Assembly: GCA_019510125.1 (NCBI GenBank)
Contig: JAEKKX010000005.1
Location: forward strand, 234,009 to 298,008
Length of the DNA stretch: 64,000 nucleotides
Direction: 5' to 3'
Origin: Lysobacterales bacterium
GTDB lineage: Bacteria; Pseudomonadota; Gammaproteobacteria; Xanthomonadales; Xanthomonadaceae
The notes below the pieces were generated by a model. That model worked only from the letters and a program-made list of their open reading frames with translations. It did not search any database and was not told the DNA's origin. A program made the translations under genes and the position numbers. The stretch's first letter is position 1. Each line of letters starts with the position of its first letter. Positions 1 to 64,000 of the stretch are shown here, one piece after another.

Positions 1-386
1 AGGCCGGCATCGACATCGGCCTGCAGGGCGCGGACCTGGCCGGCAAGGCGGTCACCGAAGCGCTGGCCGGCGTGTTCTCGGGCAAGAGCGACGAGGTCGA
101 GAAGCGCATCGAGCACCACGCCGAAGGCATCAAGGCCTCGGCCGTGAAGCTGTGCACGAAGCTGCCGGCGCTGCTCGACGCCCAGACCCGGCTCGCCGAG
201 GCGGTTCCCGAGTTCAAGCCCTACGCCTCGATGACCCAGGGCGACATCGACGACTGCGGCAAGGACGGCAAGGTCGACCTCAATCTGCCCGGCGTGCACG
301 TGAACACCGATGACGCCGACGGCGGCCACGCCGACAGCACCGCCGCGGAAGCCGAAGCGGCCGCGGGCGACAGCGCGAAGAAGTGA
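1..386 (+). CDS. DUF2884-like protein, C-terminal part (cut by window edge)
   Basis: The frame is open from base 3 to the TGA at 384-386, so this is the last ~127 residues of a longer protein whose start lies left of the window. The visible part has a helical stretch with one Cys (KLCTKLPALLDAQTRLAE) and a low-complexity Ala/Glu/Asp tail ending in KK. The Cys-Leu-Gln-Leu spacing and the PEFKPYA segment resemble periplasmic DUF2884 (YggN-like) proteins of xanthomonads. That is recognition by eye. No function is known for the family, and the signal peptide that should be present cannot be seen. It converges on fumC with only 21 bp between the stops. Confidence 0.55.
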   Translation, partial: AGIDIGLQGADLAGKAVTEALAGVFSGKSDEVEKRIEHHAEGIKASAVKLCTKLPALLDAQTRLAEAVPEFKPYASMTQGDIDDCGKDGKVDLNLPGVHVNTDDADGGHADSTAAEAEAAAGDSAKK

Positions 387-3308
<2,922 letters not shown>

Positions 3309-3309
3309 C

Positions 3310-4572
3310 ATGGCCAAGCGCACCCCCACCCGCGCGAAGACCCGCGCACGCGCCGCCGCACCGAAATCGCTTCCCGTCGAGATCGACGCCGCCGGCAACG
3401 GCCCGCTGGGCATGCCGCCGGCGATCTTCCTGCGCGACTACTGGCAGAAACGGCCGCTGCTGATCCGCAACGCGTTCCCCGGCTACGTTTCGCCGGTGAC
3501 GCCCGAGGACCTGGCCGGGCTCGCCTGCGAGGACGGCGCGCTGGCGCGGATCGCCCGCTACGACCGCGCCAGCGACGCCTGGTCGGTGCGCACCGGGCCG
3601 TTCGCCGAGGAGGAATTCCCGGGCATGCCGCACCACGACTGGACCCTGCTGGTCCAGGACGTGGACAAGTGGGACCCGGAGATCCGCGCGCTGCTGGACG
3701 CGTTCGATTTCCTGCCGCGCTGGCGCATGGACGACATCATGATCTCGTTCGCCGCGCCGGGCGGTTCGGTCGGCGCGCACATCGACCAGTACGACGTGTT
3801 CCTGCTGCAGGGCCTGGGCCACCGGCGCTGGATGATCGACACCGCGCCGAACCCCGACCAGACCTATCTCGACAACGTCCCGCTGCGCCTGCTCAAACAC
3901 TTCGTCCCGACCCACGACTGGGTGCTGGCGCCGGGCGACATGCTCTACATCCCGCCGGGCGTGCCGCACCACGGCGTCGCCGAGGACGCCTGCATGACCA
4001 TCTCGGTCGGCCTGCGCGCGCCGTCCAGCGCGGAGCTGCTCGGCGACTTCGTCGACACCCTGATCTGCGACGCCGACGAGGCCGTGCGCTATGCCGACCC
4101 GGACCTGGCGCCGGCCAAGGATCCCTGCGAGATCGACGCCGCCGCGATGGGCCGGGCGATCGAGGCGCTGAACAAGCTGCGCATGCACGACCCGGAGCGG
4201 CTGGGCGACTGGTTCGGCCGCTTCATCAGCCTCTACCGCAGCGCCGGCATGCCGCTGGATCCGGACCCGCCGCGGTCGCGGATCGAGGTCGAGTTCGACC
4301 TGCAGCAGGGCGCCGTGCTGGCGCGGCATCCGTGGACGCGGGCGGCGTGGCGCCGCGACGGCGCCGACAAGCGCCGCGCCCGGCTGTACATCGGCGGCCA
4401 GGTCCACGATCTGGCGCTGGCCGACGCCCGCACCCTTGCCGCCGCGGAAACGCTCGACGCCGACGTCTACGCCGGCCTGGGCGAGGATGCCCGGACGGTC
4501 GTGCTCGACCTGCTGGCGCAGGGCCACTACCACCTCGCCCTGCCCGACGACGGGAACGACGACGATGCCTGA
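3310..4572 (+). CDS. roxA: Ribosomal oxygenase, 50S protein L16 arginine hydroxylase (YcfD/RoxA type)
   Basis: A JmjC/cupin-fold Fe(II)- and 2-oxoglutarate-dependent oxygenase. Family members hydroxylate an arginine of ribosomal protein L16. The iron triad is visible: H157-x-D159 in GAHIDQYD and a distal His in PPGVPHHGV (His220 or His221). At 420 residues it is longer than E. coli RoxA (about 373), partly because of a basic N-terminal leader before PVEIDAAG. It sits one base after purB and overlaps the acetyltransferase gene by 8 bp, so purB, roxA and the next gene look like one transcript. Confidence 0.9.
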   Translation: MAKRTPTRAKTRARAAAPKSLPVEIDAAGNGPLGMPPAIFLRDYWQKRPLLIRNAFPGYVSPVTPEDLAGLACEDGALARIARYDRASDAWSVRTGPFAEEEFPGMPHHDWTLLVQDVDKWDPEIRALLDAFDFLPRWRMDDIMISFAAPGGSVGAHIDQYDVFLLQGLGHRRWMIDTAPNPDQTYLDNVPLRLLKHFVPTHDWVLAPGDMLYIPPGVPHHGVAEDACMTISVGLRAPSSAELLGDFVDTLICDADEAVRYADPDLAPAKDPCEIDAAAMGRAIEALNKLRMHDPERLGDWFGRFISLYRSAGMPLDPDPPRSRIEVEFDLQQGAVLARHPWTRAAWRRDGADKRRARLYIGGQVHDLALADARTLAAAETLDADVYAGLGEDARTVVLDLLAQGHYHLALPDDGNDDDA

Positions 4573-5482
4573 GTCCCCGGCCGACACGTTCCGGGTCGAG
4601 CGCATCGACTACGCCACCGGCGTGGACGCGCTGCGCGCGGTGCGCGAACCGGTGTTCGTGCAGGAACAGCGGGTGCCGCTCGAACTCGAATGGGACGACC
4701 TCGACCCGCTGTGCGTCCACGTGATCGCGCGCGACGCCGCCGGCGCGCCGATCGGCACCGGCCGGCTGACCCCCGAGCGCAGGATCGGGCGCATGGCGGT
4801 GCTGCCCGGCTGGCGCGGCCGCGGCGTCGGCGACGCGCTGCTGCGGGCGCTGCTGGACGAGGCGGAACAGGCGCACTGGCCGGAAGTGACCCTGCACGCG
4901 CAGGTGTCGGCGCTGGGCTTCTACGCCCGGCACGGCTTCGTGCCGCTCGGCCCGCGCTTCATGGAGGCCGGCATCGAACACCAGACCATGCGTCGCCGGC
5001 TCGGCGGCGCGACCGAGATCGACACCCGCGAGGCGGCGATCGCCGTCGTCTGCGCGATCGCGTCCGGTACGCGCCGGACGCTGTCGATCTACAGCCGCGC
5101 GCTCGACCCGGGGCTGTTCGACGCGCCGGAGGTGCTGGAGGCGCTGCGCCGGCTCGGCACCCGCCGGCAGCGCGTGGACGTGCGCGTGCTGCTGCAGGAC
5201 GCGGCCGCGGCGCAGCGCGCGCAGGCGCCGCTGATCGGGCTCGCGCAGCGGCTGCCCAGCGTGTTCGCGTTCCGCGAGGTCGTCGATCCGGCCGATCGCG
5301 GCTATGCCCCGGCCTACGTCGCCAACGACGACGGCGGCTGGTATTTCCGCACCCTCGGCAACCGTTTCGACGGCGAAGCGGCGATCGAAGACGGCGGCCG
5401 CGCGCGGCAACTGGCGGAGACCTTCCAGCCGGTCTGGGAACGCGCCCGGCTGGTCACCGAATTCCGCGCGCTCGGGCTCTGA
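4565..5482 (+). CDS. GNAT acetyltransferase fused to a C-terminal DUF7931-like domain
   Basis: Residues 1-145 form a Gcn5-related N-acetyltransferase: the acetyl-CoA loop reads MAVLPGWRGRGVGDALL, followed by a helix and the YARHGF segment typical of the fold. Residues 150-305 form a second domain (starting EIDTREAAIAVVCAIASG) that resembles the phospholipase-D-like DUF7931 region found behind GNAT domains in xanthomonads. No HKD motif is present, so that part is probably not a nuclease. The ATG at 4565 is preferred because the GNAT fold begins at once; it lies inside the end of roxA, which suggests translational coupling. The acceptor substrate is unknown. Confidence 0.8.
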   Translation: MPESPADTFRVERIDYATGVDALRAVREPVFVQEQRVPLELEWDDLDPLCVHVIARDAAGAPIGTGRLTPERRIGRMAVLPGWRGRGVGDALLRALLDEAEQAHWPEVTLHAQVSALGFYARHGFVPLGPRFMEAGIEHQTMRRRLGGATEIDTREAAIAVVCAIASGTRRTLSIYSRALDPGLFDAPEVLEALRRLGTRRQRVDVRVLLQDAAAAQRAQAPLIGLAQRLPSVFAFREVVDPADRGYAPAYVANDDGGWYFRTLGNRFDGEAAIEDGGRARQLAETFQPVWERARLVTEFRALGL

Positions 5483-5519
5483 CACCCGTCCGGCGACGAC
5501 CGCCGACGCTGGGGCCGGC

Positions 5520-6950
5520 TCAGCCGCGGGTCAGCGCCGTCGGCGCCAGCACGATCTCGAAATGCACCTTGCCGCCGTCCTGGCGGATCGACAGCAGCTC
5601 CGGCCGGGTTCCGGCGCCGTCCAGCGCGCGCAGCGCGTCGGACACGGTGCGGTTGCTGTCCGCGGCGCCGAGCAGCGTGACCTTCTCGCCGCCGTAGCGG
5701 ACGTCGGTGATGGCGCACTTCGGCGGCAGGAGGGCGGACAGCCGGTCGCGGATCGCCGCCGGCGCGCCCATGCCCGCCGGCGGAGCCTGCGGCGGGGCCA
5801 CCGACAGCACCGCCATCGTCGGCGCGGGCGGCGCGGCGTCGGCCGCGGCCTGCGCATCGCGCAGCACCAGCGGCGAATCGGTCAGCACGAACTCGACGTA
5901 GACGCGCGACCGGTCGTTCGACCATCCGCCGTGGACGACCTCCTTCGGCGCGAACGCGTCGCGGCTGGCGCCGGCGATCCGGCCCTGCAGCGTGTCCTCG
6001 TCGGCAACCGGCGCGGTGTAGCGGACGTGGACCTTGCCCTCGCGCACTTCGACCCGCTCGACCGTGGTGCCGGCCGGAGCCATGGCCTCGATGCGGGCGC
6101 GGATCTCCGCCTCCGGCAGGTAACGGCGGGCATCGGCATCGCGCTGTGCCTGCGCCCGCTGCGCCTCCTCGGCCTCGATCTCGTCCAGCGGCCGCTGCAG
6201 GGCCCGTGGGTCGCCGGGCCGCCAGCGCGGGTCGCCGGACAGCCGCGGCCAGTGGATCTCGCCGACGAAGGCGCCGGTCGGAATCGGCAGGTCGCGGCAG
6301 CCGTCGCCGCACCACACGGTGACGCCGACCGTCTTCAGCCCCTTGAACTCGCCGATCACCGAGCCGTCGTCGCCGCGGGTCAGGCGCATGGGCCGCAGTT
6401 CGCCGCGCGGCAGCTCCAGCCAGCCGCCCTTGCAGGCCATCCCGGCGCCGGGGCGCAGTTCGCGGACGAATTCGGTCTCCGGGCCCAGCCGGGCCAGTTC
6501 GGCGTCGTAGCCGGCCTGGCCGTGGGCGGCGATGTAGCGCGCCCGTTCCGGGTCGGACAGCAGGTGGTACCAGCGGCCGTAACGCGGCTTGTCGAATTCG
6601 CGGATCACCTCGAGCTGCTGCCGCACGCGCTCGTCGGCGATCCGCCAGCGGAACGTGTATGCGCCGGGCCCGTCGCGGTGGATGTCGACCGTCTGGATCT
6701 GTTCGATCGGCACCCGGTTGCCGTCGGGGCGGCGGAAGGCCTCCTCCATCGCGCCCGCCTGCGAGCCTTCCCGCTCCGGCGGCAGCGAGACCTGGTAGGT
6801 CCCGTCCAGGTCCGGGCAGCCCAGGGCGTCGACCGCCAGCGCGGCGCCGCCGGCGCGTCCGACGCCGTCCCCGCGGCCGCCGCAGCCGGCCAGCGCCACC
6901 AGCCCGCACACCGTCACCGCCGTCACCGCCGCGCGTCGAAATGCCCGCAT
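5520..6950 (-). CDS. Putative lipoprotein of unknown function
   Basis: A 476-residue protein. The start at 6950 is chosen because it gives a clean lipoprotein signal: a basic N-terminus, a hydrophobic stretch and the lipobox LAGC with Cys23. The same frame is open further upstream but codes for arginine-rich noise. The middle contains PTGAFVGEIHWPRL and a low-complexity hinge. The C-terminal third holds two similar-sized alpha/beta segments (about 305-385 and 415-475) whose strand-helix pattern recalls the small ferredoxin-like domains of pilus or secretion assembly proteins. That is only a pattern impression. I do not recognise the family. It converges on the acetyltransferase gene with 37 bp between stops. 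Confidence 0.7.
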   Translation of the reverse strand: MRAFRRAAVTAVTVCGLVALAGCGGRGDGVGRAGGAALAVDALGCPDLDGTYQVSLPPEREGSQAGAMEEAFRRPDGNRVPIEQIQTVDIHRDGPGAYTFRWRIADERVRQQLEVIREFDKPRYGRWYHLLSDPERARYIAAHGQAGYDAELARLGPETEFVRELRPGAGMACKGGWLELPRGELRPMRLTRGDDGSVIGEFKGLKTVGVTVWCGDGCRDLPIPTGAFVGEIHWPRLSGDPRWRPGDPRALQRPLDEIEAEEAQRAQAQRDADARRYLPEAEIRARIEAMAPAGTTVERVEVREGKVHVRYTAPVADEDTLQGRIAGASRDAFAPKEVVHGGWSNDRSRVYVEFVLTDSPLVLRDAQAAADAAPPAPTMAVLSVAPPQAPPAGMGAPAAIRDRLSALLPPKCAITDVRYGGEKVTLLGAADSNRTVSDALRALDGAGTRPELLSIRQDGGKVHFEIVLAPTALTRG

Positions 6951-7159
6951 CCGCCATCCCCCCGTTCGATCCGCGGACCATAGCAGCGAACGCGCCGTTT
7001 CCCGGCGTGGACCGCGCCGGTATCGCCGGACGCGCCGCGCGGCGCAGCGCCCCGCCACCGGACGCGCCGCCGCCGGCGCATGGACGTGCGACCAATGTCG
7101 AAGCAACGACGGGCCAACCGGGAGGAGCCGCGGTGGTGCGCTGCGGTGAAGCCTCCGGC

Positions 7160-7165
7160 TATAAT
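7160..7165 (+). promoter_or_regulatory. -10 box (TATAAT) of the sucA promoter
   Basis: A perfect TATAAT in the 318-bp gap between the lipoprotein gene and sucA. Transcription would start near 7172 and give a 5' leader of about 95 nt before the GTG. The -35 region is poor, which suggests an activator. The rest of the gap shows only GC-rich sequence without an ORF worth calling. Confidence 0.6.
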
Positions 7166-7268
7166 TCCGGTTCTTTCGCCGCGGGTCCGTCGTGCCGGCA
7201 GATTCCCCGGCGGATCAAGCGCTTACCCTTCCTCCCCGCGCCTTCCCATCTGCGAGTGTGATCCCCGA

Positions 7269-10091
7269 GTGGACAGTCTCCTGAAGCAGTTCGCCCAGTC
7301 CTCCCAGCTCGGCGCCAACGCCGCCTACATCGAGGACCTCTACGAGCAGTACCTGGTCGCGCCCGACAGCGTCGGCCCCAAGTGGAAGGCCTACTTCGAC
7401 GGGATCCGCGGCCGCGACGGCCAGGACGTGCCGCACTCGGCGGTGATCGACGCGATCGCCGAGGCCGGCCGCCAGGCCGCGCGCGGCCTCGCCACCGCGC
7501 CCGGCGCCGGCGACGAACGCGAGCGCGCCGTCGGCCGCCTGATCACCGCCTACCGCGCCCGCGGCCATCTCGGCGCCGACCTCGACCCGCTGGGCATGAT
7601 GGAGAAGCCGGAGGCGCCGGACCTCGACCTCGCCTTCCACCGTCTCAGCGATGCCGACCTCGGCGACGAGTTCAGCACCGGCGGCGTCGCCGGCCAGCCG
7701 CGGATGAAGCTGCGCGACCTGCTGGCGCTGCTCAAGGCGACCTACACCGGCAGCATCGGCGCCGAGTTCATGCACATCACCGACGCCGACCAGCGGCGCT
7801 GGATGTACGAACGCCTGGAAGCGGCCGGCGGCAAGTACGGCCGCAGCGCCGACGACCAGCGCCGCATCCTCGAGCGCCTGACCGCGGCCGAGGGCCTCGA
7901 ACGCTACCTCGGCACCAAGTACGTCGGCCAGAAGCGCTTCTCGCTGGAAGGCGGCGACGCGCTGATCCCGCTGCTCGACACCACCATCCGCCGCGCCGGC
8001 GCCGAGGGCGTCAAGGACGTGGTCCTCGGCATGGCCCACCGCGGCCGCCTCAACGTGCTGGTCAACACCCTCGGCAAGCCGCCGCGCAAGCTGTTCGACG
8101 AGTTCGAGGGCAAGTTCGAGCACGACGCCCACGCCCACGCCGGCGACGTGAAGTACCACATGGGCTTCAGCGCCGACGTGCAGACCCCCGGCGGCCCGGT
8201 CCACCTCGCCCTCGCGTTCAATCCCTCGCACCTTGAGATCGTCGATCCGGTCGTGGCCGGCAGCGTCCGCTCGCGCCAGTTCCGCCGCGGCGACCGCGCC
8301 CGCCGCCAGGTCGTGCCGATCCTGATGCACGGCGACGCCGCCTTCGCCGGCCAGGGCGTGGTGATGGAGCTGTTCCAGATGTCGCAGGCCCGCGGCTTCG
8401 CGGTCGGCGGCACGATCCACATCGTCATCAACAACCAGGTCGGCTTCACCACCAGCGAGCGTCAGGACGCCCGCTCCACGCTGTACTGCACCGACGTCGC
8501 CAAGATGGTCGGCGCCCCGGTGCTGCACGTGAACGGCGACGATCCGGAAGCCGTGGTGTTCTGCGCCGAGCTGGCCTTCGACTTCCGCCAGCAGTTCGGC
8601 AAGGACGTCGTGATCGACCTGATCTGCTACCGCCGCCACGGCCACAACGAGGCCGACGAGCCCGCGGCGACCCAGCCGCTGATGTACCAGGCGATCCGCA
8701 AGCACAAGACCACCCGCGAGCTGTACGCCGATCGCCTTCAGGCCGACGGCGCGCTGAAGGACGGCGACGCGAAGGCGCTGGTCGACGGCTACCGGCAGAA
8801 GCTCGACGACGGCGTGGTGACCACCGAGCTGGCCGCCAATCCCGAGGCCTACGCGATCGACTGGACCCCGCTGCTCGCCGGCAGGCTCTCGGACCCGGTG
8901 GACACGCGCGTCGACCGCGCGCGGCTCGACGCCCTGGCGAAGATCATCAACACCGTGCCCGACGGCGCCGTCCTGCACCCCCGGGTCGCCAAGATCTACG
9001 AGGACCGCGGCAAGATGTGCGCCGGCGAGCTGCCCGCGGACTGGGGGTTCGCCGAGAACCTCGCCTACGCCACGGTGCTCGACCAGGGCTATCGCCTGCG
9101 CCTGGTCGGCCAGGACTGCGGCCGCGGCACGTTCTTCCATCGCCACGCCATCCTCCACGACCAGAAGACCGACGCGGACTACATCCCGCTGCGCCAACTG
9201 GTGAGCAACCCGGAGGACGCGACCATCATCGACTCGCTGCTCAGCGAGGAAGCGGTGATGGCGTTCGAGTACGGCTATTCCACCGCCGACCCCATGACCC
9301 TCGACATCTGGGAAGCGCAGTTCGGCGATTTCGCCAACGGCGCCCAGGTGGTGATCGACCAGTTCCTGTCCTCGGGCGAGGCCAAGTGGGGCCGGCTCTG
9401 CGGGCTGGCGCTGTTCCTGCCGCACGGCTACGAAGGCCAGGGCCCGGAACATTCGTCCGCGCGCCTGGAGCGCTTCCTGCAGCTCTGCGCGCTGGACAAC
9501 ATGATCGTCTGCACCCCGACCACGCCGGCCCAGGCCTTCCACATGATCCGCCGGCAGATGCTGATGAAGACGCGCAAGCCGCTGGTGGTGATGACGCCGA
9601 AGTCGCTGCTGCGCCACAAGCTCGCGGTGTCGACGCTGGACGATCTGGCGAACGGCGGCTTCCAGCACCTGATCCCGGACACGGTCGCGGCCGACGCCGC
9701 GGCGGTCAAACGGGTCGTGCTGTGCGGCGGCAAGGTCTACTACGACCTGCTGGAGGACGCGCAGAAGCGCGGCCAGAGCGACGTCGCGATCATCCGCATC
9801 GAGCAGCTCTACCCGTTCCCGCGCGCCGCGCTGGCCGCCGAACTGGCGCGCTACGGCAAGACCGTGCCGGTGGTGTGGTGCCAGGAGGAGCCGATGAACC
9901 AGGGCGCCTGGTACCAGATCCAGCACCACCTGCGCGCCTGCGTGCAGGACAAGCAGTCGCTGCACTACGCCGGCCGCGCGCGTTCGCCATCGCCCGCCGT
10001 CGGCCACTTCAACGACCACGTCGAGGAACAGCTCAAGCTGATCGCCGACGCGCTGGTGAACCCCCTCAACGGCGCGCTCGCCGACGAATGA
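7269..10091 (+). CDS. sucA: 2-oxoglutarate dehydrogenase E1 component
   Basis: Thiamine-diphosphate-dependent decarboxylase that oxidatively decarboxylates 2-oxoglutarate and passes the succinyl group to SucB. The GTG at 7269 is chosen: it gives [15 protein letters not shown], the usual E1o N-terminus, and 940 residues against 933 in E. coli. Upstream codons in this frame lie in the promoter. Visible family features are [22 protein letters not shown] and [13 protein letters not shown] in the cofactor half, and [20 protein letters not shown] in the C-terminal half. sucB follows 61 bp later. Confidence 0.97.
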
Positions 10092-10152
10092 TCCCCGCCG
10101 GCGCCGCGCGCGCCGGTTCCACTTTCGAATACCCGCTGTCAGGACGCCGCCC

Positions 10153-11355
10153 ATGGCCACCGAAATCAAGGTTCCCGTTCTTCCCGAATCCGTCTCCGAC
10201 GCCGTCATCGCCACCTGGCACAAGAAGGCCGGCGACGCGGTCAAGCGCGACGAGAACATCGTCGACCTCGAGACCGACAAGGTGGTGCTGGAAGTGCCTT
10301 CGACGGTCGACGGCGTGATCAAGGAACTGAAGTTCGCCGAAGGCGCCACCGTGACCAGCCAGCAGGTGATCGCGGTGATCGAGGAAGGCGCGGTCGCCGC
10401 CGCGGCCGCTCCCGCCCCTGCTCCGGCCGCCGCCGCGCCCGCACCGGCCGCCTTGGCCGCCGCTGCGCCGGCCAAGGCCGCCCCGGCCGCGACGCCCGCC
10501 GCCGCCGGCGCGCTGCCCCCGGGCGCGCGCTTCGCCGCCGCCACCGCCGGCGTGGACCCGGCCGACGTGCAGGGCACCGGCCGCCGCGGGATGGTCACCA
10601 AGGAAGACATCGTCAACTACGCCAGCGGCAAGACCGCCGGCATCGGCGGCGGCGCGCGCCCGGAAGAGCGCGTCCCGATGACCCGCATGCGCGCCCGCAT
10701 CGCCGAGCGCCTGATGCAGTCGAAGAACTCGATCGCGATGCTGACCTCCTTCAACGAGGTCAACCTCGCCAAGGTCATGCAGATGCGCAAGGAGCTGGGC
10801 GAGTCCTTCGAGAAGGCCAACGGCATCAAGCTCGGCTTCATGAGCTTCTTCGCCAAGGCCGCCGCGAACGCGCTGCAGCGCCACCCGATCGTCAACGCCT
10901 CGGTCGACGGCAACGACGTGATCTACCACGGCTACGCCGACATCAGCATCGCAGTCGCCACCGACAAGGGCCTGGTCACCCCGGTCCTGCGCAACGTCGA
11001 GCGCATGGGCTTCGCCGAGATCGAGGGCGCCATCGCCGGCTACGCCAAGGCCGCGCGCGAGGGCGGCCTGAAGCTGGAGGACCTGCAGGGCGGCACCTTC
11101 ACCATCACCAACGGCGGCACCTTCGGTTCGCTGATGTCCACGCCGATCGTCAACCCGCCGCAGTCGGCGATCCTCGGCATGCACGCCATCAAGGAGCGCC
11201 CGATCGCCGAGAACGGCCAGGTCGTGATCGCGCCGATGATGTACATCGCGCTGAGCTACGACCACCGCATCATCGACGGCAAGGACGCGGTGCTGTTCCT
11301 GGTCGACATCAAGAACCAGCTCGAGAACCCGCATCGCATGCTGCTGGGCATGTGA
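10153..11355 (+). CDS. sucB: Dihydrolipoyllysine-residue succinyltransferase (E2o)
   Basis: Core of the 2-oxoglutarate dehydrogenase complex; moves the succinyl group from its lipoyl arm to CoA. Domain order is clear: a lipoyl domain at 1-78 with the lipoylated Lys43 in [10 protein letters not shown], an Ala/Pro-rich swinging linker at 80-115, the small E1/E3-binding domain ([18 protein letters not shown] to DIVNYA) near 120-155, and the catalytic domain with [13 protein letters not shown] (His371, Asp375). The 400-residue length is typical. lpdA follows after a 241-bp repeat-filled gap. Confidence 0.97.
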
Positions 11356-11357
11356 TC

Positions 11358-11590
11358 GCACTGACCCCCTCCCCCCGCCGCGGGGGAGGGTCGGGGGGCG
11401 CCCCCACAACCTGTCCGACTCGGTAATGATGAACGAGCCGAAGCGAGTCGCAAAGGCGACCCATGGGGCTCTTCAACGCATTCACTCGCTGTGGCTCGCT
11501 TAGTTTTTGCGGTTGCGGACAAGCCACTGCGACACCCTCATCCGGCGCTTCGCGCCACCTTCTCCCGGAGGGAGAAGGAACCGCAGGATC
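11358..11590. repeat. Composite hairpin-rich intergenic repeat between sucB and lpdA
   Basis: The 241-bp gap holds several inverted repeats: CCCTCCCCC at 11367-11375 with GGGGGAGGG at 11382-11390; GACTCG with CGAGTC around 11416-11449; GGCGC-TTC-GCGCC at 11544-11556; and CCTTCTCCC-GGA-GGGAGAAGG at 11558-11578. The last two adjacent hairpins resemble a widespread proteobacterial intergenic repeat of the CTCATCC...CTTCTCCC type. The first hairpin lies 12 bp after the sucB stop and could end or stabilise the sucAB message. No gene is seen. Confidence 0.6.
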
Positions 11591-11596
11591 CTGATC

Positions 11597-13054
11597 ATGA
11601 GCGAACAACAGACTTTCGACGTCATCGTCATCGGCGCCGGCCCGGCCGGCTACCACGCCGCGATCCGCGCCGCCCAGCTCGGCATGAAGACCGCGTGCAT
11701 CGACGCTGCGCTCGGCAAGGACGGCAAGCCCGCCCTCGGCGGCACCTGTCTGCGCGTGGGCTGCATCCCGTCGAAGGCGCTGCTCGATTCGTCGCGCCAG
11801 TTCTGGAACATGGGCCACCTGTTCGCGGACCACGGCATCGCGTTCAAGGACGCGAAGATCGACGTCCCGACCATGATCGGCCGCAAGGACAAGATCGTGA
11901 AGCAGTTCACCGGCGGCATCGCCCAGTTGTTCAAGGCGAACAAGATCACCGCCTACTACGGCTTCGCGCAACTGCAGCCGGGCAACGTGGTCAAGGTGAA
12001 GCTGCATGGTGAAGGCGGGCACGACGGTTCGGAGGTCGAACTCAAGGCCGCCAACGTCATCCTCGCCGCCGGTTCGGACTCGATCGAACTGCCGTTCGCG
12101 AAGTTCGACGGCGAGACCATCGTCGACAACGTCGGCGCGCTGGATTTCGAGGCCGTGCCCAAGCGCTTCGGCGTGATCGGCGCCGGCGTGATCGGCCTGG
12201 AACTGGGCAGCGTCTGGAACCGCCTGGGTTCCGAAGTCGTGATCCTCGAGGCGATGCCCGACTTCCTCGCCGCGGCCGACGCCGAGGTGGCGAAGGTCGC
12301 CGCCCGCGAGTTCAAGAAGCAGGGCCTCGACATCAGACTTGGCGCCAAGGTCTCGAAGGCCGAGGTGAAGAAGAAGGGCAAGTCCAGCGAGGTCCACGTC
12401 ACCTACACCGACGCCGCCGGCGAGCAGACCATCGTGTTCGACAAGCTGCTGGTCGCGGTCGGCCGCAAGGCCGCGAGCAAGGGCCTGCTGGCCGACGGCG
12501 CCGGCGTGCAGCTCGACGAGCGCGGCCGCATCGTGGTCGACGAGCACTGCCACACCGGCGTCGACGGCGTGTGGGCGGTCGGCGACTGCGTGCGCGGCCC
12601 GATGCTCGCGCACAAGGGCTTCGAGGAAGGCATCGCGGTGGCCGAACTGATCGCCGGCCTGCCCGGCCACGTCAACTTCGACACCATCCCGTGGGTGATC
12701 TACACCGAGCCGGAAATCGCCTGGGTCGGCAAGACCGAGGAACAGCTCAAGGCCGAGGGGATCCCGTACAAGGCCGGCAGCTTCCCGTTCGCCGCCGTCG
12801 GCCGCGCGGTCGCGATGGCCGAGCCGGCGGGCTTCGTGAAAGTGCTGGCGCACGCCGAGACCGATCGCGTGCTGGGCATGCACCTGGTCGGCGCCAACGT
12901 GTCCGAACTGGTCCACGAAGGCGTGCTGACCATGGAGTTCAGCGGCTCGGCCGACGACCTCGCCCGCATCTGCCACGCGCACCCGTCGCTGTCGGAAGCC
13001 GTCCACGACGCCGCGATGGCCGTCCACAAGCGCGCGATCCACAAGGCCAACTGA
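11597..13054 (+). CDS. lpdA: Dihydrolipoyl dehydrogenase (E3)
   Basis: FAD enzyme that reoxidises the dihydrolipoyl arm of SucB with NAD+. The N-terminal FAD-binding GAGPAGYHAA and the redox-active disulfide GGTCLRVGCIPSK (Cys51 and Cys56) are intact. A second Rossmann segment GVIGAGVIGLELGSVW binds NAD. The C-terminal HAHPSLSEAVHDA carries the active-site His-Glu pair. The protein has 485 residues; the ATG at 11597 is used because MSEQQTFDVIVIGAG is the normal N-terminus, and a 30-codon upstream extension would encode the repeat element. Being next to sucAB suggests it serves this complex first. Confidence 0.96.
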   Translation: MSEQQTFDVIVIGAGPAGYHAAIRAAQLGMKTACIDAALGKDGKPALGGTCLRVGCIPSKALLDSSRQFWNMGHLFADHGIAFKDAKIDVPTMIGRKDKIVKQFTGGIAQLFKANKITAYYGFAQLQPGNVVKVKLHGEGGHDGSEVELKAANVILAAGSDSIELPFAKFDGETIVDNVGALDFEAVPKRFGVIGAGVIGLELGSVWNRLGSEVVILEAMPDFLAAADAEVAKVAAREFKKQGLDIRLGAKVSKAEVKKKGKSSEVHVTYTDAAGEQTIVFDKLLVAVGRKAASKGLLADGAGVQLDERGRIVVDEHCHTGVDGVWAVGDCVRGPMLAHKGFEEGIAVAELIAGLPGHVNFDTIPWVIYTEPEIAWVGKTEEQLKAEGIPYKAGSFPFAAVGRAVAMAEPAGFVKVLAHAETDRVLGMHLVGANVSELVHEGVLTMEFSGSADDLARICHAHPSLSEAVHDAAMAVHKRAIHKAN

Positions 13055-13090
13055 TCCGGACCGAACGGCCCACCGCCACCTGCACGACCC

Positions 13091-13120
13091 CGGAACGCCA
13101 GGCCAGCGCCTGGCGTTCCG
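13091..13120 (+). terminator. Stem-loop after lpdA
   Basis: Thirteen-base perfect stem CGGAACGCCAGGC / GCCTGGCGTTCCG with loop CAGC, 37 bp after the lpdA stop. No T tract follows, so it may be a processing or stabilising hairpin rather than a classical intrinsic terminator. Confidence 0.5.
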
Positions 13121-13161
13121 CGTTCGGAGCGTCCCGAAACCGCCTGCGCTACCATCCCGCG

Positions 13162-13518
13162 ATGAACGCCCAACTGCTGATCAAGGCCGCGATCACCGTC
13201 GCGCTGGTGCTGCTGGCGAGCGTGATCGCGCGCCGGCCCGGCGTCCTCGGAGCGCTGGTGGCGTCGCTGCCGGTGACCTCGCTGCTGGTGCTCGGCTGGC
13301 TCTACGCCGACACCCGCGACCCGAAGCAGGTCGCGGACATGGCGATGGGCATCCTGTGGTTCGTGCTCGGCAGCCTGCCGTTCTTCGTGGTCCTCGCGGT
13401 CTCGCTGCGCCAGGGCCTGGCGGTGGTGCCGTCGTTCGTCCTCGCCGCGCTCGCCGGATTCAGCGGGACGGTCCTCGTGCAATGGCTGCTGACCCGCGAT
13501 ACGACAGGAGTCTCCTGA
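13162..13518 (+). CDS. Small inner-membrane protein, DUF3147-like
   Basis: A 118-residue protein that is nearly all membrane: hydrophobic segments at about 5-22, 27-48, 62-84 and 90-110, predicted as four helices. The PGVLGALVASLPVTSLLVLG stretch and the short length fit the DUF3147 family, whose function is unknown. The ATG at 13162 is used because the frame upstream is a shadow of lpdA. Its stop is one base from the methyltransferase start, and its last codons contain the AGGAG that serves that gene, so the two are translated from one message. Confidence 0.7.
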   Translation: MNAQLLIKAAITVALVLLASVIARRPGVLGALVASLPVTSLLVLGWLYADTRDPKQVADMAMGILWFVLGSLPFFVVLAVSLRQGLAVVPSFVLAALAGFSGTVLVQWLLTRDTTGVS

Positions 13519-13519
13519 G

Positions 13520-14407
13520 ATGACCGACACCCCCGCCAGTCCGATCCGCAACGTCTCCGACACCGCGCTGTGGGTGGCGATCTGCCGCGCCCGGGAAAGC
13601 GAACGCCCGGACGCGATCTTCCACGACCCGTACGCACGCCGGCTCGGCGGTGCGCGCGGCGAAGCCATCCTGCGGGGCATGCCCGGCGGCACGTCCACCG
13701 CGTGGCCGATCGTCGTCCGCACCGCGGTCATGGACGAGATCGTGTCGGCATGCGTCCGCGACGGCGCGAAGACCGTGCTCAACCTCGCCGCCGGGCTCGA
13801 CGCGCGTCCGTATCGCATGGCGCTGCCCGCGGACCTGCGCTGGATCCACGTCGACATGCCGGAAATGATCGAATACTTCCGCACCGGCATGGCCGGCGAA
13901 ACGCCGCGCTGCCGGCTCGAGTTCGTCGCCGCCGACCTGCGCGACCCCGACGTGCGGCGCGCCGTCTTCGCCGAGGCGGCGACCGAAGCGCCGGTGCTGG
14001 TCATCACCGAGGGCCTGCTGATCTACCTCAACGAGGACGACGTCGCCCCGCTCGCGCGCGACCTGCGCGAGATCGCGCGCGCGCGCTGGTGGCTGAGCGA
14101 TCTGGCGTCGCCGACGCTGCTGAAGATGATGGGGCGCAAGTGGGCGCGCCGGCTCGAGGCCGGCAACTCCCCGTTCCGGTTCGCGCCCGCCGCGGGCACC
14201 GCGTACTTCGAGCCGTTCGGCTGGCGCGAAATCGAATGGCGCTCGAGCTGGACCGAATCGTTCCGGCTGGGACGCACGATGCGCTTCGGCCGCCTCATGA
14301 ACCTCCTCGGCAAGCTGCGCTCGAAACAGAAGCAGGCCGAATCGCTGCGCATCTCCGGCATCATGCTGCTCGGCCCGACCGCCGCCCCTACCCACGAAAC
14401 CCCATGA
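13520..14407 (+). CDS. SAM-dependent methyltransferase, leucine carboxyl methyltransferase-like family
   Basis: A 295-residue class I methyltransferase. The N-terminal RARESERPDAIFHDPYARRL and the SAM-binding segment TVLNLAAGLDARPYRMALP mark the family of bacterial proteins related to PPM1/LCMT O-methyltransferases, some acting in natural-product or lipid pathways. ITEGLLIYLNEDDV is the usual motif after the acidic SAM-binding strand. The C-terminus (about 255-295) is basic. The substrate cannot be read from the sequence. It has an AGGAG at 13506-13510 and overlaps the LOG gene by 4 bp (ATGA). Confidence 0.82.
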   Translation: MTDTPASPIRNVSDTALWVAICRARESERPDAIFHDPYARRLGGARGEAILRGMPGGTSTAWPIVVRTAVMDEIVSACVRDGAKTVLNLAAGLDARPYRMALPADLRWIHVDMPEMIEYFRTGMAGETPRCRLEFVAADLRDPDVRRAVFAEAATEAPVLVITEGLLIYLNEDDVAPLARDLREIARARWWLSDLASPTLLKMMGRKWARRLEAGNSPFRFAPAAGTAYFEPFGWREIEWRSSWTESFRLGRTMRFGRLMNLLGKLRSKQKQAESLRISGIMLLGPTAAPTHETP

Positions 14408-14997
14408 AATCCATCTGCGTCTACTGCGGTTCCAACTCCGGCAGCAAGCCGGCCTACGCCGAGCGCGCCAGGGCGCTGGGCACGCGCATCGCCGGCGAAG
14501 GGCTGCAACTGGTCTACGGCGGCGGCAACGTCGGCCTGATGGGCATCGTCGCCGACGCCGTGCTGGCGGCCGGCGGCGAGGTCGTCGGCGTCATCCCGGA
14601 ACAGCTCGTGCAGTGGGAAGTCGCGCACAAGGGCGTGACCCGGCTGGAGATCGTCGCCAACATGCACGAGCGCAAGGCGCGCATGTTCGACCTCGCCGAC
14701 GCCTTCGTCGCCCTGCCCGGCGGCTTCGGCACGCTCGACGAGATGTTCGAGATGCTGACCTGGCGCCAGCTCGGCCTCGGCCGCAAGCCCTGCGCCTTCC
14801 TCGACGTGGACGGCTTCTACGCGCCGCTGATCGGCATGATCGACCGCATGGTCGAGGAGCGCTTCCTGCATGCGGAACAGCGCCACGACCTGTGGCACGG
14901 CGAGGACATCGCCGCCCTGTTCGACTGGATGCGCGACTACGTCCCCGCCGAAGCCGACAAGTGGCTGGACGAAAAGCGGCGGCGCGAACTGCGCTGA
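14404..14997 (+). CDS. LOG-family nucleotide phosphoribohydrolase
   Basis: A 197-residue Rossmann protein with both family motifs: GGGNVGLMG near residue 40 and PGGFGTLDE near residue 103. Families with these motifs release the base from cytokinin riboside monophosphates or cleave AMP-type nucleotides to base and ribose 5-phosphate. In bacteria the true substrate is often AMP-like rather than a hormone. The start overlaps the methyltransferase stop as ATGA. The order membrane protein, methyltransferase, LOG protein suggests a three-gene operon. The stop is followed by the palindrome island. Confidence 0.9.
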   Translation: MKSICVYCGSNSGSKPAYAERARALGTRIAGEGLQLVYGGGNVGLMGIVADAVLAAGGEVVGVIPEQLVQWEVAHKGVTRLEIVANMHERKARMFDLADAFVALPGGFGTLDEMFEMLTWRQLGLGRKPCAFLDVDGFYAPLIGMIDRMVEERFLHAEQRHDLWHGEDIAALFDWMRDYVPAEADKWLDEKRRRELR

Positions 14998-15041
14998 GCC
15001 CGCATCCGGCAAGCGCCACACCACGCGCCGTGGCGTTTGCC

Positions 15042-15067
15042 GTCATCCTCGCGAATGCGAGGACCCA
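15042..15067 (+). repeat. Palindromic repeat, copy 1
   Basis: A 26-bp unit: GTCATCCTCGC, four variable-centre bases (GAAT), then GCGAGGACCCA. The inner CCTCGC/GCGAGG arms form a hairpin. It lies 45 bp after the LOG gene stop. Confidence 0.85.
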
Positions 15068-15135
15068 ACTCTCCGCCCCGACCGCCCCTCCGAAGACCCG
15101 CGCACATCACACCCAACGCGAGGCCCGCTTTTGCC

Positions 15136-15161
15136 GTCATCCTCGCGAATGCGAGGACCCA
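15136..15161 (+). repeat. Palindromic repeat, copy 2
   Basis: Same 26-bp unit, identical to copy 1, in the same orientation and 94 bp further on. Both copies are preceded by a similar TTTGCC or TTGCC lead-in. Together they occupy the 196-bp gap between the LOG gene and the GIY-YIG gene, which holds no other feature. Confidence 0.85.
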
Positions 15162-15193
15162 CCCCGCACCCCCGCCGACCCTCCAAAACCAGC

Positions 15194-15499
15194 TCACCCC
15201 ACCCTCTGCCATTTCAGCACCCCCGGATACAGGTCGACCCAATCCGGATTCCTCTCCTCGATCAGCGCGATCTTCCACGCCCGCAACCAGTGCTTCAGCG
15301 CCTTCTCGCGCATGATGGCCTGCGCCATCGTCTCGTGCGACTCGAACCAGACCAGCCGTCGTACGCCGTAGCGCGCCGTGAATCCGGCGCACATTCCCTG
15401 TCGATGCTGCCAGACCCGCCCGATCAGATTGGACGTGACGCCGATGTAGAGCGTGCCGTTGCGGCGGCTCGCGAGCAGGTAGACACAGGGTGATTTCAT
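15194..15499 (-). CDS. Small GIY-YIG nuclease-family protein within the palindrome island
   Basis: A 101-residue single-domain GIY-YIG protein (UPF0213/YhbQ-like size). The core reads CVYLLASRRNGTLYIGVTSN, where VYL and YIG are the paired strands. An Arg follows in LIGRVWQH, and a Glu in MREKALKHW is at the expected metal-binding position. The C-terminus is PDWVDLYPGVLKWQ. The start at 15499 is the ATG directly before the motif. All copies of the 26-bp palindrome found in the window lie within about 700 bp of it, and its 5' part is duplicated at 15829-15963. Function is unproven; the context suggests action on the palindromes or their hairpins. Confidence 0.85.
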   Translation of the reverse strand: MKSPCVYLLASRRNGTLYIGVTSNLIGRVWQHRQGMCAGFTARYGVRRLVWFESHETMAQAIMREKALKHWLRAWKIALIEERNPDWVDLYPGVLKWQRVG

Positions 15500-15726
15500 G
15501 GCGGCATCGTCGCTGATCGCCGCAAGTCTGGATGTAGGGAAATGCCGCGGTTTGTTCCTTGGTGGGTGCGGCGTCGGTGAGGTGGGTCCTCGCTTGCGCG
15601 AGGATGACGGGGTTGGGGTGGCGCTGGCGCGATCTGGAAGGTGGGTCCTCGCTTGCGCGAGGATGACGGGTTGCGTTGGGTGCAAGCGCGATCTGGGAGG
15701 TGGGTCCTCGCATGCGCGAGGATGAC
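15365..15726. repeat. Segmental duplication, unit A
   Basis: This ~360-bp block contains the 5' 135 bp of the GIY-YIG gene, about 80 bp of leader and three palindromes. It recurs as unit B at about 15829-16191, offset 464 bp. The gene part differs at only a few positions, the 50 bp just upstream of the gene are identical, and the following 30 bp diverge before the palindrome arrays align again. Confidence 0.8.
15583..15726 (-). repeat. Palindromic repeat array, copies 3-5
   Basis: Three inverted-orientation copies at 15583-15608, 15642-15667 and 15701-15726, exactly 59 bp apart. The spacers between them are related rather than unique (both carry a GCGCGATCTGG segment), so this is a tandem array of a 59-bp unit made of a palindrome plus a conserved spacer. 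Confidence 0.85.
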
Positions 15727-15797
15727 GGGGTTGTGGGACTTGGCGTTGTAAGCGGACCCGCGCGCCATCGCGCGCAATGCGAGCACCGCTTATTGCC

Positions 15798-15823
15798 GTC
15801 ATCCTCGCGCAAGCGAGGACCCA
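15798..15823 (+). repeat. Palindromic repeat, copy 6
   Basis: Plus-orientation copy with centre GCAA. It abuts the broken end of the second GIY-YIG copy, so the junction of the duplication lies at a palindrome. Confidence 0.85.
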
Positions 15824-15963
15824 AGCACGCCATAGCGCGCCGTGAATCCGGCGCACACTCCCTGCTCGTGCTGCCAGACCCGCCCGATCAGATTGGACGT
15901 GACGCCGATGTAGAGCGTGCCGTTGCGGCGGCTCGCGAGCAGGTAGACACAGGGCGATTTCAT
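15799..15963 (-). pseudogene. Truncated second copy of the GIY-YIG gene
   Basis: The first 45 codons match the intact gene at 15499 with few changes, keeping VYL, YIG and the Arg. The copy then breaks at 15829, and the frame runs into palindrome copy 6 (GVLGSSLARG), where TGA at 15799-15801 ends it after 54 codons. The half holding the catalytic Glu is missing, so a nuclease is not expected, though a small peptide could be made. Confidence 0.8.
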
Positions 15964-16046
15964 GGCGGCATCGTCGCTGATCGCCGCAAGTCTGGATGTA
16001 GGGAAATGCCGCGGCGGAATGCTCGGACGGTGCGGTGTCGGGGAGG

Positions 16047-16191
16047 CGGGTCCTCGCTTTCGCGAGGATGACGGGGTTGGGGTGAGCGCTAGCGCGATCT
16101 GGAAGGTGGGTCCTCGCTTGCGCGAGGATGACGGGTTGCGTTGGGTGCAAGCGCGATCTGGAAGGTGGGTCCTCGCTTTCGCGAGGATGAC
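16047..16191 (-). repeat. Palindromic repeat array, copies 7-9
   Basis: Copies at 16047-16072 (first base C instead of T), 16107-16132 and 16166-16191, spaced 60 and 59 bp. Part of duplication unit B, which spans about 15829-16191. The centre bases vary (TTTC, TTGC, TTTC) while the stem arms are kept. The last copy is 78 bp before the next gene. Confidence 0.85.
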
Positions 16192-16268
16192 GAGGGTTGG
16201 GGGGCTGCTCGATCAGTCCCCGCGGCGACATGCGATCATGGCCGCACCGTCGTCACCGGTTCACCGAC

Positions 16269-17264
16269 ATGTCCGTTCCCGCCAGTTTCCAGGCCTTCCG
16301 CATCCACAACGACGCCCACGGCTATCGCAGCGGGCTGGAGCAGGTGTCGATCGACGACCTCGCCCCCGGCGAGATCGTGATCAGGACGGCGTATTCGTCG
16401 GTCAACTACAAGGACGCGCTCGCCGGCACCGGCGAGGGCAAGATCCTGCGCAGCTTCCCGCTGGTCGGCGGCATCGACGTCGCCGGGCACGTGGTCGCCT
16501 CCGACGCCATCGGCTTCCGCGAGGGCGATGCGGTGCTGGTCACCGGCTGCGGCCTCAGCGAGACTCGCGACGGGGGCTATTCGGAATACGCGCGCATCGA
16601 AGCGAAATGGGCGATCCCGCTGCCCGCCGGCCTGGGCCTGCGCGAGAGCATGGTCCTGGGCACCGCCGGCTTCACCGCGGCGCTGGCGCTGCTGCGGATG
16701 GAGGAGAACCGGCAGATGCCGGCGCTGGGGCCGCTGGCGGTCACCGGCGCCACCGGCGGCGTAGGCTCGCTGGCGGTGGACATCTTCAGCCGCGCCGGCT
16801 ACGAGGTCCACGCGATCAGCGGCAAGGCCGCGCAGGCCGCCTACCTGCGGTCGATCGGCGCCGCCGAGGTCCTCGGCCGCGACGTGCTGGACGCGGCGCG
16901 GCCGCTGGAGAACGCCCGCTTCGGCGGCGGCCTGGACAACGTCGGCGGGACCATGCTCGCCAGCCTGCTCGCCCGCACCCGCCCCTACGGCAACGTCGCC
17001 AGCGCCGGCCTGGCGGCCACCGCCGAGCTGCCGACGACGGTCATGCCGTTCATCATCCGCGGCGTCTCCCTGCTGGGGGTGGCCTCGGCCGGAACCGCCC
17101 GCGATCTGCGTGAACAGGTCTGGGAACGTCTGGCTTCGGACTGGAAACCGGCGCATCTGGACGCGATCTGCACCCGCGAGGTGGGCCTGGCCGAGCTGCC
17201 CGACGTCTTCGCGGGCATGCTCGCCGGCGGTTCGCTGGGGCGAACGCTGGTCCGGATCGGCTGA
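16269..17264 (+). CDS. acuI: Acryloyl-CoA reductase (NADPH), YhdH/AcuI-type quinone oxidoreductase
   Basis: A medium-chain dehydrogenase/reductase of 331 residues with the NADPH-binding segment TGATGGVGSLAVDIF near 160. The N-terminal AYSSVNYKDALAGTGEGKI and the catalytic-zinc-free layout are typical of YhdH/AcuI, which reduces acryloyl-CoA to propionyl-CoA and removes this toxic electrophile. The ATG at 16269 gives the normal N-terminus; the extra upstream codons are repeat DNA. It stands alone between the palindrome island and the response regulator gene. Confidence 0.85.
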   Translation: MSVPASFQAFRIHNDAHGYRSGLEQVSIDDLAPGEIVIRTAYSSVNYKDALAGTGEGKILRSFPLVGGIDVAGHVVASDAIGFREGDAVLVTGCGLSETRDGGYSEYARIEAKWAIPLPAGLGLRESMVLGTAGFTAALALLRMEENRQMPALGPLAVTGATGGVGSLAVDIFSRAGYEVHAISGKAAQAAYLRSIGAAEVLGRDVLDAARPLENARFGGGLDNVGGTMLASLLARTRPYGNVASAGLAATAELPTTVMPFIIRGVSLLGVASAGTARDLREQVWERLASDWKPAHLDAICTREVGLAELPDVFAGMLAGGSLGRTLVRIG

Positions 17265-17365
17265 ACCACCGGGCCGGTGTGCACTGCATCAACAATTCGC
17301 CGGCGCCCGCTTCCGGCCCGGCCCGCGCCCGACTACACTGAACGCAGTCTTTTCCGGGGGTCTGC

Positions 17366-17737
17366 ATGGCTCGCATCCTGATCGTCGACGATTCGCCGTC
17401 GCAACTGATGGGCATCCGCCGCATCGTCGAAAAACTCGGACACGAGGCGCTGACCGCAGAGGACGGCGCCGCGGGGGTCGAGGCGGCGAAGCGCGAGATT
17501 CCCGATCTCATCCTGATGGACGTGGTGATGCCGAACCTCAACGGGTTCCAGGCCACCCGCACGATCTCGCGCGAACCGACCACCAAGCACATCCCGATCG
17601 TGCTGGTCACGACCAAGGACCAGGACACCGACCGCGTCTGGGGCATGCGCCAGGGCGCCCGCGCCTATCTCACCAAGCCCTTCAGCGAAACCGAACTGGC
17701 GGACACCATCACCCGCTACGTCACCGGGCTCGGCTGA
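17366..17737 (+). CDS. Stand-alone response regulator, PilH-like
   Basis: A single receiver domain of 123 residues with no output domain. The acidic pair D8-D9, the phosphoacceptor Asp52 (LILMDVVMP), the switch Thr in VTTKDQDTDRVWG and Lys104 in YLTKPF are present. MARILIVDDSPSQ and KDQDTDRVWGMRQGARAYLTKP are close to PilH, the twitching-motility regulator that tunes type IV pilus retraction through the Chp histidine kinase. Here no pil or chp genes adjoin it, so it may be an orphan paralogue serving another kinase. A weak -10-like TACACT lies at 17334-17339. Confidence 0.75.
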   Translation: MARILIVDDSPSQLMGIRRIVEKLGHEALTAEDGAAGVEAAKREIPDLILMDVVMPNLNGFQATRTISREPTTKHIPIVLVTTKDQDTDRVWGMRQGARAYLTKPFSETELADTITRYVTGLG

Positions 17738-17796
17738 CGGCCCACCCGGGGCGGGCCTGTCCGACCCGCCGACGGTCAACGCTCACGTTGTTTCGA

Positions 17797-18687
17797 TCAG
17801 GCGCGACGCCAGTCGTCGCCGAAGGCCTCGCGCATCCGCCGATAGGCCTCGCGTTCGGCATCGGTGTTCGCTTTCGGGGCCAGCACTTCCAGCTCGACGA
17901 TCTGGTCGCCGGCCGCCGCGCCGCCGGCGCCCGGCAGGCCGCGCCCGCGCAGCCGGAGCTTGCGCCCCGCCTCCGAATCCGCGGGAATCTTCAGCTCCAC
18001 CGCCCCGCCCAGGGTCGGCACGCTCAGGGTCGCGCCCAGCGCGGCCTCCCACGGCGCCACCGGCAGGACGTGGATGATGTTTCGACCGTCGACCTCGAAG
18101 TCCGGATGCGCGGCGTATTCGACCTCCAGCAGCAGATCGCCGCCGCCGGGCGCCTGGCCGCCCAGGCGAATCGCCTGCCCGGGCCGGATGCCGCGGGGGA
18201 TGCGCACGTCCAGCGACTTGCCGCCCACCGAGACCCGCACCGGCTCCCCGCTGTAGACCGCTTCGAGCGGCACCGCGAACCTGGCCCGGGTATCGCCGCG
18301 CGGACGCGGTCCGGCCGCACCGGGGCCTGCGCGCCGGCGGCCGAACAGTTCCTGGAAGAAGTCGCTGAAGCCGCCGTTGCCGGCGCCGGCGAAGACCTCC
18401 TCGAAGTCGAAGCCGCCGGGGGCGCCGCCGAAACCGCCCGGCGGCGGCTGCACCTCGTCGCCCGGACGGTAGCCGCGCGCGCGCAACTGGTCGTAGGCGG
18501 CGCGCTTTTCGGGATCGCGCAGCGCCTCGTAGGCTTCGTTGACCGCCTTGAACTTCTCTTCGGCGTCGGCTTCCTTGCTGACGTCGGGGTGGTACTTGCG
18601 CGCGAGCCGGCGGTAGGCGGTCTTGATCTCCGCCTCGCCTGCGCCGGGTTCGACGCCGAGGATGTCGTAATAGTCCTTGAAACGCAT
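17797..18687 (-). CDS. cbpA: Curved-DNA-binding J-domain protein (DnaJ/CbpA family)
   Basis: A 296-residue Hsp40. The J domain fills 1-70 with HPD in RKYHPDVS; a Gly/Phe-rich linker spans 75-125 (GGFGGAPGGFDFEE); and two beta-rich C-terminal substrate-binding domains follow, without the zinc fingers of DnaJ. This is the CbpA layout, a DnaK co-chaperone that also binds curved DNA. The start at 18687 begins MRFKDYYDILGVEPG. hsp20 lies upstream on the same strand with 139 bp between, so the pair forms a stress-chaperone module. Confidence 0.9.
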   Translation of the reverse strand: MRFKDYYDILGVEPGAGEAEIKTAYRRLARKYHPDVSKEADAEEKFKAVNEAYEALRDPEKRAAYDQLRARGYRPGDEVQPPPGGFGGAPGGFDFEEVFAGAGNGGFSDFFQELFGRRRAGPGAAGPRPRGDTRARFAVPLEAVYSGEPVRVSVGGKSLDVRIPRGIRPGQAIRLGGQAPGGGDLLLEVEYAAHPDFEVDGRNIIHVLPVAPWEAALGATLSVPTLGGAVELKIPADSEAGRKLRLRGRGLPGAGGAAAGDQIVELEVLAPKANTDAEREAYRRMREAFGDDWRRA

Positions 18688-18790
18688 GGTGCGATGTCCG
18701 GCCGGAGGTGGTGTCGGGGGAGAAACGGGATTCGCGGGCACGATAACAAAACGACCGCGCTCGGTTGCGCACCGGCGCGGTCGGAGGGAA

Positions 18791-18813
18791 CGCGCACCGG
18801 CAAGCGGTGCGCG
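18791..18813 (-). terminator. Stem-loop after hsp20
   Basis: CGCGCACCG / CGGTGCGCG, nine pairs with loop GCAAG (plus-strand reading), 14 bp after the hsp20 stop. No U tract follows, so read-through into cbpA is possible. Confidence 0.4.
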
Positions 18814-18826
18814 CGGACTGGCCCGA

Positions 18827-19294
18827 TCAGGCGTCGGCGGGCTTGGCGCCGACCTGGATGCGGCGCGGCGACGCTTCTGCACGCTTCGGGATCGCGATCT
18901 CGAGCACGCCGTTGCGGCCGTGCGCGGTGATGCCTTCGGCGTCGGCGGTGTCCGGCAGCGCGAAGCGGCGGTGGAAGCTGCCGTAGCGGCGTTCGATCCG
19001 CGAGAAGCGGCTCGACGACGCGTCGGCCTCCTGCTTGCGCTCGCCCTTGATGCTGAGGATGCCCTTGTCCATCAGCACCTCGACCTCGGCCGGATCGATG
19101 CCCGGCAGGTCGGCGAGGATCAGGAAGCGATCGGCTTCCTCGCGGATGTCGACCCGCGGCACCCACTGGCTGGTGACGACGGCGGACTCGTCGGCGTTGT
19201 CGCCGGCGTTGAAGAAGCGCTCGAACAACTGCTTGAACTCGTCCTGGGCGCGGGCCTGGGCCGGCCAGACCTGCTGGTAGCGCATGAGGCTCAT
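18827..19294 (-). CDS. Hsp20-family small heat-shock protein
   Basis: A 155-residue ATP-independent holdase. The alpha-crystallin domain covers about 45-140: VDIREEADRFLILADLPG opens it, and FHRRFALPD and NGVLEIAIPKR are the conserved strands near its end. A C-terminal I-x-V motif (RRIQVGAK), which docks between subunits in the oligomer, is present. The ATG at 19294 gives MSLMRYQQ. A sigma-32-like promoter lies 56-83 bp upstream. Confidence 0.92.
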   Translation of the reverse strand: MSLMRYQQVWPAQARAQDEFKQLFERFFNAGDNADESAVVTSQWVPRVDIREEADRFLILADLPGIDPAEVEVLMDKGILSIKGERKQEADASSSRFSRIERRYGSFHRRFALPDTADAEGITAHGRNGVLEIAIPKRAEASPRRIQVGAKPADA

Positions 19295-19349
19295 GGAGGA
19301 TCTCCTGGGGATTCGCGGGTGGGGGCGGCGCCGTGCCGCCATGCCCACC

Positions 19350-19377
19350 AGATGCGATCGGCGCAGGGGTTTTCAAG
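19350..19377 (-). promoter_or_regulatory. Sigma-32-like heat-shock promoter of hsp20
   Basis: On the minus strand CTTGAAA (19377-19371) is followed after 13 bp by TCGCATCT (19357-19350). The -35 is a perfect match to the heat-shock consensus; the -10 matches most of CCCCATNT. Transcription would begin about 50 nt before the hsp20 ATG. Confidence 0.65.
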
Positions 19378-19461
19378 GGCCCGCCCCGCCAGGGCCGTCG
19401 TCCCGGCATTCAGGTTTGGGCCTACACTGTCGGCGTTTCTTCCCCCACCCAGGAGTTCCGC

Positions 19462-19941
19462 ATGGCCATCCAGATCGGCGACCGCATCCCCGAAGTCAAC
19501 ATCAAGCGCATCAACGACGGGATCGACACCGTCGACACCCATCGTTTCTTCGAGGGCCGCAAGCTGGTGGTGTTCTCGGTGCCGGGCGCGTTCACGCCGA
19601 CCTGTTCGGAGAAGCACCTGCCGGGATTCATCGCGCACTTCGACGCGTTCCAGGCCAAGGGCGTCGGCGTCGCCTGCATGTCGGTCAACGACCCGTTCGT
19701 GATGAAGGCCTGGGCCGCCAGCCAGGACGCGCCCGCCGCGATGGAGATCCTCGCCGACGGCAACGGCGACTTCGTCCGCGCACTGGGCCTGGAGATGGAC
19801 GCGAGCGCCTACGGCATGGGCGTCCGCGGCAAGCGTTTTGCAATGTACGTGGACGACGGCATCGTCAAATTGCTCGAAATCGAGGCCCCGGGCGAGTTCC
19901 GCGTGTCCTCGGCTGAACACATGCTGGCGCAGTTGCCCTGA
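19462..19941 (+). CDS. Peroxiredoxin, Prx5 type
   Basis: A 159-residue thiol peroxidase that reduces hydrogen peroxide and organic peroxides. The peroxidatic Cys48 lies in PGAFTPTCSEKHLPGF, the exact Prx5/AhpE-type motif. A second Cys (Cys72, in GVACMSVND) is at the position seen in one-Cys or glutaredoxin-linked members, so the resolving partner is uncertain. Start 19462 has an AGGAG at 19451-19455. It diverges from hsp20, and a -10-like TACACT at 19423-19428 may drive it. The ferritin-like gene follows 57 bp later, which makes an oxidative-stress and iron pair. Confidence 0.92.
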   Translation: MAIQIGDRIPEVNIKRINDGIDTVDTHRFFEGRKLVVFSVPGAFTPTCSEKHLPGFIAHFDAFQAKGVGVACMSVNDPFVMKAWAASQDAPAAMEILADGNGDFVRALGLEMDASAYGMGVRGKRFAMYVDDGIVKLLEIEAPGEFRVSSAEHMLAQLP

Positions 19942-19998
19942 AGACGCGAACGGACACGCGCCGGCCCTAGGATGCGGGGACTTCCAGGAGGAGTTCCC

Positions 19999-20583
19999 AT
20001 GGCCAAGACCACCGCAAAGTCGACCCCGTCGCAGCCGGCCGGCAAGGTGCCCGCCGGCTTCACCCCCCGCGACAAGCTGCGCGCCAACGCCCGCCGGAAG
20101 ATCGAGGACGGCGCCGTCACCGAGACCTACAGCGGCGACCGCAAGACCCTGATCAAGCTGCTCAACGACGCGCTCGCCACCGAGTACGTCTGCGTGCTGC
20201 GCTACTACCGGCACTACTTCATGGCGTCGGGCATGCTCGCCGATGCGGTGAAGGGCGAATTCCTCGAGCACGCCAAGCAGGAACAGGCGCACGCGCACCG
20301 CATCGCCGAGCGCATCGTGCAGCTCGGCGGCGAACCGGATCTCGACCCCGACACCCTCACCGCCCGCGCGCACGCCGAGTACAAGGAAGGCAAGGACCTG
20401 CGCGACATGGTCAAGGAAAACCTGATCGCCGAGCGGATCGCGATCGACAGCTACCGCGAGCTGATCCTGTGGATCGGCGACAAGGATTCGACGACGCGCC
20501 GCATGCTCGAGGACATCCTCGCGCAGGAGGAGGAGCACGCCGACGAATTCGCGGACCTGCTGCAGGGCTGGATCGGCGACTGA
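19999..20583 (+). CDS. Ferritin-like diiron protein (bacterioferritin-like)
   Basis: A 194-residue four-helix protein with the full set of diiron ligands in order: Glu62 (ALATEYVCVLRYYRH), Glu95 and His98 (EHAKQEQAHAH), Glu145 (LIAERIAID) and Glu178/His180 (QEEEHADE). It binds or oxidises iron, and storage in a cage is likely but not proven. The 40-residue basic, Pro-rich N-terminal tail is longer than in classical bacterioferritin and may bind DNA or a partner, as in some Dps proteins. AGGAGGAG sits directly before the ATG. Confidence 0.82.
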   Translation: MAKTTAKSTPSQPAGKVPAGFTPRDKLRANARRKIEDGAVTETYSGDRKTLIKLLNDALATEYVCVLRYYRHYFMASGMLADAVKGEFLEHAKQEQAHAHRIAERIVQLGGEPDLDPDTLTARAHAEYKEGKDLRDMVKENLIAERIAIDSYRELILWIGDKDSTTRRMLEDILAQEEEHADEFADLLQGWIGD

Positions 20584-20636
20584 GCCGTCGCGGCGCTGCG
20601 GCGCTGCGCAGGCCTCCACGCAGGCCTCCACGCGGA

Positions 20637-20659
20637 CGCGGGCCGCTCGACGGCCCGCG
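20637..20659. terminator. Stem-loop between the convergent ferritin-like and pbpC genes
   Basis: CGCGGGCCG / CGGCCCGCG, nine pairs with loop CTCGA, in the 106-bp convergent gap. It could serve both strands. Two direct repeats of CAGGCCTCCACG lie just to its left (20609-20633). Confidence 0.45.
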
Positions 20660-20689
20660 CATCGCGCGCGTGCAAGCTTGGGCGAGCGT

Positions 20690-23062
20690 TCACTCCAGGA
20701 TGCGGAACCGCAGCCGCGTCCACGCACCGCTCGCCGAAAGCGCGGTGAGCGTGTGCTCGCCGGTCTCGGTGAAATCGCGCACCAGCGGCGCCCGGCCCGC
20801 GGTCTCGCCGATCCAGCGGCCGTCGAGCAGCCACTGCACGTCGCGATCGGTGCCCAGCGCCCGCAGCGAAAGCCGGACGGCATGCGCGCTGCCCGGCGCG
20901 GCGGCGAGCGTGGCGCCGTCGTCGAGGCCGTCGATGCGCAGGGTCTCGACGGCGTCGCGGCCGTCGGCCATGCAGTCGTCGGCCAGCGGCGGCAGCGTCG
21001 AATCCCGGCGCGTCTCCGCCGACAGCCACGGCGAGGCCAGCGCCGGCCAGCGCGCGATCTCGCGCGGCGCGGTCCGGTGCGGCAGCGAACACGTCGCCGA
21101 GACGCGCCGGCCGCTGTCGAGATCGACGTCGAAACGCTCGCGGCCGGCGTTCCACAGCCGCGCACCGCGTTCGGCGAAGGTCGGCGGCACCGCGCCGTCC
21201 AGCGTCCACGCCTGCATCCTGCGCTGGCACAGACCCGGCGGCTGCTGGTCTGCGCCGATGCCCAGCGGCCAGCAGACCTCGAACTCGGCCACCCCGGCGG
21301 GCGGCGGCGACACCGCCGCAGTGCGGTCGCGCGGCAGCGAATCGACGACTTCGAACAGCAGCGGCAGCGCGGTGATCGCGCCGTACTGCCCCGGCAGCGG
21401 CGTGCCGTCCGGGCGGCCGACCCACACGCCGACCGTGTAGCGGCGGGTGCCGCCGAGCGCCCAGGCGTCGCGGAAGCCGTAGCTGGTGCCGGTCTTCCAG
21501 GCCACCTTCGGCCGCGAACCGCGATCGAACTGCAGCAGTTCGCCCGGCCGCGGGTTGGATTCCAGGATTTCGCGGATGATCCACGCCCCGCCCGGCGACA
21601 GCACCCGGCGATCGACCTGCGGATCGTCGGCGGTGTAGCGCACGCGCCCGGCGATCCCGCCGCGGTTGAGCGCCGCGTAGGCGCCGACCAGATCCTCCAG
21701 CCGCGCACCGGTGCCGCCGAGGATCAGGGCGAGGTTGGGCTTCGCGCCGGCGGGAAATTTCAGCGCCAGCCCCGCGTGCCCCAGCCGCGCCGAGAAGCGC
21801 TGCGGTCCGACCCGGTCGAGCAGGTCCACCGCCGGCACGTTGAGCGACAGCCGCAACGCCTCGGCCGCGCCGATCGGGCCGTTGAAGGTCTCGCCGAAAT
21901 TGCCCGGGCGGTAGTCGCCGAAGTTCTGCGGCGCGTCGATCAGGAGGCTCTCGGAATGGATCAGCCCGTCGTCCAGCGCCATCCCGTAGAGGAACGGCTT
22001 GAGCGTCGAGCCGGGCGAACGCCAGGCCTGGACCATGTCGACGTGGCCGAGCCGCGCCTGGTCGCCGAAGCGCACCGAACCGACGTAGGCGCGCGCCTCC
22101 AGGGTCGTGTTGTCGACCACCAGCAGCGCGGCGGAGGTGCGCTCGGGCAACGCAGAGAAATAGGCCGCGACCCGCTCCTCCAGCGTGCGCTGCAGGTTCG
22201 CGTCGATGGTCGAAGCGATGCGCGAGGCCTTCGGGTGCGCGCTGCGCAGGCGCTGGGCGAGCAGCGCGGCGATCAGCGGCGGCTGCAACTGCCGCGCGAC
22301 CACCGGTTCGATCCGGGCGTCGTCGACGTCGGCGCGCCGCCAGACGCCGAGATCGGCCATCCGCTCGAGGACCTTGTCGCGGGCCGCGCGCGCGGCCTCC
22401 GGATGCCGGTCCGGCCGCAGCCGGCTGGGCGACTGCGGCAGCACCGCCAGCAGCGCGGCCTCCGCGCGCGACAGGCGCGACGCGGGCTTGCCCAGATACG
22501 CCCAGCTCGCCGCCTCGACGCCCTCGATGGTGCCGCCGAACGGCGCGCGCTCCAGGTACAGGGTCAGGATCTCGCGCTTGCTCAGGTGCGCCTCAAGCTG
22601 CAGCGCGCGCAGGATCTGCCTGAGCTTGCGCCAGGGCGTCCGCGTCGTCGTGCCGTGGTCGGCGTCGAGGATGCGCGCGACCTGCATCGTCAGCGTGGAG
22701 CCGCCGGACACCACTTCGCCGCTGCCGAGCATCTGCCCGCCGGCGCGCAGCAGCGCGTAGGGATTCACGCCGGGATGCTTCCAGAACCAGCGGTCCTCGT
22801 AGTTCAGCAGCGCCTCGACGTACAGCGGCGACACGCTGTCGGGCGTCGCCGGATAGCGCCAGACGCCATCGGCGTCGGCGAAGGCGCGCAGCGGGGTGCC
22901 GTCGGCGGCGATCACCAGCGTGCTGGTGTCGCGGGCCTTCGGCAACTGCGGCGGAAACAGCAGGTCGAGCAGCAGGAGCAGCGACAGGGTCGCGGCCAGC
23001 CCCCACTGCAACCGGACGAGCAGGCGGCGCCAGCGGGGACGGGAAACGGGCGCGCGGGTCAT
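20690..23062 (-). CDS. pbpC: Penicillin-binding protein 1C
   Basis: Bifunctional murein synthase of 790 residues, anchored by one N-terminal membrane helix (about 20-38). The glycosyltransferase domain shows Glu89 in NYEDRWFWKHPGVN and GGSTLTMQVAR. The transpeptidase has S352-T-L-K and the KTGTSYGFRD motif. The C-terminal ~100 residues match the BiPBP_C domain typical of PBP1C. It lies downstream of the alpha-2-macroglobulin gene on the same strand with 85 bp between. This pairing (yfhM-pbpC in E. coli) links a periplasmic protease trap to wall repair. Confidence 0.94.
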   Translation of the reverse strand: MTRAPVSRPRWRRLLVRLQWGLAATLSLLLLLDLLFPPQLPKARDTSTLVIAADGTPLRAFADADGVWRYPATPDSVSPLYVEALLNYEDRWFWKHPGVNPYALLRAGGQMLGSGEVVSGGSTLTMQVARILDADHGTTTRTPWRKLRQILRALQLEAHLSKREILTLYLERAPFGGTIEGVEAASWAYLGKPASRLSRAEAALLAVLPQSPSRLRPDRHPEAARAARDKVLERMADLGVWRRADVDDARIEPVVARQLQPPLIAALLAQRLRSAHPKASRIASTIDANLQRTLEERVAAYFSALPERTSAALLVVDNTTLEARAYVGSVRFGDQARLGHVDMVQAWRSPGSTLKPFLYGMALDDGLIHSESLLIDAPQNFGDYRPGNFGETFNGPIGAAEALRLSLNVPAVDLLDRVGPQRFSARLGHAGLALKFPAGAKPNLALILGGTGARLEDLVGAYAALNRGGIAGRVRYTADDPQVDRRVLSPGGAWIIREILESNPRPGELLQFDRGSRPKVAWKTGTSYGFRDAWALGGTRRYTVGVWVGRPDGTPLPGQYGAITALPLLFEVVDSLPRDRTAAVSPPPAGVAEFEVCWPLGIGADQQPPGLCQRRMQAWTLDGAVPPTFAERGARLWNAGRERFDVDLDSGRRVSATCSLPHRTAPREIARWPALASPWLSAETRRDSTLPPLADDCMADGRDAVETLRIDGLDDGATLAAAPGSAHAVRLSLRALGTDRDVQWLLDGRWIGETAGRAPLVRDFTETGEHTLTALSASGAWTRLRFRILE

Positions 23063-23147
23063 CGGACGACGCTGTCGTGGACGGGAGGAAGGGAGCGTCG
23101 CCGGCCCCCCGCCGCCGGATCGGCGACGGGAGACCGCGACGGGCGGA

Positions 23148-26100
23148 TCACTTCGGCTGCACGACCGTGATCGTCGCCGGCGTCGACTTGCCGACGCCGC
23201 GCAACTGAGGACGGTACATGTCCTCGACCAGCGACGGCGGCACCGTGTACGTGCCCGGGGTCACCGCGCGGACCAGGTAGAAGATCCGCGCCTTCGAGCC
23301 GGCGTCGAGCTTCAGCGCGGCAACGTAGCGGTCGTCGCGGTATTCCTCGTGGACCACCTCGGCGGCGCTGCCGCGGTCGGTGATCTCGATGCCGTCCACG
23401 ACCACGTCGGCCCACTGCTTCTCGTCGCCGAGGTTGAAGTTCTCGATCTCCAGGCCGGCGGGCAGCAGGTCGGTCAACAGCGCGTCGGGCATGTTCTGGT
23501 CGGCGGTGATCGACACCGAGACGATCAACGCCTCGCCCTCGGCGATCGGGCCGGGTTTCCAGGGCTTGCCGTCGGTGGTGTACCACTTGCGTTCGATGCC
23601 GATGTCCGACTTGTCCTCGGCCGGCGCCGTGCGCGGCACGCCGGCGACTTCCAGGCTGGCGTACAGCGGCGAGGCGCTGCCGGCCGACGGCTCGAACCGG
23701 AAGCCGCGGCCGAGCGTGGTGAAGTCCACGCGACGGCTCTGCATCCGGCGCGCATCGACCGGGTCGGCGACGTCGCCGAGCTTCCAGACGCCGGCCACGG
23801 TCTTCTTCTGGTCCGCCAGCAGCGCGCGGCCGACGCGCGCCAGCGCGACCTGCTCCTGCGTGCTCAGCCAGAACCAGCGATAGCTGCGGCGGGCGTCCAG
23901 CGCCTTGCCCAGGTCGATCACCTTGGCGTCGTTCTCGGCATTGGGCAGGCCGCGTTCGTGGGTCAGCGCGATCATCAGCGCGGCGTCGCGGATGTCGCTG
24001 CTGTAGTCGCCGAGGTAGCCGTAGCGGTTCTTCGAGGTGTCGAAATCGAAGCCCGCCTTGATCGCCTTCGCGCCGCGGGTGCGGTCGCCCTGCAGCGACA
24101 GCGCCAGGCCCAGGTGCACCAGCGACAGGCCGTTCATCGCCTTGCCGCGATCGTTGTCGTACAGCGCGCGCAGCGTGCCCAGCGGCGCACGGTTCACCCG
24201 CGCGAGCGCGTAGCCCGCGTGGGCCTGGTACGCGAACTTCAGGTGCTCGCGGTGATCCTTGCCGTAGAACTCGTTGCCGCCGGCCAGCAGGTCTTCGCTC
24301 AGGCGCTGCAGCGCTTTCTGCAGCATGCCGTCGGGCACCGCGAAGCCGGCCTCGCGCGCGTCGAGCAGGAACTCGACGATGTACGGGGTCAGCGCCGGAT
24401 TGACGTAGCCGTCGTCGCCCCACATCGAGAAGTGGCCGTTGCTGGTCTGCATCGACGCCAGCCGGCCGAACGCGCCCTCCATCCGCGCCTTGCGGGCGGC
24501 GGCGTCCAGGCCCTTGGCGTCGAGCATCTTCGCGGTGTCGGCGTCCATCACCAGCGCCGCATAGCCCTTGCTCGTGGTCTGCTCGGCGCAGCCGTAGGGA
24601 TAATCGAGCACGCCCTGCAGCGCGCTGGCGAACGGGATCGGCGGCAGCGCGCTGACCGTCAACTGCGCGGTGACCGAGCCGGGCATCATGCCCTCGGCCA
24701 TGTCGGCGCCCATCGCGATCGGCAGGCCCTCGCCGAGGGTCACCGTGCGTGCGCGCAGCACGCTCGGCCAGCCCGCGCGCACCGGCATGTCGAAGCGGCG
24801 GTCGACCTTGAAGCCGTTGCCGTCGACGCGGACGCGGATCTTCGCGGTGGTGTAGCCCTCGCCCGCGGTCAGCGGGAAGGTCAGCGTGGTCTTGCCGCCC
24901 ACACCGAGCTTCGCGGTGCGCGCGCCCTCGCCGACCGTCAGCGGGCCGATGCCGTCGACCTGCACGGCGAAGCTGCCCGGCTTGCCGGTGAAGTTGGTGA
25001 GATCGAGGGTGACGTTGCTGCGGTCGCCCGGCGCCAGCACCCGCGGATAGCTGGCCTCGGCCACGATCGGCGCGCGGACCACGATCTCGGCGTCGGCGTT
25101 GCCGTAGCGCTGCGCCGAGTAGGCCAGCGCGGAGACGCGCAGGGTGCCGTTGAAATCGGGCACCTTCAGCGGGATCCGCGCCACGCCCCTGGCGTCCAGC
25201 TTCACCGGCCCGGAGAACAGGTCGACGGTCTGCACCTTCGAGGTGGGACGCCGCGCCTGCGCCAGCGGCTGCATCGCCATGTCGCCGCCGAAGCGGATCT
25301 TGCCGATCACGCCCTCCAGGCTCTCGATCACGCGGCCGTAGATGTCGTAGGCGTCGACGCCCAGCCGGCGCTGCGCGAAGAATTGCTTGTTGGCGTCGGG
25401 CACCGGGAAGCGGGTGATGTTGAGGATGCCCACGTCCACCGCGGAAATCGTCACGTAGGCCTCTTCGCCGGCCAGTTTCGGCACCGCGACGGTGGTGGTG
25501 AGGGTCTGTTCCGGCCGCATCTGCTTGGGCAGCGACAGCCCGACCGCGACGCGCCGGTCGGTGCGGTCCATCGGCACGAAGGCCACGCCCACCGCGCGCG
25601 CGGGGGTGATCTTGTTGGAGGCGGTGCCGCCGCGGAACACCAGCGCGGTGACGTACACGTCGTGGCGGTCCCAGTCCTTGGTCACCGGGATCTCGAACGT
25701 GCTGCCGCGCTTGACGTCGACTTCCTGGACGTACAGCAGGTGGTCGGTCTCGACCAGCAGCAGGCCCTTGCCCTCGTGCGGCGGGGTCAGCGTGACCTTG
25801 AGCGTGTCGCCGGCGCGGTACGCGGTCTTGTCGAGCGCGACCTTGACCTTGTCGGGGCGCGCGTCGAGCCCGCGGTTGTCGTCGTCCCAGCTCCAGCCGG
25901 CGTCGAACGGATAGCGCGTGGTCAGGCCCGTCGCCGGGTCGGTCACCTCCAGCCGATAGCCGCCCCACTGCACCGGGAACGCGATCTTCGCCGGGGTCAT
26001 GCCGACATCGACAGTGCGGGTCTCGACGGTCTCGAAGCGCGAGGTGAAGTCGTAGTCCCAGCCGTCGCTGTCGTCGTAGTTCCAGTGGTAGTCGCGCAGT

Positions 26101-28109
26101 TCGCGCACCAGCGAGACCTTGAGGCCCTTCGCCGGCTGCGGCCTGCCCGCGGCGTCGACGCGCACGAGCTGGAAGCCGGCATCGGCGTCGCTGTCGGCGC
26201 CGTCCTTGTCGTCGAACAGCGGGCGCACCCCGACCAGCGCATCGGCCGGCCACAGCACGCGCTTGAGCGAACGGTCGACGCTGCGGCCGCCGCTCTCGAA
26301 CAGGCTGCCGGACACGATCGCCGCGATCGGCGACAGCGGCTTGGCTTCGTCCGGCAGCACGATGTTCTCCTCGAGCTTGCCCTGGGCATCGAGCGTGGTG
26401 TCGATGACGTCCTTGGCGTCCTTCGGCAGCGCCATCGTCGGGTCGCCGAAGAAATAGCCGGGCATGCTCTCGATCGGATGCTGCTCAACCGCCACCGCCA
26501 GCTTCGCGGTGAAGCGGTTGCCCGCGGCGGGCGCGCCGTAGAGGTAGGCGCCGGTCGCCTTCAGGGCGAGCGGCTGGCCGGCCCTGAGCGTCGGCGCGGC
26601 GGTGTCGAGGTCGAGCTTCATGCGCTCGGGCAGGAATTCCTCGATGCGCAGGCTCATGCCCTGCACCGCCTCGGCGCTGGCCGGGTCGGTGCGGAATTCG
26701 ACCTGCCAGCGGCCGGTCGGCGCTTCGGCCGGGATCAGCTTCTCGAAGCGGTAGTAGCCCTGCGCACCGGCCTCGATCCGGCTTTCCACGAACGGCTTGC
26801 CGTTGGGCTGCTTCAGGCGCACGAACAGCGGCTGCGCCTTGCCGGCCTTCATCGGCACCGGCTTGCCGTCGTTGTCGCGCAGCAGCGCGGAGACGCGCAC
26901 GACTTCGCCCGGACGATAGAGGTCGCGCCCCGACCACGCGAACACGTCGAACCACGCCGACTCGCGACCGCTGACCGCGAATTCGGACAGGTCCAGCGCC
27001 GGCTGGTTGAACGGCAGCATCGACACGTCCTTTCCGCGCCGCGCGACCAGCACGTTGGTGGCGTCGAGCTTGTAGTTCAGCAGCACGTTGCCGTTGCGGT
27101 CGGTCTCGCCCTTGAGGATCACCTCGCCGGGACCGTTGAGGACCTGCAACTGGATCCCGGACAGGCCAGAACCGTCCTGCAGAGACGCGGTGTGGACGAA
27201 CAGCTTGTCCTTGTAGGCGCGCACGTGCAGGCCGATGTCGCTGACCGTGAAGAAGGTGGTTTCGTACTGTTCGCCGAACTGGCCGGTGCGCTTCATCACC
27301 GCGAAATACAGGCCCGGCTCCTGCAGTTCCTCGATGTCCTGGATCGGCAGGTAGGTGACCATCCGTTCGTTGCGCGCGCCGCCCAGCGCGAATCGGTTGG
27401 TGTAGACCGGCTCGGCGAGCTTTTCCAGCGGGGTCTTGTCGTCGTATTCGCTGTCCAGTTCCCAGCCGCTGCGGCGGCCGCCGCGCTGGTATTCGTGGAA
27501 GAACTGCGGCAGCGACTTCTCGCGCACGCGCAGGAACTCGACGTCCACTTCCGGCACGTTCACCGACACCACCGGCAGACCGCGGCTCTCGCGTGCCGGC
27601 AGCACGCTGCCCTGCGAGGCGAAGCCGACGGCGGGCTTGAGCTCGCCGGTGTAGACCTTCTGTTCGACGTCGCGGCCGAGCGTGCTGCCGTCGGCGGCGG
27701 CGAGCTTGCCGGAGATCTTCAGGACGTAGTCGGTGTTCACCGCCACGAACGGATAGCGCAGGATCTTGCCGCCGTCATCGAGCTTCCATCCGCTCTTCTC
27801 GGCCGGCGGATGGTCGAGGGTGATCAGCTTGTCGAAATCCTGGGTGCCGACCAGCGGCCGCGAGAACTCCAGCGCGATCGACAGGGTGTCGCCGTCCTGG
27901 TCGGGATAGGCCCGGACCACCGCGAATTCCTTGATCTCCTCGCGCTTGGCCTTGATGGCCTCGCCGCTGACCTCCGGTAGCTGCCCGGTCGTCCGGTCGC
28001 CGCATCCGGGCAACCCGACCAGGAGCATCGCCAGCAGCCCCGTCGCGACCAGACCACGCACCCCAGCCCACTTCCCGAACCGCACCCCGAACCGCGACGA
28101 GCGACACAT
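23148..28109 (-). CDS. Bacterial alpha-2-macroglobulin lipoprotein with thioester (YfhM-like)
   Basis: A 1653-residue periplasmic protease trap. An N-terminal signal with lipobox GLPGC (Cys36) tethers it to a membrane. Several macroglobulin-like beta domains follow. The thioester motif C1174-A-E-Q is intact (YPYGCAEQTTSKG), followed by the alpha/alpha toroid and a C-terminal receptor-like domain ending TPATITVVQPK. When an attacking protease cuts the bait region, the thioester is exposed and traps it. The start has a strong AGGAGG about 5 bp upstream. It is long for the family, but no frameshift is seen. Confidence 0.92.
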   Translation of the reverse strand: MCRSSRFGVRFGKWAGVRGLVATGLLAMLLVGLPGCGDRTTGQLPEVSGEAIKAKREEIKEFAVVRAYPDQDGDTLSIALEFSRPLVGTQDFDKLITLDHPPAEKSGWKLDDGGKILRYPFVAVNTDYVLKISGKLAAADGSTLGRDVEQKVYTGELKPAVGFASQGSVLPARESRGLPVVSVNVPEVDVEFLRVREKSLPQFFHEYQRGGRRSGWELDSEYDDKTPLEKLAEPVYTNRFALGGARNERMVTYLPIQDIEELQEPGLYFAVMKRTGQFGEQYETTFFTVSDIGLHVRAYKDKLFVHTASLQDGSGLSGIQLQVLNGPGEVILKGETDRNGNVLLNYKLDATNVLVARRGKDVSMLPFNQPALDLSEFAVSGRESAWFDVFAWSGRDLYRPGEVVRVSALLRDNDGKPVPMKAGKAQPLFVRLKQPNGKPFVESRIEAGAQGYYRFEKLIPAEAPTGRWQVEFRTDPASAEAVQGMSLRIEEFLPERMKLDLDTAAPTLRAGQPLALKATGAYLYGAPAAGNRFTAKLAVAVEQHPIESMPGYFFGDPTMALPKDAKDVIDTTLDAQGKLEENIVLPDEAKPLSPIAAIVSGSLFESGGRSVDRSLKRVLWPADALVGVRPLFDDKDGADSDADAGFQLVRVDAAGRPQPAKGLKVSLVRELRDYHWNYDDSDGWDYDFTSRFETVETRTVDVGMTPAKIAFPVQWGGYRLEVTDPATGLTTRYPFDAGWSWDDDNRGLDARPDKVKVALDKTAYRAGDTLKVTLTPPHEGKGLLLVETDHLLYVQEVDVKRGSTFEIPVTKDWDRHDVYVTALVFRGGTASNKITPARAVGVAFVPMDRTDRRVAVGLSLPKQMRPEQTLTTTVAVPKLAGEEAYVTISAVDVGILNITRFPVPDANKQFFAQRRLGVDAYDIYGRVIESLEGVIGKIRFGGDMAMQPLAQARRPTSKVQTVDLFSGPVKLDARGVARIPLKVPDFNGTLRVSALAYSAQRYGNADAEIVVRAPIVAEASYPRVLAPGDRSNVTLDLTNFTGKPGSFAVQVDGIGPLTVGEGARTAKLGVGGKTTLTFPLTAGEGYTTAKIRVRVDGNGFKVDRRFDMPVRAGWPSVLRARTVTLGEGLPIAMGADMAEGMMPGSVTAQLTVSALPPIPFASALQGVLDYPYGCAEQTTSKGYAALVMDADTAKMLDAKGLDAAARKARMEGAFGRLASMQTSNGHFSMWGDDGYVNPALTPYIVEFLLDAREAGFAVPDGMLQKALQRLSEDLLAGGNEFYGKDHREHLKFAYQAHAGYALARVNRAPLGTLRALYDNDRGKAMNGLSLVHLGLALSLQGDRTRGAKAIKAGFDFDTSKNRYGYLGDYSSDIRDAALMIALTHERGLPNAENDAKVIDLGKALDARRSYRWFWLSTQEQVALARVGRALLADQKKTVAGVWKLGDVADPVDARRMQSRRVDFTTLGRGFRFEPSAGSASPLYASLEVAGVPRTAPAEDKSDIGIERKWYTTDGKPWKPGPIAEGEALIVSVSITADQNMPDALLTDLLPAGLEIENFNLGDEKQWADVVVDGIEITDRGSAAEVVHEEYRDDRYVAALKLDAGSKARIFYLVRAVTPGTYTVPPSLVEDMYRPQLRGVGKSTPATITVVQPK

Positions 28110-28132
28110 ATGGCCTCCTGGATTTGCGACGC

Positions 28133-28205
28133 ACTATACACAGGATTCAGGTTGCGCAATCACTTCTTTTGAACAATTTTTTTATTATTTTTTAACTTTA
28201 ACGGC
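28133..28205 (-). promoter_or_regulatory. Promoter region of the macroglobulin gene with an A/T-rich tract
   Basis: TATAGT (28138-28133 on the minus strand) lies 24 bp before the start codon, with weak -35 choices. Upstream, 28163-28205 is almost pure A/T (runs of T7 and T6 on the plus strand), which is striking in this GC-rich DNA and could act as an UP element or nucleoid-protein site. The remaining 180 bp to gyrA hold two hairpins and no gene. Confidence 0.5.
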
Positions 28206-28286
28206 AGCCAAATCCCGACCCTGCCAGCTTGCCGGTTCGGCCGGCATTTTGCGTAAGAGATTGTTTCGCCGCGACCGCGGGAAGCC

Positions 28287-28309
28287 CGCGTCCGGCGTCG
28301 CCGGACGCG
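28287..28309 (-). terminator. Second hairpin downstream of gyrA
   Basis: CGCGTCCGGC / GCCGGACGCG, ten pairs with a 3-base loop, 17 bp past the UUCG hairpin in the direction of gyrA transcription. Confidence 0.4.
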
Positions 28310-28325
28310 TCCGGAGACACAAATG

Positions 28326-28353
28326 CGGAAGGCGGGCCGAAGCCCGCCTTCCG
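28326..28353 (-). terminator. gyrA downstream hairpin with UUCG loop
   Basis: Twelve-pair perfect stem (CGGAAGGCGGGC and its complement). On the minus strand the loop is TTCG closed by C-G, a very stable tetraloop. It lies 34 bp after the gyrA stop. Only a short T-containing run (CATTTGTG) follows. Confidence 0.65.
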
Positions 28354-28386
28354 TCCCGATCAGCGATGGCCGGTCGCGATGACCGA

Positions 28387-31107
<2,721 letters not shown>

Positions 31108-31248
31108 TCAGACGTCTTCGGCTGGGTGGCGGCGCGGCGGCCCGGGACACCGCCGTGGGACGCGCGCGGGTCGTTCCGCGGGAAGCGGGAACGGCGTCGC
31201 GGAAGGGCGTTCACCGGGGGCGCGCGGAGGCCTTCGCGCGAAAGCGGA

Positions 31249-31307
31249 ATTGTATCACGCAACGCCCTCCGACGGCTCGCCGACGCCGGTTTTTTTCCAC
31301 GTGGAAA
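31249..31307 (-). promoter_or_regulatory. gyrA upstream region: -10 box and a 14-bp palindrome
   Basis: In the 256-bp gap between gyrA and mtnA, TACAAT (31254-31249, minus strand) is a good -10 about 140 bp before gyrA. Forty bases further upstream is the perfect palindrome TTTCCACGTGGAAA (31294-31307), centred on CACGTG and flanked by a T run. Palindromes of this form are often operators; no regulator is identified. No gene is seen in the gap. Confidence 0.45.
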
Positions 31308-31363
31308 CAGATACTTGCGAGCGCCTTCCGCGGCTTCCGGAACGACCTCCGGAGCGGCCTCGA

Positions 31364-32446
31364 TCAGCCGCCGAAAAAGGTCTGCATCGACACCCGGTTC
31401 GGACGCTCGATCGCGCCGCGCTCGGTCACGATCGCGTCGATCAGCTCAGACGGGGTGACGTCGAACACCGGGTTCCAGCCGCGGATGCCTTCGGCGGCCG
31501 TGCGCACGCCGCCGACGCCGAACAGCTCGCCCGGATCGCGCTCCTCGATCTCGATCTTCGACCCGGTCTGGGTCGCCATGTCGACGGTCGAGGACGGCGC
31601 CACCACCATGAACTTGACGCCGTGGTAGCGGGCGGCAATGGCGAGCTGATAGGTGCCGATCTTGTTGGCGGTGTCGCCGTTGGCGCAGATGCGGTCGGCG
31701 CCGACGATCACCCACTGCACCTGCCCGGTCTTCATCAGGTGCGAGGCCGCGGCATCGGCGATCAGGGTCGCGTCGATCCCGTCCTGCTGCAGTTCCCACG
31801 CGGTCAGGCGCGCGCCCTGCAGCCAGGGCCGGGTCTCGCCGGCGAACACGCGCTCGATCCGGCCCTGGGCCACGCCCGCGCGGATCACGCCCAGCGCGGT
31901 GCCGAACCCGGCGGTCGCGAGCGAGCCGGTGTTGCAGTGGGTGAGCACGCCGCTGCCACGGGTGATGAGCTGGGCGCCGAGCGCGCCCATCTTGCGGTTG
32001 GCGGCGAGGTCTTCGGCGGCGATCGCCTTGGCCTCGGCGAACAGCACCGCCCGCCAGTCGTCGCCGACCGCGGTCTGGGCCAGCGCGCGACGCATGCGCT
32101 GCAGCGCCCAGGCGAGGTTGACGGCGGTCGGCCGGGCGGCGTTGAGCTGCTGCAGCACCGGTTCCAGTCGCGTGGCGGCCTCGGCCGGCGAGATCGCGGC
32201 GGCGCCGGACGCGACGTCGAGTTCGCGGGCGGCGAGGACCACGCCCCAGGCCGCGGCGATGCCGATGGCCGGCGCGCCGCGGACGGTCAGGGAATGGATC
32301 GCGACCGCGACCGCGGCCGCGTTGCGGCAGGTGACGTATTCGACCGCGAACGGCAGTTTGCGCTGGTCGAGGAGTTCGAGCGCATCGCCGGTCCAGCGGA
32401 TCGGGCGGATGCGGTCGTAGCGGGCGTAATCGTGGGATTCGGACAT
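31364..32446 (-). CDS. mtnA: S-methyl-5-thioribose-1-phosphate isomerase
   Basis: Converts methylthioribose 1-phosphate to methylthioribulose 1-phosphate in the methionine salvage pathway. The 360-residue protein has the catalytic Cys171 in [10 protein letters not shown] and Asp251 in [18 protein letters not shown], plus the VRGAPAIG loop near 55; together these separate it from the eIF2B relatives. No other mtn genes are in the window, so salvage is completed elsewhere. The DUF3011 gene ends 101 bp upstream on the same strand. Confidence 0.95.
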
Positions 32447-32547
32447 CCGGTCATTTTACCGGACCGATGCGCAGGAACCCGGCCGGGCCGGGTCCTCGCG
32501 GGAGCGCCGTCGCGAGCGGAGACGCAGTGCGCGGTTTTGCACCGGGC

Positions 32548-33786
32548 TCAGGGCACGACCTGGCCGGGCTCGCCCCCCTGGCCCTGCCCTTCCCGTACGC
32601 GCGGACGCTCGCGCGGCGCCGGCGTGCCGGCGTCGACGGCTTCGACCACCGCCGGGCCGGGGGCCGCGGCGCCGGGACGTTCGGCGGGACGTTCGACCTG
32701 CGCCGGCTGCGACGCCCGGGCGACGATGGCGCGCGGGGCCGGCTGTTCGCGGGGCCGTTCGACCTGCCCCGGGGGCGGCAGGTCCGCCGGCGGGCGCGAC
32801 GCCTGCGCCGGGCGCTCGCCGCCGGGCATGCCCGGGGCCTGCGAGTCGTTGCGCCGATCGTCGGCCTGCTTGCCGTCGAAGTACGCGCCGGGCGGACGGC
32901 TGTCGCCGAGGTCGCCCGGCGGACGCTGCCAGCCGCCGTTGCCGCGGCCGCCGTTGCGGGTGACGGCGAATTCCGCGCGGCAGCCCTGGGTCACCCAGAC
33001 GCTGTTGCCGCTGTAGCCCCAGGTGCGGCCTTCGATGCACGGCTTGCCCGACAACTGGCGGACCATGCGGACATCGCCACGACGGCCGGCGTTGAGGTTG
33101 CAACTGCGGCTGCGATTGTCGACCGATTCGCAGCGGACGATCGCGTTGCCATAGCCGCCGTTGCCGTAGTAACCGCCGCCGTAGTTCCCGCCGCCGTAAT
33201 TCCCGTTGCCGTAACCGTAGCCGGCCTGGAAGATCGCGCGGCAGCCGCCGCTGACCCACACGCCGCGGGAGTCGGTGCCCCAGGTGCGGCCCTGGATGCA
33301 CGGGCTGTCGGACACCTGGCGCACGAAGCGCGCGCTGCCGTAGGTGCTGCAGCGCGTGGTCCGGCCGTCCTTCGATTCGCAGCGGAACACGCCGTCGTTG
33401 CCATAGCCGCTGCCATAACCGTAGTCGTTGCCGTAGTAGCCGTTGCCGTAGTAGCCGTTGCCGTAACCGTAGTCGCTGCCGTAATAGCCGTCGTCGTAGC
33501 CCGAGCGCACGCGGAATTCGGCGCGGCAGCCGCCGCTCACCCACAGGCCCTGGTAATCGACGCCCCAGGTGCGGTTGCGGATGCAGGCGCTGTCGGAGAG
33601 CTGGCGCACCAGTTGCGCGTCGCCACCGTAGGTGTCGCAGCGCGAGGTGCGGCCGTCGCGGGATTCGCAGCGCACGATGTCGCCGTCGGCGCCGTTGTAA
33701 CCGTAGTTGCTCCACTGCGCGTGCGCCGGCAGGCTGGCCGTGCCGACGAACAGGAGGGAGGCGGTGAGAGCGAAGGCGTTGCGCAT
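32548..33786 (-). CDS. Secreted protein with three DUF3011 repeats and a Pro-rich tail
   Basis: A 412-residue exported protein. The signal peptide (MRNAFALTASLLFVGTASLP) is cleaved near AHA-QW. Three DUF3011 modules of about 55 residues follow at 37-92, 133-187 and 216-274. Each begins with RCES, keeps a Cys pair, RQ(L/V)S and RTWG, and ends with GCRAxF. Tyr/Gly/Asn-rich linkers separate them, and residues 285-412 are Pro/Arg/Gln-rich. DUF3011 proteins are envelope proteins of unknown role in xanthomonads; the paired Cys suggest disulfides. The start at 33786 is taken because the signal peptide begins there. Confidence 0.85.
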   Translation of the reverse strand: MRNAFALTASLLFVGTASLPAHAQWSNYGYNGADGDIVRCESRDGRTSRCDTYGGDAQLVRQLSDSACIRNRTWGVDYQGLWVSGGCRAEFRVRSGYDDGYYGSDYGYGNGYYGNGYYGNDYGYGSGYGNDGVFRCESKDGRTTRCSTYGSARFVRQVSDSPCIQGRTWGTDSRGVWVSGGCRAIFQAGYGYGNGNYGGGNYGGGYYGNGGYGNAIVRCESVDNRSRSCNLNAGRRGDVRMVRQLSGKPCIEGRTWGYSGNSVWVTQGCRAEFAVTRNGGRGNGGWQRPPGDLGDSRPPGAYFDGKQADDRRNDSQAPGMPGGERPAQASRPPADLPPPGQVERPREQPAPRAIVARASQPAQVERPAERPGAAAPGPAVVEAVDAGTPAPRERPRVREGQGQGGEPGQVVP

Positions 33787-33895
33787 GGCGTCATCCCCTA
33801 GATGAGTGGCCCCAATGTAGTCCGCGCGGATGAATGGCCGGCTAATTTTTCCGGTCCCGACCGGCCGTGGAACCTCGCGATTCAGGTAAACGGTT

Positions 33896-37311
<3,416 letters not shown>

Positions 37312-37352
37312 TCACGCGCCGGTCGCAGGACGCGCGACCGTGCGGCGAAGCC

Positions 37353-38084
37353 TCACCAGCGCGTGTTCTTGGAGATCGGCGGCGCTTCGTGCAGGCGGTC
37401 GTAGGCGCGCAGTTCGTCGCGCAGGTGGGCGATGCGCTGGCGCCCGAGCGCGTTGCGCGACTCGTCCAGGACCACGCCGTCGAGCAGTTCGGCCATGCGC
37501 TGCGCGGTCGGCAGCATCTTCTCCCAGGCGTCGAGCGCGGGGATCGGCGCCGGCAGGGTCAGGAAGAACGCGATCGCCGGCGTTTCCAGCGCCTGGATCT
37601 CGGCCATCTCGAAGCTGCCGGGCTTCTTGATGTTGGCGACGCTGAAGATCGGCCCACCGTCGGCGCGGCCGTCCAGCAGGCGGTGGAAGATGCTCATGTA
37701 GCCATAGCTCAGGCCGGCCTTCTCGGCCGCGACCACGATGTCCGGCCCGCGCAGCACTTCGCCGGCGCGCGCGGCGACGTACAGGGTGACGATCTTGTCG
37801 AAGTCCTCGCGGTCGCGCTTGCCGACTTCCGGCCCGGACGGCGGCGCGGCCGGTTCCGCCTGCCTGGCCTCCGGCGCAGGGTCGCCCTGCATCGACGGAC
37901 CGCCGAGATCGATCGAGATCGGCGCCGCGTCGGGCGCCAGCCGCGGCTCGCTGCGGCCGCTGCGCTCGTCCGGGCGCCGGCGCCCCTGCCCGGGCTTGCG
38001 CGGGCGGCCGAAGAAGTAGATCGCCGCCATCAGCAACAGGCCGGCGACGACGATTCCGATACGCAGCATCCAGATGTCGGACAT
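37353..38084 (-). CDS. zipA: Cell division protein ZipA
   Basis: Bitopic inner-membrane protein that ties FtsZ to the membrane in the division ring. A membrane segment at about 6-24 (RIGIVVAGLLLMAAIYFFG) is followed by a basic, Pro/Arg-rich linker to residue ~95 and the C-terminal FtsZ-binding domain (VTLYVAARAGEVLRGPDI to the end). Start at 38084 is MSDIWMLR. It lies between smc and ligA on the same strand, the conserved gammaproteobacterial smc-zipA-ligA order, with 22 bp from smc. Confidence 0.9.
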   Translation of the reverse strand: MSDIWMLRIGIVVAGLLLMAAIYFFGRPRKPGQGRRRPDERSGRSEPRLAPDAAPISIDLGGPSMQGDPAPEARQAEPAAPPSGPEVGKRDREDFDKIVTLYVAARAGEVLRGPDIVVAAEKAGLSYGYMSIFHRLLDGRADGGPIFSVANIKKPGSFEMAEIQALETPAIAFFLTLPAPIPALDAWEKMLPTAQRMAELLDGVVLDESRNALGRQRIAHLRDELRAYDRLHEAPPISKNTRW

Positions 38085-38106
38085 CGATTCGTTTCCTCTC
38101 GCGTTG

Positions 38107-41100
38107 TCAGGCCGCACCCGCCAGGCGCGCGGCTTCGGCCAGGTCGACCGAGACCAGGCGGCTGACGCCGGGCTCGCGCATGGTGACGCCGCTGAGCTGC
38201 CGCGCCGCCTCCATCGTGGACTTGTTGTGGGTGACGAACAGGAACTGCACCTGCTCGCTCATCTCGCTGACCATGGCCGTGAAGCGGCCGACGTTGGCCT
38301 CGTCCAGCGGCGCGTCGACCTCGTCGAGCAGGCAGAACGGCGCAGGATTGAGCCGGAAGATCGCGAAGACCAGCGCGACCGCGGTCATCGCCTTCTCGCC
38401 GCCGGACAGCAGCGAGATGTTGGACACGCGCTTGCCCGGCGGACGGGCCATGATCGCCACGCCGGTGTCGAGCAGGTCCTCGCCGGTGAGTTCGAGATAG
38501 GCGTGGCCGCCGCCGAACAGCCGCGGATAGAGCTCCTGCACGCCGGCATTGACCCGGTCGAAGGTGTCCTTGAAGCGGCCGCGGGTCTCGCGGTCGATCT
38601 TGCGGATCGCCTCTTCCAGCGTCTCCAGCGCGGTGGTGAGGTCGGCGTCCTGCGCATCGAGATATTCCTTGCGCTGCGCGGCCTCGGCGTGCTCCTGGAT
38701 CGCGGCCAGGTTGACCGGCTCCAGCCGGCGCAGCTTGGCGTCGAAATCGGTGACGACCTTCTCCCAGGCCGACGGGTCGGCGTCCTCGACCAGCGTGTTG
38801 AGCACGTCCTCGACGACGAAGCCGGCGCTGGTCACGGCCTCGGCGAGCTGCTCGGCCTTCAGCGCCAGCGCCTGCTGGTCGAGCCGGCGCTGGGCGATCT
38901 TCTCGCGCTGCGATACCGACTGCTCGTCGCGCTGGTGGCGGGTGGACTCGAACTCGCGCAGTTCTCCGTCGATGCCCTCCAGCGTCGCCCGCGCGGCGGC
39001 GAGGTTCTTCTCGGCGATCACGCGCTGCTCCAGCGCGACCTGGCGCTGCTGCTCCAGCGCGACCACCGGGGCGTCGCCCTCGGACAACTGCGAGGCCAGT
39101 TCGGTGAGCCGGGTGTCGAGCTGGCCGCGCTGGCCGCCCATGCGGTCCAGCGCCTGCGCCAGCGCGACGACCTGCGCCCGCTGCGATTCGAGGTTCAGCG
39201 CCAGCGCGTGCGCGGCGTCGCGCGATTCGCGGGCCTGCTGGCGCGCGGCGTCGCGCGCGTCGGCGAGCGTGCGCCGCTCGCTTTCGAGCTGCTGGCGGGT
39301 GGCTTCGAGCTCGGCCATGCGCTCGACCGCCTCCTCCAGCCGCGAGCGCGCTTCCTTCGCCTGCTGCGCGGCCGCATCGAGGGTCTCGATCAACTGGCCG
39401 AGATCGACGTCGATCTTGCCGATGCGGTTGCGCGCGGTGTCGAGGCGGCCCTGCTGGCTCTGGAGCTGGCCGGCCAGTTCGGACACGTTGCGGTGCGCGA
39501 GGTACAGCGCGCGCTGGGCGTCCTCGCGCTGCTGCTCGGCGGCGAGCATGCGGTCGCGGAAGGACGCGATCGTGCGGTCCAGCTCGGCTTCGCGCTGCTG
39601 CAGGGTCTCGATCGACGCCCGCAGGTCCTGGATCTCGCGTTCGCGCAGCAGCGCGCCCTGCTTGGCGGCGCCGGAGCGGCTGACCCGCACCCAGCCCTCG
39701 CCGAGGCGTTCGCCGCTGCGGGTGATGACCGATTCGCCGTCGCCGAGCCGCGCCTGCAGGGCGCGCGCGTCGGCCAGGGTCTCGGCGGCGTGGAGCTTGG
39801 CGAACAGGCGGCGGATCGCCAGCGGGCCTTCGACCTTGGCCGCCAGCGAGGTCGGCGCGAACGCCGCGTCGCCGCGTTCGGCGGCGACCAGCGCGAGCCG
39901 GCCCTCGCCGAGGTCGGACAGCGCTTCGACAAGGGTTTCGGGCGACTCGATCAGCACGCCTTCGATCAACTGGCCGAGCGCGCTCTCGACCGCGAATTCC
40001 CAGCCCGACTCCACCCGCAGCGCCTCACCGACGCGGGTCGCCGAATCCAGCCCGCGGGCCTTGAGCCAGGCCATCGCGGCGCCCTGCTCCTGGCCGAGCG
40101 CCGCGTGCTGCAGCGCTTCGAGCGAGGACAGGCGGCCGCGCGAGGCCTGGGTCTGCTTGCGCACGTCGGCCAGCTCGGCCTGGGCGTTGCGGACCTGGTC
40201 CTGCAGATCGACCACCGCCTGCTTGCGGGCGTCGAGGTCGAGGCTGAGCCCGTCGAGCGCGGCCTTGCGCTCCTCGTGCTGCAGTTCGATGCCGGCGAAG
40301 GCCTCGGCCAGCGCATCGAGGTCGAGCGCGGTGCGCTCGGCGGACAACTGTTCGCGGCGACGCTCGGCGTCCAGCGACTGGCGATCGAGGTAGTCGACGC
40401 GGGTGCGCTCGACCTCGGCCGCGCGCGAGGCCTCGGCTTGGGCGCGCCCGAGCTGGTCCCAGCGCTGCTGCCAGTCGGCGAGCTTCGCCTCGGCGTCGTG
40501 CAGGGCCTGCTGGCGGTCGGCGTCGGCCTCCTTCAGCGCTTCCAGCCGCGGCTCGGCCTCGTCGATGCCGGCGCGCAGGCTGTCGAGGCGCTGCTGGTCG
40601 TGCTCGATGTGCACGCCGATCTCCGAGAGCGCCTGCTGGGCCTCGTCGCGGGCGCGCTGCAGGCGCTGCGACAGGTCCTTCTGGTGCGCGATCTGCTGCT
40701 CGACCCGGGCCAGCGTGCCGCCGACCTCGTAGCCCTCGGCCTGGGCCTTGTTCAGCGCCTCGGCGGCGGCTTCGCGGCGGGCGCGGTTCTCCTCGATCCG
40801 GCGTTCGGCCTCGCGCTGGTCGGCGATGATCTGCTGCAGCCGGGTTTCTTCGTTCGACAGTTTCTCGCGCAGGCCCTGCAGGCGGTTGTCGAGGACCCGG
40901 AACTCCAGCGCCTTCCACTCCGCGTCCTTGATCCGGCGCTCGGCCTGGATCGCCTGGTACTGCTCGGCCTGGCGGGCCTGGCGGGCGAGGTGCTGGAGCT
41001 GCTTGCCGACTTCCTCGCGCAGGTCGTTGAGGCGGTCGAGGTTCTCGCGGGTGTGCTTGATCCGGTTCTCGGTTTCCTTGCGGCGCTCCTTGTACTTGGA

Positions 41101-41610
41101 GATGCCGGCGGCCTCTTCGAGGTAGACGCGCAGTTCCTCGGGCTTGGCCTCGATGACCTGCGAGATCATGCCCTGCTCGATGATCGAGTAGCTGCGCGGG
41201 CCCAGGCCGGTGCCCAGGAACAGGTCGGTGATGTCGCGGCGGCGGCACTTGGTGCCGTTGAGCGAGTAGCCGCTCTGGCCGTCGCGGCTGACCGTGCGCT
41301 TGACCGAGATTTCGTTGAACGCGGCGTACTCGCCGGTGATGGTGTGGTCGCTGTTGTCGAAGATCAGTTCGACCGAGGCCTGCGCCACCGGCTTGCGCGC
41401 CGAGCTGCCGGAGAAGATCACGTCGGTCAGCGAGTCGCCGCGCAGGCGGCTGGCCGCGCTTTCGCCCATCACCCAGCGGATGGCGTCGATGATGTTCGAC
41501 TTGCCGCACCCGTTCGGACCCACGATGCCGGTCATGTTGGTCGGCAGGTGCAGGGTGGTCGGGTCGACGAAGGACTTGAAGCCGGAAAGCTTGATCGTGG
41601 AAAGACGCAT
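38107..41610 (-). CDS. smc: Chromosome partition protein SMC
   Basis: ATPase of the bacterial condensin that extrudes DNA loops and individualises sister chromosomes. The 1167-residue protein has the Walker A loop at 31-39 (GPNGCGKSN), two long coiled coils (about 170-500 and 650-1010) around a hinge near 515-635, and the C-terminal signature LLSGGEKAMTAVALVFA with Walker B CLLDEVDAPLDEANV. Its kleisin and WHD partners ScpA and ScpB are encoded at 57947-59785, so this organism uses SMC-ScpAB instead of MukBEF. It probably heads the smc-zipA-ligA-epmA transcript. Confidence 0.97.
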   Translation of the reverse strand: MRLSTIKLSGFKSFVDPTTLHLPTNMTGIVGPNGCGKSNIIDAIRWVMGESAASRLRGDSLTDVIFSGSSARKPVAQASVELIFDNSDHTITGEYAAFNEISVKRTVSRDGQSGYSLNGTKCRRRDITDLFLGTGLGPRSYSIIEQGMISQVIEAKPEELRVYLEEAAGISKYKERRKETENRIKHTRENLDRLNDLREEVGKQLQHLARQARQAEQYQAIQAERRIKDAEWKALEFRVLDNRLQGLREKLSNEETRLQQIIADQREAERRIEENRARREAAAEALNKAQAEGYEVGGTLARVEQQIAHQKDLSQRLQRARDEAQQALSEIGVHIEHDQQRLDSLRAGIDEAEPRLEALKEADADRQQALHDAEAKLADWQQRWDQLGRAQAEASRAAEVERTRVDYLDRQSLDAERRREQLSAERTALDLDALAEAFAGIELQHEERKAALDGLSLDLDARKQAVVDLQDQVRNAQAELADVRKQTQASRGRLSSLEALQHAALGQEQGAAMAWLKARGLDSATRVGEALRVESGWEFAVESALGQLIEGVLIESPETLVEALSDLGEGRLALVAAERGDAAFAPTSLAAKVEGPLAIRRLFAKLHAAETLADARALQARLGDGESVITRSGERLGEGWVRVSRSGAAKQGALLREREIQDLRASIETLQQREAELDRTIASFRDRMLAAEQQREDAQRALYLAHRNVSELAGQLQSQQGRLDTARNRIGKIDVDLGQLIETLDAAAQQAKEARSRLEEAVERMAELEATRQQLESERRTLADARDAARQQARESRDAAHALALNLESQRAQVVALAQALDRMGGQRGQLDTRLTELASQLSEGDAPVVALEQQRQVALEQRVIAEKNLAAARATLEGIDGELREFESTRHQRDEQSVSQREKIAQRRLDQQALALKAEQLAEAVTSAGFVVEDVLNTLVEDADPSAWEKVVTDFDAKLRRLEPVNLAAIQEHAEAAQRKEYLDAQDADLTTALETLEEAIRKIDRETRGRFKDTFDRVNAGVQELYPRLFGGGHAYLELTGEDLLDTGVAIMARPPGKRVSNISLLSGGEKAMTAVALVFAIFRLNPAPFCLLDEVDAPLDEANVGRFTAMVSEMSEQVQFLFVTHNKSTMEAARQLSGVTMREPGVSRLVSVDLAEAARLAGAA

Positions 41611-41713
41611 GCGCTGTCGGGAACTCCGCCGGCCCGACCGGACGGACCGGCGCTGGCGCAGCTATGGAATCGGTTGAGAAACGAGCGCCAAGCGATTGAT
41701 TTCGCTGACGACA

Positions 41714-41748
41714 ATGCGGCGCAATCGCCGCATCATCCCCGCAGTATA
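41714..41748 (-). promoter_or_regulatory. smc promoter (-10) and leader hairpin
   Basis: On the minus strand TATACT (41748-41743) is a good -10 with a weak -35. About 10 bases downstream is an eight-pair stem ATGCGGCG / CGCCGCAT with a 4-base loop (41714-41733), which would lie at the start of the smc leader RNA. The rest of the 160-bp gap is plain. Confidence 0.4.
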
Positions 41749-41771
41749 TAGAACGCCGCGGCGCGCGAAAC

Positions 41772-42869
<1,098 letters not shown>

Positions 42870-42912
42870 CAGCAGTCCTCAACGTGGAAACGGGAGCATG
42901 GAAACGGAAGCG

Positions 42913-42960
42913 TCGAAAAGGAAGCCTCGAAGGGAGGCTTCGAAAAGGAGACCTCGAAAC
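42913..42960. repeat. Short tandem TCGAA repeats in the ATPase/GH1 divergent region
   Basis: Four imperfect units, each starting TCGAA (at 42913, 42927, 42940 and 42954), repeat with a 13-14 bp period, rich in purines. Inside them GAAGCCTC / GAGGCTTC (42921-42941) can pair. Just left are two copies of TGGAAACGG. Confidence 0.6.
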
Positions 42961-43009
42961 CTGGCGAAGCGGCCGTCGCGGGCTTGCGCGCAAGCCGCGC
43001 GAGGCCTGC

Positions 43010-43034
43010 TATAGTCCGCATGTAACCGGTTACA
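43010..43034 (+). promoter_or_regulatory. GH1 promoter -10 and LacI-type operator TGTAACCGGTTACA
   Basis: TATAGT at 43010-43015 is followed by the perfect 14-bp palindrome at 43021-43034, placed at the expected transcription start. A repressor bound here would block the GH1 promoter. It is also 150 bp upstream of the divergent ATPase gene. It differs from the site upstream of the TonB receptor at one base. Confidence 0.85.
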
Positions 43035-43069
43035 TGATGCCACCGATGCCGTCTCCGAGGAACCCCGCC

Positions 43070-44446
43070 ATGCCGTCGCCCGCCGCCTCCGCATCCCGAC
43101 TGTTTCCCGAGGGCTTCCTCTGGGGCGCCGCCACCGCCGCGCACCAGATCGAAGGCTCGCCGCTCGCCGACGGCGCCGGGCCGAGCATCTGGACCCGGTT
43201 CGCGCACACCCCGGGCATGACCCTCAACGGCGACACCGGCGACGTCGCCTGCGACCACTACCGGCGCTGGAAGGAAGACGTGAAGCTGATGGCCGACCTC
43301 GGCCTGCAGGCCTACCGCTTCAGCGTGTCGTGGTCGCGGATCCTGCCCGAGGGCGTCGGCCGGGTGAACCAGGCCGGCCTCGACTTCTACTCGCGACTGG
43401 TCGACGAACTGCTGGCGAACGGCATCGAACCGCTGCTCACTCTTTACCACTGGGACCTGCCGGCGGCGCTGGACGACCGCGGCGGCTGGCTCAACCGCGA
43501 CTGCGCCGACTGGTTCGCCGAGTACGGCCGCGTGCTCTACCGCGCGCTGGACGGCCGGGTGAAGAAGTGGGTCACGCTCAACGAGCCGTGGGTGATCACC
43601 GACGGCGGCTACCTGCACGGCGCGCTGGCGCCGGGCCATCGCAGCAAGTACGAAGCGCCGATCGCCACCCACAACCTGATGCGCGCGCACGGCGCGGCGG
43701 TGCAGGCGTACCGCGCCGAAGGCAAGCACGAGATCGGCCTGGTGGTGAACATCGAGCCGAAGTACCCCGCGACCGACAGCGCCGCAGACGCCGCCGCGAC
43801 CCGGCGCGCGCACGCCTACATGAACGAGCAGTACCTGCATCCGGCGCTGCTCGGCCGCTATCCGCCGGAGCTGAAGGAGATCTTCGGCGACGCCTGGCCG
43901 GACTTCGACCCGAAGGATTTCGAGCTGATCGCGCAGCCTCTGGATTTCGTCGGCATCAACTACTACACGCGCAGCGTGACCAAGGCGGCGGAGACCTACC
44001 CGCTGAACGCCGCGGCCGTGCGCCAGCCGTTGGGCACCTATACCGAAACCGGCTGGGAAGTGTTCCCGCAGGGCCTGACCGACCTGCTGCTGTGGTTCAA
44101 GCGCACCTACGGCGACCTGCCGGTCTACATCACCGAGAACGGCGCCGCCTTCTTCGACCCGCCGGTGGCCGAGGCCGGTCGCATCTGCGACCCGCTGCGC
44201 ATCAACTACCTGCACAAGCACCTCAACGCGATCCGCGATGCGATCGAGGCCGGTGTGGACATTCGCGGCTACATGGTCTGGTCGCTGCTCGACAACCTCG
44301 AATGGTCGCTCGGCTATTCCAAGCGCTTCGGCATCGTCCACGTGAACTACGGCACCCAGGCGCGCACGCCGAAGGACAGCGCCCGCTTCTATTCCGGCGT
44401 GATCGCCAGCCATGGCGGCACGCTCGCGGAGCCGTCGCCGTACTGA
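43070..44446 (+). CDS. GH1 beta-glucosidase
   Basis: A 458-residue retaining beta-glucosidase. The acid/base Glu172 is in TLNEPWV and the nucleophile Glu356 in YITENGAAF; the N-terminal FLWGAATAAHQIEGS is also classical. No signal peptide, so it acts in the cytoplasm on imported oligosaccharides. Of the in-frame ATGs at 43034, 43037, 43046 and 43070, the last is chosen: it has GAGGA 8 bp upstream, while the first two lie in the operator at the predicted transcript start. A strong terminator follows. Confidence 0.94.
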   Translation: MPSPAASASRLFPEGFLWGAATAAHQIEGSPLADGAGPSIWTRFAHTPGMTLNGDTGDVACDHYRRWKEDVKLMADLGLQAYRFSVSWSRILPEGVGRVNQAGLDFYSRLVDELLANGIEPLLTLYHWDLPAALDDRGGWLNRDCADWFAEYGRVLYRALDGRVKKWVTLNEPWVITDGGYLHGALAPGHRSKYEAPIATHNLMRAHGAAVQAYRAEGKHEIGLVVNIEPKYPATDSAADAAATRRAHAYMNEQYLHPALLGRYPPELKEIFGDAWPDFDPKDFELIAQPLDFVGINYYTRSVTKAAETYPLNAAAVRQPLGTYTETGWEVFPQGLTDLLLWFKRTYGDLPVYITENGAAFFDPPVAEAGRICDPLRINYLHKHLNAIRDAIEAGVDIRGYMVWSLLDNLEWSLGYSKRFGIVHVNYGTQARTPKDSARFYSGVIASHGGTLAEPSPY

Positions 44447-44488
44447 CGCTTTCCAAGACGCCTCCCCCTCCCCCTCCACGGGTGGCGC

Positions 44489-44523
44489 CCCCGATCGGAC
44501 GAAAGTCGATCGGGGATTTTTTT
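44489..44523 (+). terminator. Intrinsic terminator of the GH1 gene
   Basis: CCCCGATC / GATCGGGG stem extended by GAC/GTC around a GAAA tetraloop, then A and seven T. A textbook Rho-independent terminator, 43 bp after the stop. Confidence 0.9.
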
Positions 44524-44531
44524 GCGCTCGG

Positions 44532-47500
44532 CTAGCGCAGCCCGATACGCACCCGGCGCGCGCCGGGCGGGATCGCAAGCTCGCCGGCGCGCCAGGTCGC
44601 GACGCGGCCGTCGATCGTGGTCCGCCCGGGGCGGGCATCGTCGAGCGGCCACGGCAGCACCGCACCGCCGGCCGGCAGCCGCGTGTCGGCCGACAGCGTC
44701 AGTTCCAGTGCGCCGGCGGTGCGCCGCAGCGTGTAGCCGAGCGCGCCCTGCGGCGTGCGCAGGCCGTCGATGGCCACGCCCGATCCGTCCAGCCAGCGCG
44801 CGGGAATCCCGGCCGCCAGCACCAGCGCGTCGTCGTCCTCGCGGCCGTAGGCGAACAGGTCGAGCGCCGAACGCACGAAATCCGACGCCACCCAGGCGTG
44901 CGGCAGGTCGCCGAGGAAGAACGGCTTGCGCGGCGTGCGCGAGACCACCTCGCCCCACTGGTTCCAGGCCTGCGGCGCGCGATCGGCGAAGAAGAAGCGC
45001 ACCGCGTCCCACGCGCGATCGCGCCAGCCCAGGCGCACGAACGCGCCGACGTTGCGCCACTCGTAGGGCGTGTAGTCCTTCCAGTCGCGTTGGCCGTCGC
45101 GGCGCTGCGCGAATTCGCGCCAGTAGCGCTCGAACGTGCCGTGCAGCAGGTCCTGCGGCAGGCGCGCCTGCTCGCCGCCGGGCGCGAGCGCGATCGTGGT
45201 CGAGGTCGGGTCGAAATCGCCCAGCTCCGCCGCGCCGGGCAGGTAGTCGATGCCGTGCCGGGTCGTCGCCGCCCGCAGCGACGCGTGCAGGTCGCCAGCG
45301 AAGCGATCGCGCGCGGCGGCCATGCGCGCGGCGGCGTCGCCCTCGCCCAGCCGCTGCGCGATCCACACCGCGTCCTTGTAGCCGCGCAGCGCCCAGAAGT
45401 CGTCCCAGTACGAATGCATCGGCTTGGCCGAGTAGCCCTCGTGGCTGATCGACACCGGCATCAGGCCGTAGAACGCCGGGTCGCGGGCGCGGTTCTCCTC
45501 GGTGCGCTCGCTGGCGCTCAGCGCCTCCATGTAATCGAAGGCGGCGCGCACGTGCGGCCACATCCGACGCAGGAAGACGTCGTCGCCGGTGTAGCGGGCG
45601 TACTCGGCGATCGCGAAGATCAATTCGCCGTGGCTGTCGTTCTCCGGCACCGGGTCGCTGCCGCGATCGTCGACGCAGCACGGCACCTTGCCGTTGTCGA
45701 ACTGGTACGGCGCGTACCACGCGAGATATTCGCGCACCGCGTCCGAACGGCCCATGCGCAGCAGCGCCTCGGAGATCATCGCGCCGTCGCGGATCCAGCT
45801 TCGCGCGTACGACCGCGTGCCAGGCTGCAGCCGCGGGCCGACCCGCGAGATCAACTGGTGCGCCAGCGCCGTGCGCAGCGTATCGACCAGCGGCTGGCCC
45901 TCCGCCGGCACCGTGAAGCGCACCGCGCCGAGGGTCGTCCGCCAGCGGTCGGCGACCGCGCGCTGGCGCTGTTCCGCACCGCAGGGATCGCCTTCGCAGA
46001 ACGGCGCGCCACCGCCCAGCGGCACCACCACGTCGATCTCGCGCGATTCGCCGGGCGCCAGGCGCCAGCGGTACAGCAGCGCGCCCGACGCCAGCCCGGT
46101 GGCGTCCTCGACGCGACGCGACGCGGGCGCCGCGCCTGACGCGAGCTGCGCGCTCGCCATGCCGGCGTCGAACGCGGTCGCGAACGCGGCGTCGGGCACG
46201 CGCCCGGGATAGACGCGCGGCACGCCCTCCACCTGCACGCGGCCATCGTCGTCGATCGCCAGCGACGCGATGCGGCTGACCCCGCCGGTGGTGTTGAGGA
46301 ACTGGCCGGGCGGATTGACCTGGAACGGCTGCACCGCCAGCGCCAGTGTGTAGTCGTGCGCGACGGAGGAGGGATTCGACAGCGCGTAGCGGGCGACGAG
46401 CTGGGTGCGTGCGCCGTCCGCCTGCGCATCGACGAACGCGGTGGTGCGCAGCGACGCCGCCGCATGCGTCCATGCGACGCTCGGGATCGGCAGGAAGCCG
46501 TCCTCCAGCGACTGCGCGCTGGCGACGTCGGCCCAGTCCAGCAGCGTGTCGTCGACGCGCACGAACGGTTCGAGGCTGAAGCCGCCCTTCGCGACCTCGA
46601 TCGCGCCGTCCTCGCCGATCAGCCCCTGCTCGCGACCGCCGTCGACGCCGAGGATCGTCCAGTACGGCTGCTCGCCGCTGAAGCCGCGCGGAAAGCGGCC
46701 GCGCGGCTGGTCCTGCGCGACCGCGGCGACGAACGCGTTGGGGCTGGCGGCGAAGGCCAGCGGTTCGACCGTCGCCTGCGCCAGCCCGGCGGCGTTGTCG
46801 CGGCTCTCGATCGCGACATAGCGCGCCTCGGATTCCGGGGTGGCGATCCAGTCGCGGCCGCCGTCGCTGTCGGACACCGTGCGCAGCGTGCGCCAGTCGC
46901 GGCCGTCGTCGGAGGCCCGCACGGCGTAGACGGCGGGCCGGCCGTTCCAGTCCAAGCGCAGGCCGCCGAATTCGGTCGCCGCGCCGAGGTCGAGGACCAG
47001 GCGCTGCGTACCCGGGCCGCCGACCCACGCGATCGCGGCATCGCCGTCGATCGCATGCATCGCGTCGCGCCCGTGCGCGGTCGCGCGCGCGGCGACGATC
47101 CGCGGCGTCTCCACGTCCGCCGGCAGCGCGGTGAAGCGCAGGTCGTCGAAGCAGACCGTGCCCTTGCCGCCGGCGCTGTTGTTGAGAGTGAATTCGAGCT
47201 TGGCGCTGGCGCGCAGCCGCGGATCGCTGCCCGGCCCCCAGGCCTTGCCGATCATCCGGCGCTTGTAGCGCACGGCGGTCCAGTCGTGCGGGAAGGCGTA
47301 TTTCGGCCTGTTGACCCACCACACGTTGTCGCCGCTGGCGTCGATCAGCTTGAACTGCAGGTCGTTCGCCGGCGAATCGCCGCGCAGGCGCAGGTCGAAG
47401 CGGTAGTTGTCGGGATAGTCGAGCGCCAGGTCGCGCTGCAGGCCGACGTAGCCGGAGACGCCGTTGAAGTCGTAGTCCAGGCACAGCGCGCCGGCGTCGG

Positions 47501-47651
47501 CGCGGATCGCGCCGCTGACCTGGGTGGAGGCGATGACGCGCCAGGGGGTTGCGCTGGAGAAGTCGTCGAGGAGGCGGGAGGCGTCGGCGCCGTGGGCGGC
47601 GACGGGCGCGAGGAGGAGCAGCGACGATGCGAGGAACACGCGCGATTTCAT
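44532..47651 (-). CDS. Large secreted putative glycoside hydrolase with carbohydrate-binding N-terminus
   Basis: A 1039-residue exported protein. The signal peptide ends near AAHGA-DAS. Residues ~25-165 form a beta-sandwich resembling a carbohydrate-binding module (DDFSS start, CFDDLRF end). Residues ~175-290 look like a discoidin (F5/8C) domain (WRTLRTVSDSDGG, ARYVAIES). From about 300 a beta-rich region leads to a likely (alpha/alpha)6 barrel at ~560-920 with SWIRDGAMISEALLRMGR, ENDSHGELIFAIAEYARYTGDD and SYWDDFWALRGYKDAVW, which recall inverting glucosidases of the GH15/GH63/GH94 type. Probable catalytic acids lie in these motifs. I cannot assign a family. It is the last gene of the locus on this strand. 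Confidence 0.75.
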   Translation of the reverse strand: MKSRVFLASSLLLLAPVAAHGADASRLLDDFSSATPWRVIASTQVSGAIRADAGALCLDYDFNGVSGYVGLQRDLALDYPDNYRFDLRLRGDSPANDLQFKLIDASGDNVWWVNRPKYAFPHDWTAVRYKRRMIGKAWGPGSDPRLRASAKLEFTLNNSAGGKGTVCFDDLRFTALPADVETPRIVAARATAHGRDAMHAIDGDAAIAWVGGPGTQRLVLDLGAATEFGGLRLDWNGRPAVYAVRASDDGRDWRTLRTVSDSDGGRDWIATPESEARYVAIESRDNAAGLAQATVEPLAFAASPNAFVAAVAQDQPRGRFPRGFSGEQPYWTILGVDGGREQGLIGEDGAIEVAKGGFSLEPFVRVDDTLLDWADVASAQSLEDGFLPIPSVAWTHAAASLRTTAFVDAQADGARTQLVARYALSNPSSVAHDYTLALAVQPFQVNPPGQFLNTTGGVSRIASLAIDDDGRVQVEGVPRVYPGRVPDAAFATAFDAGMASAQLASGAAPASRRVEDATGLASGALLYRWRLAPGESREIDVVVPLGGGAPFCEGDPCGAEQRQRAVADRWRTTLGAVRFTVPAEGQPLVDTLRTALAHQLISRVGPRLQPGTRSYARSWIRDGAMISEALLRMGRSDAVREYLAWYAPYQFDNGKVPCCVDDRGSDPVPENDSHGELIFAIAEYARYTGDDVFLRRMWPHVRAAFDYMEALSASERTEENRARDPAFYGLMPVSISHEGYSAKPMHSYWDDFWALRGYKDAVWIAQRLGEGDAAARMAAARDRFAGDLHASLRAATTRHGIDYLPGAAELGDFDPTSTTIALAPGGEQARLPQDLLHGTFERYWREFAQRRDGQRDWKDYTPYEWRNVGAFVRLGWRDRAWDAVRFFFADRAPQAWNQWGEVVSRTPRKPFFLGDLPHAWVASDFVRSALDLFAYGREDDDALVLAAGIPARWLDGSGVAIDGLRTPQGALGYTLRRTAGALELTLSADTRLPAGGAVLPWPLDDARPGRTTIDGRVATWRAGELAIPPGARRVRIGLR

Positions 47652-47710
47652 CTGAATCGACTACCGATCTGAAAGTAGGTGCGATGCCGTCCCTGGCGCG
47701 ACGTGGCGGG

Positions 47711-47936
47711 CTGCGGATCGCCCGGCCCGTGCATCCATGCACGGGCGTTCAGGCGCGTGCGCGGCAGTGCAGCGCGAGCACGCGCCCTCACCCATGCACG
47801 GGCGTTCGCCCGCGCGCGAGGCATTGCCGCGCAAGGGCTGCCGTGCCGTCCTTGGCGGGACCTGCCGGGCTGCGGATCGCCCGGCCCGTGCATCCCTGCA
47901 CGGGCGTTCGCCCGCGCGCGAGGCAATGCCTCGCAA
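47711..47936. repeat. Three-copy palindromic repeat between permease and large-enzyme genes
   Basis: The 295-bp gap holds three copies of a GC-rich element built around TGCACGGGCGTTC: at about 47711-47750, 47792-47836 and 47871-47936. Copies 1 and 3 share GCGGATCGCCCGGCCCGTGC and are 160 bp apart; each forms an inverted repeat such as CCCGTGCAT-CC-ATGCACGGG. Copies 2 and 3 share GGGCGTTCGCCCGCGCGCGA. It has no similarity to the palindromes at 15-16 kb. No gene is seen here. Confidence 0.75.
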
Positions 47937-47946
47937 GCGCGCGGGC

Positions 47947-48792
47947 TCACCCTTTCACGCTTCCGAGGAGGAGGCCCTGGATGTAGTAGCGTTGCAGGGC
48001 GAGGAACAGCAGCAGGACCGGGGTCACGGTCAGCACCGCACCGGCCATCATCATCTCGACGTCCTGGATGTGCTCGCGCGAGAGCGATGCCAGCGCGACC
48101 GGCAGGGTCTGCTTCGAGGCGTCGGTGAGCACGATCAGCGGCCACATGAAGTCGTTCCAGCTCCCCATGAAGGTGAAGATCGCCAGCGTCACCAGCACCG
48201 GTTTGAGCATCGGCAGCACGATCCGGAAGAAGATCCGCCACTCGCCGGCGCCGTCGATCCGCGCGGCCTCCATCAGTTCGTCGGGGATCGACCGCGCGTA
48301 CTGCCGCACCAGGAAGATGCCGAAGATCGAGGCCAGCCCCGGGATCACCACGCCGGCGTAGCTGTTGACCAGGCCCATCTCCTTGAGCATCAGGAACAGC
48401 GGCAGCATCGCGACCTGCGACGGGATCACCAGCGCCGCCAGCAGCAGCTTGAACAGGCGCTCGCGGCCGGCGAAGCGCAGCTTGGCGAACGCGTAGCCGG
48501 CCATCGCGTTGATCAGCAGCGACAGCAGCGTGATCGCGCTCGACACCAGCACGCTGTTGAGGAAGTAACCGCCCATGCCGATCCGCTGGAACAGCGCGCG
48601 GTAGTTGTCGAGGGTCGGCGCGTCCGGCAGCAGCGGCGGCGGGAAGCGGCTGGCGCCGCCGGCGGGCATGAACGAGACCGACAGCATCCACAGCAGCGGC
48701 GCGAGGCTGAGCAGGGTCAGCGCGACCAGCGCGGCGTGCACCAGCAGCGCATGCCTGCGCGAATCGCCGACGGCGCGGCCGGCGGCGCTCAT
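47947..48792 (-). CDS. ABC sugar-importer permease (MalG type)
   Basis: A 281-residue inner-membrane subunit with six predicted helices (the first near 16-36). The EAA loop that docks on the ATPase reads DELMEAARIDGAGEWRIFF, the MalG/CUT1 form. Its ATG overlaps the stop of the other permease as ATGA. The next gene is separated by the three-copy repeat, so expression may drop there. Confidence 0.93.
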   Translation of the reverse strand: MSAAGRAVGDSRRHALLVHAALVALTLLSLAPLLWMLSVSFMPAGGASRFPPPLLPDAPTLDNYRALFQRIGMGGYFLNSVLVSSAITLLSLLINAMAGYAFAKLRFAGRERLFKLLLAALVIPSQVAMLPLFLMLKEMGLVNSYAGVVIPGLASIFGIFLVRQYARSIPDELMEAARIDGAGEWRIFFRIVLPMLKPVLVTLAIFTFMGSWNDFMWPLIVLTDASKQTLPVALASLSREHIQDVEMMMAGAVLTVTPVLLLFLALQRYYIQGLLLGSVKG

Positions 48793-49667
48793 GCCAGCCC
48801 CCGCCGGCGGCCGAGGCGCAGCATCAGCGTGGTCACCGCGAAGATGATCAGGAACAGCAGGAACGCGACCGCCGAGGCGCGGCCGAGGTTCCACCAGCGG
48901 AAGCCTTCCTCGAACATGAAGTACAGCACGCTGACGGTGCTCTGCAGCGGATCGCCGCGGGTCATCACGTAGGGCTCGGCGAACAACTGGAAGTAGCCGG
49001 CGACGGTGATCACGCCGACCACCATCAGCACCGGCCCGAGCATCGGCAGGGTGATGTGCAGGAACTGCCGCCAGCGGGTCGCGCCGTCGATGCGCGCGGC
49101 CTCGTACAGGTCCTGCGGGATCGCCTGCAGGCCGGCGAGGAAGATCACCATGTTGTAGCCGAAGTTCTTCCACACCGCGAGCAGGATGATCGTCGGCATC
49201 GCCCAGTGCGGATCGCCCAGCCAGTCGATCGGGGCGATGCCGAGGTGCCCCAGCATCCAGTTCACGAGGCCGTAGCGGGTGTGGAACAGGTAGCGCCAGA
49301 TCACCGCCACCGCGACCAGCGTCGTCACCACCGGCGCGAACAGCGCGGTGCGGAAGAACGCGCGGAACCGGGTCGCCGGCGCGTGCAGCAGCAGCGCCGC
49401 GGCGAGCGAGGTCCCGATCGACAGCGGCACCCCGACCAGCACGAAGTAGAACGTGTTGCCCAGCGATTTCCAGAACAGCGGCGTCTGCAGCAGGTCGGCG
49501 TAGTTGTGCAGGCCGACGAAGCGCAGGTTCTTCCAGTCCGCCAGCGCGTAGAGATCGAAGTCGCTGAGGCTGAGCAGCAGCGCCGCCAGCACCGGCAGCC
49601 CGAAGAACACCGCCAGCACGCTCAGCGCCGGCGCGACGAAGGTCCAGGCCGCGAGCCGGCCGTTCAC
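48789..49667 (-). CDS. ABC sugar-importer permease (MalF type)
   Basis: A 292-residue partner permease with six predicted helices. The EAA loop reads QDLYEAARIDGATRWRQFL. The start is GTG at 49667, overlapping the TGA of the binding-protein gene, so the two are translated together; the next ATG would remove the first helix (AAWTFVAPALSVLAVFFGLP). With the MalG-type gene it forms the membrane channel. Confidence 0.92.
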   Translation of the reverse strand: MNGRLAAWTFVAPALSVLAVFFGLPVLAALLLSLSDFDLYALADWKNLRFVGLHNYADLLQTPLFWKSLGNTFYFVLVGVPLSIGTSLAAALLLHAPATRFRAFFRTALFAPVVTTLVAVAVIWRYLFHTRYGLVNWMLGHLGIAPIDWLGDPHWAMPTIILLAVWKNFGYNMVIFLAGLQAIPQDLYEAARIDGATRWRQFLHITLPMLGPVLMVVGVITVAGYFQLFAEPYVMTRGDPLQSTVSVLYFMFEEGFRWWNLGRASAVAFLLFLIIFAVTTLMLRLGRRRGLA

Positions 49668-50947
49668 CGCGCCGCCCCGGCATCGCCCGCGCGCTGCGCC
49701 TCGACCCAGCGCCGCTTCTCGAGCAGGCCGTCCACGGTCGCGTCCAGTTCGCGCACCGCCTGGTCGGGCGGCTCGCCGCCGCGCACCACGCGTTCGCTGG
49801 CCAGCCGCATCTCCTGCACGATCCGCTCCCACTCCAGCACCTTCGGCGTGGGCTTCACCCGTTCGAGCTGGTCGCGGAACGCCGCCGCGTACGGGTCCGC
49901 GCGCAGCGACGGATCGTCCCAGGTGCTGCGCCGCGGCGGCAGGTCGCCGATCTCGGCGTGGAAGCGCCGCTGCACGTCGGGCCGCGACAGGTATTCGATG
50001 AAGGCCCAGGCCTCGGACTTGCGCGCCGAGTGCCGCGAGACGACGAGGCTGGTGCCGCCGGCGATGCCCGCGCCCGGACCGTCCGGTCCCGGCAGCGCGG
50101 CGGTGCCCCAGGCGTCCTTCAGCGCCGGCGGTGCGCGCAGGCGGAATTCGCGGATGTTCCACGGCCCGGAGACGTAGAACACGAACATCCCGTTGAAGAA
50201 TTCGTCCCAGACGTTCGAGATCTGGGTTTCCGACATCGGCGGCGCCCAGCCCTCGCGGAACATGCCGACGTAGAAATCCAGCGCGCGGCGGAAACCGGGG
50301 CTGTCGAGGTTGGCGTGCGCGCCTTTCAGCAGCGGATCGTCCTGCTGCAGCGAAAACGACAGCAACTGCTCGAATTCGTTGAGCGGCAGCAGGATCGCGT
50401 AGCGGTCGCGGCCGCGCTGCCGCTTGATCGCCGCCATCTGCGCCTCCCACTCCGCCCAGGTGCGCGGCGGCGCGCTGAAACCGGCCTGCGCCAGCAGGTC
50501 CTTGCGATAGAAGATCAGCCGCGTGTCGACGTACCACGGGATGCCGTACAGGCCGCCGTCGACGACGTTGGTGTCCCAGATGCCGGGGAAGTAGTCGGAC
50601 GCGACCACGGTCTTCGAGCGATCGACGTACGGCTGCAGCGGCTCCAGCGCATGCAGTTCGGCGAACTCGGGCATCCACGTGTTGCCGAGCTGGAACACGT
50701 CCGGCAGCGCATCGGCGGCGTAGGCGGTCAGCAGCTTCTCGTGCGCGGCGGTCCACGCGACCTGCTGGACCTCGACGCGGATGCCGGGATGCTCGCGCTC
50801 GAACTCGGGGATCAGCGCGCCGACGATCTCGGCCTCGCGCCCCATCGCCCAGAAATGCAGCACCGTCCCCTTCCCCGCCCGCTCGCAGCCCGCCGACGCC
50901 AGCAGGGCGCACAGCAGCACGAGGCAGACGGAGGCGAGACGACGCAT
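49664..50947 (-). CDS. Sugar-binding lipoprotein of the ABC importer
   Basis: A 427-residue extracellular solute-binding protein of the MalE/CUT1 group. The lipobox LLASAGC puts the lipid on Cys21, so it is held at a membrane facing the periplasm. HFWAMGREAEIVGALIPEFE and AGGTSLVVSRHSARKSEAWA are typical lobe-closing segments. Nine bases separate it from the GH144-like gene upstream and it overlaps the permease, so the order GH144, binding protein, permeases is one operon. Ligand is inferred to be a beta-gluco-oligosaccharide. Confidence 0.92.
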   Translation of the reverse strand: MRRLASVCLVLLCALLASAGCERAGKGTVLHFWAMGREAEIVGALIPEFEREHPGIRVEVQQVAWTAAHEKLLTAYAADALPDVFQLGNTWMPEFAELHALEPLQPYVDRSKTVVASDYFPGIWDTNVVDGGLYGIPWYVDTRLIFYRKDLLAQAGFSAPPRTWAEWEAQMAAIKRQRGRDRYAILLPLNEFEQLLSFSLQQDDPLLKGAHANLDSPGFRRALDFYVGMFREGWAPPMSETQISNVWDEFFNGMFVFYVSGPWNIREFRLRAPPALKDAWGTAALPGPDGPGAGIAGGTSLVVSRHSARKSEAWAFIEYLSRPDVQRRFHAEIGDLPPRRSTWDDPSLRADPYAAAFRDQLERVKPTPKVLEWERIVQEMRLASERVVRGGEPPDQAVRELDATVDGLLEKRRWVEAQRAGDAGAAR

Positions 50948-50956
50948 CCCGGCACC

Positions 50957-52444
50957 TTATCGCGACGGCGTCGCGGCGGCGACCGGCGCGTCCAGCCAGC
51001 CGCCGGTGAAGCCGGCGCGCTGCAGGCCGAGGCGGATGTGCGGATTGCGCTTCATCGTCTCCCAGACCAGGCCGTCGCGCTGGTTCGCGATCATCGCGAG
51101 GATCGGTCCCTGGTCGATCCCGAGATGGTCGCTGGCGAACCAGCCCTTGCCGGGCACGACCCGCCCGGTGACCAGCGGCACGTCGTACTCGAAGCTGGGG
51201 TTGAACGCGTCGAGGAAGCCGTAGCGGTCGTACAGCTCGGCGCCGTAACGCGCATGCATCGCCTCCGCGGCGGGCACCACGACCTCGGGCGCGAACGGCA
51301 GCGAGCCGAGCGCCGCGGTCGGCGCCAGCGTGCCGTCGTCGAACCCGTCGACCTTGCCGGCGCCGCGCGCGCTGTAGCCTCGGAATTCGCGCGGCTCGCC
51401 GCGATACGACTGCCGCGTGCCCTGCGGGCCGTCGCAGGCGGTGAGCCCCCAGACGTCGCCGTCGTAGCCGCGCCAGCCCATCGGATTGGCGATCGCGTAG
51501 GCCCGCTGCGCGAGCGTCGCCCGTCGGCTGTTCTCGAAATAGTCGAAACCCTTCCCGCGCATGTACGCATCGCGGATGCCGCGGAAATCGATCCAGACGT
51601 GGCTGTACTGGTGTCCGAACATCGGCGCGAACCCCAGGTGGGTCTGGCCCTCGAACGTACCCCAGGTCCGGTCGTACTCGCGCGTCCACGCCTGCCAGGC
51701 GTCCGCCGCGACCGGGTGGGTCGGCGAGCCCAGCGCCAGCACGTAGACCAGCATCGCCTCGTTGTAGCCGCGCCAGTCGTGGCCGATGAAGCCGTGCTCG
51801 GGCGACCAGCCCATGCCGATCGCCGGCGGGCGCGGCTGCATCCAGTCCCACTCGACGCGCCGGTACAGCGCCTCGGCGATGTCGCGGATCTCGGCTTCGA
51901 CCGGATCGTCGCGGTCGTAATAGCTCTGCGCGAACAGCACGCCCATCATCAGCAGGCCGGTGTCGACGCTCGACAGTTCGACCCAACTGTCGAAGCGCTC
52001 GCCGCGCTGCATGTCGAGGAAGTGGTAGTAGAAGCCGCGATAGGCCGACTTGCCGCGCGCCTCGGGCCCGGCCGGCGCGTCGCGCAGGAAGCGCAGCGAC
52101 GCGCGCGTGCGTTCGGCCGCCTGCGCGCGCGCGACCCAGCCGCGCTCGACGCCGACCGGATAGGCGGTCAGCGCGAAACCGATCGCGGCGACGCTGGAGA
52201 ACGGACGCGACGGATGACGATCCGGCGCGAGCCCGGTCCCGGCCGGGGTCGTCTCCCAGAAATAATCGAACGTGCGCCGCTCGATGTCGTCGAACAGGGG
52301 CGGCAGCGGCCGCCCCGCGGAGGAAGAAGAAGTCGCCGGGACCGGGGTCGGCGCCGCCTGGGGGACGAGGCGGCAACCCGGGGCCACGGAGAGAGAAAGG
52401 CACAGCCCCAGCCCGGCGATGAAGCGAAACGACCTGCGTATCAA
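50957..52444 (-). CDS. GH144-like endo-beta-1,2-glucanase (Glycoamylase-domain) lipoprotein
   Basis: A 495-residue (alpha/alpha)6 protein of the Pfam Glycoamylase domain, whose characterised bacterial members (GH144) cut beta-1,2-glucan into sophoro-oligosaccharides. Conserved segments include RTFDYFWE, SVDTGLLMMG, GHDWRGYNEAM, YSHVWIDFRGIRD and SDHLGIDQGPI. The N-terminal signal ends with APGC (Cys24), a tolerable lipobox. The start is TTG at 52444: no ATG fits, and GGGAG lies 6 bp upstream. Substrate is inferred from the family. It follows the receptor gene after a 58-bp gap with a strong hairpin. Confidence 0.8.
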   Translation of the reverse strand: MIRRSFRFIAGLGLCLSLSVAPGCRLVPQAAPTPVPATSSSSAGRPLPPLFDDIERRTFDYFWETTPAGTGLAPDRHPSRPFSSVAAIGFALTAYPVGVERGWVARAQAAERTRASLRFLRDAPAGPEARGKSAYRGFYYHFLDMQRGERFDSWVELSSVDTGLLMMGVLFAQSYYDRDDPVEAEIRDIAEALYRRVEWDWMQPRPPAIGMGWSPEHGFIGHDWRGYNEAMLVYVLALGSPTHPVAADAWQAWTREYDRTWGTFEGQTHLGFAPMFGHQYSHVWIDFRGIRDAYMRGKGFDYFENSRRATLAQRAYAIANPMGWRGYDGDVWGLTACDGPQGTRQSYRGEPREFRGYSARGAGKVDGFDDGTLAPTAALGSLPFAPEVVVPAAEAMHARYGAELYDRYGFLDAFNPSFEYDVPLVTGRVVPGKGWFASDHLGIDQGPILAMIANQRDGLVWETMKRNPHIRLGLQRAGFTGGWLDAPVAAATPSR

Positions 52445-52468
52445 AACGTGCTCCCGTTGCGGGGAAGT

Positions 52469-52494
52469 CCCGCCCGGCGGAGGCGCCGGGCGGG
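52469..52494 (-). promoter_or_regulatory. Intercistronic hairpin between receptor and GH144-like genes
   Basis: Perfect 11-pair GC stem CCCGCCCGGCG / CGCCGGGCGGG with a 4-base loop, 8 bp past the receptor stop and 25 bp before the TTG. No U tract follows, so it more likely shields the receptor mRNA 3' end and reduces downstream expression than ends transcription. Confidence 0.55.
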
Positions 52495-52502
52495 TGAGGC
52501 GG

Positions 52503-55481
52503 TCACCAGACCAGTCCCAGCGTCAGCTTGAACTGGCGGGTGCGGTAGGACGCGTCGTTGGGCTTGCCGAAGTTGAGGTTCGCATCGCCCGGGCCGCCCC
52601 ACCAGTCGTCGTAGCCGGTGTAGTTGGTCCAGTTGAACACGTTGAACACGTCGGCGCGGAGCCTGAGTTTCAGGTCGGTGCCGGTATCCCACTGCTTCTC
52701 CATCGCCAGGTCGAAGTATTTCTCGCCGAACGTGCCGTTCGGCGTGTACTGGTCGAAACTGCAGTCGTTCCACGACGGCGCGTCGTAGCAGTTGACGCCG
52801 TAGCGCGGCGCCGGCGTCGCCAGCGTCAGCTTCGCGGAGAACGTCAGGTCGTCCCAGGGCTCGTAGATCCCGGTCATCACCAGGCGGTGCGGCGACACGC
52901 CCCCCGCCTTCTTCCAGCCGAAGCCCGAAAGCGTCGGATAGTCGAGGGCGTAGTGTTCGCCGAACTGGCGGTTTTCCTTCGCGTCGGTGTAGGTGTACGC
53001 CAGCGTCGCGCCCCACCTCGAGGCTTTCGTGAACGGCTTTTCGAGGCTCACCAGCAGCGCGTTGGACCGCGTCTCGATGCCGTTGGTGCCCAGGATCAGC
53101 GAACCGAAGCCCGGCACGCCGAAGCTCCACGGCGGGCCCCAGGTCGTTCCGGTGTCGAAGAAGGCGCCGTTCGGCCGGCGGTTGCCCAGCAGGTAGGCGA
53201 AGCCGTCATGGCTCTCGATCCGCGACAGCGTCACCGAAGATGTCCACGACTGCCCCCACAGATCGAACGCATTGCGCATGCCGAGGCTGAACTGGTCGGA
53301 ATACGGCGTCTTGAGATCGTTGTTGAGCATGTCGATCTCGCGGCCGGCGCCGGACACCGAAGCCAGCGCGCGCAGCGTGTCCGGATTGAGGTAGGCGGGA
53401 TTCCAGGCCAGGCAATCGCCGACCCCGACCGTGCAGGGATGCAGCGCCGTGTTGAACCGAAGCGCCGTGGTCGGGAACGTCGCCTTGGTGGCTTCCAGTT
53501 GCAGCCAGTCGTACAGGTTGCGGTCGTAGGAGCGGCCGGCGCCGCCGAAGACGACGTGGCGCTGGTCGCCGGTGAGGTCGTACGAGAAGCCGAGCCTCGG
53601 CTGCCACTGACCCTTGAAATCGCTGCGGTTGTGGCCGTTGCTGATGTAGTCGTTGATGTCGATGCCGCCGAGCGCGAGGGTCTGGGCGTAGGTCTGGGTG
53701 CCGTTGCCGCGCGGATCGACCGCGTTCAGCGCCGCGACGACGCTCGCCGGGGTCACGTAATCGGTGTACGACGGATTCTGCTCGTAGTCCCAGCGCAGGC
53801 CGAGGTTGAGGGTCAGCTTGTCGGTGACGTCCCAGTCGTCCTGGAAATAGACTCCGAACTGCTTGTTCTTGCTCGACACGCTGCCGGCGGCCACGCCCGG
53901 GAGCCCGGTGCCGAACTCCACGCGCCACGGCTCGGCGAGGTTGCCGTTGATGTCGTAGTAGAACTGCGGATTGAACGCGTTCTGCTCCGTCGTCTCGAGG
54001 GTCACCGCCTTGTACTTGATGCCGGCCTTGAAGGTGTGGCCGGCGAGGCCGGTGAAGGTCAGGTCGTCCTGGAAGGACCAGCCCTTCTGGCCCTTGTTCT
54101 GGAAGTTGCGGCCGCCGCCGGTCTGCAGCACGTTCTGGTTGTCGTCCGTATTGCTCGGATTCCTCCAGGTCAGCACGTAGCCGTTCCCGAAATTCACCGG
54201 TCGCGGCGAATAGAACGCATCCTCGTGGGTCAGGTGGGCGTCGTTCAGCCAATCGCCCAGGGTGAGCTGGTAACGCAGGTCGTAGCGGGTCTCGTCGTTG
54301 CTCTTGTCGGCGCCGTGGTCGTAGGCCTCGTTGCCGCCGACGCTGGTGATCTCGGATTCGGAGCGGCGCCGTGCGCTGAATTCGAAGTAATGGCTGTCGC
54401 CGATCGACCAGTCGATCTTGCCGAAATACAGGTCCTCGTTGAACGGCACGCTGACCGGGCCGACCAGCGACTGGAACTGTGCGGGAAGCGTGCTGGCGGT
54501 GAAGCCGGCGCCGGGCACGACCGTTCTCGGGCGTTCGAACTCCTTCGATTCGTAGGTCACGAAGAAATGCGCGACATCCTTGACGATCGGCCCACCGAAC
54601 GAAGCCCCGAACTGGGTTTCGCCCGTTTCCGTCTTCCTGCCGCTGCGGTCCTCGAACACGTTCGCCTCGCGCCACGAGGTCAGCGTCTTGTCCCAGAAGA
54701 AGCTGCCGTCGAAGTCGTTGGTGCCGCTGCGGGTCTGGGCGACGATGGCCGCGCTGCTGAGCTGGTCGAACTCGGCCTTGTAGTTCTGGGTGATGACCTT
54801 GAACTCGCCGACCGCCAACTGCGGGAACGGATTGCCCGAGGAGGAATCCTGGCCGGTCACGCCCCCCTGCAGCACGTAGTTCTTCTGGCCGACGCCGTCG
54901 ATGAACACGTTGATGTTGTTGGCGCTCTGCGCACCGCTGCGCAGTTGCGTTTCGCCGTTGTTGTTCTTGACGAACTGCACCCCGGGCACGATGTCCGCAT
55001 AGGCCAGGAAGTTGCGCGAAGCCTGCGGCAGCGCCTCGATCTGGCGGGTGCTGACGTAACCGGAAACCTCCGAGGTCTTCGTCTCGGTGAGCAGCGTCCC
55101 CACCACCTTCACCGTATCCAGGTCGTTCGCCCCGCCCGCCTCGCCGGCGACCTTGTCGGCGTCGAGGGTCACCGTCTCGCCGATGCGCAGGACGACGTCG
55201 CGGCTACTGGTCTGGCCGCCGGATTCGACGCTGACGCGATAGGTGCCCGGCGGCAGGCCGGGCAGCGTGTAGCCGCCGCTGCCGGCCGCGACGCTGCGGG
55301 TGAAACCGGTGTCGACGTTGGTCGCCGTGATCTTGGTGTCCGCCGCGGCCTGGCCGCGGAGCGTGGCGCCGGTGGACTGCGCGAACGCGACGGGCACGCC
55401 GGCCAGCAGGCAGCCGGCGAGCGCGACGCTGAGCAGCGAGCGCTGGAACCGGCGAGGTGTCTGACGACGAGTGTGGTTCAT
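52503..55481 (-). CDS. TonB-dependent receptor with N-terminal carboxypeptidase-regulatory-like domain
   Basis: A 992-residue outer-membrane transporter. A signal peptide ends at AFA-QS near residue 34. Residues ~38-105 form a CarboxypepD_reg-like beta-sandwich (GGYTLPGLPPGTYRVSVES), then the plug (VSGYVSTRQIEALPQASRNF) and a long barrel ending in LTLGLVW. This Oar-like layout is common among xanthomonad receptors for oligosaccharides. A Shine-Dalgarno GGGAGG precedes the ATG. A LacI-type operator lies 59 bp upstream. Uptake of a glucan fragment is inferred from neighbours. Confidence 0.92.
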   Translation of the reverse strand: MNHTRRQTPRRFQRSLLSVALAGCLLAGVPVAFAQSTGATLRGQAAADTKITATNVDTGFTRSVAAGSGGYTLPGLPPGTYRVSVESGGQTSSRDVVLRIGETVTLDADKVAGEAGGANDLDTVKVVGTLLTETKTSEVSGYVSTRQIEALPQASRNFLAYADIVPGVQFVKNNNGETQLRSGAQSANNINVFIDGVGQKNYVLQGGVTGQDSSSGNPFPQLAVGEFKVITQNYKAEFDQLSSAAIVAQTRSGTNDFDGSFFWDKTLTSWREANVFEDRSGRKTETGETQFGASFGGPIVKDVAHFFVTYESKEFERPRTVVPGAGFTASTLPAQFQSLVGPVSVPFNEDLYFGKIDWSIGDSHYFEFSARRRSESEITSVGGNEAYDHGADKSNDETRYDLRYQLTLGDWLNDAHLTHEDAFYSPRPVNFGNGYVLTWRNPSNTDDNQNVLQTGGGRNFQNKGQKGWSFQDDLTFTGLAGHTFKAGIKYKAVTLETTEQNAFNPQFYYDINGNLAEPWRVEFGTGLPGVAAGSVSSKNKQFGVYFQDDWDVTDKLTLNLGLRWDYEQNPSYTDYVTPASVVAALNAVDPRGNGTQTYAQTLALGGIDINDYISNGHNRSDFKGQWQPRLGFSYDLTGDQRHVVFGGAGRSYDRNLYDWLQLEATKATFPTTALRFNTALHPCTVGVGDCLAWNPAYLNPDTLRALASVSGAGREIDMLNNDLKTPYSDQFSLGMRNAFDLWGQSWTSSVTLSRIESHDGFAYLLGNRRPNGAFFDTGTTWGPPWSFGVPGFGSLILGTNGIETRSNALLVSLEKPFTKASRWGATLAYTYTDAKENRQFGEHYALDYPTLSGFGWKKAGGVSPHRLVMTGIYEPWDDLTFSAKLTLATPAPRYGVNCYDAPSWNDCSFDQYTPNGTFGEKYFDLAMEKQWDTGTDLKLRLRADVFNVFNWTNYTGYDDWWGGPGDANLNFGKPNDASYRTRQFKLTLGLVW

Positions 55482-55539
55482 GACTGCGCCCCTCCCGAGG
55501 GCATGCGAAGCAAAGGTTGATCGAATCGTGGGTCTTGCC

Positions 55540-55553
55540 TGTAAACGGTTACA
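55540..55553 (-). promoter_or_regulatory. LacI-type operator TGTAAACGGTTACA upstream of the receptor gene
   Basis: Near-perfect 14-bp palindrome, one base different from the GH1 site. On the minus strand its end gives TTTACA, a good -35, so bound repressor would occlude the promoter of the receptor operon. Confidence 0.8.
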
Positions 55554-55562
55554 TCGCGTTCC

Positions 55563-55586
55563 AAAAAAAAGCCCCCTGGGTCCTGC
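55563..55586 (-). terminator. Possible terminator of the lacI-type gene
   Basis: Reading on the minus strand, the repressor stop is followed by AGGGGGC and eight T (55570-55563). The hairpin part is weak, so only the U tract supports this. Confidence 0.3.
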
Positions 55587-56624
55587 TCACGCGCTTCGGC
55601 GCGGTGCGTCCTCCGTTCCGGCGCCGCCGCCGGCGCTCGATTCGCGCACGATCAGTTCCGGCACCAGCGCGGCCAGCGCGTCGTCCACCGGCTCGCCGGC
55701 GTAGAGGTCGAGCAGCACCCGCATCGCGTGCGCGCCCAGCTCGGAGATGTTCACGCGCATCGTGGTCAGCGACGGCATCACGTAGCGCGCGAGCGGGATG
55801 TCGTCGAAGCCGGCCAGCGCCATGTCCCGCGGCACGTGCATGCCGGCCTGGTTGAGCGCGTACAGGCAGCCGAGCGCCATCATGTCGTTGGCCGCGAACA
55901 CCGCTTCCGGGCGCGGCGCGGTCGCCAGCAGCCGCTGCCCCGCCAGATGGCCGGACGCCTCGCTGAAATCCCCGGGCAGCACCAGCGGTTCGGCGGACGG
56001 ATCGCCCGCGAGCAGCGCGTCGCGGTAGCCGCGCAGCCGCTCGTGGGCGTCGAAATTGTTCTCGGGTCCGGCGATGAAGGCGATCCGGCGATGGCCGCAG
56101 GCCTGCAGGTGCTCGACCATCCGCCGCGCACCGCCGTAGTTGTCGATGCCGATCGCGACCTGGCCGGACGGCATCGGCTGCGAGTTGATCAGCACCGCCG
56201 GCAGCGCGGCGAGATTCTCGGTGAGGAAGTCCGGATCGCCGGCATGCGGCGACATCACCAGCAGGCCGTCGACCCGCCCGCGCATCGCCCGCAACGCCGC
56301 CGCCTGTTCCTCGGGATGGCCGTGGTAGCTGGACACCAGCAGGTGCAGCCCGCGCTCGCGGGCGACCTGGTCGATGCCGCGCATCAGCTCGGAGAAGAAT
56401 TCGCCGTGGAGGTCCGGCAGCACCACGCCGATGGTGTGGGTGCGGCGGCTGCTGAGACTGCGCGCGGCGTGGTGCGGGCTGTAGCGCAGTTCGCTGGCGA
56501 CCGCCAGGACCCGCCGGCGCACCGCTTCGGTGACGTTCTCGTGGCCGTTCAGCGCACGCGACACGGTGGCCACCGATACCTTGGCCGCCCGCGCCACGTC
56601 TCTGATCGTCACACTCGATGCCAT
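55587..56624 (-). CDS. LacI-family repressor of the sugar locus
   Basis: A 345-residue repressor. The helix-turn-helix (VTIRDVARAAKVSVATVS) and hinge helix (SPHHAARSLSSRR) are classical, followed by a periplasmic-binding-protein-like sensor from about 62 (HTIGVVLPDLHGEFFSEL). LacI proteins bind palindromes centred on CG; the three sites at 43021, 55540 and 56662 fit and include one in front of this gene. The inducer is probably a sugar from the pathway. It is transcribed toward the receptor operon. Confidence 0.94.
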   Translation of the reverse strand: MASSVTIRDVARAAKVSVATVSRALNGHENVTEAVRRRVLAVASELRYSPHHAARSLSSRRTHTIGVVLPDLHGEFFSELMRGIDQVARERGLHLLVSSYHGHPEEQAAALRAMRGRVDGLLVMSPHAGDPDFLTENLAALPAVLINSQPMPSGQVAIGIDNYGGARRMVEHLQACGHRRIAFIAGPENNFDAHERLRGYRDALLAGDPSAEPLVLPGDFSEASGHLAGQRLLATAPRPEAVFAANDMMALGCLYALNQAGMHVPRDMALAGFDDIPLARYVMPSLTTMRVNISELGAHAMRVLLDLYAGEPVDDALAALVPELIVRESSAGGGAGTEDAPRRSA

Positions 56625-56661
56625 CGCCGGCCTATGTGTCCCGAAGCCCCGTTCGCGGCAA

Positions 56662-56675
56662 TGTAACCGTTTTCA
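56662..56675 (-). promoter_or_regulatory. Imperfect LacI-type operator upstream of the repressor gene
   Basis: TGTAACCGTTTTCA keeps one perfect half-site and the CG centre of the other two operators, 38 bp upstream of the repressor ATG. It suggests weak autoregulation. Confidence 0.6.
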
Positions 56676-56791
56676 CAAAACGATGTAAAGCTGCCGTCGA
56701 GTGCGTCGAAAGGACGTCGGAGTCGTCATCCAAGCCTCTGAAAACATGACGATTTCCGAGAAATTTGCAGACGAGCGAAAGGGCGTGTCGC

Positions 56792-56808
56792 ATGCTGCGT
56801 CGCAGCAT
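56792..56808 (-). terminator. Palindrome directly after the bolA-like gene
   Basis: ATGCTGCG-T-CGCAGCAT, eight pairs abutting the stop codon. No U tract follows. The other ~165 bp up to the repressor gene hold only its operator and promoter region. Confidence 0.4.
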
Positions 56809-57099
56809 TCAGGACGCGATGCGGATCGCCAGCGCGTGGATGTCGGTCTGCATCAGATCGCCCAGCGCATCGTAGACCGCGCGGTGCCGCGCCACCGGCG
56901 ACAGGCCGTCGAACGCCGGGCTGGCGATGCGGACGCTGAAATGCCCTCGCCCGTCGCGCGCGCCGGCGTGGCCGGCGTGGCGATGGCTGTCGTCGACGAT
57001 CTCCAGCACCGTCGGCGCGAGCGCGGCGACGAGGCGCCGGCGGATCGCCTCGACCCGCTGCGGCGGCGGCAACGGACCGGTCGGCAGCTCGGCGCTCAT
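56809..57099 (-). CDS. BolA-family protein
   Basis: A 96-residue BolA protein. The conserved [13 protein letters not shown]-like segment (here [15 protein letters not shown]) and the HFSVRIAS strand, followed by [16 protein letters not shown], are all present. The His in this loop can ligate a [2Fe-2S] cluster shared with a monothiol glutaredoxin; family members affect cell shape, biofilm and iron handling. Its ATG overlaps the yciI stop as ATGA. I leave the symbol blank because bolA and ibaG paralogues cannot be told apart here. Confidence 0.9.
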
Positions 57100-57395
57100 G
57101 GCAGCACCTGCCGGAACGGGCGGACGTCGACGCGGGCATAGACGCCGGCCTCGACGTAGGGATCGGCCTCGGCCCAGGCCCGGGCGGCGACCAGACTCTC
57201 GAACTCGGCCACGATCAGGCTGCCGGAGTAGCCCGCCGGACCGGGGTCTTCGGCATCGATCGCCGGGAACGGGCCGGCCAGCAGCAGGCGGCCGGCGTCG
57301 CGCAGCGCTTCGAGCCGGGCCAGGTGCGCCGGTCGCGCCTGCTGGCGGCGCGGCAGCGCGTCGGGCGCGTCGTGGCCTTCGATGGCGTACCACAT
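57096..57395 (-). CDS. yciI: YciI-family protein
   Basis: A 99-residue ferredoxin-like-fold protein of the YCII family. [35 protein letters not shown] and [21 protein letters not shown] are the family segments; the conserved His/Asp pair suggests a small enzyme, but no reaction is proven. Adjacent to bolA with a 4-bp overlap, an order common in gammaproteobacteria near septation genes. Confidence 0.9.
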
Positions 57396-57946
57396 GCGGT
57401 CGTTTCCTCGGACGGGGCGGACAGGATAGAGGATCGCCCTGCGGGGATCGCCGCGACCGGCCGTTCAGGCTCGCCCGCGCCTCGCTGGACAGCGGACGGA
57501 TCAGCCCGTACTCTTGGCCCATCGTTTCGAGGCCGGCAACGGCGTTCCCTCGCAGCGCCCGGGGCCGACAGCGGCCGCCCGGCACCGCCACCGAGGCGCC
57601 GCCGTCCCCACCCGGCCCCAGGCCCACGACCTTCGCCGCCCGCCACCGCCCTGCCGGATGCATGGGCCGCCGGGCGCATGGTCGAGCCCCTCGATCCGCG
57701 ACGCGCGTTCCGACCCGCCTGCAGGGCCCGGGGCGCGTCGTCAATCCGATGCCTGCTCCGCCTTCCGGCCCGCGGTTTTCCGCAACCCCGGATGCGCCGG
57801 CACTCGGTGTCCCGGGCCGGGGAAGGCCCGGACGCCGCGCGCGAAACGGTCCGCGACCCGACCGTGCCAGCCGTTCAGCCCGTCGTCGATCGCCCTCGCC
57901 TTCGAATGCCATCGCCATGATCCGTTCGTCATGATCCGTCCGTCGC
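57396..57946. other. Gene-free stretch upstream of scpA
   Basis: About 550 bp between divergent yciI and scpA. Frames are open in places but composed of Arg/Pro-rich noise with no start signal or family. Near 57900-57945 the sequence has the repeat CATGATCCGT. No RNA gene or promoter stands out. Confidence 0.5.
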
Positions 57947-58888
57947 ATGAGCACTGACACCGCGCCCGCCCCGGCCGAGGAATCCCTCGCACCGGCGCAT
58001 GCGCCGCAGCAGCACGAGATGCCGCTGGCGACCGTGCTCGGGCAGCCGGTGCTGCAGATCCCGCAGGACCTCTACATCCCGCCGGACGCGCTGGAAGTCA
58101 TCCTCGACGCCTTCGAGGGCCCGCTGGACCTGCTGCTGTACCTGATCCGCCGCCAGAACCTGGACATCCTCGACATCCCGGTCGCCGAGATCACCCGCCA
58201 GTACGTGCAGTACATCGAGGTGATGCGGGAGATGCGCTTCGAGCTGGCGGCCGAGTACCTGGTCATGGCCGCGATCCTGGCCGAGATCAAATCGCGGATG
58301 CTGCTGCCGCGGCCGCCAAGCGAGGAAGGCAGCGAGGACGATCCGCGCGCCGACCTCGTCCGCCGGCTGCAGGATTACGAGCGCTTCAAGCAGGCCGCCG
58401 AGGATCTGGACGCCCTGCCCCGCATGGAGCGCGACACTTCGCCGGTGGCGGCGTTCGTGCCCGACCGCGCCAGCGTCAAGCTGCCGCCGCCGGTGCAGCT
58501 CAAGGAGATGCTGCTGGCGCTGCACGACGTGCTCAAGCGCGCCGAGCTGTTCACCGGGCACTCGATCAAGCGCGAGGCGCTGAGCGTCCGCCAGCGCATG
58601 ACCGACGTGCTCGGCCGGCTGTCCGACGGCAGCTTCCACCGGTTCGAGTCGCTGTTCGAAGTGCGCGAGGGCCGCCTCGGGGTGGTCGTCACCTTCCTCT
58701 CGATCCTCGAACTGGCGAAGGAACAACTGCTCGACATCGTGCAGGAGGCGCCGCAGGCGCCGATCTACGTGAAGTCGCTGGCCACCGGTCGCGACGGGGA
58801 CGCCGTGCCCCGTGCGCTCACCAGCGAATTCGACGACGCGGTCGAAGCCGCCGGCCCGGCGGACGACACGCCGCCGCAGCCGGCCTGA
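57947..58888 (+). CDS. scpA: Segregation and condensation protein A (kleisin)
   Basis: The kleisin that bridges the two SMC heads in bacterial condensin. The 313-residue protein starts with a 35-residue Pro/Ala leader, then FEGPLDLLLYLIRRQNLDILDIPVAEITRQY, the diagnostic N-terminal helical domain, and a C-terminal winged helix near 225-285. Its partners are SMC at 38107-41610 and ScpB immediately downstream (51 bp). The gap to the divergent yciI gene is unusually long at 550 bp. Confidence 0.95.
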   Translation: MSTDTAPAPAEESLAPAHAPQQHEMPLATVLGQPVLQIPQDLYIPPDALEVILDAFEGPLDLLLYLIRRQNLDILDIPVAEITRQYVQYIEVMREMRFELAAEYLVMAAILAEIKSRMLLPRPPSEEGSEDDPRADLVRRLQDYERFKQAAEDLDALPRMERDTSPVAAFVPDRASVKLPPPVQLKEMLLALHDVLKRAELFTGHSIKREALSVRQRMTDVLGRLSDGSFHRFESLFEVREGRLGVVVTFLSILELAKEQLLDIVQEAPQAPIYVKSLATGRDGDAVPRALTSEFDDAVEAAGPADDTPPQPA

Positions 58889-58939
58889 CGCGGCCGCGTC
58901 CCTCCCGCCCCAAGGCATTCCTTTCGCGCATCCCGCTCC

Positions 58940-59785
58940 ATGGATCAGACCCTCATCACCCGCATCGTCGAAGCCGCCCTGCTGGCGGCGAACCAGCCGC
59001 TGACCCTGGCCCAGCTCCGCGGCCTGTTCACGCTGGACGAGCCGGCGCCGGACGGCAGCCTCGAGCAGGCGCTCGAGGACCTGCGCGCGCAGTGCGCCGA
59101 CCGCGGCATCGAACTGGCCGAAACCGCGTCCGGCTACCGCTTCCAGGTCCAGGCCGACGTCCACGCCTGGGTCGCGCGGCTGTGGACCGAGCGCCAGACC
59201 AAGTACACCCGCGCCACGCTCGAGACGCTGGCGATCATCGCCTACCGGCAGCCGATCACCCGCGGCGAGATCGAGCAGGTCCGCGGCGTGGCGGTCAGCA
59301 GCAACATCATCAAGGCGCTGGAAGAGCGCGAGTGGATCCGCTCGGTCGGCCACCGCGACGTCCCCGGGCGCCCCGAACTGCTCGGCACCACCCGCACGTT
59401 CCTCGACTACTTCGGCCTCAAGAGCCTGGACGAACTGCCGCCGCTGTCGGAACTCAAGGATTTCGGCGAACTCGATCCGCAACTGACGTTCGAGGATCCC
59501 GACGCGCCGAAACCCGCAACGACGATCGCGGCCGGCATCGCGAGAGACCAGCCAGACGCCGAAATGCCTGCCGACACAGGAGACGATGCGATCGACGACG
59601 AAAGCCCCGTCGATGCGCACGACGATGTCCTCCCGGCGGACGCGGACGCCGGCGATGCCGCCGGAACCGCTTCCGAACGCGATCCCTCCCTCGAACACGA
59701 ACACGAACACGATCAGGACGCCGATGCGGCGTCCGATCCCCCACACGACGCTCTCGTCGCCGATGACGACAGCACCGGAGCCTGA
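58940..59785 (+). CDS. scpB: Segregation and condensation protein B
   Basis: Dimeric winged-helix subunit of SMC-ScpAB. Two winged-helix domains fill residues 1-180 (ITRIVEAALLAANQPLTLAQ; LETLAIIAYRQPITRGEIEQVRGV). The C-terminal ~95 residues are acidic and low-complexity (Asp/Glu/Ala), with an H-E repeat near the end, and are probably disordered. The stop is one base from the rluB start, so scpA, scpB and rluB form one operon, the usual order in this group. Confidence 0.95.
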   Translation: MDQTLITRIVEAALLAANQPLTLAQLRGLFTLDEPAPDGSLEQALEDLRAQCADRGIELAETASGYRFQVQADVHAWVARLWTERQTKYTRATLETLAIIAYRQPITRGEIEQVRGVAVSSNIIKALEEREWIRSVGHRDVPGRPELLGTTRTFLDYFGLKSLDELPPLSELKDFGELDPQLTFEDPDAPKPATTIAAGIARDQPDAEMPADTGDDAIDDESPVDAHDDVLPADADAGDAAGTASERDPSLEHEHEHDQDADAASDPPHDALVADDDSTGA

Positions 59786-59786
59786 C

Positions 59787-61328
59787 ATGAAAGAACACCC
59801 CACCCGTACCCTGTCGCTCAAGCGCGAAACCCAGGCGGCCGCCGAAGCGCCGCGGCTGGAGGAACGCCTGCACAAGGTCCTCGCGCAGGCCGGCCTCGGC
59901 TCGCGCCGCGCGCTGGAACAGCGCATCGCCGACGGCCTGATCAAGGTCAACGGCGAGACCGCACAGATCGGCATGAGCGTGAAGGGCGGCGATCGCATCG
60001 AGATCGACGGCAAGACCTTCGTCGCCAGCGCGCTCACCGAACCCGCGCGCGTCCTCCTGTACAACAAGCCCGAAGGCGAAGTGACCACCCGCGAGGATCC
60101 CGAAGGCCGCCCGACGATCTTCGAGGCGCTGCCCGTGCTCAAGGGCGCGCGCTGGATCGCGATCGGTCGCCTCGACATCAACACCACCGGCCTGCTGCTG
60201 CTCACCACCGACGGCGAACTGGCCAACGCGATGATGCACCCCTCCTCCGAGATCGAGCGCGAGTACGTCTGCCGCGTGCGTGCGCCCGAGGGCGAGGACG
60301 TGGTCTCGGAGAAGATCGTCGACCGCCTGCATCGCGGCGTCGCCCTGGAAGACGGCCCCGCGAAGTTCGACGAGATCGAACGCATCGGCGGCACCGATTC
60401 GCACGACTGGTTCCGCGTCACCCTCAGCGAAGGCCGCAACCGCGAAGTGCGCCGGCTGTGGGAGTCGCAGGGCTGCCAGGTCAGCCGGCTCAAGCGCGTC
60501 CGCTACGGCGAGGTCGTGTTGCCCCAGCCGCTGCTGCGCGGCCAGAGCCAGGAGCTGGCGGCCGCGCAGGTCGATGCGCTGCGCCGCAAGCTCGGCCTCG
60601 AGGAAGGCCCGCCGCCCGCCCTGACCCTGCAGCCGGTGATCGGCCAGCGCAAGGCGGCCAAGTCGACGGTGCACGTCGGCCGCGACGGCCGCAGCCAGGC
60701 CTACGTCAACGGGCACAACACCGCGGACGAAGGGCGCGAACTGCGCCGCTTCGACCACGTCCGCGAGGATCGCGGCCGCGGACGTGGCGGCAACAAGAAG
60801 CGCGGCGACCTGACCGTCAGCGGCGAAGCCGCCGCTCGCCAGGCGCAGAACAAGCCCCTGAAGCAGCGGAAGCCGAAGGGCGGGATGAAGCCGCTGCCCG
60901 AGGGCAACCCGGCCGCGTTCCGCACCTGGTATGTGCCCGAAGGCGTGGAAACCGGCCCCGCGGGCCATCGCAACGCCGGCCCCCGCGGGCCGAAGAAGCC
61001 GTTCGGCCAGAAGGCCGCCGGGCCGCAGAAGCAGGGCCAGGGCGCCGGTCGCCCGGCGCGGCCCTACGGCCACCCCGGCAATGCCGGCATGTTCCCCTCC
61101 GACCACGCGAACGGTGGCTTCAATCCGTACGGCGACCAGGGCCCGCGCGGCCCCCGTCCCGGCGGCGGCGCCCCGAAGAAGCATGGCGGCCCGCGTCCGG
61201 GAGGCGGTCGTCCCGGCGGTCCGCGTCCGGGCGGCGGCGCGCCCCGTCCGAACGGCGGCGGTCCGCGTCCCGGCGGCGGCGGCCCGCGCGGCCCGCGCAA
61301 CAACGCAGGCGGTCGCGGCCCGCGCTGA
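59787..61328 (+). CDS. rluB: 23S rRNA pseudouridine(2605) synthase RluB, with long disordered tail
   Basis: Converts U2605 of 23S rRNA to pseudouridine. An S4 domain (residues ~27-80, RLHKVLAQAGLGSRRALE) precedes the catalytic RsuA-type domain with Asp130 in GRLDINTTGLLLLT. The catalytic part ends near residue 265; the remaining ~250 residues are Gly/Pro/Arg/Lys-rich, ending in repeated PRPGGG units, and are likely an RNA-binding disordered tail. E. coli RluB (291 aa) lacks most of it. The ATG at 59787 follows the scpB TGA by one base. Confidence 0.93.
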   Translation: MKEHPTRTLSLKRETQAAAEAPRLEERLHKVLAQAGLGSRRALEQRIADGLIKVNGETAQIGMSVKGGDRIEIDGKTFVASALTEPARVLLYNKPEGEVTTREDPEGRPTIFEALPVLKGARWIAIGRLDINTTGLLLLTTDGELANAMMHPSSEIEREYVCRVRAPEGEDVVSEKIVDRLHRGVALEDGPAKFDEIERIGGTDSHDWFRVTLSEGRNREVRRLWESQGCQVSRLKRVRYGEVVLPQPLLRGQSQELAAAQVDALRRKLGLEEGPPPALTLQPVIGQRKAAKSTVHVGRDGRSQAYVNGHNTADEGRELRRFDHVREDRGRGRGGNKKRGDLTVSGEAAARQAQNKPLKQRKPKGGMKPLPEGNPAAFRTWYVPEGVETGPAGHRNAGPRGPKKPFGQKAAGPQKQGQGAGRPARPYGHPGNAGMFPSDHANGGFNPYGDQGPRGPRPGGGAPKKHGGPRPGGGRPGGPRPGGGAPRPNGGGPRPGGGGPRGPRNNAGGRGPR

Positions 61329-61387
61329 GGCGAGGACGATCCCCGCGGCCCCACGCGCGGCGCGGGATCGATCGACAGGCCTTCGGC

Positions 61388-61393
61388 TATACT
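61388..61393 (+). promoter_or_regulatory. -10 box (TATACT) of the tRNA gene
   Basis: TATACT followed by a GC-rich discriminator (GCGCGCCC), the form expected of stringently controlled stable-RNA promoters, 10 bp before the tRNA. No convincing -35. Confidence 0.5.
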
Positions 61394-61403
61394 GCGCGCC
61401 CGC

Positions 61404-61490
61404 GCCGGAATGGCGGAATCGGTAGACGCAGCGGACTCAAAATCCGCCGCCCTTAAAAGCGTGTGGGTTCGAGTCCCACTTCCGGCACCA
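61404..61490 (+). tRNA. tRNA-Leu (anticodon CAA)
   Basis: Class II tRNA with 7-pair acceptor GCCGGAA / TTCCGGC, discriminator A and encoded CCA (61488-61490). The anticodon loop is CTCAAAA closed by GCGGA/TCCGC, so the anticodon is CAA and the codon UUG. The long variable arm and the T arm GTGGG-TTCGAGT-CCCAC are intact. It lies between rluB and the secretion genes. Confidence 0.97.
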
Positions 61491-61498
61491 CATGAAAA

Positions 61499-61525
61499 AG
61501 CCGAGCATCGCTGCTCGGCTTTTTT
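61499..61525 (+). terminator. Intrinsic terminator of the tRNA gene
   Basis: AGCCGAGCA / TGCTCGGCT stem with loop TCGC, preceded by an A run and followed by five T. It may also serve the convergent DUF4189 gene. Confidence 0.9.
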
Positions 61526-61555
61526 CGTGTCGCGCGGTTTCGCGAAAAGGAAACG

Positions 61556-62053
61556 TCAGTTCACGCGCTCCGGCAGGCTGCAGCCGGAATAGAAGATCTT
61601 GCAGTCCTGGGTGCGCTTGGAGCAGTTGTCGAGCGCCAGGCTTTCGGCCTGTGCGACCTCGGGAGCGGCGACGGAATTGCTGCCCTTCCGGCCCCACGCG
61701 AGCGCGATGCACTGATCGTGGTACGACTGCTTCAAGGTGCAGGTCGCGCCGCCGGCGTTGTTGCTGCACTGCGCGAGCGCTTCCTTGACGGCCTGGCCTT
61801 CATCCTCGTAGGAGTGGGAGAAACCGTAGGCGCCGTTGGTCACGGCCACGGCGCCCCAGCGGGTTTCCCAACGCGGCGGCGCCTGCCGGGCCGGACCTTC
61901 GTCGCCGCCCATGGGCGCACAGCCTTCCCAGCCCGCCCCGCCGCCACCGACGGGGAAATAGCCGTCGGGACACCTGCCCTCGGCATGGGCCTGGTAGCTC
62001 TGCAGAGCGAGCGCGCCGAAGGCCAGTGTGAGCAATATCCGCAAGCACTTCAT
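61556..62053 (-). CDS. DUF4189-domain secreted protein of the T4SS cluster
   Basis: A 165-residue exported protein. The signal peptide ends near AHA-EG at about residue 24. The DUF4189 domain follows (WGAVAVTNGAYGFSHSYEDE, AEALAQCS-like strands, QCIALAWGRKG) with eight cysteines after the signal, likely forming disulfides. DUF4189 proteins recur beside type IV secretion genes in xanthomonads; their role is not known. Start 62053 is preferred to a 19-codon longer frame because the signal begins there. virB6 lies 78 bp upstream on the same strand. Confidence 0.8.
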   Translation of the reverse strand: MKCLRILLTLAFGALALQSYQAHAEGRCPDGYFPVGGGGAGWEGCAPMGGDEGPARQAPPRWETRWGAVAVTNGAYGFSHSYEDEGQAVKEALAQCSNNAGGATCTLKQSYHDQCIALAWGRKGSNSVAAPEVAQAESLALDNCSKRTQDCKIFYSGCSLPERVN

Positions 62054-62131
62054 GGGGGCATCCTGTCCTGACGGGTGAGGGTGGCGTGAGCATTGCCCGA
62101 TGTACGACAACCCCCCATGAATGTCGATCGA

Positions 62132-63424
62132 TCAGGCGGAGTCCGGGGAAGGCGGCGCCGGCGCGCGCGCGGTCGTGCCGGTCGACGGCGGCGTCAGCGC
62201 GTTGCTGTTGGCCGGATTCGCGGCGAGGCCCCTCGCTCCGCTGCCGCCGGTCGTCTGCGCCGTGCTTCCGCCGGTCGTCATGCGGCTGCGGCCCAGATCG
62301 GTAGGCGCGGAGTAGGCGTCGTCGGCACCCGAGGACGACACGGACGAATTGCGTCCGCCGCCACCGCCGCCGCCGCGGGCGCCACCGAAGTTGCCGCCAC
62401 CGTAACCGCCACCGCCGCCGTAGCCGCCGCGCCTGCCGCCCTTGCTGGCCGCGTGGTCGCCGCTGACCTGGGCGTAGGCCGAGAAGCTGCCCAGCGTGCC
62501 CTGGAAGAAGTTGGCCACCATCGGCGGGGTCGTGATGATGAGCACCGTCAACAGCAGGCCGATGCCGCCCTGCTGGAGAGCGATCGAGTTCATGCCGTCG
62601 TTGATGTCGGTGCCCAGGATGCTGCCGATCAACGCGCTCGCCCAGAAGGCCTCCGCGACGGCGAGGACCGTCTTGGTCGCGATCGCGATCATCGCGGCCA
62701 GCACCGCCATCGAGAACATCGTGCCGATCCCGTACAGCAACCAGCGCTGGAACAGCGACTTGGTCACGTCGAACAGCAGACAGAGGATGAAGATCGGCCC
62801 GAGGCCGATGAACAGCGCCCACGCGACTTCGTACATCAGCAGCATCGCGCCGCCGACCATCGCAGGACCGGCGGTGCCGACGCCGACCATCCACATGTCG
62901 CGGTTCTTTTCCTGGTAGAGGTTCGAATCGTCCTCGATCTGCAGCACGTCGATGCTCGACAGGCCCAACTGCATGTAGGCGAGGTTCTTGTCGATCATCT
63001 CCTTCGGATCGTCACCGTCGTTGCCGGTCACGGCGGCGGTGATCGAACCCTGCAGGTCTTCCGTCAGGAAGTTGTAGATCGCCGAGTTGGTGGTGGCGAA
63101 GGTCATCGCCGCGGACACGATCAGCAGCGCGCGCAGCGAGGCCATCAGGAACGCCAGGAACGACTCGCGGTTCTGGCCGGTGACGAAGCGCAGGCCCTGG
63201 AAGAAGACCCAGATCGTCATCAGCACGAGCGCGATGCCGCCGGCGGTCACCGTCACGGAACGCGACATGTCGAGACCGAAGTGCTCGATCTCGGAGTGCA
63301 GGAAGTCGTAGATCAGGACGAAGTACGCGAGGTCTCCGACCGATGCCGCCCCGGAGGGATGCAGGAGCTTCTGGAGCATCCCGGCACCCGCATGATCGAA
63401 CGCCCATGCAATTACATCGAACAT
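62132..63424 (-). CDS. virB6: Type IV secretion system protein VirB6 with glycine-rich C-terminal tail
   Basis: A 430-residue polytopic inner-membrane protein, core of the T4SS channel. Predicted helices lie near 32-45, 58-80, 95-112, 185-220, 232-262 and 285-303, with a central periplasmic loop (112-180). The conserved Trp in FQRWLLYG (about 228) fits VirB6. After residue 303 the tail turns Gly-rich (329-358, with runs of Gly), then Ser/Thr/Pro-rich to the end. In xanthomonads such systems often deliver toxins to rival bacteria. It probably shares an operon with the genes on either side. Confidence 0.9.
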   Translation of the reverse strand: MFDVIAWAFDHAGAGMLQKLLHPSGAASVGDLAYFVLIYDFLHSEIEHFGLDMSRSVTVTAGGIALVLMTIWVFFQGLRFVTGQNRESFLAFLMASLRALLIVSAAMTFATTNSAIYNFLTEDLQGSITAAVTGNDGDDPKEMIDKNLAYMQLGLSSIDVLQIEDDSNLYQEKNRDMWMVGVGTAGPAMVGGAMLLMYEVAWALFIGLGPIFILCLLFDVTKSLFQRWLLYGIGTMFSMAVLAAMIAIATKTVLAVAEAFWASALIGSILGTDINDGMNSIALQQGGIGLLLTVLIITTPPMVANFFQGTLGSFSAYAQVSGDHAASKGGRRGGYGGGGGYGGGNFGGARGGGGGGGRNSSVSSSGADDAYSAPTDLGRSRMTTGGSTAQTTGGSGARGLAANPANSNALTPPSTGTTARAPAPPSPDSA

Positions 63425-63537
63425 ATATATTCCGCCCCTGGTCCTGTCGCCGTCTACGGTTTCCGTAAGGATTGATCGCCCATCACCCTGCCCGGAGGCC
63501 GGTCATGCCGAGGCATGGCCGGCGCCGGGGTGCGCAC

Positions 63538-64000
63538 TCAGTCGTCGCAGGTGATGTTGTTGCCGCTGCGGGTGCAGCGCGCGTCGGTTTCGTTGATCGA
63601 CAGCGCGCCAGCGAGCGCCGCCGTCGAGACCACCGCACCCACCGCGGAGGTCAGCATCGAGCTGCCCTGGTCGCCCTTCAGCGCGCGCTTCGCGAGCTGC
63701 CGCTGGTCTTCCTTCAGGGTGGAGATGATGGCGTCGTACATCGCCGTGCGCTGCTGGGTTTCCTGGTAGTTGGCCAGGATCGTCTGCAGGCCGGCGGTCG
63801 CGTTGGCCGCATTCGAGTCCATGCCGCCGTTGGAGCTGGAACCGGCGAGCTGCAGCATCTGCTTCTTGATGTCCTCGCGGGTCTTCTGGAGGAGCGTGTT
63901 CATCGCCTCCACCTGATCGTTGTACTTCTTGTTCTGCATGATCACGATGTAGGTGCACAGCGCCTTCTGCTGGGCAACGATGTCACCATTCATGTTCAGG
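63538..64000 (-). CDS. T4SS-associated helical protein, possibly VirB5-like (cut by window edge)
   Basis: The frame is open to base 64000, so the gene may start beyond the window. An ATG at 63993 would give 151 residues, but that product lacks a signal peptide, which suggests it is only the C-terminal part. The visible sequence is helical and Gln/Lys-rich (YNDQVEAMNTLLQKTREDIK) with a segment of Ala/Val near the end (LTSAVGAVVSTAALAGAL) and a closing Cys pair (RCTRSGNNITCDD). VirB5 minor-pilus proteins are helical and sit near virB6, so this is the leading guess. The 113-bp gap to virB6 holds no other gene. Confidence 0.5.
   Translation of the reverse strand, partial: LNMNGDIVAQQKALCTYIVIMQNKKYNDQVEAMNTLLQKTREDIKKQMLQLAGSSSNGGMDSNAANATAGLQTILANYQETQQRTAMYDAIISTLKEDQRQLAKRALKGDQGSSMLTSAVGAVVSTAALAGALSINETDARCTRSGNNITCDD

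Follow-up and report, generated by a model that had tools for sequence, protein, structure and literature searches.

Background

RAYT enzymes cut a single-stranded hairpin next to its tag, the usual parent of a MITE encodes a DDE transposase, and homing endonuclease genes lie in an intron or intein or come with a separate DNA-binding domain. GIY-YIG nucleases, in which a conserved Arg and a conserved Glu have established roles, are hydrolytic; they cut DNA, and we know of none that joins it.

The CGTC-tagged REPs form a type with a CGTC tag, a stem of 8-9 bp, a loop of 4-5 nt and a CCA-like tail, arranged mainly as head-to-head dimers (Di Nocera et al. 2013, PMC3733652). According to the available part of that article, the tag of other repeats often reads TGTC or CCTC, and complementary A and T occupy the first two stem positions 'almost invariably', with exceptions allowed (PMC3733652). 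The superfamily takes in Neisseria dRS3, Rickettsia RPE-4 and RPE-6 and many alphaproteobacterial families, and REPs favour intergenic DNA (PMC3733652). The same part of the article reports no dedicated transposase for CGTC REPs, and its survey met with no tyrosine transposase gene that had CGTC units at its flanks (Di Nocera et al. 2013, PMC3733652).

Described here is a GIY-YIG gene that lies among hairpins of this kind. The best reading, to which a probability of roughly 0.72 is given, is a minimal autonomous mobile element with inverted CGTC REPs as its ends and the GIY-YIG gene as its only gene, of which gene-less REP pairs would be non-autonomous derivatives; mobility and catalysis are both inferred.

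Nine palindromes around a small GIY-YIG gene

The window (the whole stretch of DNA analysed, 64 kb) holds nine exact matches to GTCATCCTCGCNNNNGCGAGGAC at 15042-16191, three on the plus strand and six on the minus strand, against a chance expectation of 0.13 per 64 kb; at least nine were reached in 0 of 100 shuffles. This bears out the first-pass annotation, which had described nine palindromes within 1.2 kb around a 101-codon GIY-YIG gene. Its further statement that no others are seen in the window also holds, the remainder of the window containing none at up to 3 mismatches. In the genome, the repeat has 57 copies at no more than 1 mismatch and therefore 48 outside the window. Copies are found genome-wide, and the type was already known as CGTC REPs. 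On the reversed sequence of the window, the hairpin detector returned zero matches.

Each repeat is 27 nt long and built as CGTC + ATCCTCGC + GNNN + GCGAGGAC + CCA, with the CGTC tag in 9/9 copies and the tail CCA in 8/9 and CCG in 1/9. It folds with a 7-bp stem and a 4-nt loop; seven of the eight stem positions are paired, position 1 being an unpaired A.C and position 2 a T-A pair. The centre bases had been said to vary between conserved arms, which is correct for the last three, whereas the first is G in 9/9. Positions 15363-15620 and 15827-16084 are 92% identical, tandem REPs follow each other in steps of 59-60 nt, and several of the nine copies stem from local duplication. The truncated GIY-YIG copy (Table 1) appears from its sequence to be an internally deleted derivative.

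Table 1. Features of the palindrome cluster and its two host genes (window positions)
Feature	Position	Strand	Support
Left host gene, LOG/lysine-decarboxylase-like family; marks insertion site	14404..14997	+	PF03641 144 bits; synteny in congeners
CGTC REP 1 (CGTC tag, stem, CCA tail)	15041..15067	+	
Inner element REP-GIY-REP, 475 bp, tags outward	15135..15609	.	
CGTC REP 2, left end of inner element	15135..15161	+	
GIY-YIG nuclease gene, 101 aa, ATG at 15499	15194..15499	-	PF01541 51.3 bits
CGTC REP 3, right end of inner element	15583..15609	-	
CGTC REP 4, 59-nt local tandem step	15642..15668	-	
CGTC REP 5, 59-nt local tandem step	15701..15727	-	
CGTC REP 6, 3 nt from truncated GIY-YIG copy	15797..15823	+	
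Truncated GIY-YIG copy, first ~45 codons, between REP 6 and REP 7	15827..15963	-	Pfam 28.6 bits; 92% duplication
CGTC REP 7, tail CCG	16047..16073	-	
CGTC REP 8	16107..16133	-	
CGTC REP 9	16166..16192	-	
Right host gene, zinc-type alcohol dehydrogenase / quinone oxidoreductase family	16269..17264	+	PF08240, PF00107

The marks of the GIY-YIG superfamily (GIY and YIG motifs, conserved Arg and Glu) were recovered by Pfam, conservation and fold, and residues Y8, Y19, G21, R29, H33 and E66 are conserved in 98-101 of 102 aligned homologues. According to a structure model, the 101-aa protein is a single folded domain. Comparison of the model gave Slx1-type branched-DNA nucleases as the closest folds and also matched the I-TevI fold; the closest solved sequences and folds are UPF0213 / Slx1 GIY-YIG nucleases. 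The records examined give the family no annotation beyond GIY-YIG nuclease, excinuclease ABC subunit C or hypothetical protein. The genome of the window has a second GIY-YIG gene (G000:C1:39957-40253, L017), with CGTC REPs of a different stem (CCCGGC) within ~200 bp.

Identity of the repeat and its dispersed copies

Judged by its sequence, the window palindrome would be a variant of the known CGTC REP type that stands outside the four families of that type. Tag, 4-nt loop, CCA-like tail and head-to-head dimers all agree with the published description, and it is called a variant and not a family member because the first stem position is A.C instead of an A-T pair. Other REPs beside GIY-YIG genes, e.g. 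ATTCCCGC...GCGGGAAT, follow the A-T stem rule in full.

Together with closely related variants, the repeat amounts to 66 copies in 17 places of its own genome (75 matches minus nine judged unlike the repeat), and 22 head-to-head REP pairs with a fixed step of 49-50 nt were found there. A 75-nt REP pair is predicted to fold very stably. Over 17 genomes, the exact repeat was counted 57 times in the genome of the window, 40 times in G308, 14 times in G306 and 6 times in G299; the other seven congeners and six more distant genomes had 0. In G308 and G306 the two host genes of the window flank one REP-GIY-REP element each (494 and 526 bp), at the position seen in the window, and in G300 and G301 these genes are directly adjacent, with no element between them. 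The repeat was thus present in 3/3 genomes with the element at the locus versus 1/8 congeners without it (Fisher p 0.024, gene status referring to this locus only). In G299, which has its 6 copies and no element at the locus, the GIY-YIG gene was also absent from the three 10-kb regions around these copies.

Head-to-head units that end sharply in CGTC and GACG and have unrelated flanks make up 18 of the 19 dispersed places examined in G308; 17 of the 18 are 75 bp long and one 74 bp, and the last base differs in two. At the 19th place the second hairpin is different. The 75-bp gene-less unit consists of a hairpin, a 21-nt spacer and an inverted hairpin. Its ends are the same as those of the gene-bearing element, so that units with and without the gene have sharp CGTC/GACG ends in common. 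Among 29 units (18 from G308, 11 from the genome of the window), 13 had upstream A-runs and 12 downstream T-runs, the opposite being seen in 2 and 0, which points to AT-rich, terminator-like places. The gene-less pairs (L239-L257 of G308; L020, L022-L024) give the impression of having been inserted into bidirectional terminators or of serving as such.

One REP unit of the window's genome, between genes that we take to be prc and ada, is missing at the same place in 6/6 congeners matching both sides; the seventh, G299, was unmatched. No target-site duplication was visible by eye beside the printed units of G308 and of the window's genome, and the element-free sites are too diverged for exact junctions.

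Inverted repeats bracket most homologues

Homologues were gathered by protein similarity alone. CGTC hairpins were found at 8 of the first 15 loci, usually one per gene side, with differing stems and loops of 4 or 5 nt. In the best 30 loci of a 299-genome search (the window's own included), CGTC hairpins were seen in 25 within the ~3 kb examined, and in 0 of the reversed-sequence controls. At 40 further loci, a strict CGTC detector found a REP within 300 bp in 12/40 and on both sides in 4/40; REP density was 1.67 per kb in the 150 bp nearest the gene and 0.03-0.07 at distances of more than 1.2 kb. Many loci without a strict CGTC REP had other repeat types in the same arrangement. Over 103 loci, 44 had a CGTC REP within 300 bp, and the nearest REPs pointed their tag outward in 50 cases and inward in 19.

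In a detector-free test, each upstream flank was compared by alignment with the reverse-complemented downstream flank, with a cut-off score of at least 35. By this measure, 67/99 homologues are bracketed (56/82 closer and 11/17 distant genes) and 32/99 fall below the cut-off, compared with 0/566 control positions in the same loci, 0/990 shuffles and 3.3% of 782 mismatched pairs. The gene thus lies between cognate inverted repeats in most homologues tested, and the possibility raised earlier that homologues usually sit away from palindromes did not hold. With slightly wider flanks, 9 of 11 named plasmid-collection loci (taken from 34 records) scored at least 35, namely those of Neisseria gonorrhoeae, Azospirillum lipoferum 4B, Sinorhizobium (two), Novosphingobium, Sphingobium, Rhizobium, Shinella and the cyanobacterium Planktothrix (score 35); below the cut-off were Spirosoma (34) and Rhizobium tumorigenes (14, no pair). 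The N. gonorrhoeae record NZ_CP119140.1 (L176) has 16 dRS3-like CGTC hairpins around its GIY-YIG gene. This record (2.17 Mb, filed as a plasmid) looks like a mis-filed chromosome.

The same test on other genes bears on the idea of a chance passenger, a small dispensable gene that happens to lie between REPs. The preference of REPs for intergenic DNA would favour such an accident, but 36/64 GIY-YIG genes were bracketed versus only 6/845 other ORFs in the same loci, including 2/200 small ORFs and 4/229 ORFs with intergenic space on both sides. Together with the 0/566 control positions, these counts contradict a chance position, which is left with hardly any probability.

REP number and presence of the gene in 299 genomes

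The survey covered 299 genomes of the phylum: two CGTC-REP patterns served for counting the repeats, a 30-sequence profile for finding the gene and Pfam for Y1_Tnp. The core GIY-YIG gene has a patchy distribution (74/299 genomes). Of the genomes with the gene, 50 had at least 5 REPs and 24 had fewer; of those without it, 27 had at least 5 and 198 fewer (odds ratio 15.3, p 1.7e-19). Copies next to the gene itself are part of these counts, and the patterns were drawn up once repeats beside GIY-YIG genes had been seen, so that higher thresholds are fairer; at a threshold of 20 REPs the numbers were 32 and 42 with the gene and 9 and 216 without it (odds ratio 18.3). With one genome per genus the median odds ratio was 18 (p 1e-10), and when core-gene labels were shuffled within families the observed value was reached in 0/5000. 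Copy number thus follows the gene, a point that the first-pass annotation had proposed to test (odds ratio 15.3 versus 1.0 for Y1_Tnp), and palindromes are not equally abundant where the gene is lacking, either in the 299 genomes or in the genus (57, 40 and 14 copies with the element versus 6 and 0 without).

REP-rich genomes without the core gene exist, making up 27 of the 77 genomes with at least 5 CGTC REPs and 18 genomes with at least 10; examples are G037 (154 copies), G032 (85) and G287 (96, single contig). Loss, poor assembly or another enzyme could be the cause. Fewer than 5 REPs of the two counted types were found in 24/74 gene-bearing genomes.

RAYT/Y1 transposases might instead spread the repeats in trans, with the GIY-YIG gene as cargo. 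The genome of the window has two Y1_Tnp genes, and within families Y1_Tnp showed a weak tendency to go with the REPs (p 0.07); across all 299 genomes, however, the two were uncorrelated (odds ratio 1.0, p 1, at 5 or more REPs). Of the window genome's own Y1 genes (G000:C32:159647-159961 and G000:C44:42194-42460), one is ~2.9 kb from the nearest REPs (three pairs) and the other has no CGTC REP in 9 kb. None of 18 scorable Y1 loci was bracketed at 35 or more, a sample in which true RAYT loci are little represented because it consists of the best 30 matches, mostly IS200-like in length. With the lack of tyrosine transposases flanked by CGTC units in the available part of the earlier survey (Di Nocera 2013, PMC3733652), a RAYT/Y1 origin is regarded as extremely improbable.

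Repeat and protein vary together

At 61 loci with a cognate pair, protein and repeat similarity were correlated (Mantel r 0.447, against a maximum of 0.18 in 2000 permutations), and they were so too when only different host families were compared (0.395; permutation maximum 0.196). Protein and repeat therefore evolve in match. In one clade (L035, L073, L077 and L078, with small variations) KAGSRAKK replaces the Trp motif, and the repeat is CGTCATTGCGA...GAAGCAATC. Genome G244 has two GIY-YIG genes with a bracketing REP family of their own each, and dispersed copies of both families occur there.

These observations weigh on the main rival, a homing-type parasite in which the GIY-YIG gene cuts REPs and inserts between two of them, having neither made nor spread them. 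Homing nucleases of the GIY-YIG type exist and the I-TevI fold was matched, IS elements that target REPs are reportedly known from one study (PMC1525189), REP-rich genomes can lack the core gene, and the brackets would fit. Such a parasite explains less well that REP number tracks the gene across genera, that the exact repeat is at 0 in seven congeners, that repeat and protein types co-vary and that each G244 gene has its own dispersed family. It is therefore considered unlikely, and an element that carries its own repeats as ends is preferred.

Occupied and empty sites in other genera

In Azospirillum lipoferum 4B, the element lies with a REP pair on each side between sufB and sufC. It is absent between these genes in A. 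ramasamyi, A. oryzae and strain B510, where the flanks are 95-97% identical, and eight more Azospirillum records among the matches listed align in two pieces over 61-62% of the query at 89-91% identity. Of 11 Sphingobium plasmids matching both query ends, 7 carry the element and 4 match in two pieces; in 2/3 of the latter examined, the outer halves of the two REPs are joined into a hybrid palindrome, which is consistent in sequence with a deletion between the arms. In Sphingobium TomTYG74 and TomTYG64 (L191, L192), a solo hybrid palindrome with a tag at both ends lies scar-like where sister plasmids carry the element. Polymorphic sites thus exist, and the empty sites in relatives that the first-pass annotation had proposed to look for were found in the genus (G300, G301), in Azospirillum and in Sphingobium.

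A further alternative is a structure-specific repair nuclease that REP-rich genomes would retain for dealing with hairpins and that would sit among REPs for regulation instead of mobility. In its favour are the Slx1-type closest folds and the very stable 75-nt REP pair. The gene, however, lies inside a repeat pair and the ends are repeat-typed; its distribution is patchy (74/299 genomes), it occupies the sufB/sufC position in one Azospirillum and is absent there in the listed relatives, and shared sites vary in presence and absence. A repair role alone is accordingly rated as very improbable.

A parallel with DUF559 genes

The interval between sufB and sufC on a Sphingomonas parapaucimobilis plasmid holds a DUF559 gene (L195:718-1128) that has CCCCTCCCC-type repeats on either side, at a flank score of only 19. 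The sufB-sufC junction has thus been seen with three nuclease insertions (L177, L196, L195), a GIY-YIG gene with 4-nt-loop REPs, a GIY-YIG gene with 5-nt-loop REPs and the DUF559 gene. Because of the repeats at the S. parapaucimobilis gene, DUF559 loci were tested more widely. Among the best matches of a 150-genome search (L197-L225), 17 of 29 scorable loci scored at least 35, versus 1/70 in a small same-locus control at the even lower cut-off of 28. The bracketing repeats are mostly of the inverted CCCTCTCCC...GGGAGAGGG type (CCCTCTCCC...GGGAGAGGGTTGGGGTGAGGG type). DUF559 nucleases are Vsr-like, and the gene with its repeats appears to be an independent case of the same design in another nuclease family.

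Possible mechanism and meaning

CGTC REPs are one of two major families of short repeats in bacteria. Because the GIY-YIG gene sits between matching hairpins both here and in numerous bacteria that are not related, and because genomes that have it are commonly rich in the repeats, it makes a strong candidate for the missing enzyme that spreads them. The nuclease may recognise the hairpin with its stem, loop and CGTC flank, whether the DNA is single-stranded, cruciform or at a replication fork, and nick at or near the CGTC tag, after which host repair or replication would copy the element or its short derivatives into new sites. Since GIY-YIG enzymes are hydrolytic, no covalent RAYT-like intermediate is expected. 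Internal deletion might yield the gene-less 75-bp REP pairs, spread in trans by the same enzyme, and repeated events could build local arrays as in the window. Hairpin cutting by the nuclease, the resulting movement of repeats and the copying route are all proposed. The first-pass annotation had read the locus as a possible REP-like dispersal system with a non-RAYT enzyme; this is supported by the 67/99 bracketed homologues and the odds ratio of 15.3, but the palindrome type is a known one and mobility is still deduced.

More widely, a large class of minimal elements with one small nuclease gene between inverted palindromes is slightly favoured, in which GIY-YIG would drive CGTC REPs and many other families (GTCATTGCGAG..., TGTCATTC..., CCTGAG...CGAAGG) and DUF559 independently CCCTCTCCC...GGGTGAGGG. 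The question of the CGTC REP transposase now gets a named, testable enzyme. If the reading is true, hairpin-dispersal systems arose more than once with unrelated nucleases, a widespread and poorly annotated gene family is accounted for and very small hairpin-directed nucleases become available for study. If the wider class is real, a large part of the short repeats scattered through bacterial genomes would descend from such elements as their non-autonomous offspring.

Comparison with known systems

A full-text search, including the available parts of PMC6006769 and PMC9465073 and with preprints and most subscription papers outside its scope, found no literature linking GIY-YIG or DUF559 genes with REPs. 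The UPF0213/Slx1 proteins are closest in sequence and fold; the sources consulted describe no mobile context for them, whereas the distant GIY-YIG genes here are bracketed in 11/17. GIY-YIG homing endonucleases of the I-TevI type have the same fold and likewise a nuclease gene tied to its own spread, but here there is no intron and no extra DNA-binding domain in the 101 aa, the ends are palindromic and the gene lies between two host genes. MITEs resemble the REP pairs in that short derivatives have the ends of the gene-bearing element, and the window contains an internally deleted copy; in contrast to MITEs and their usual parents, there is no DDE transposase and the ends are hairpins, and no target duplication was visible by eye at the units examined. 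REPtrons, with RAYT (TnpA-REP) and REPINs, have the same flanked gene and dispersed gene-less hairpin pairs. Their enzyme is of the HUH-tyrosine (Y1) type and their tag is GTAG, whereas here a GIY-YIG enzyme goes with CGTC and Y1_Tnp was unassociated over 299 genomes. With the CGTC REP superfamily, as far as the available part of its description goes (PMC3733652), the repeats have in common the tag, a loop of 4 (elsewhere 5) nt, the CCA tail and the head-to-head dimers; that part of the paper names no enzyme, whereas here a GIY-YIG gene lies inside the repeats at most homologous loci tested.
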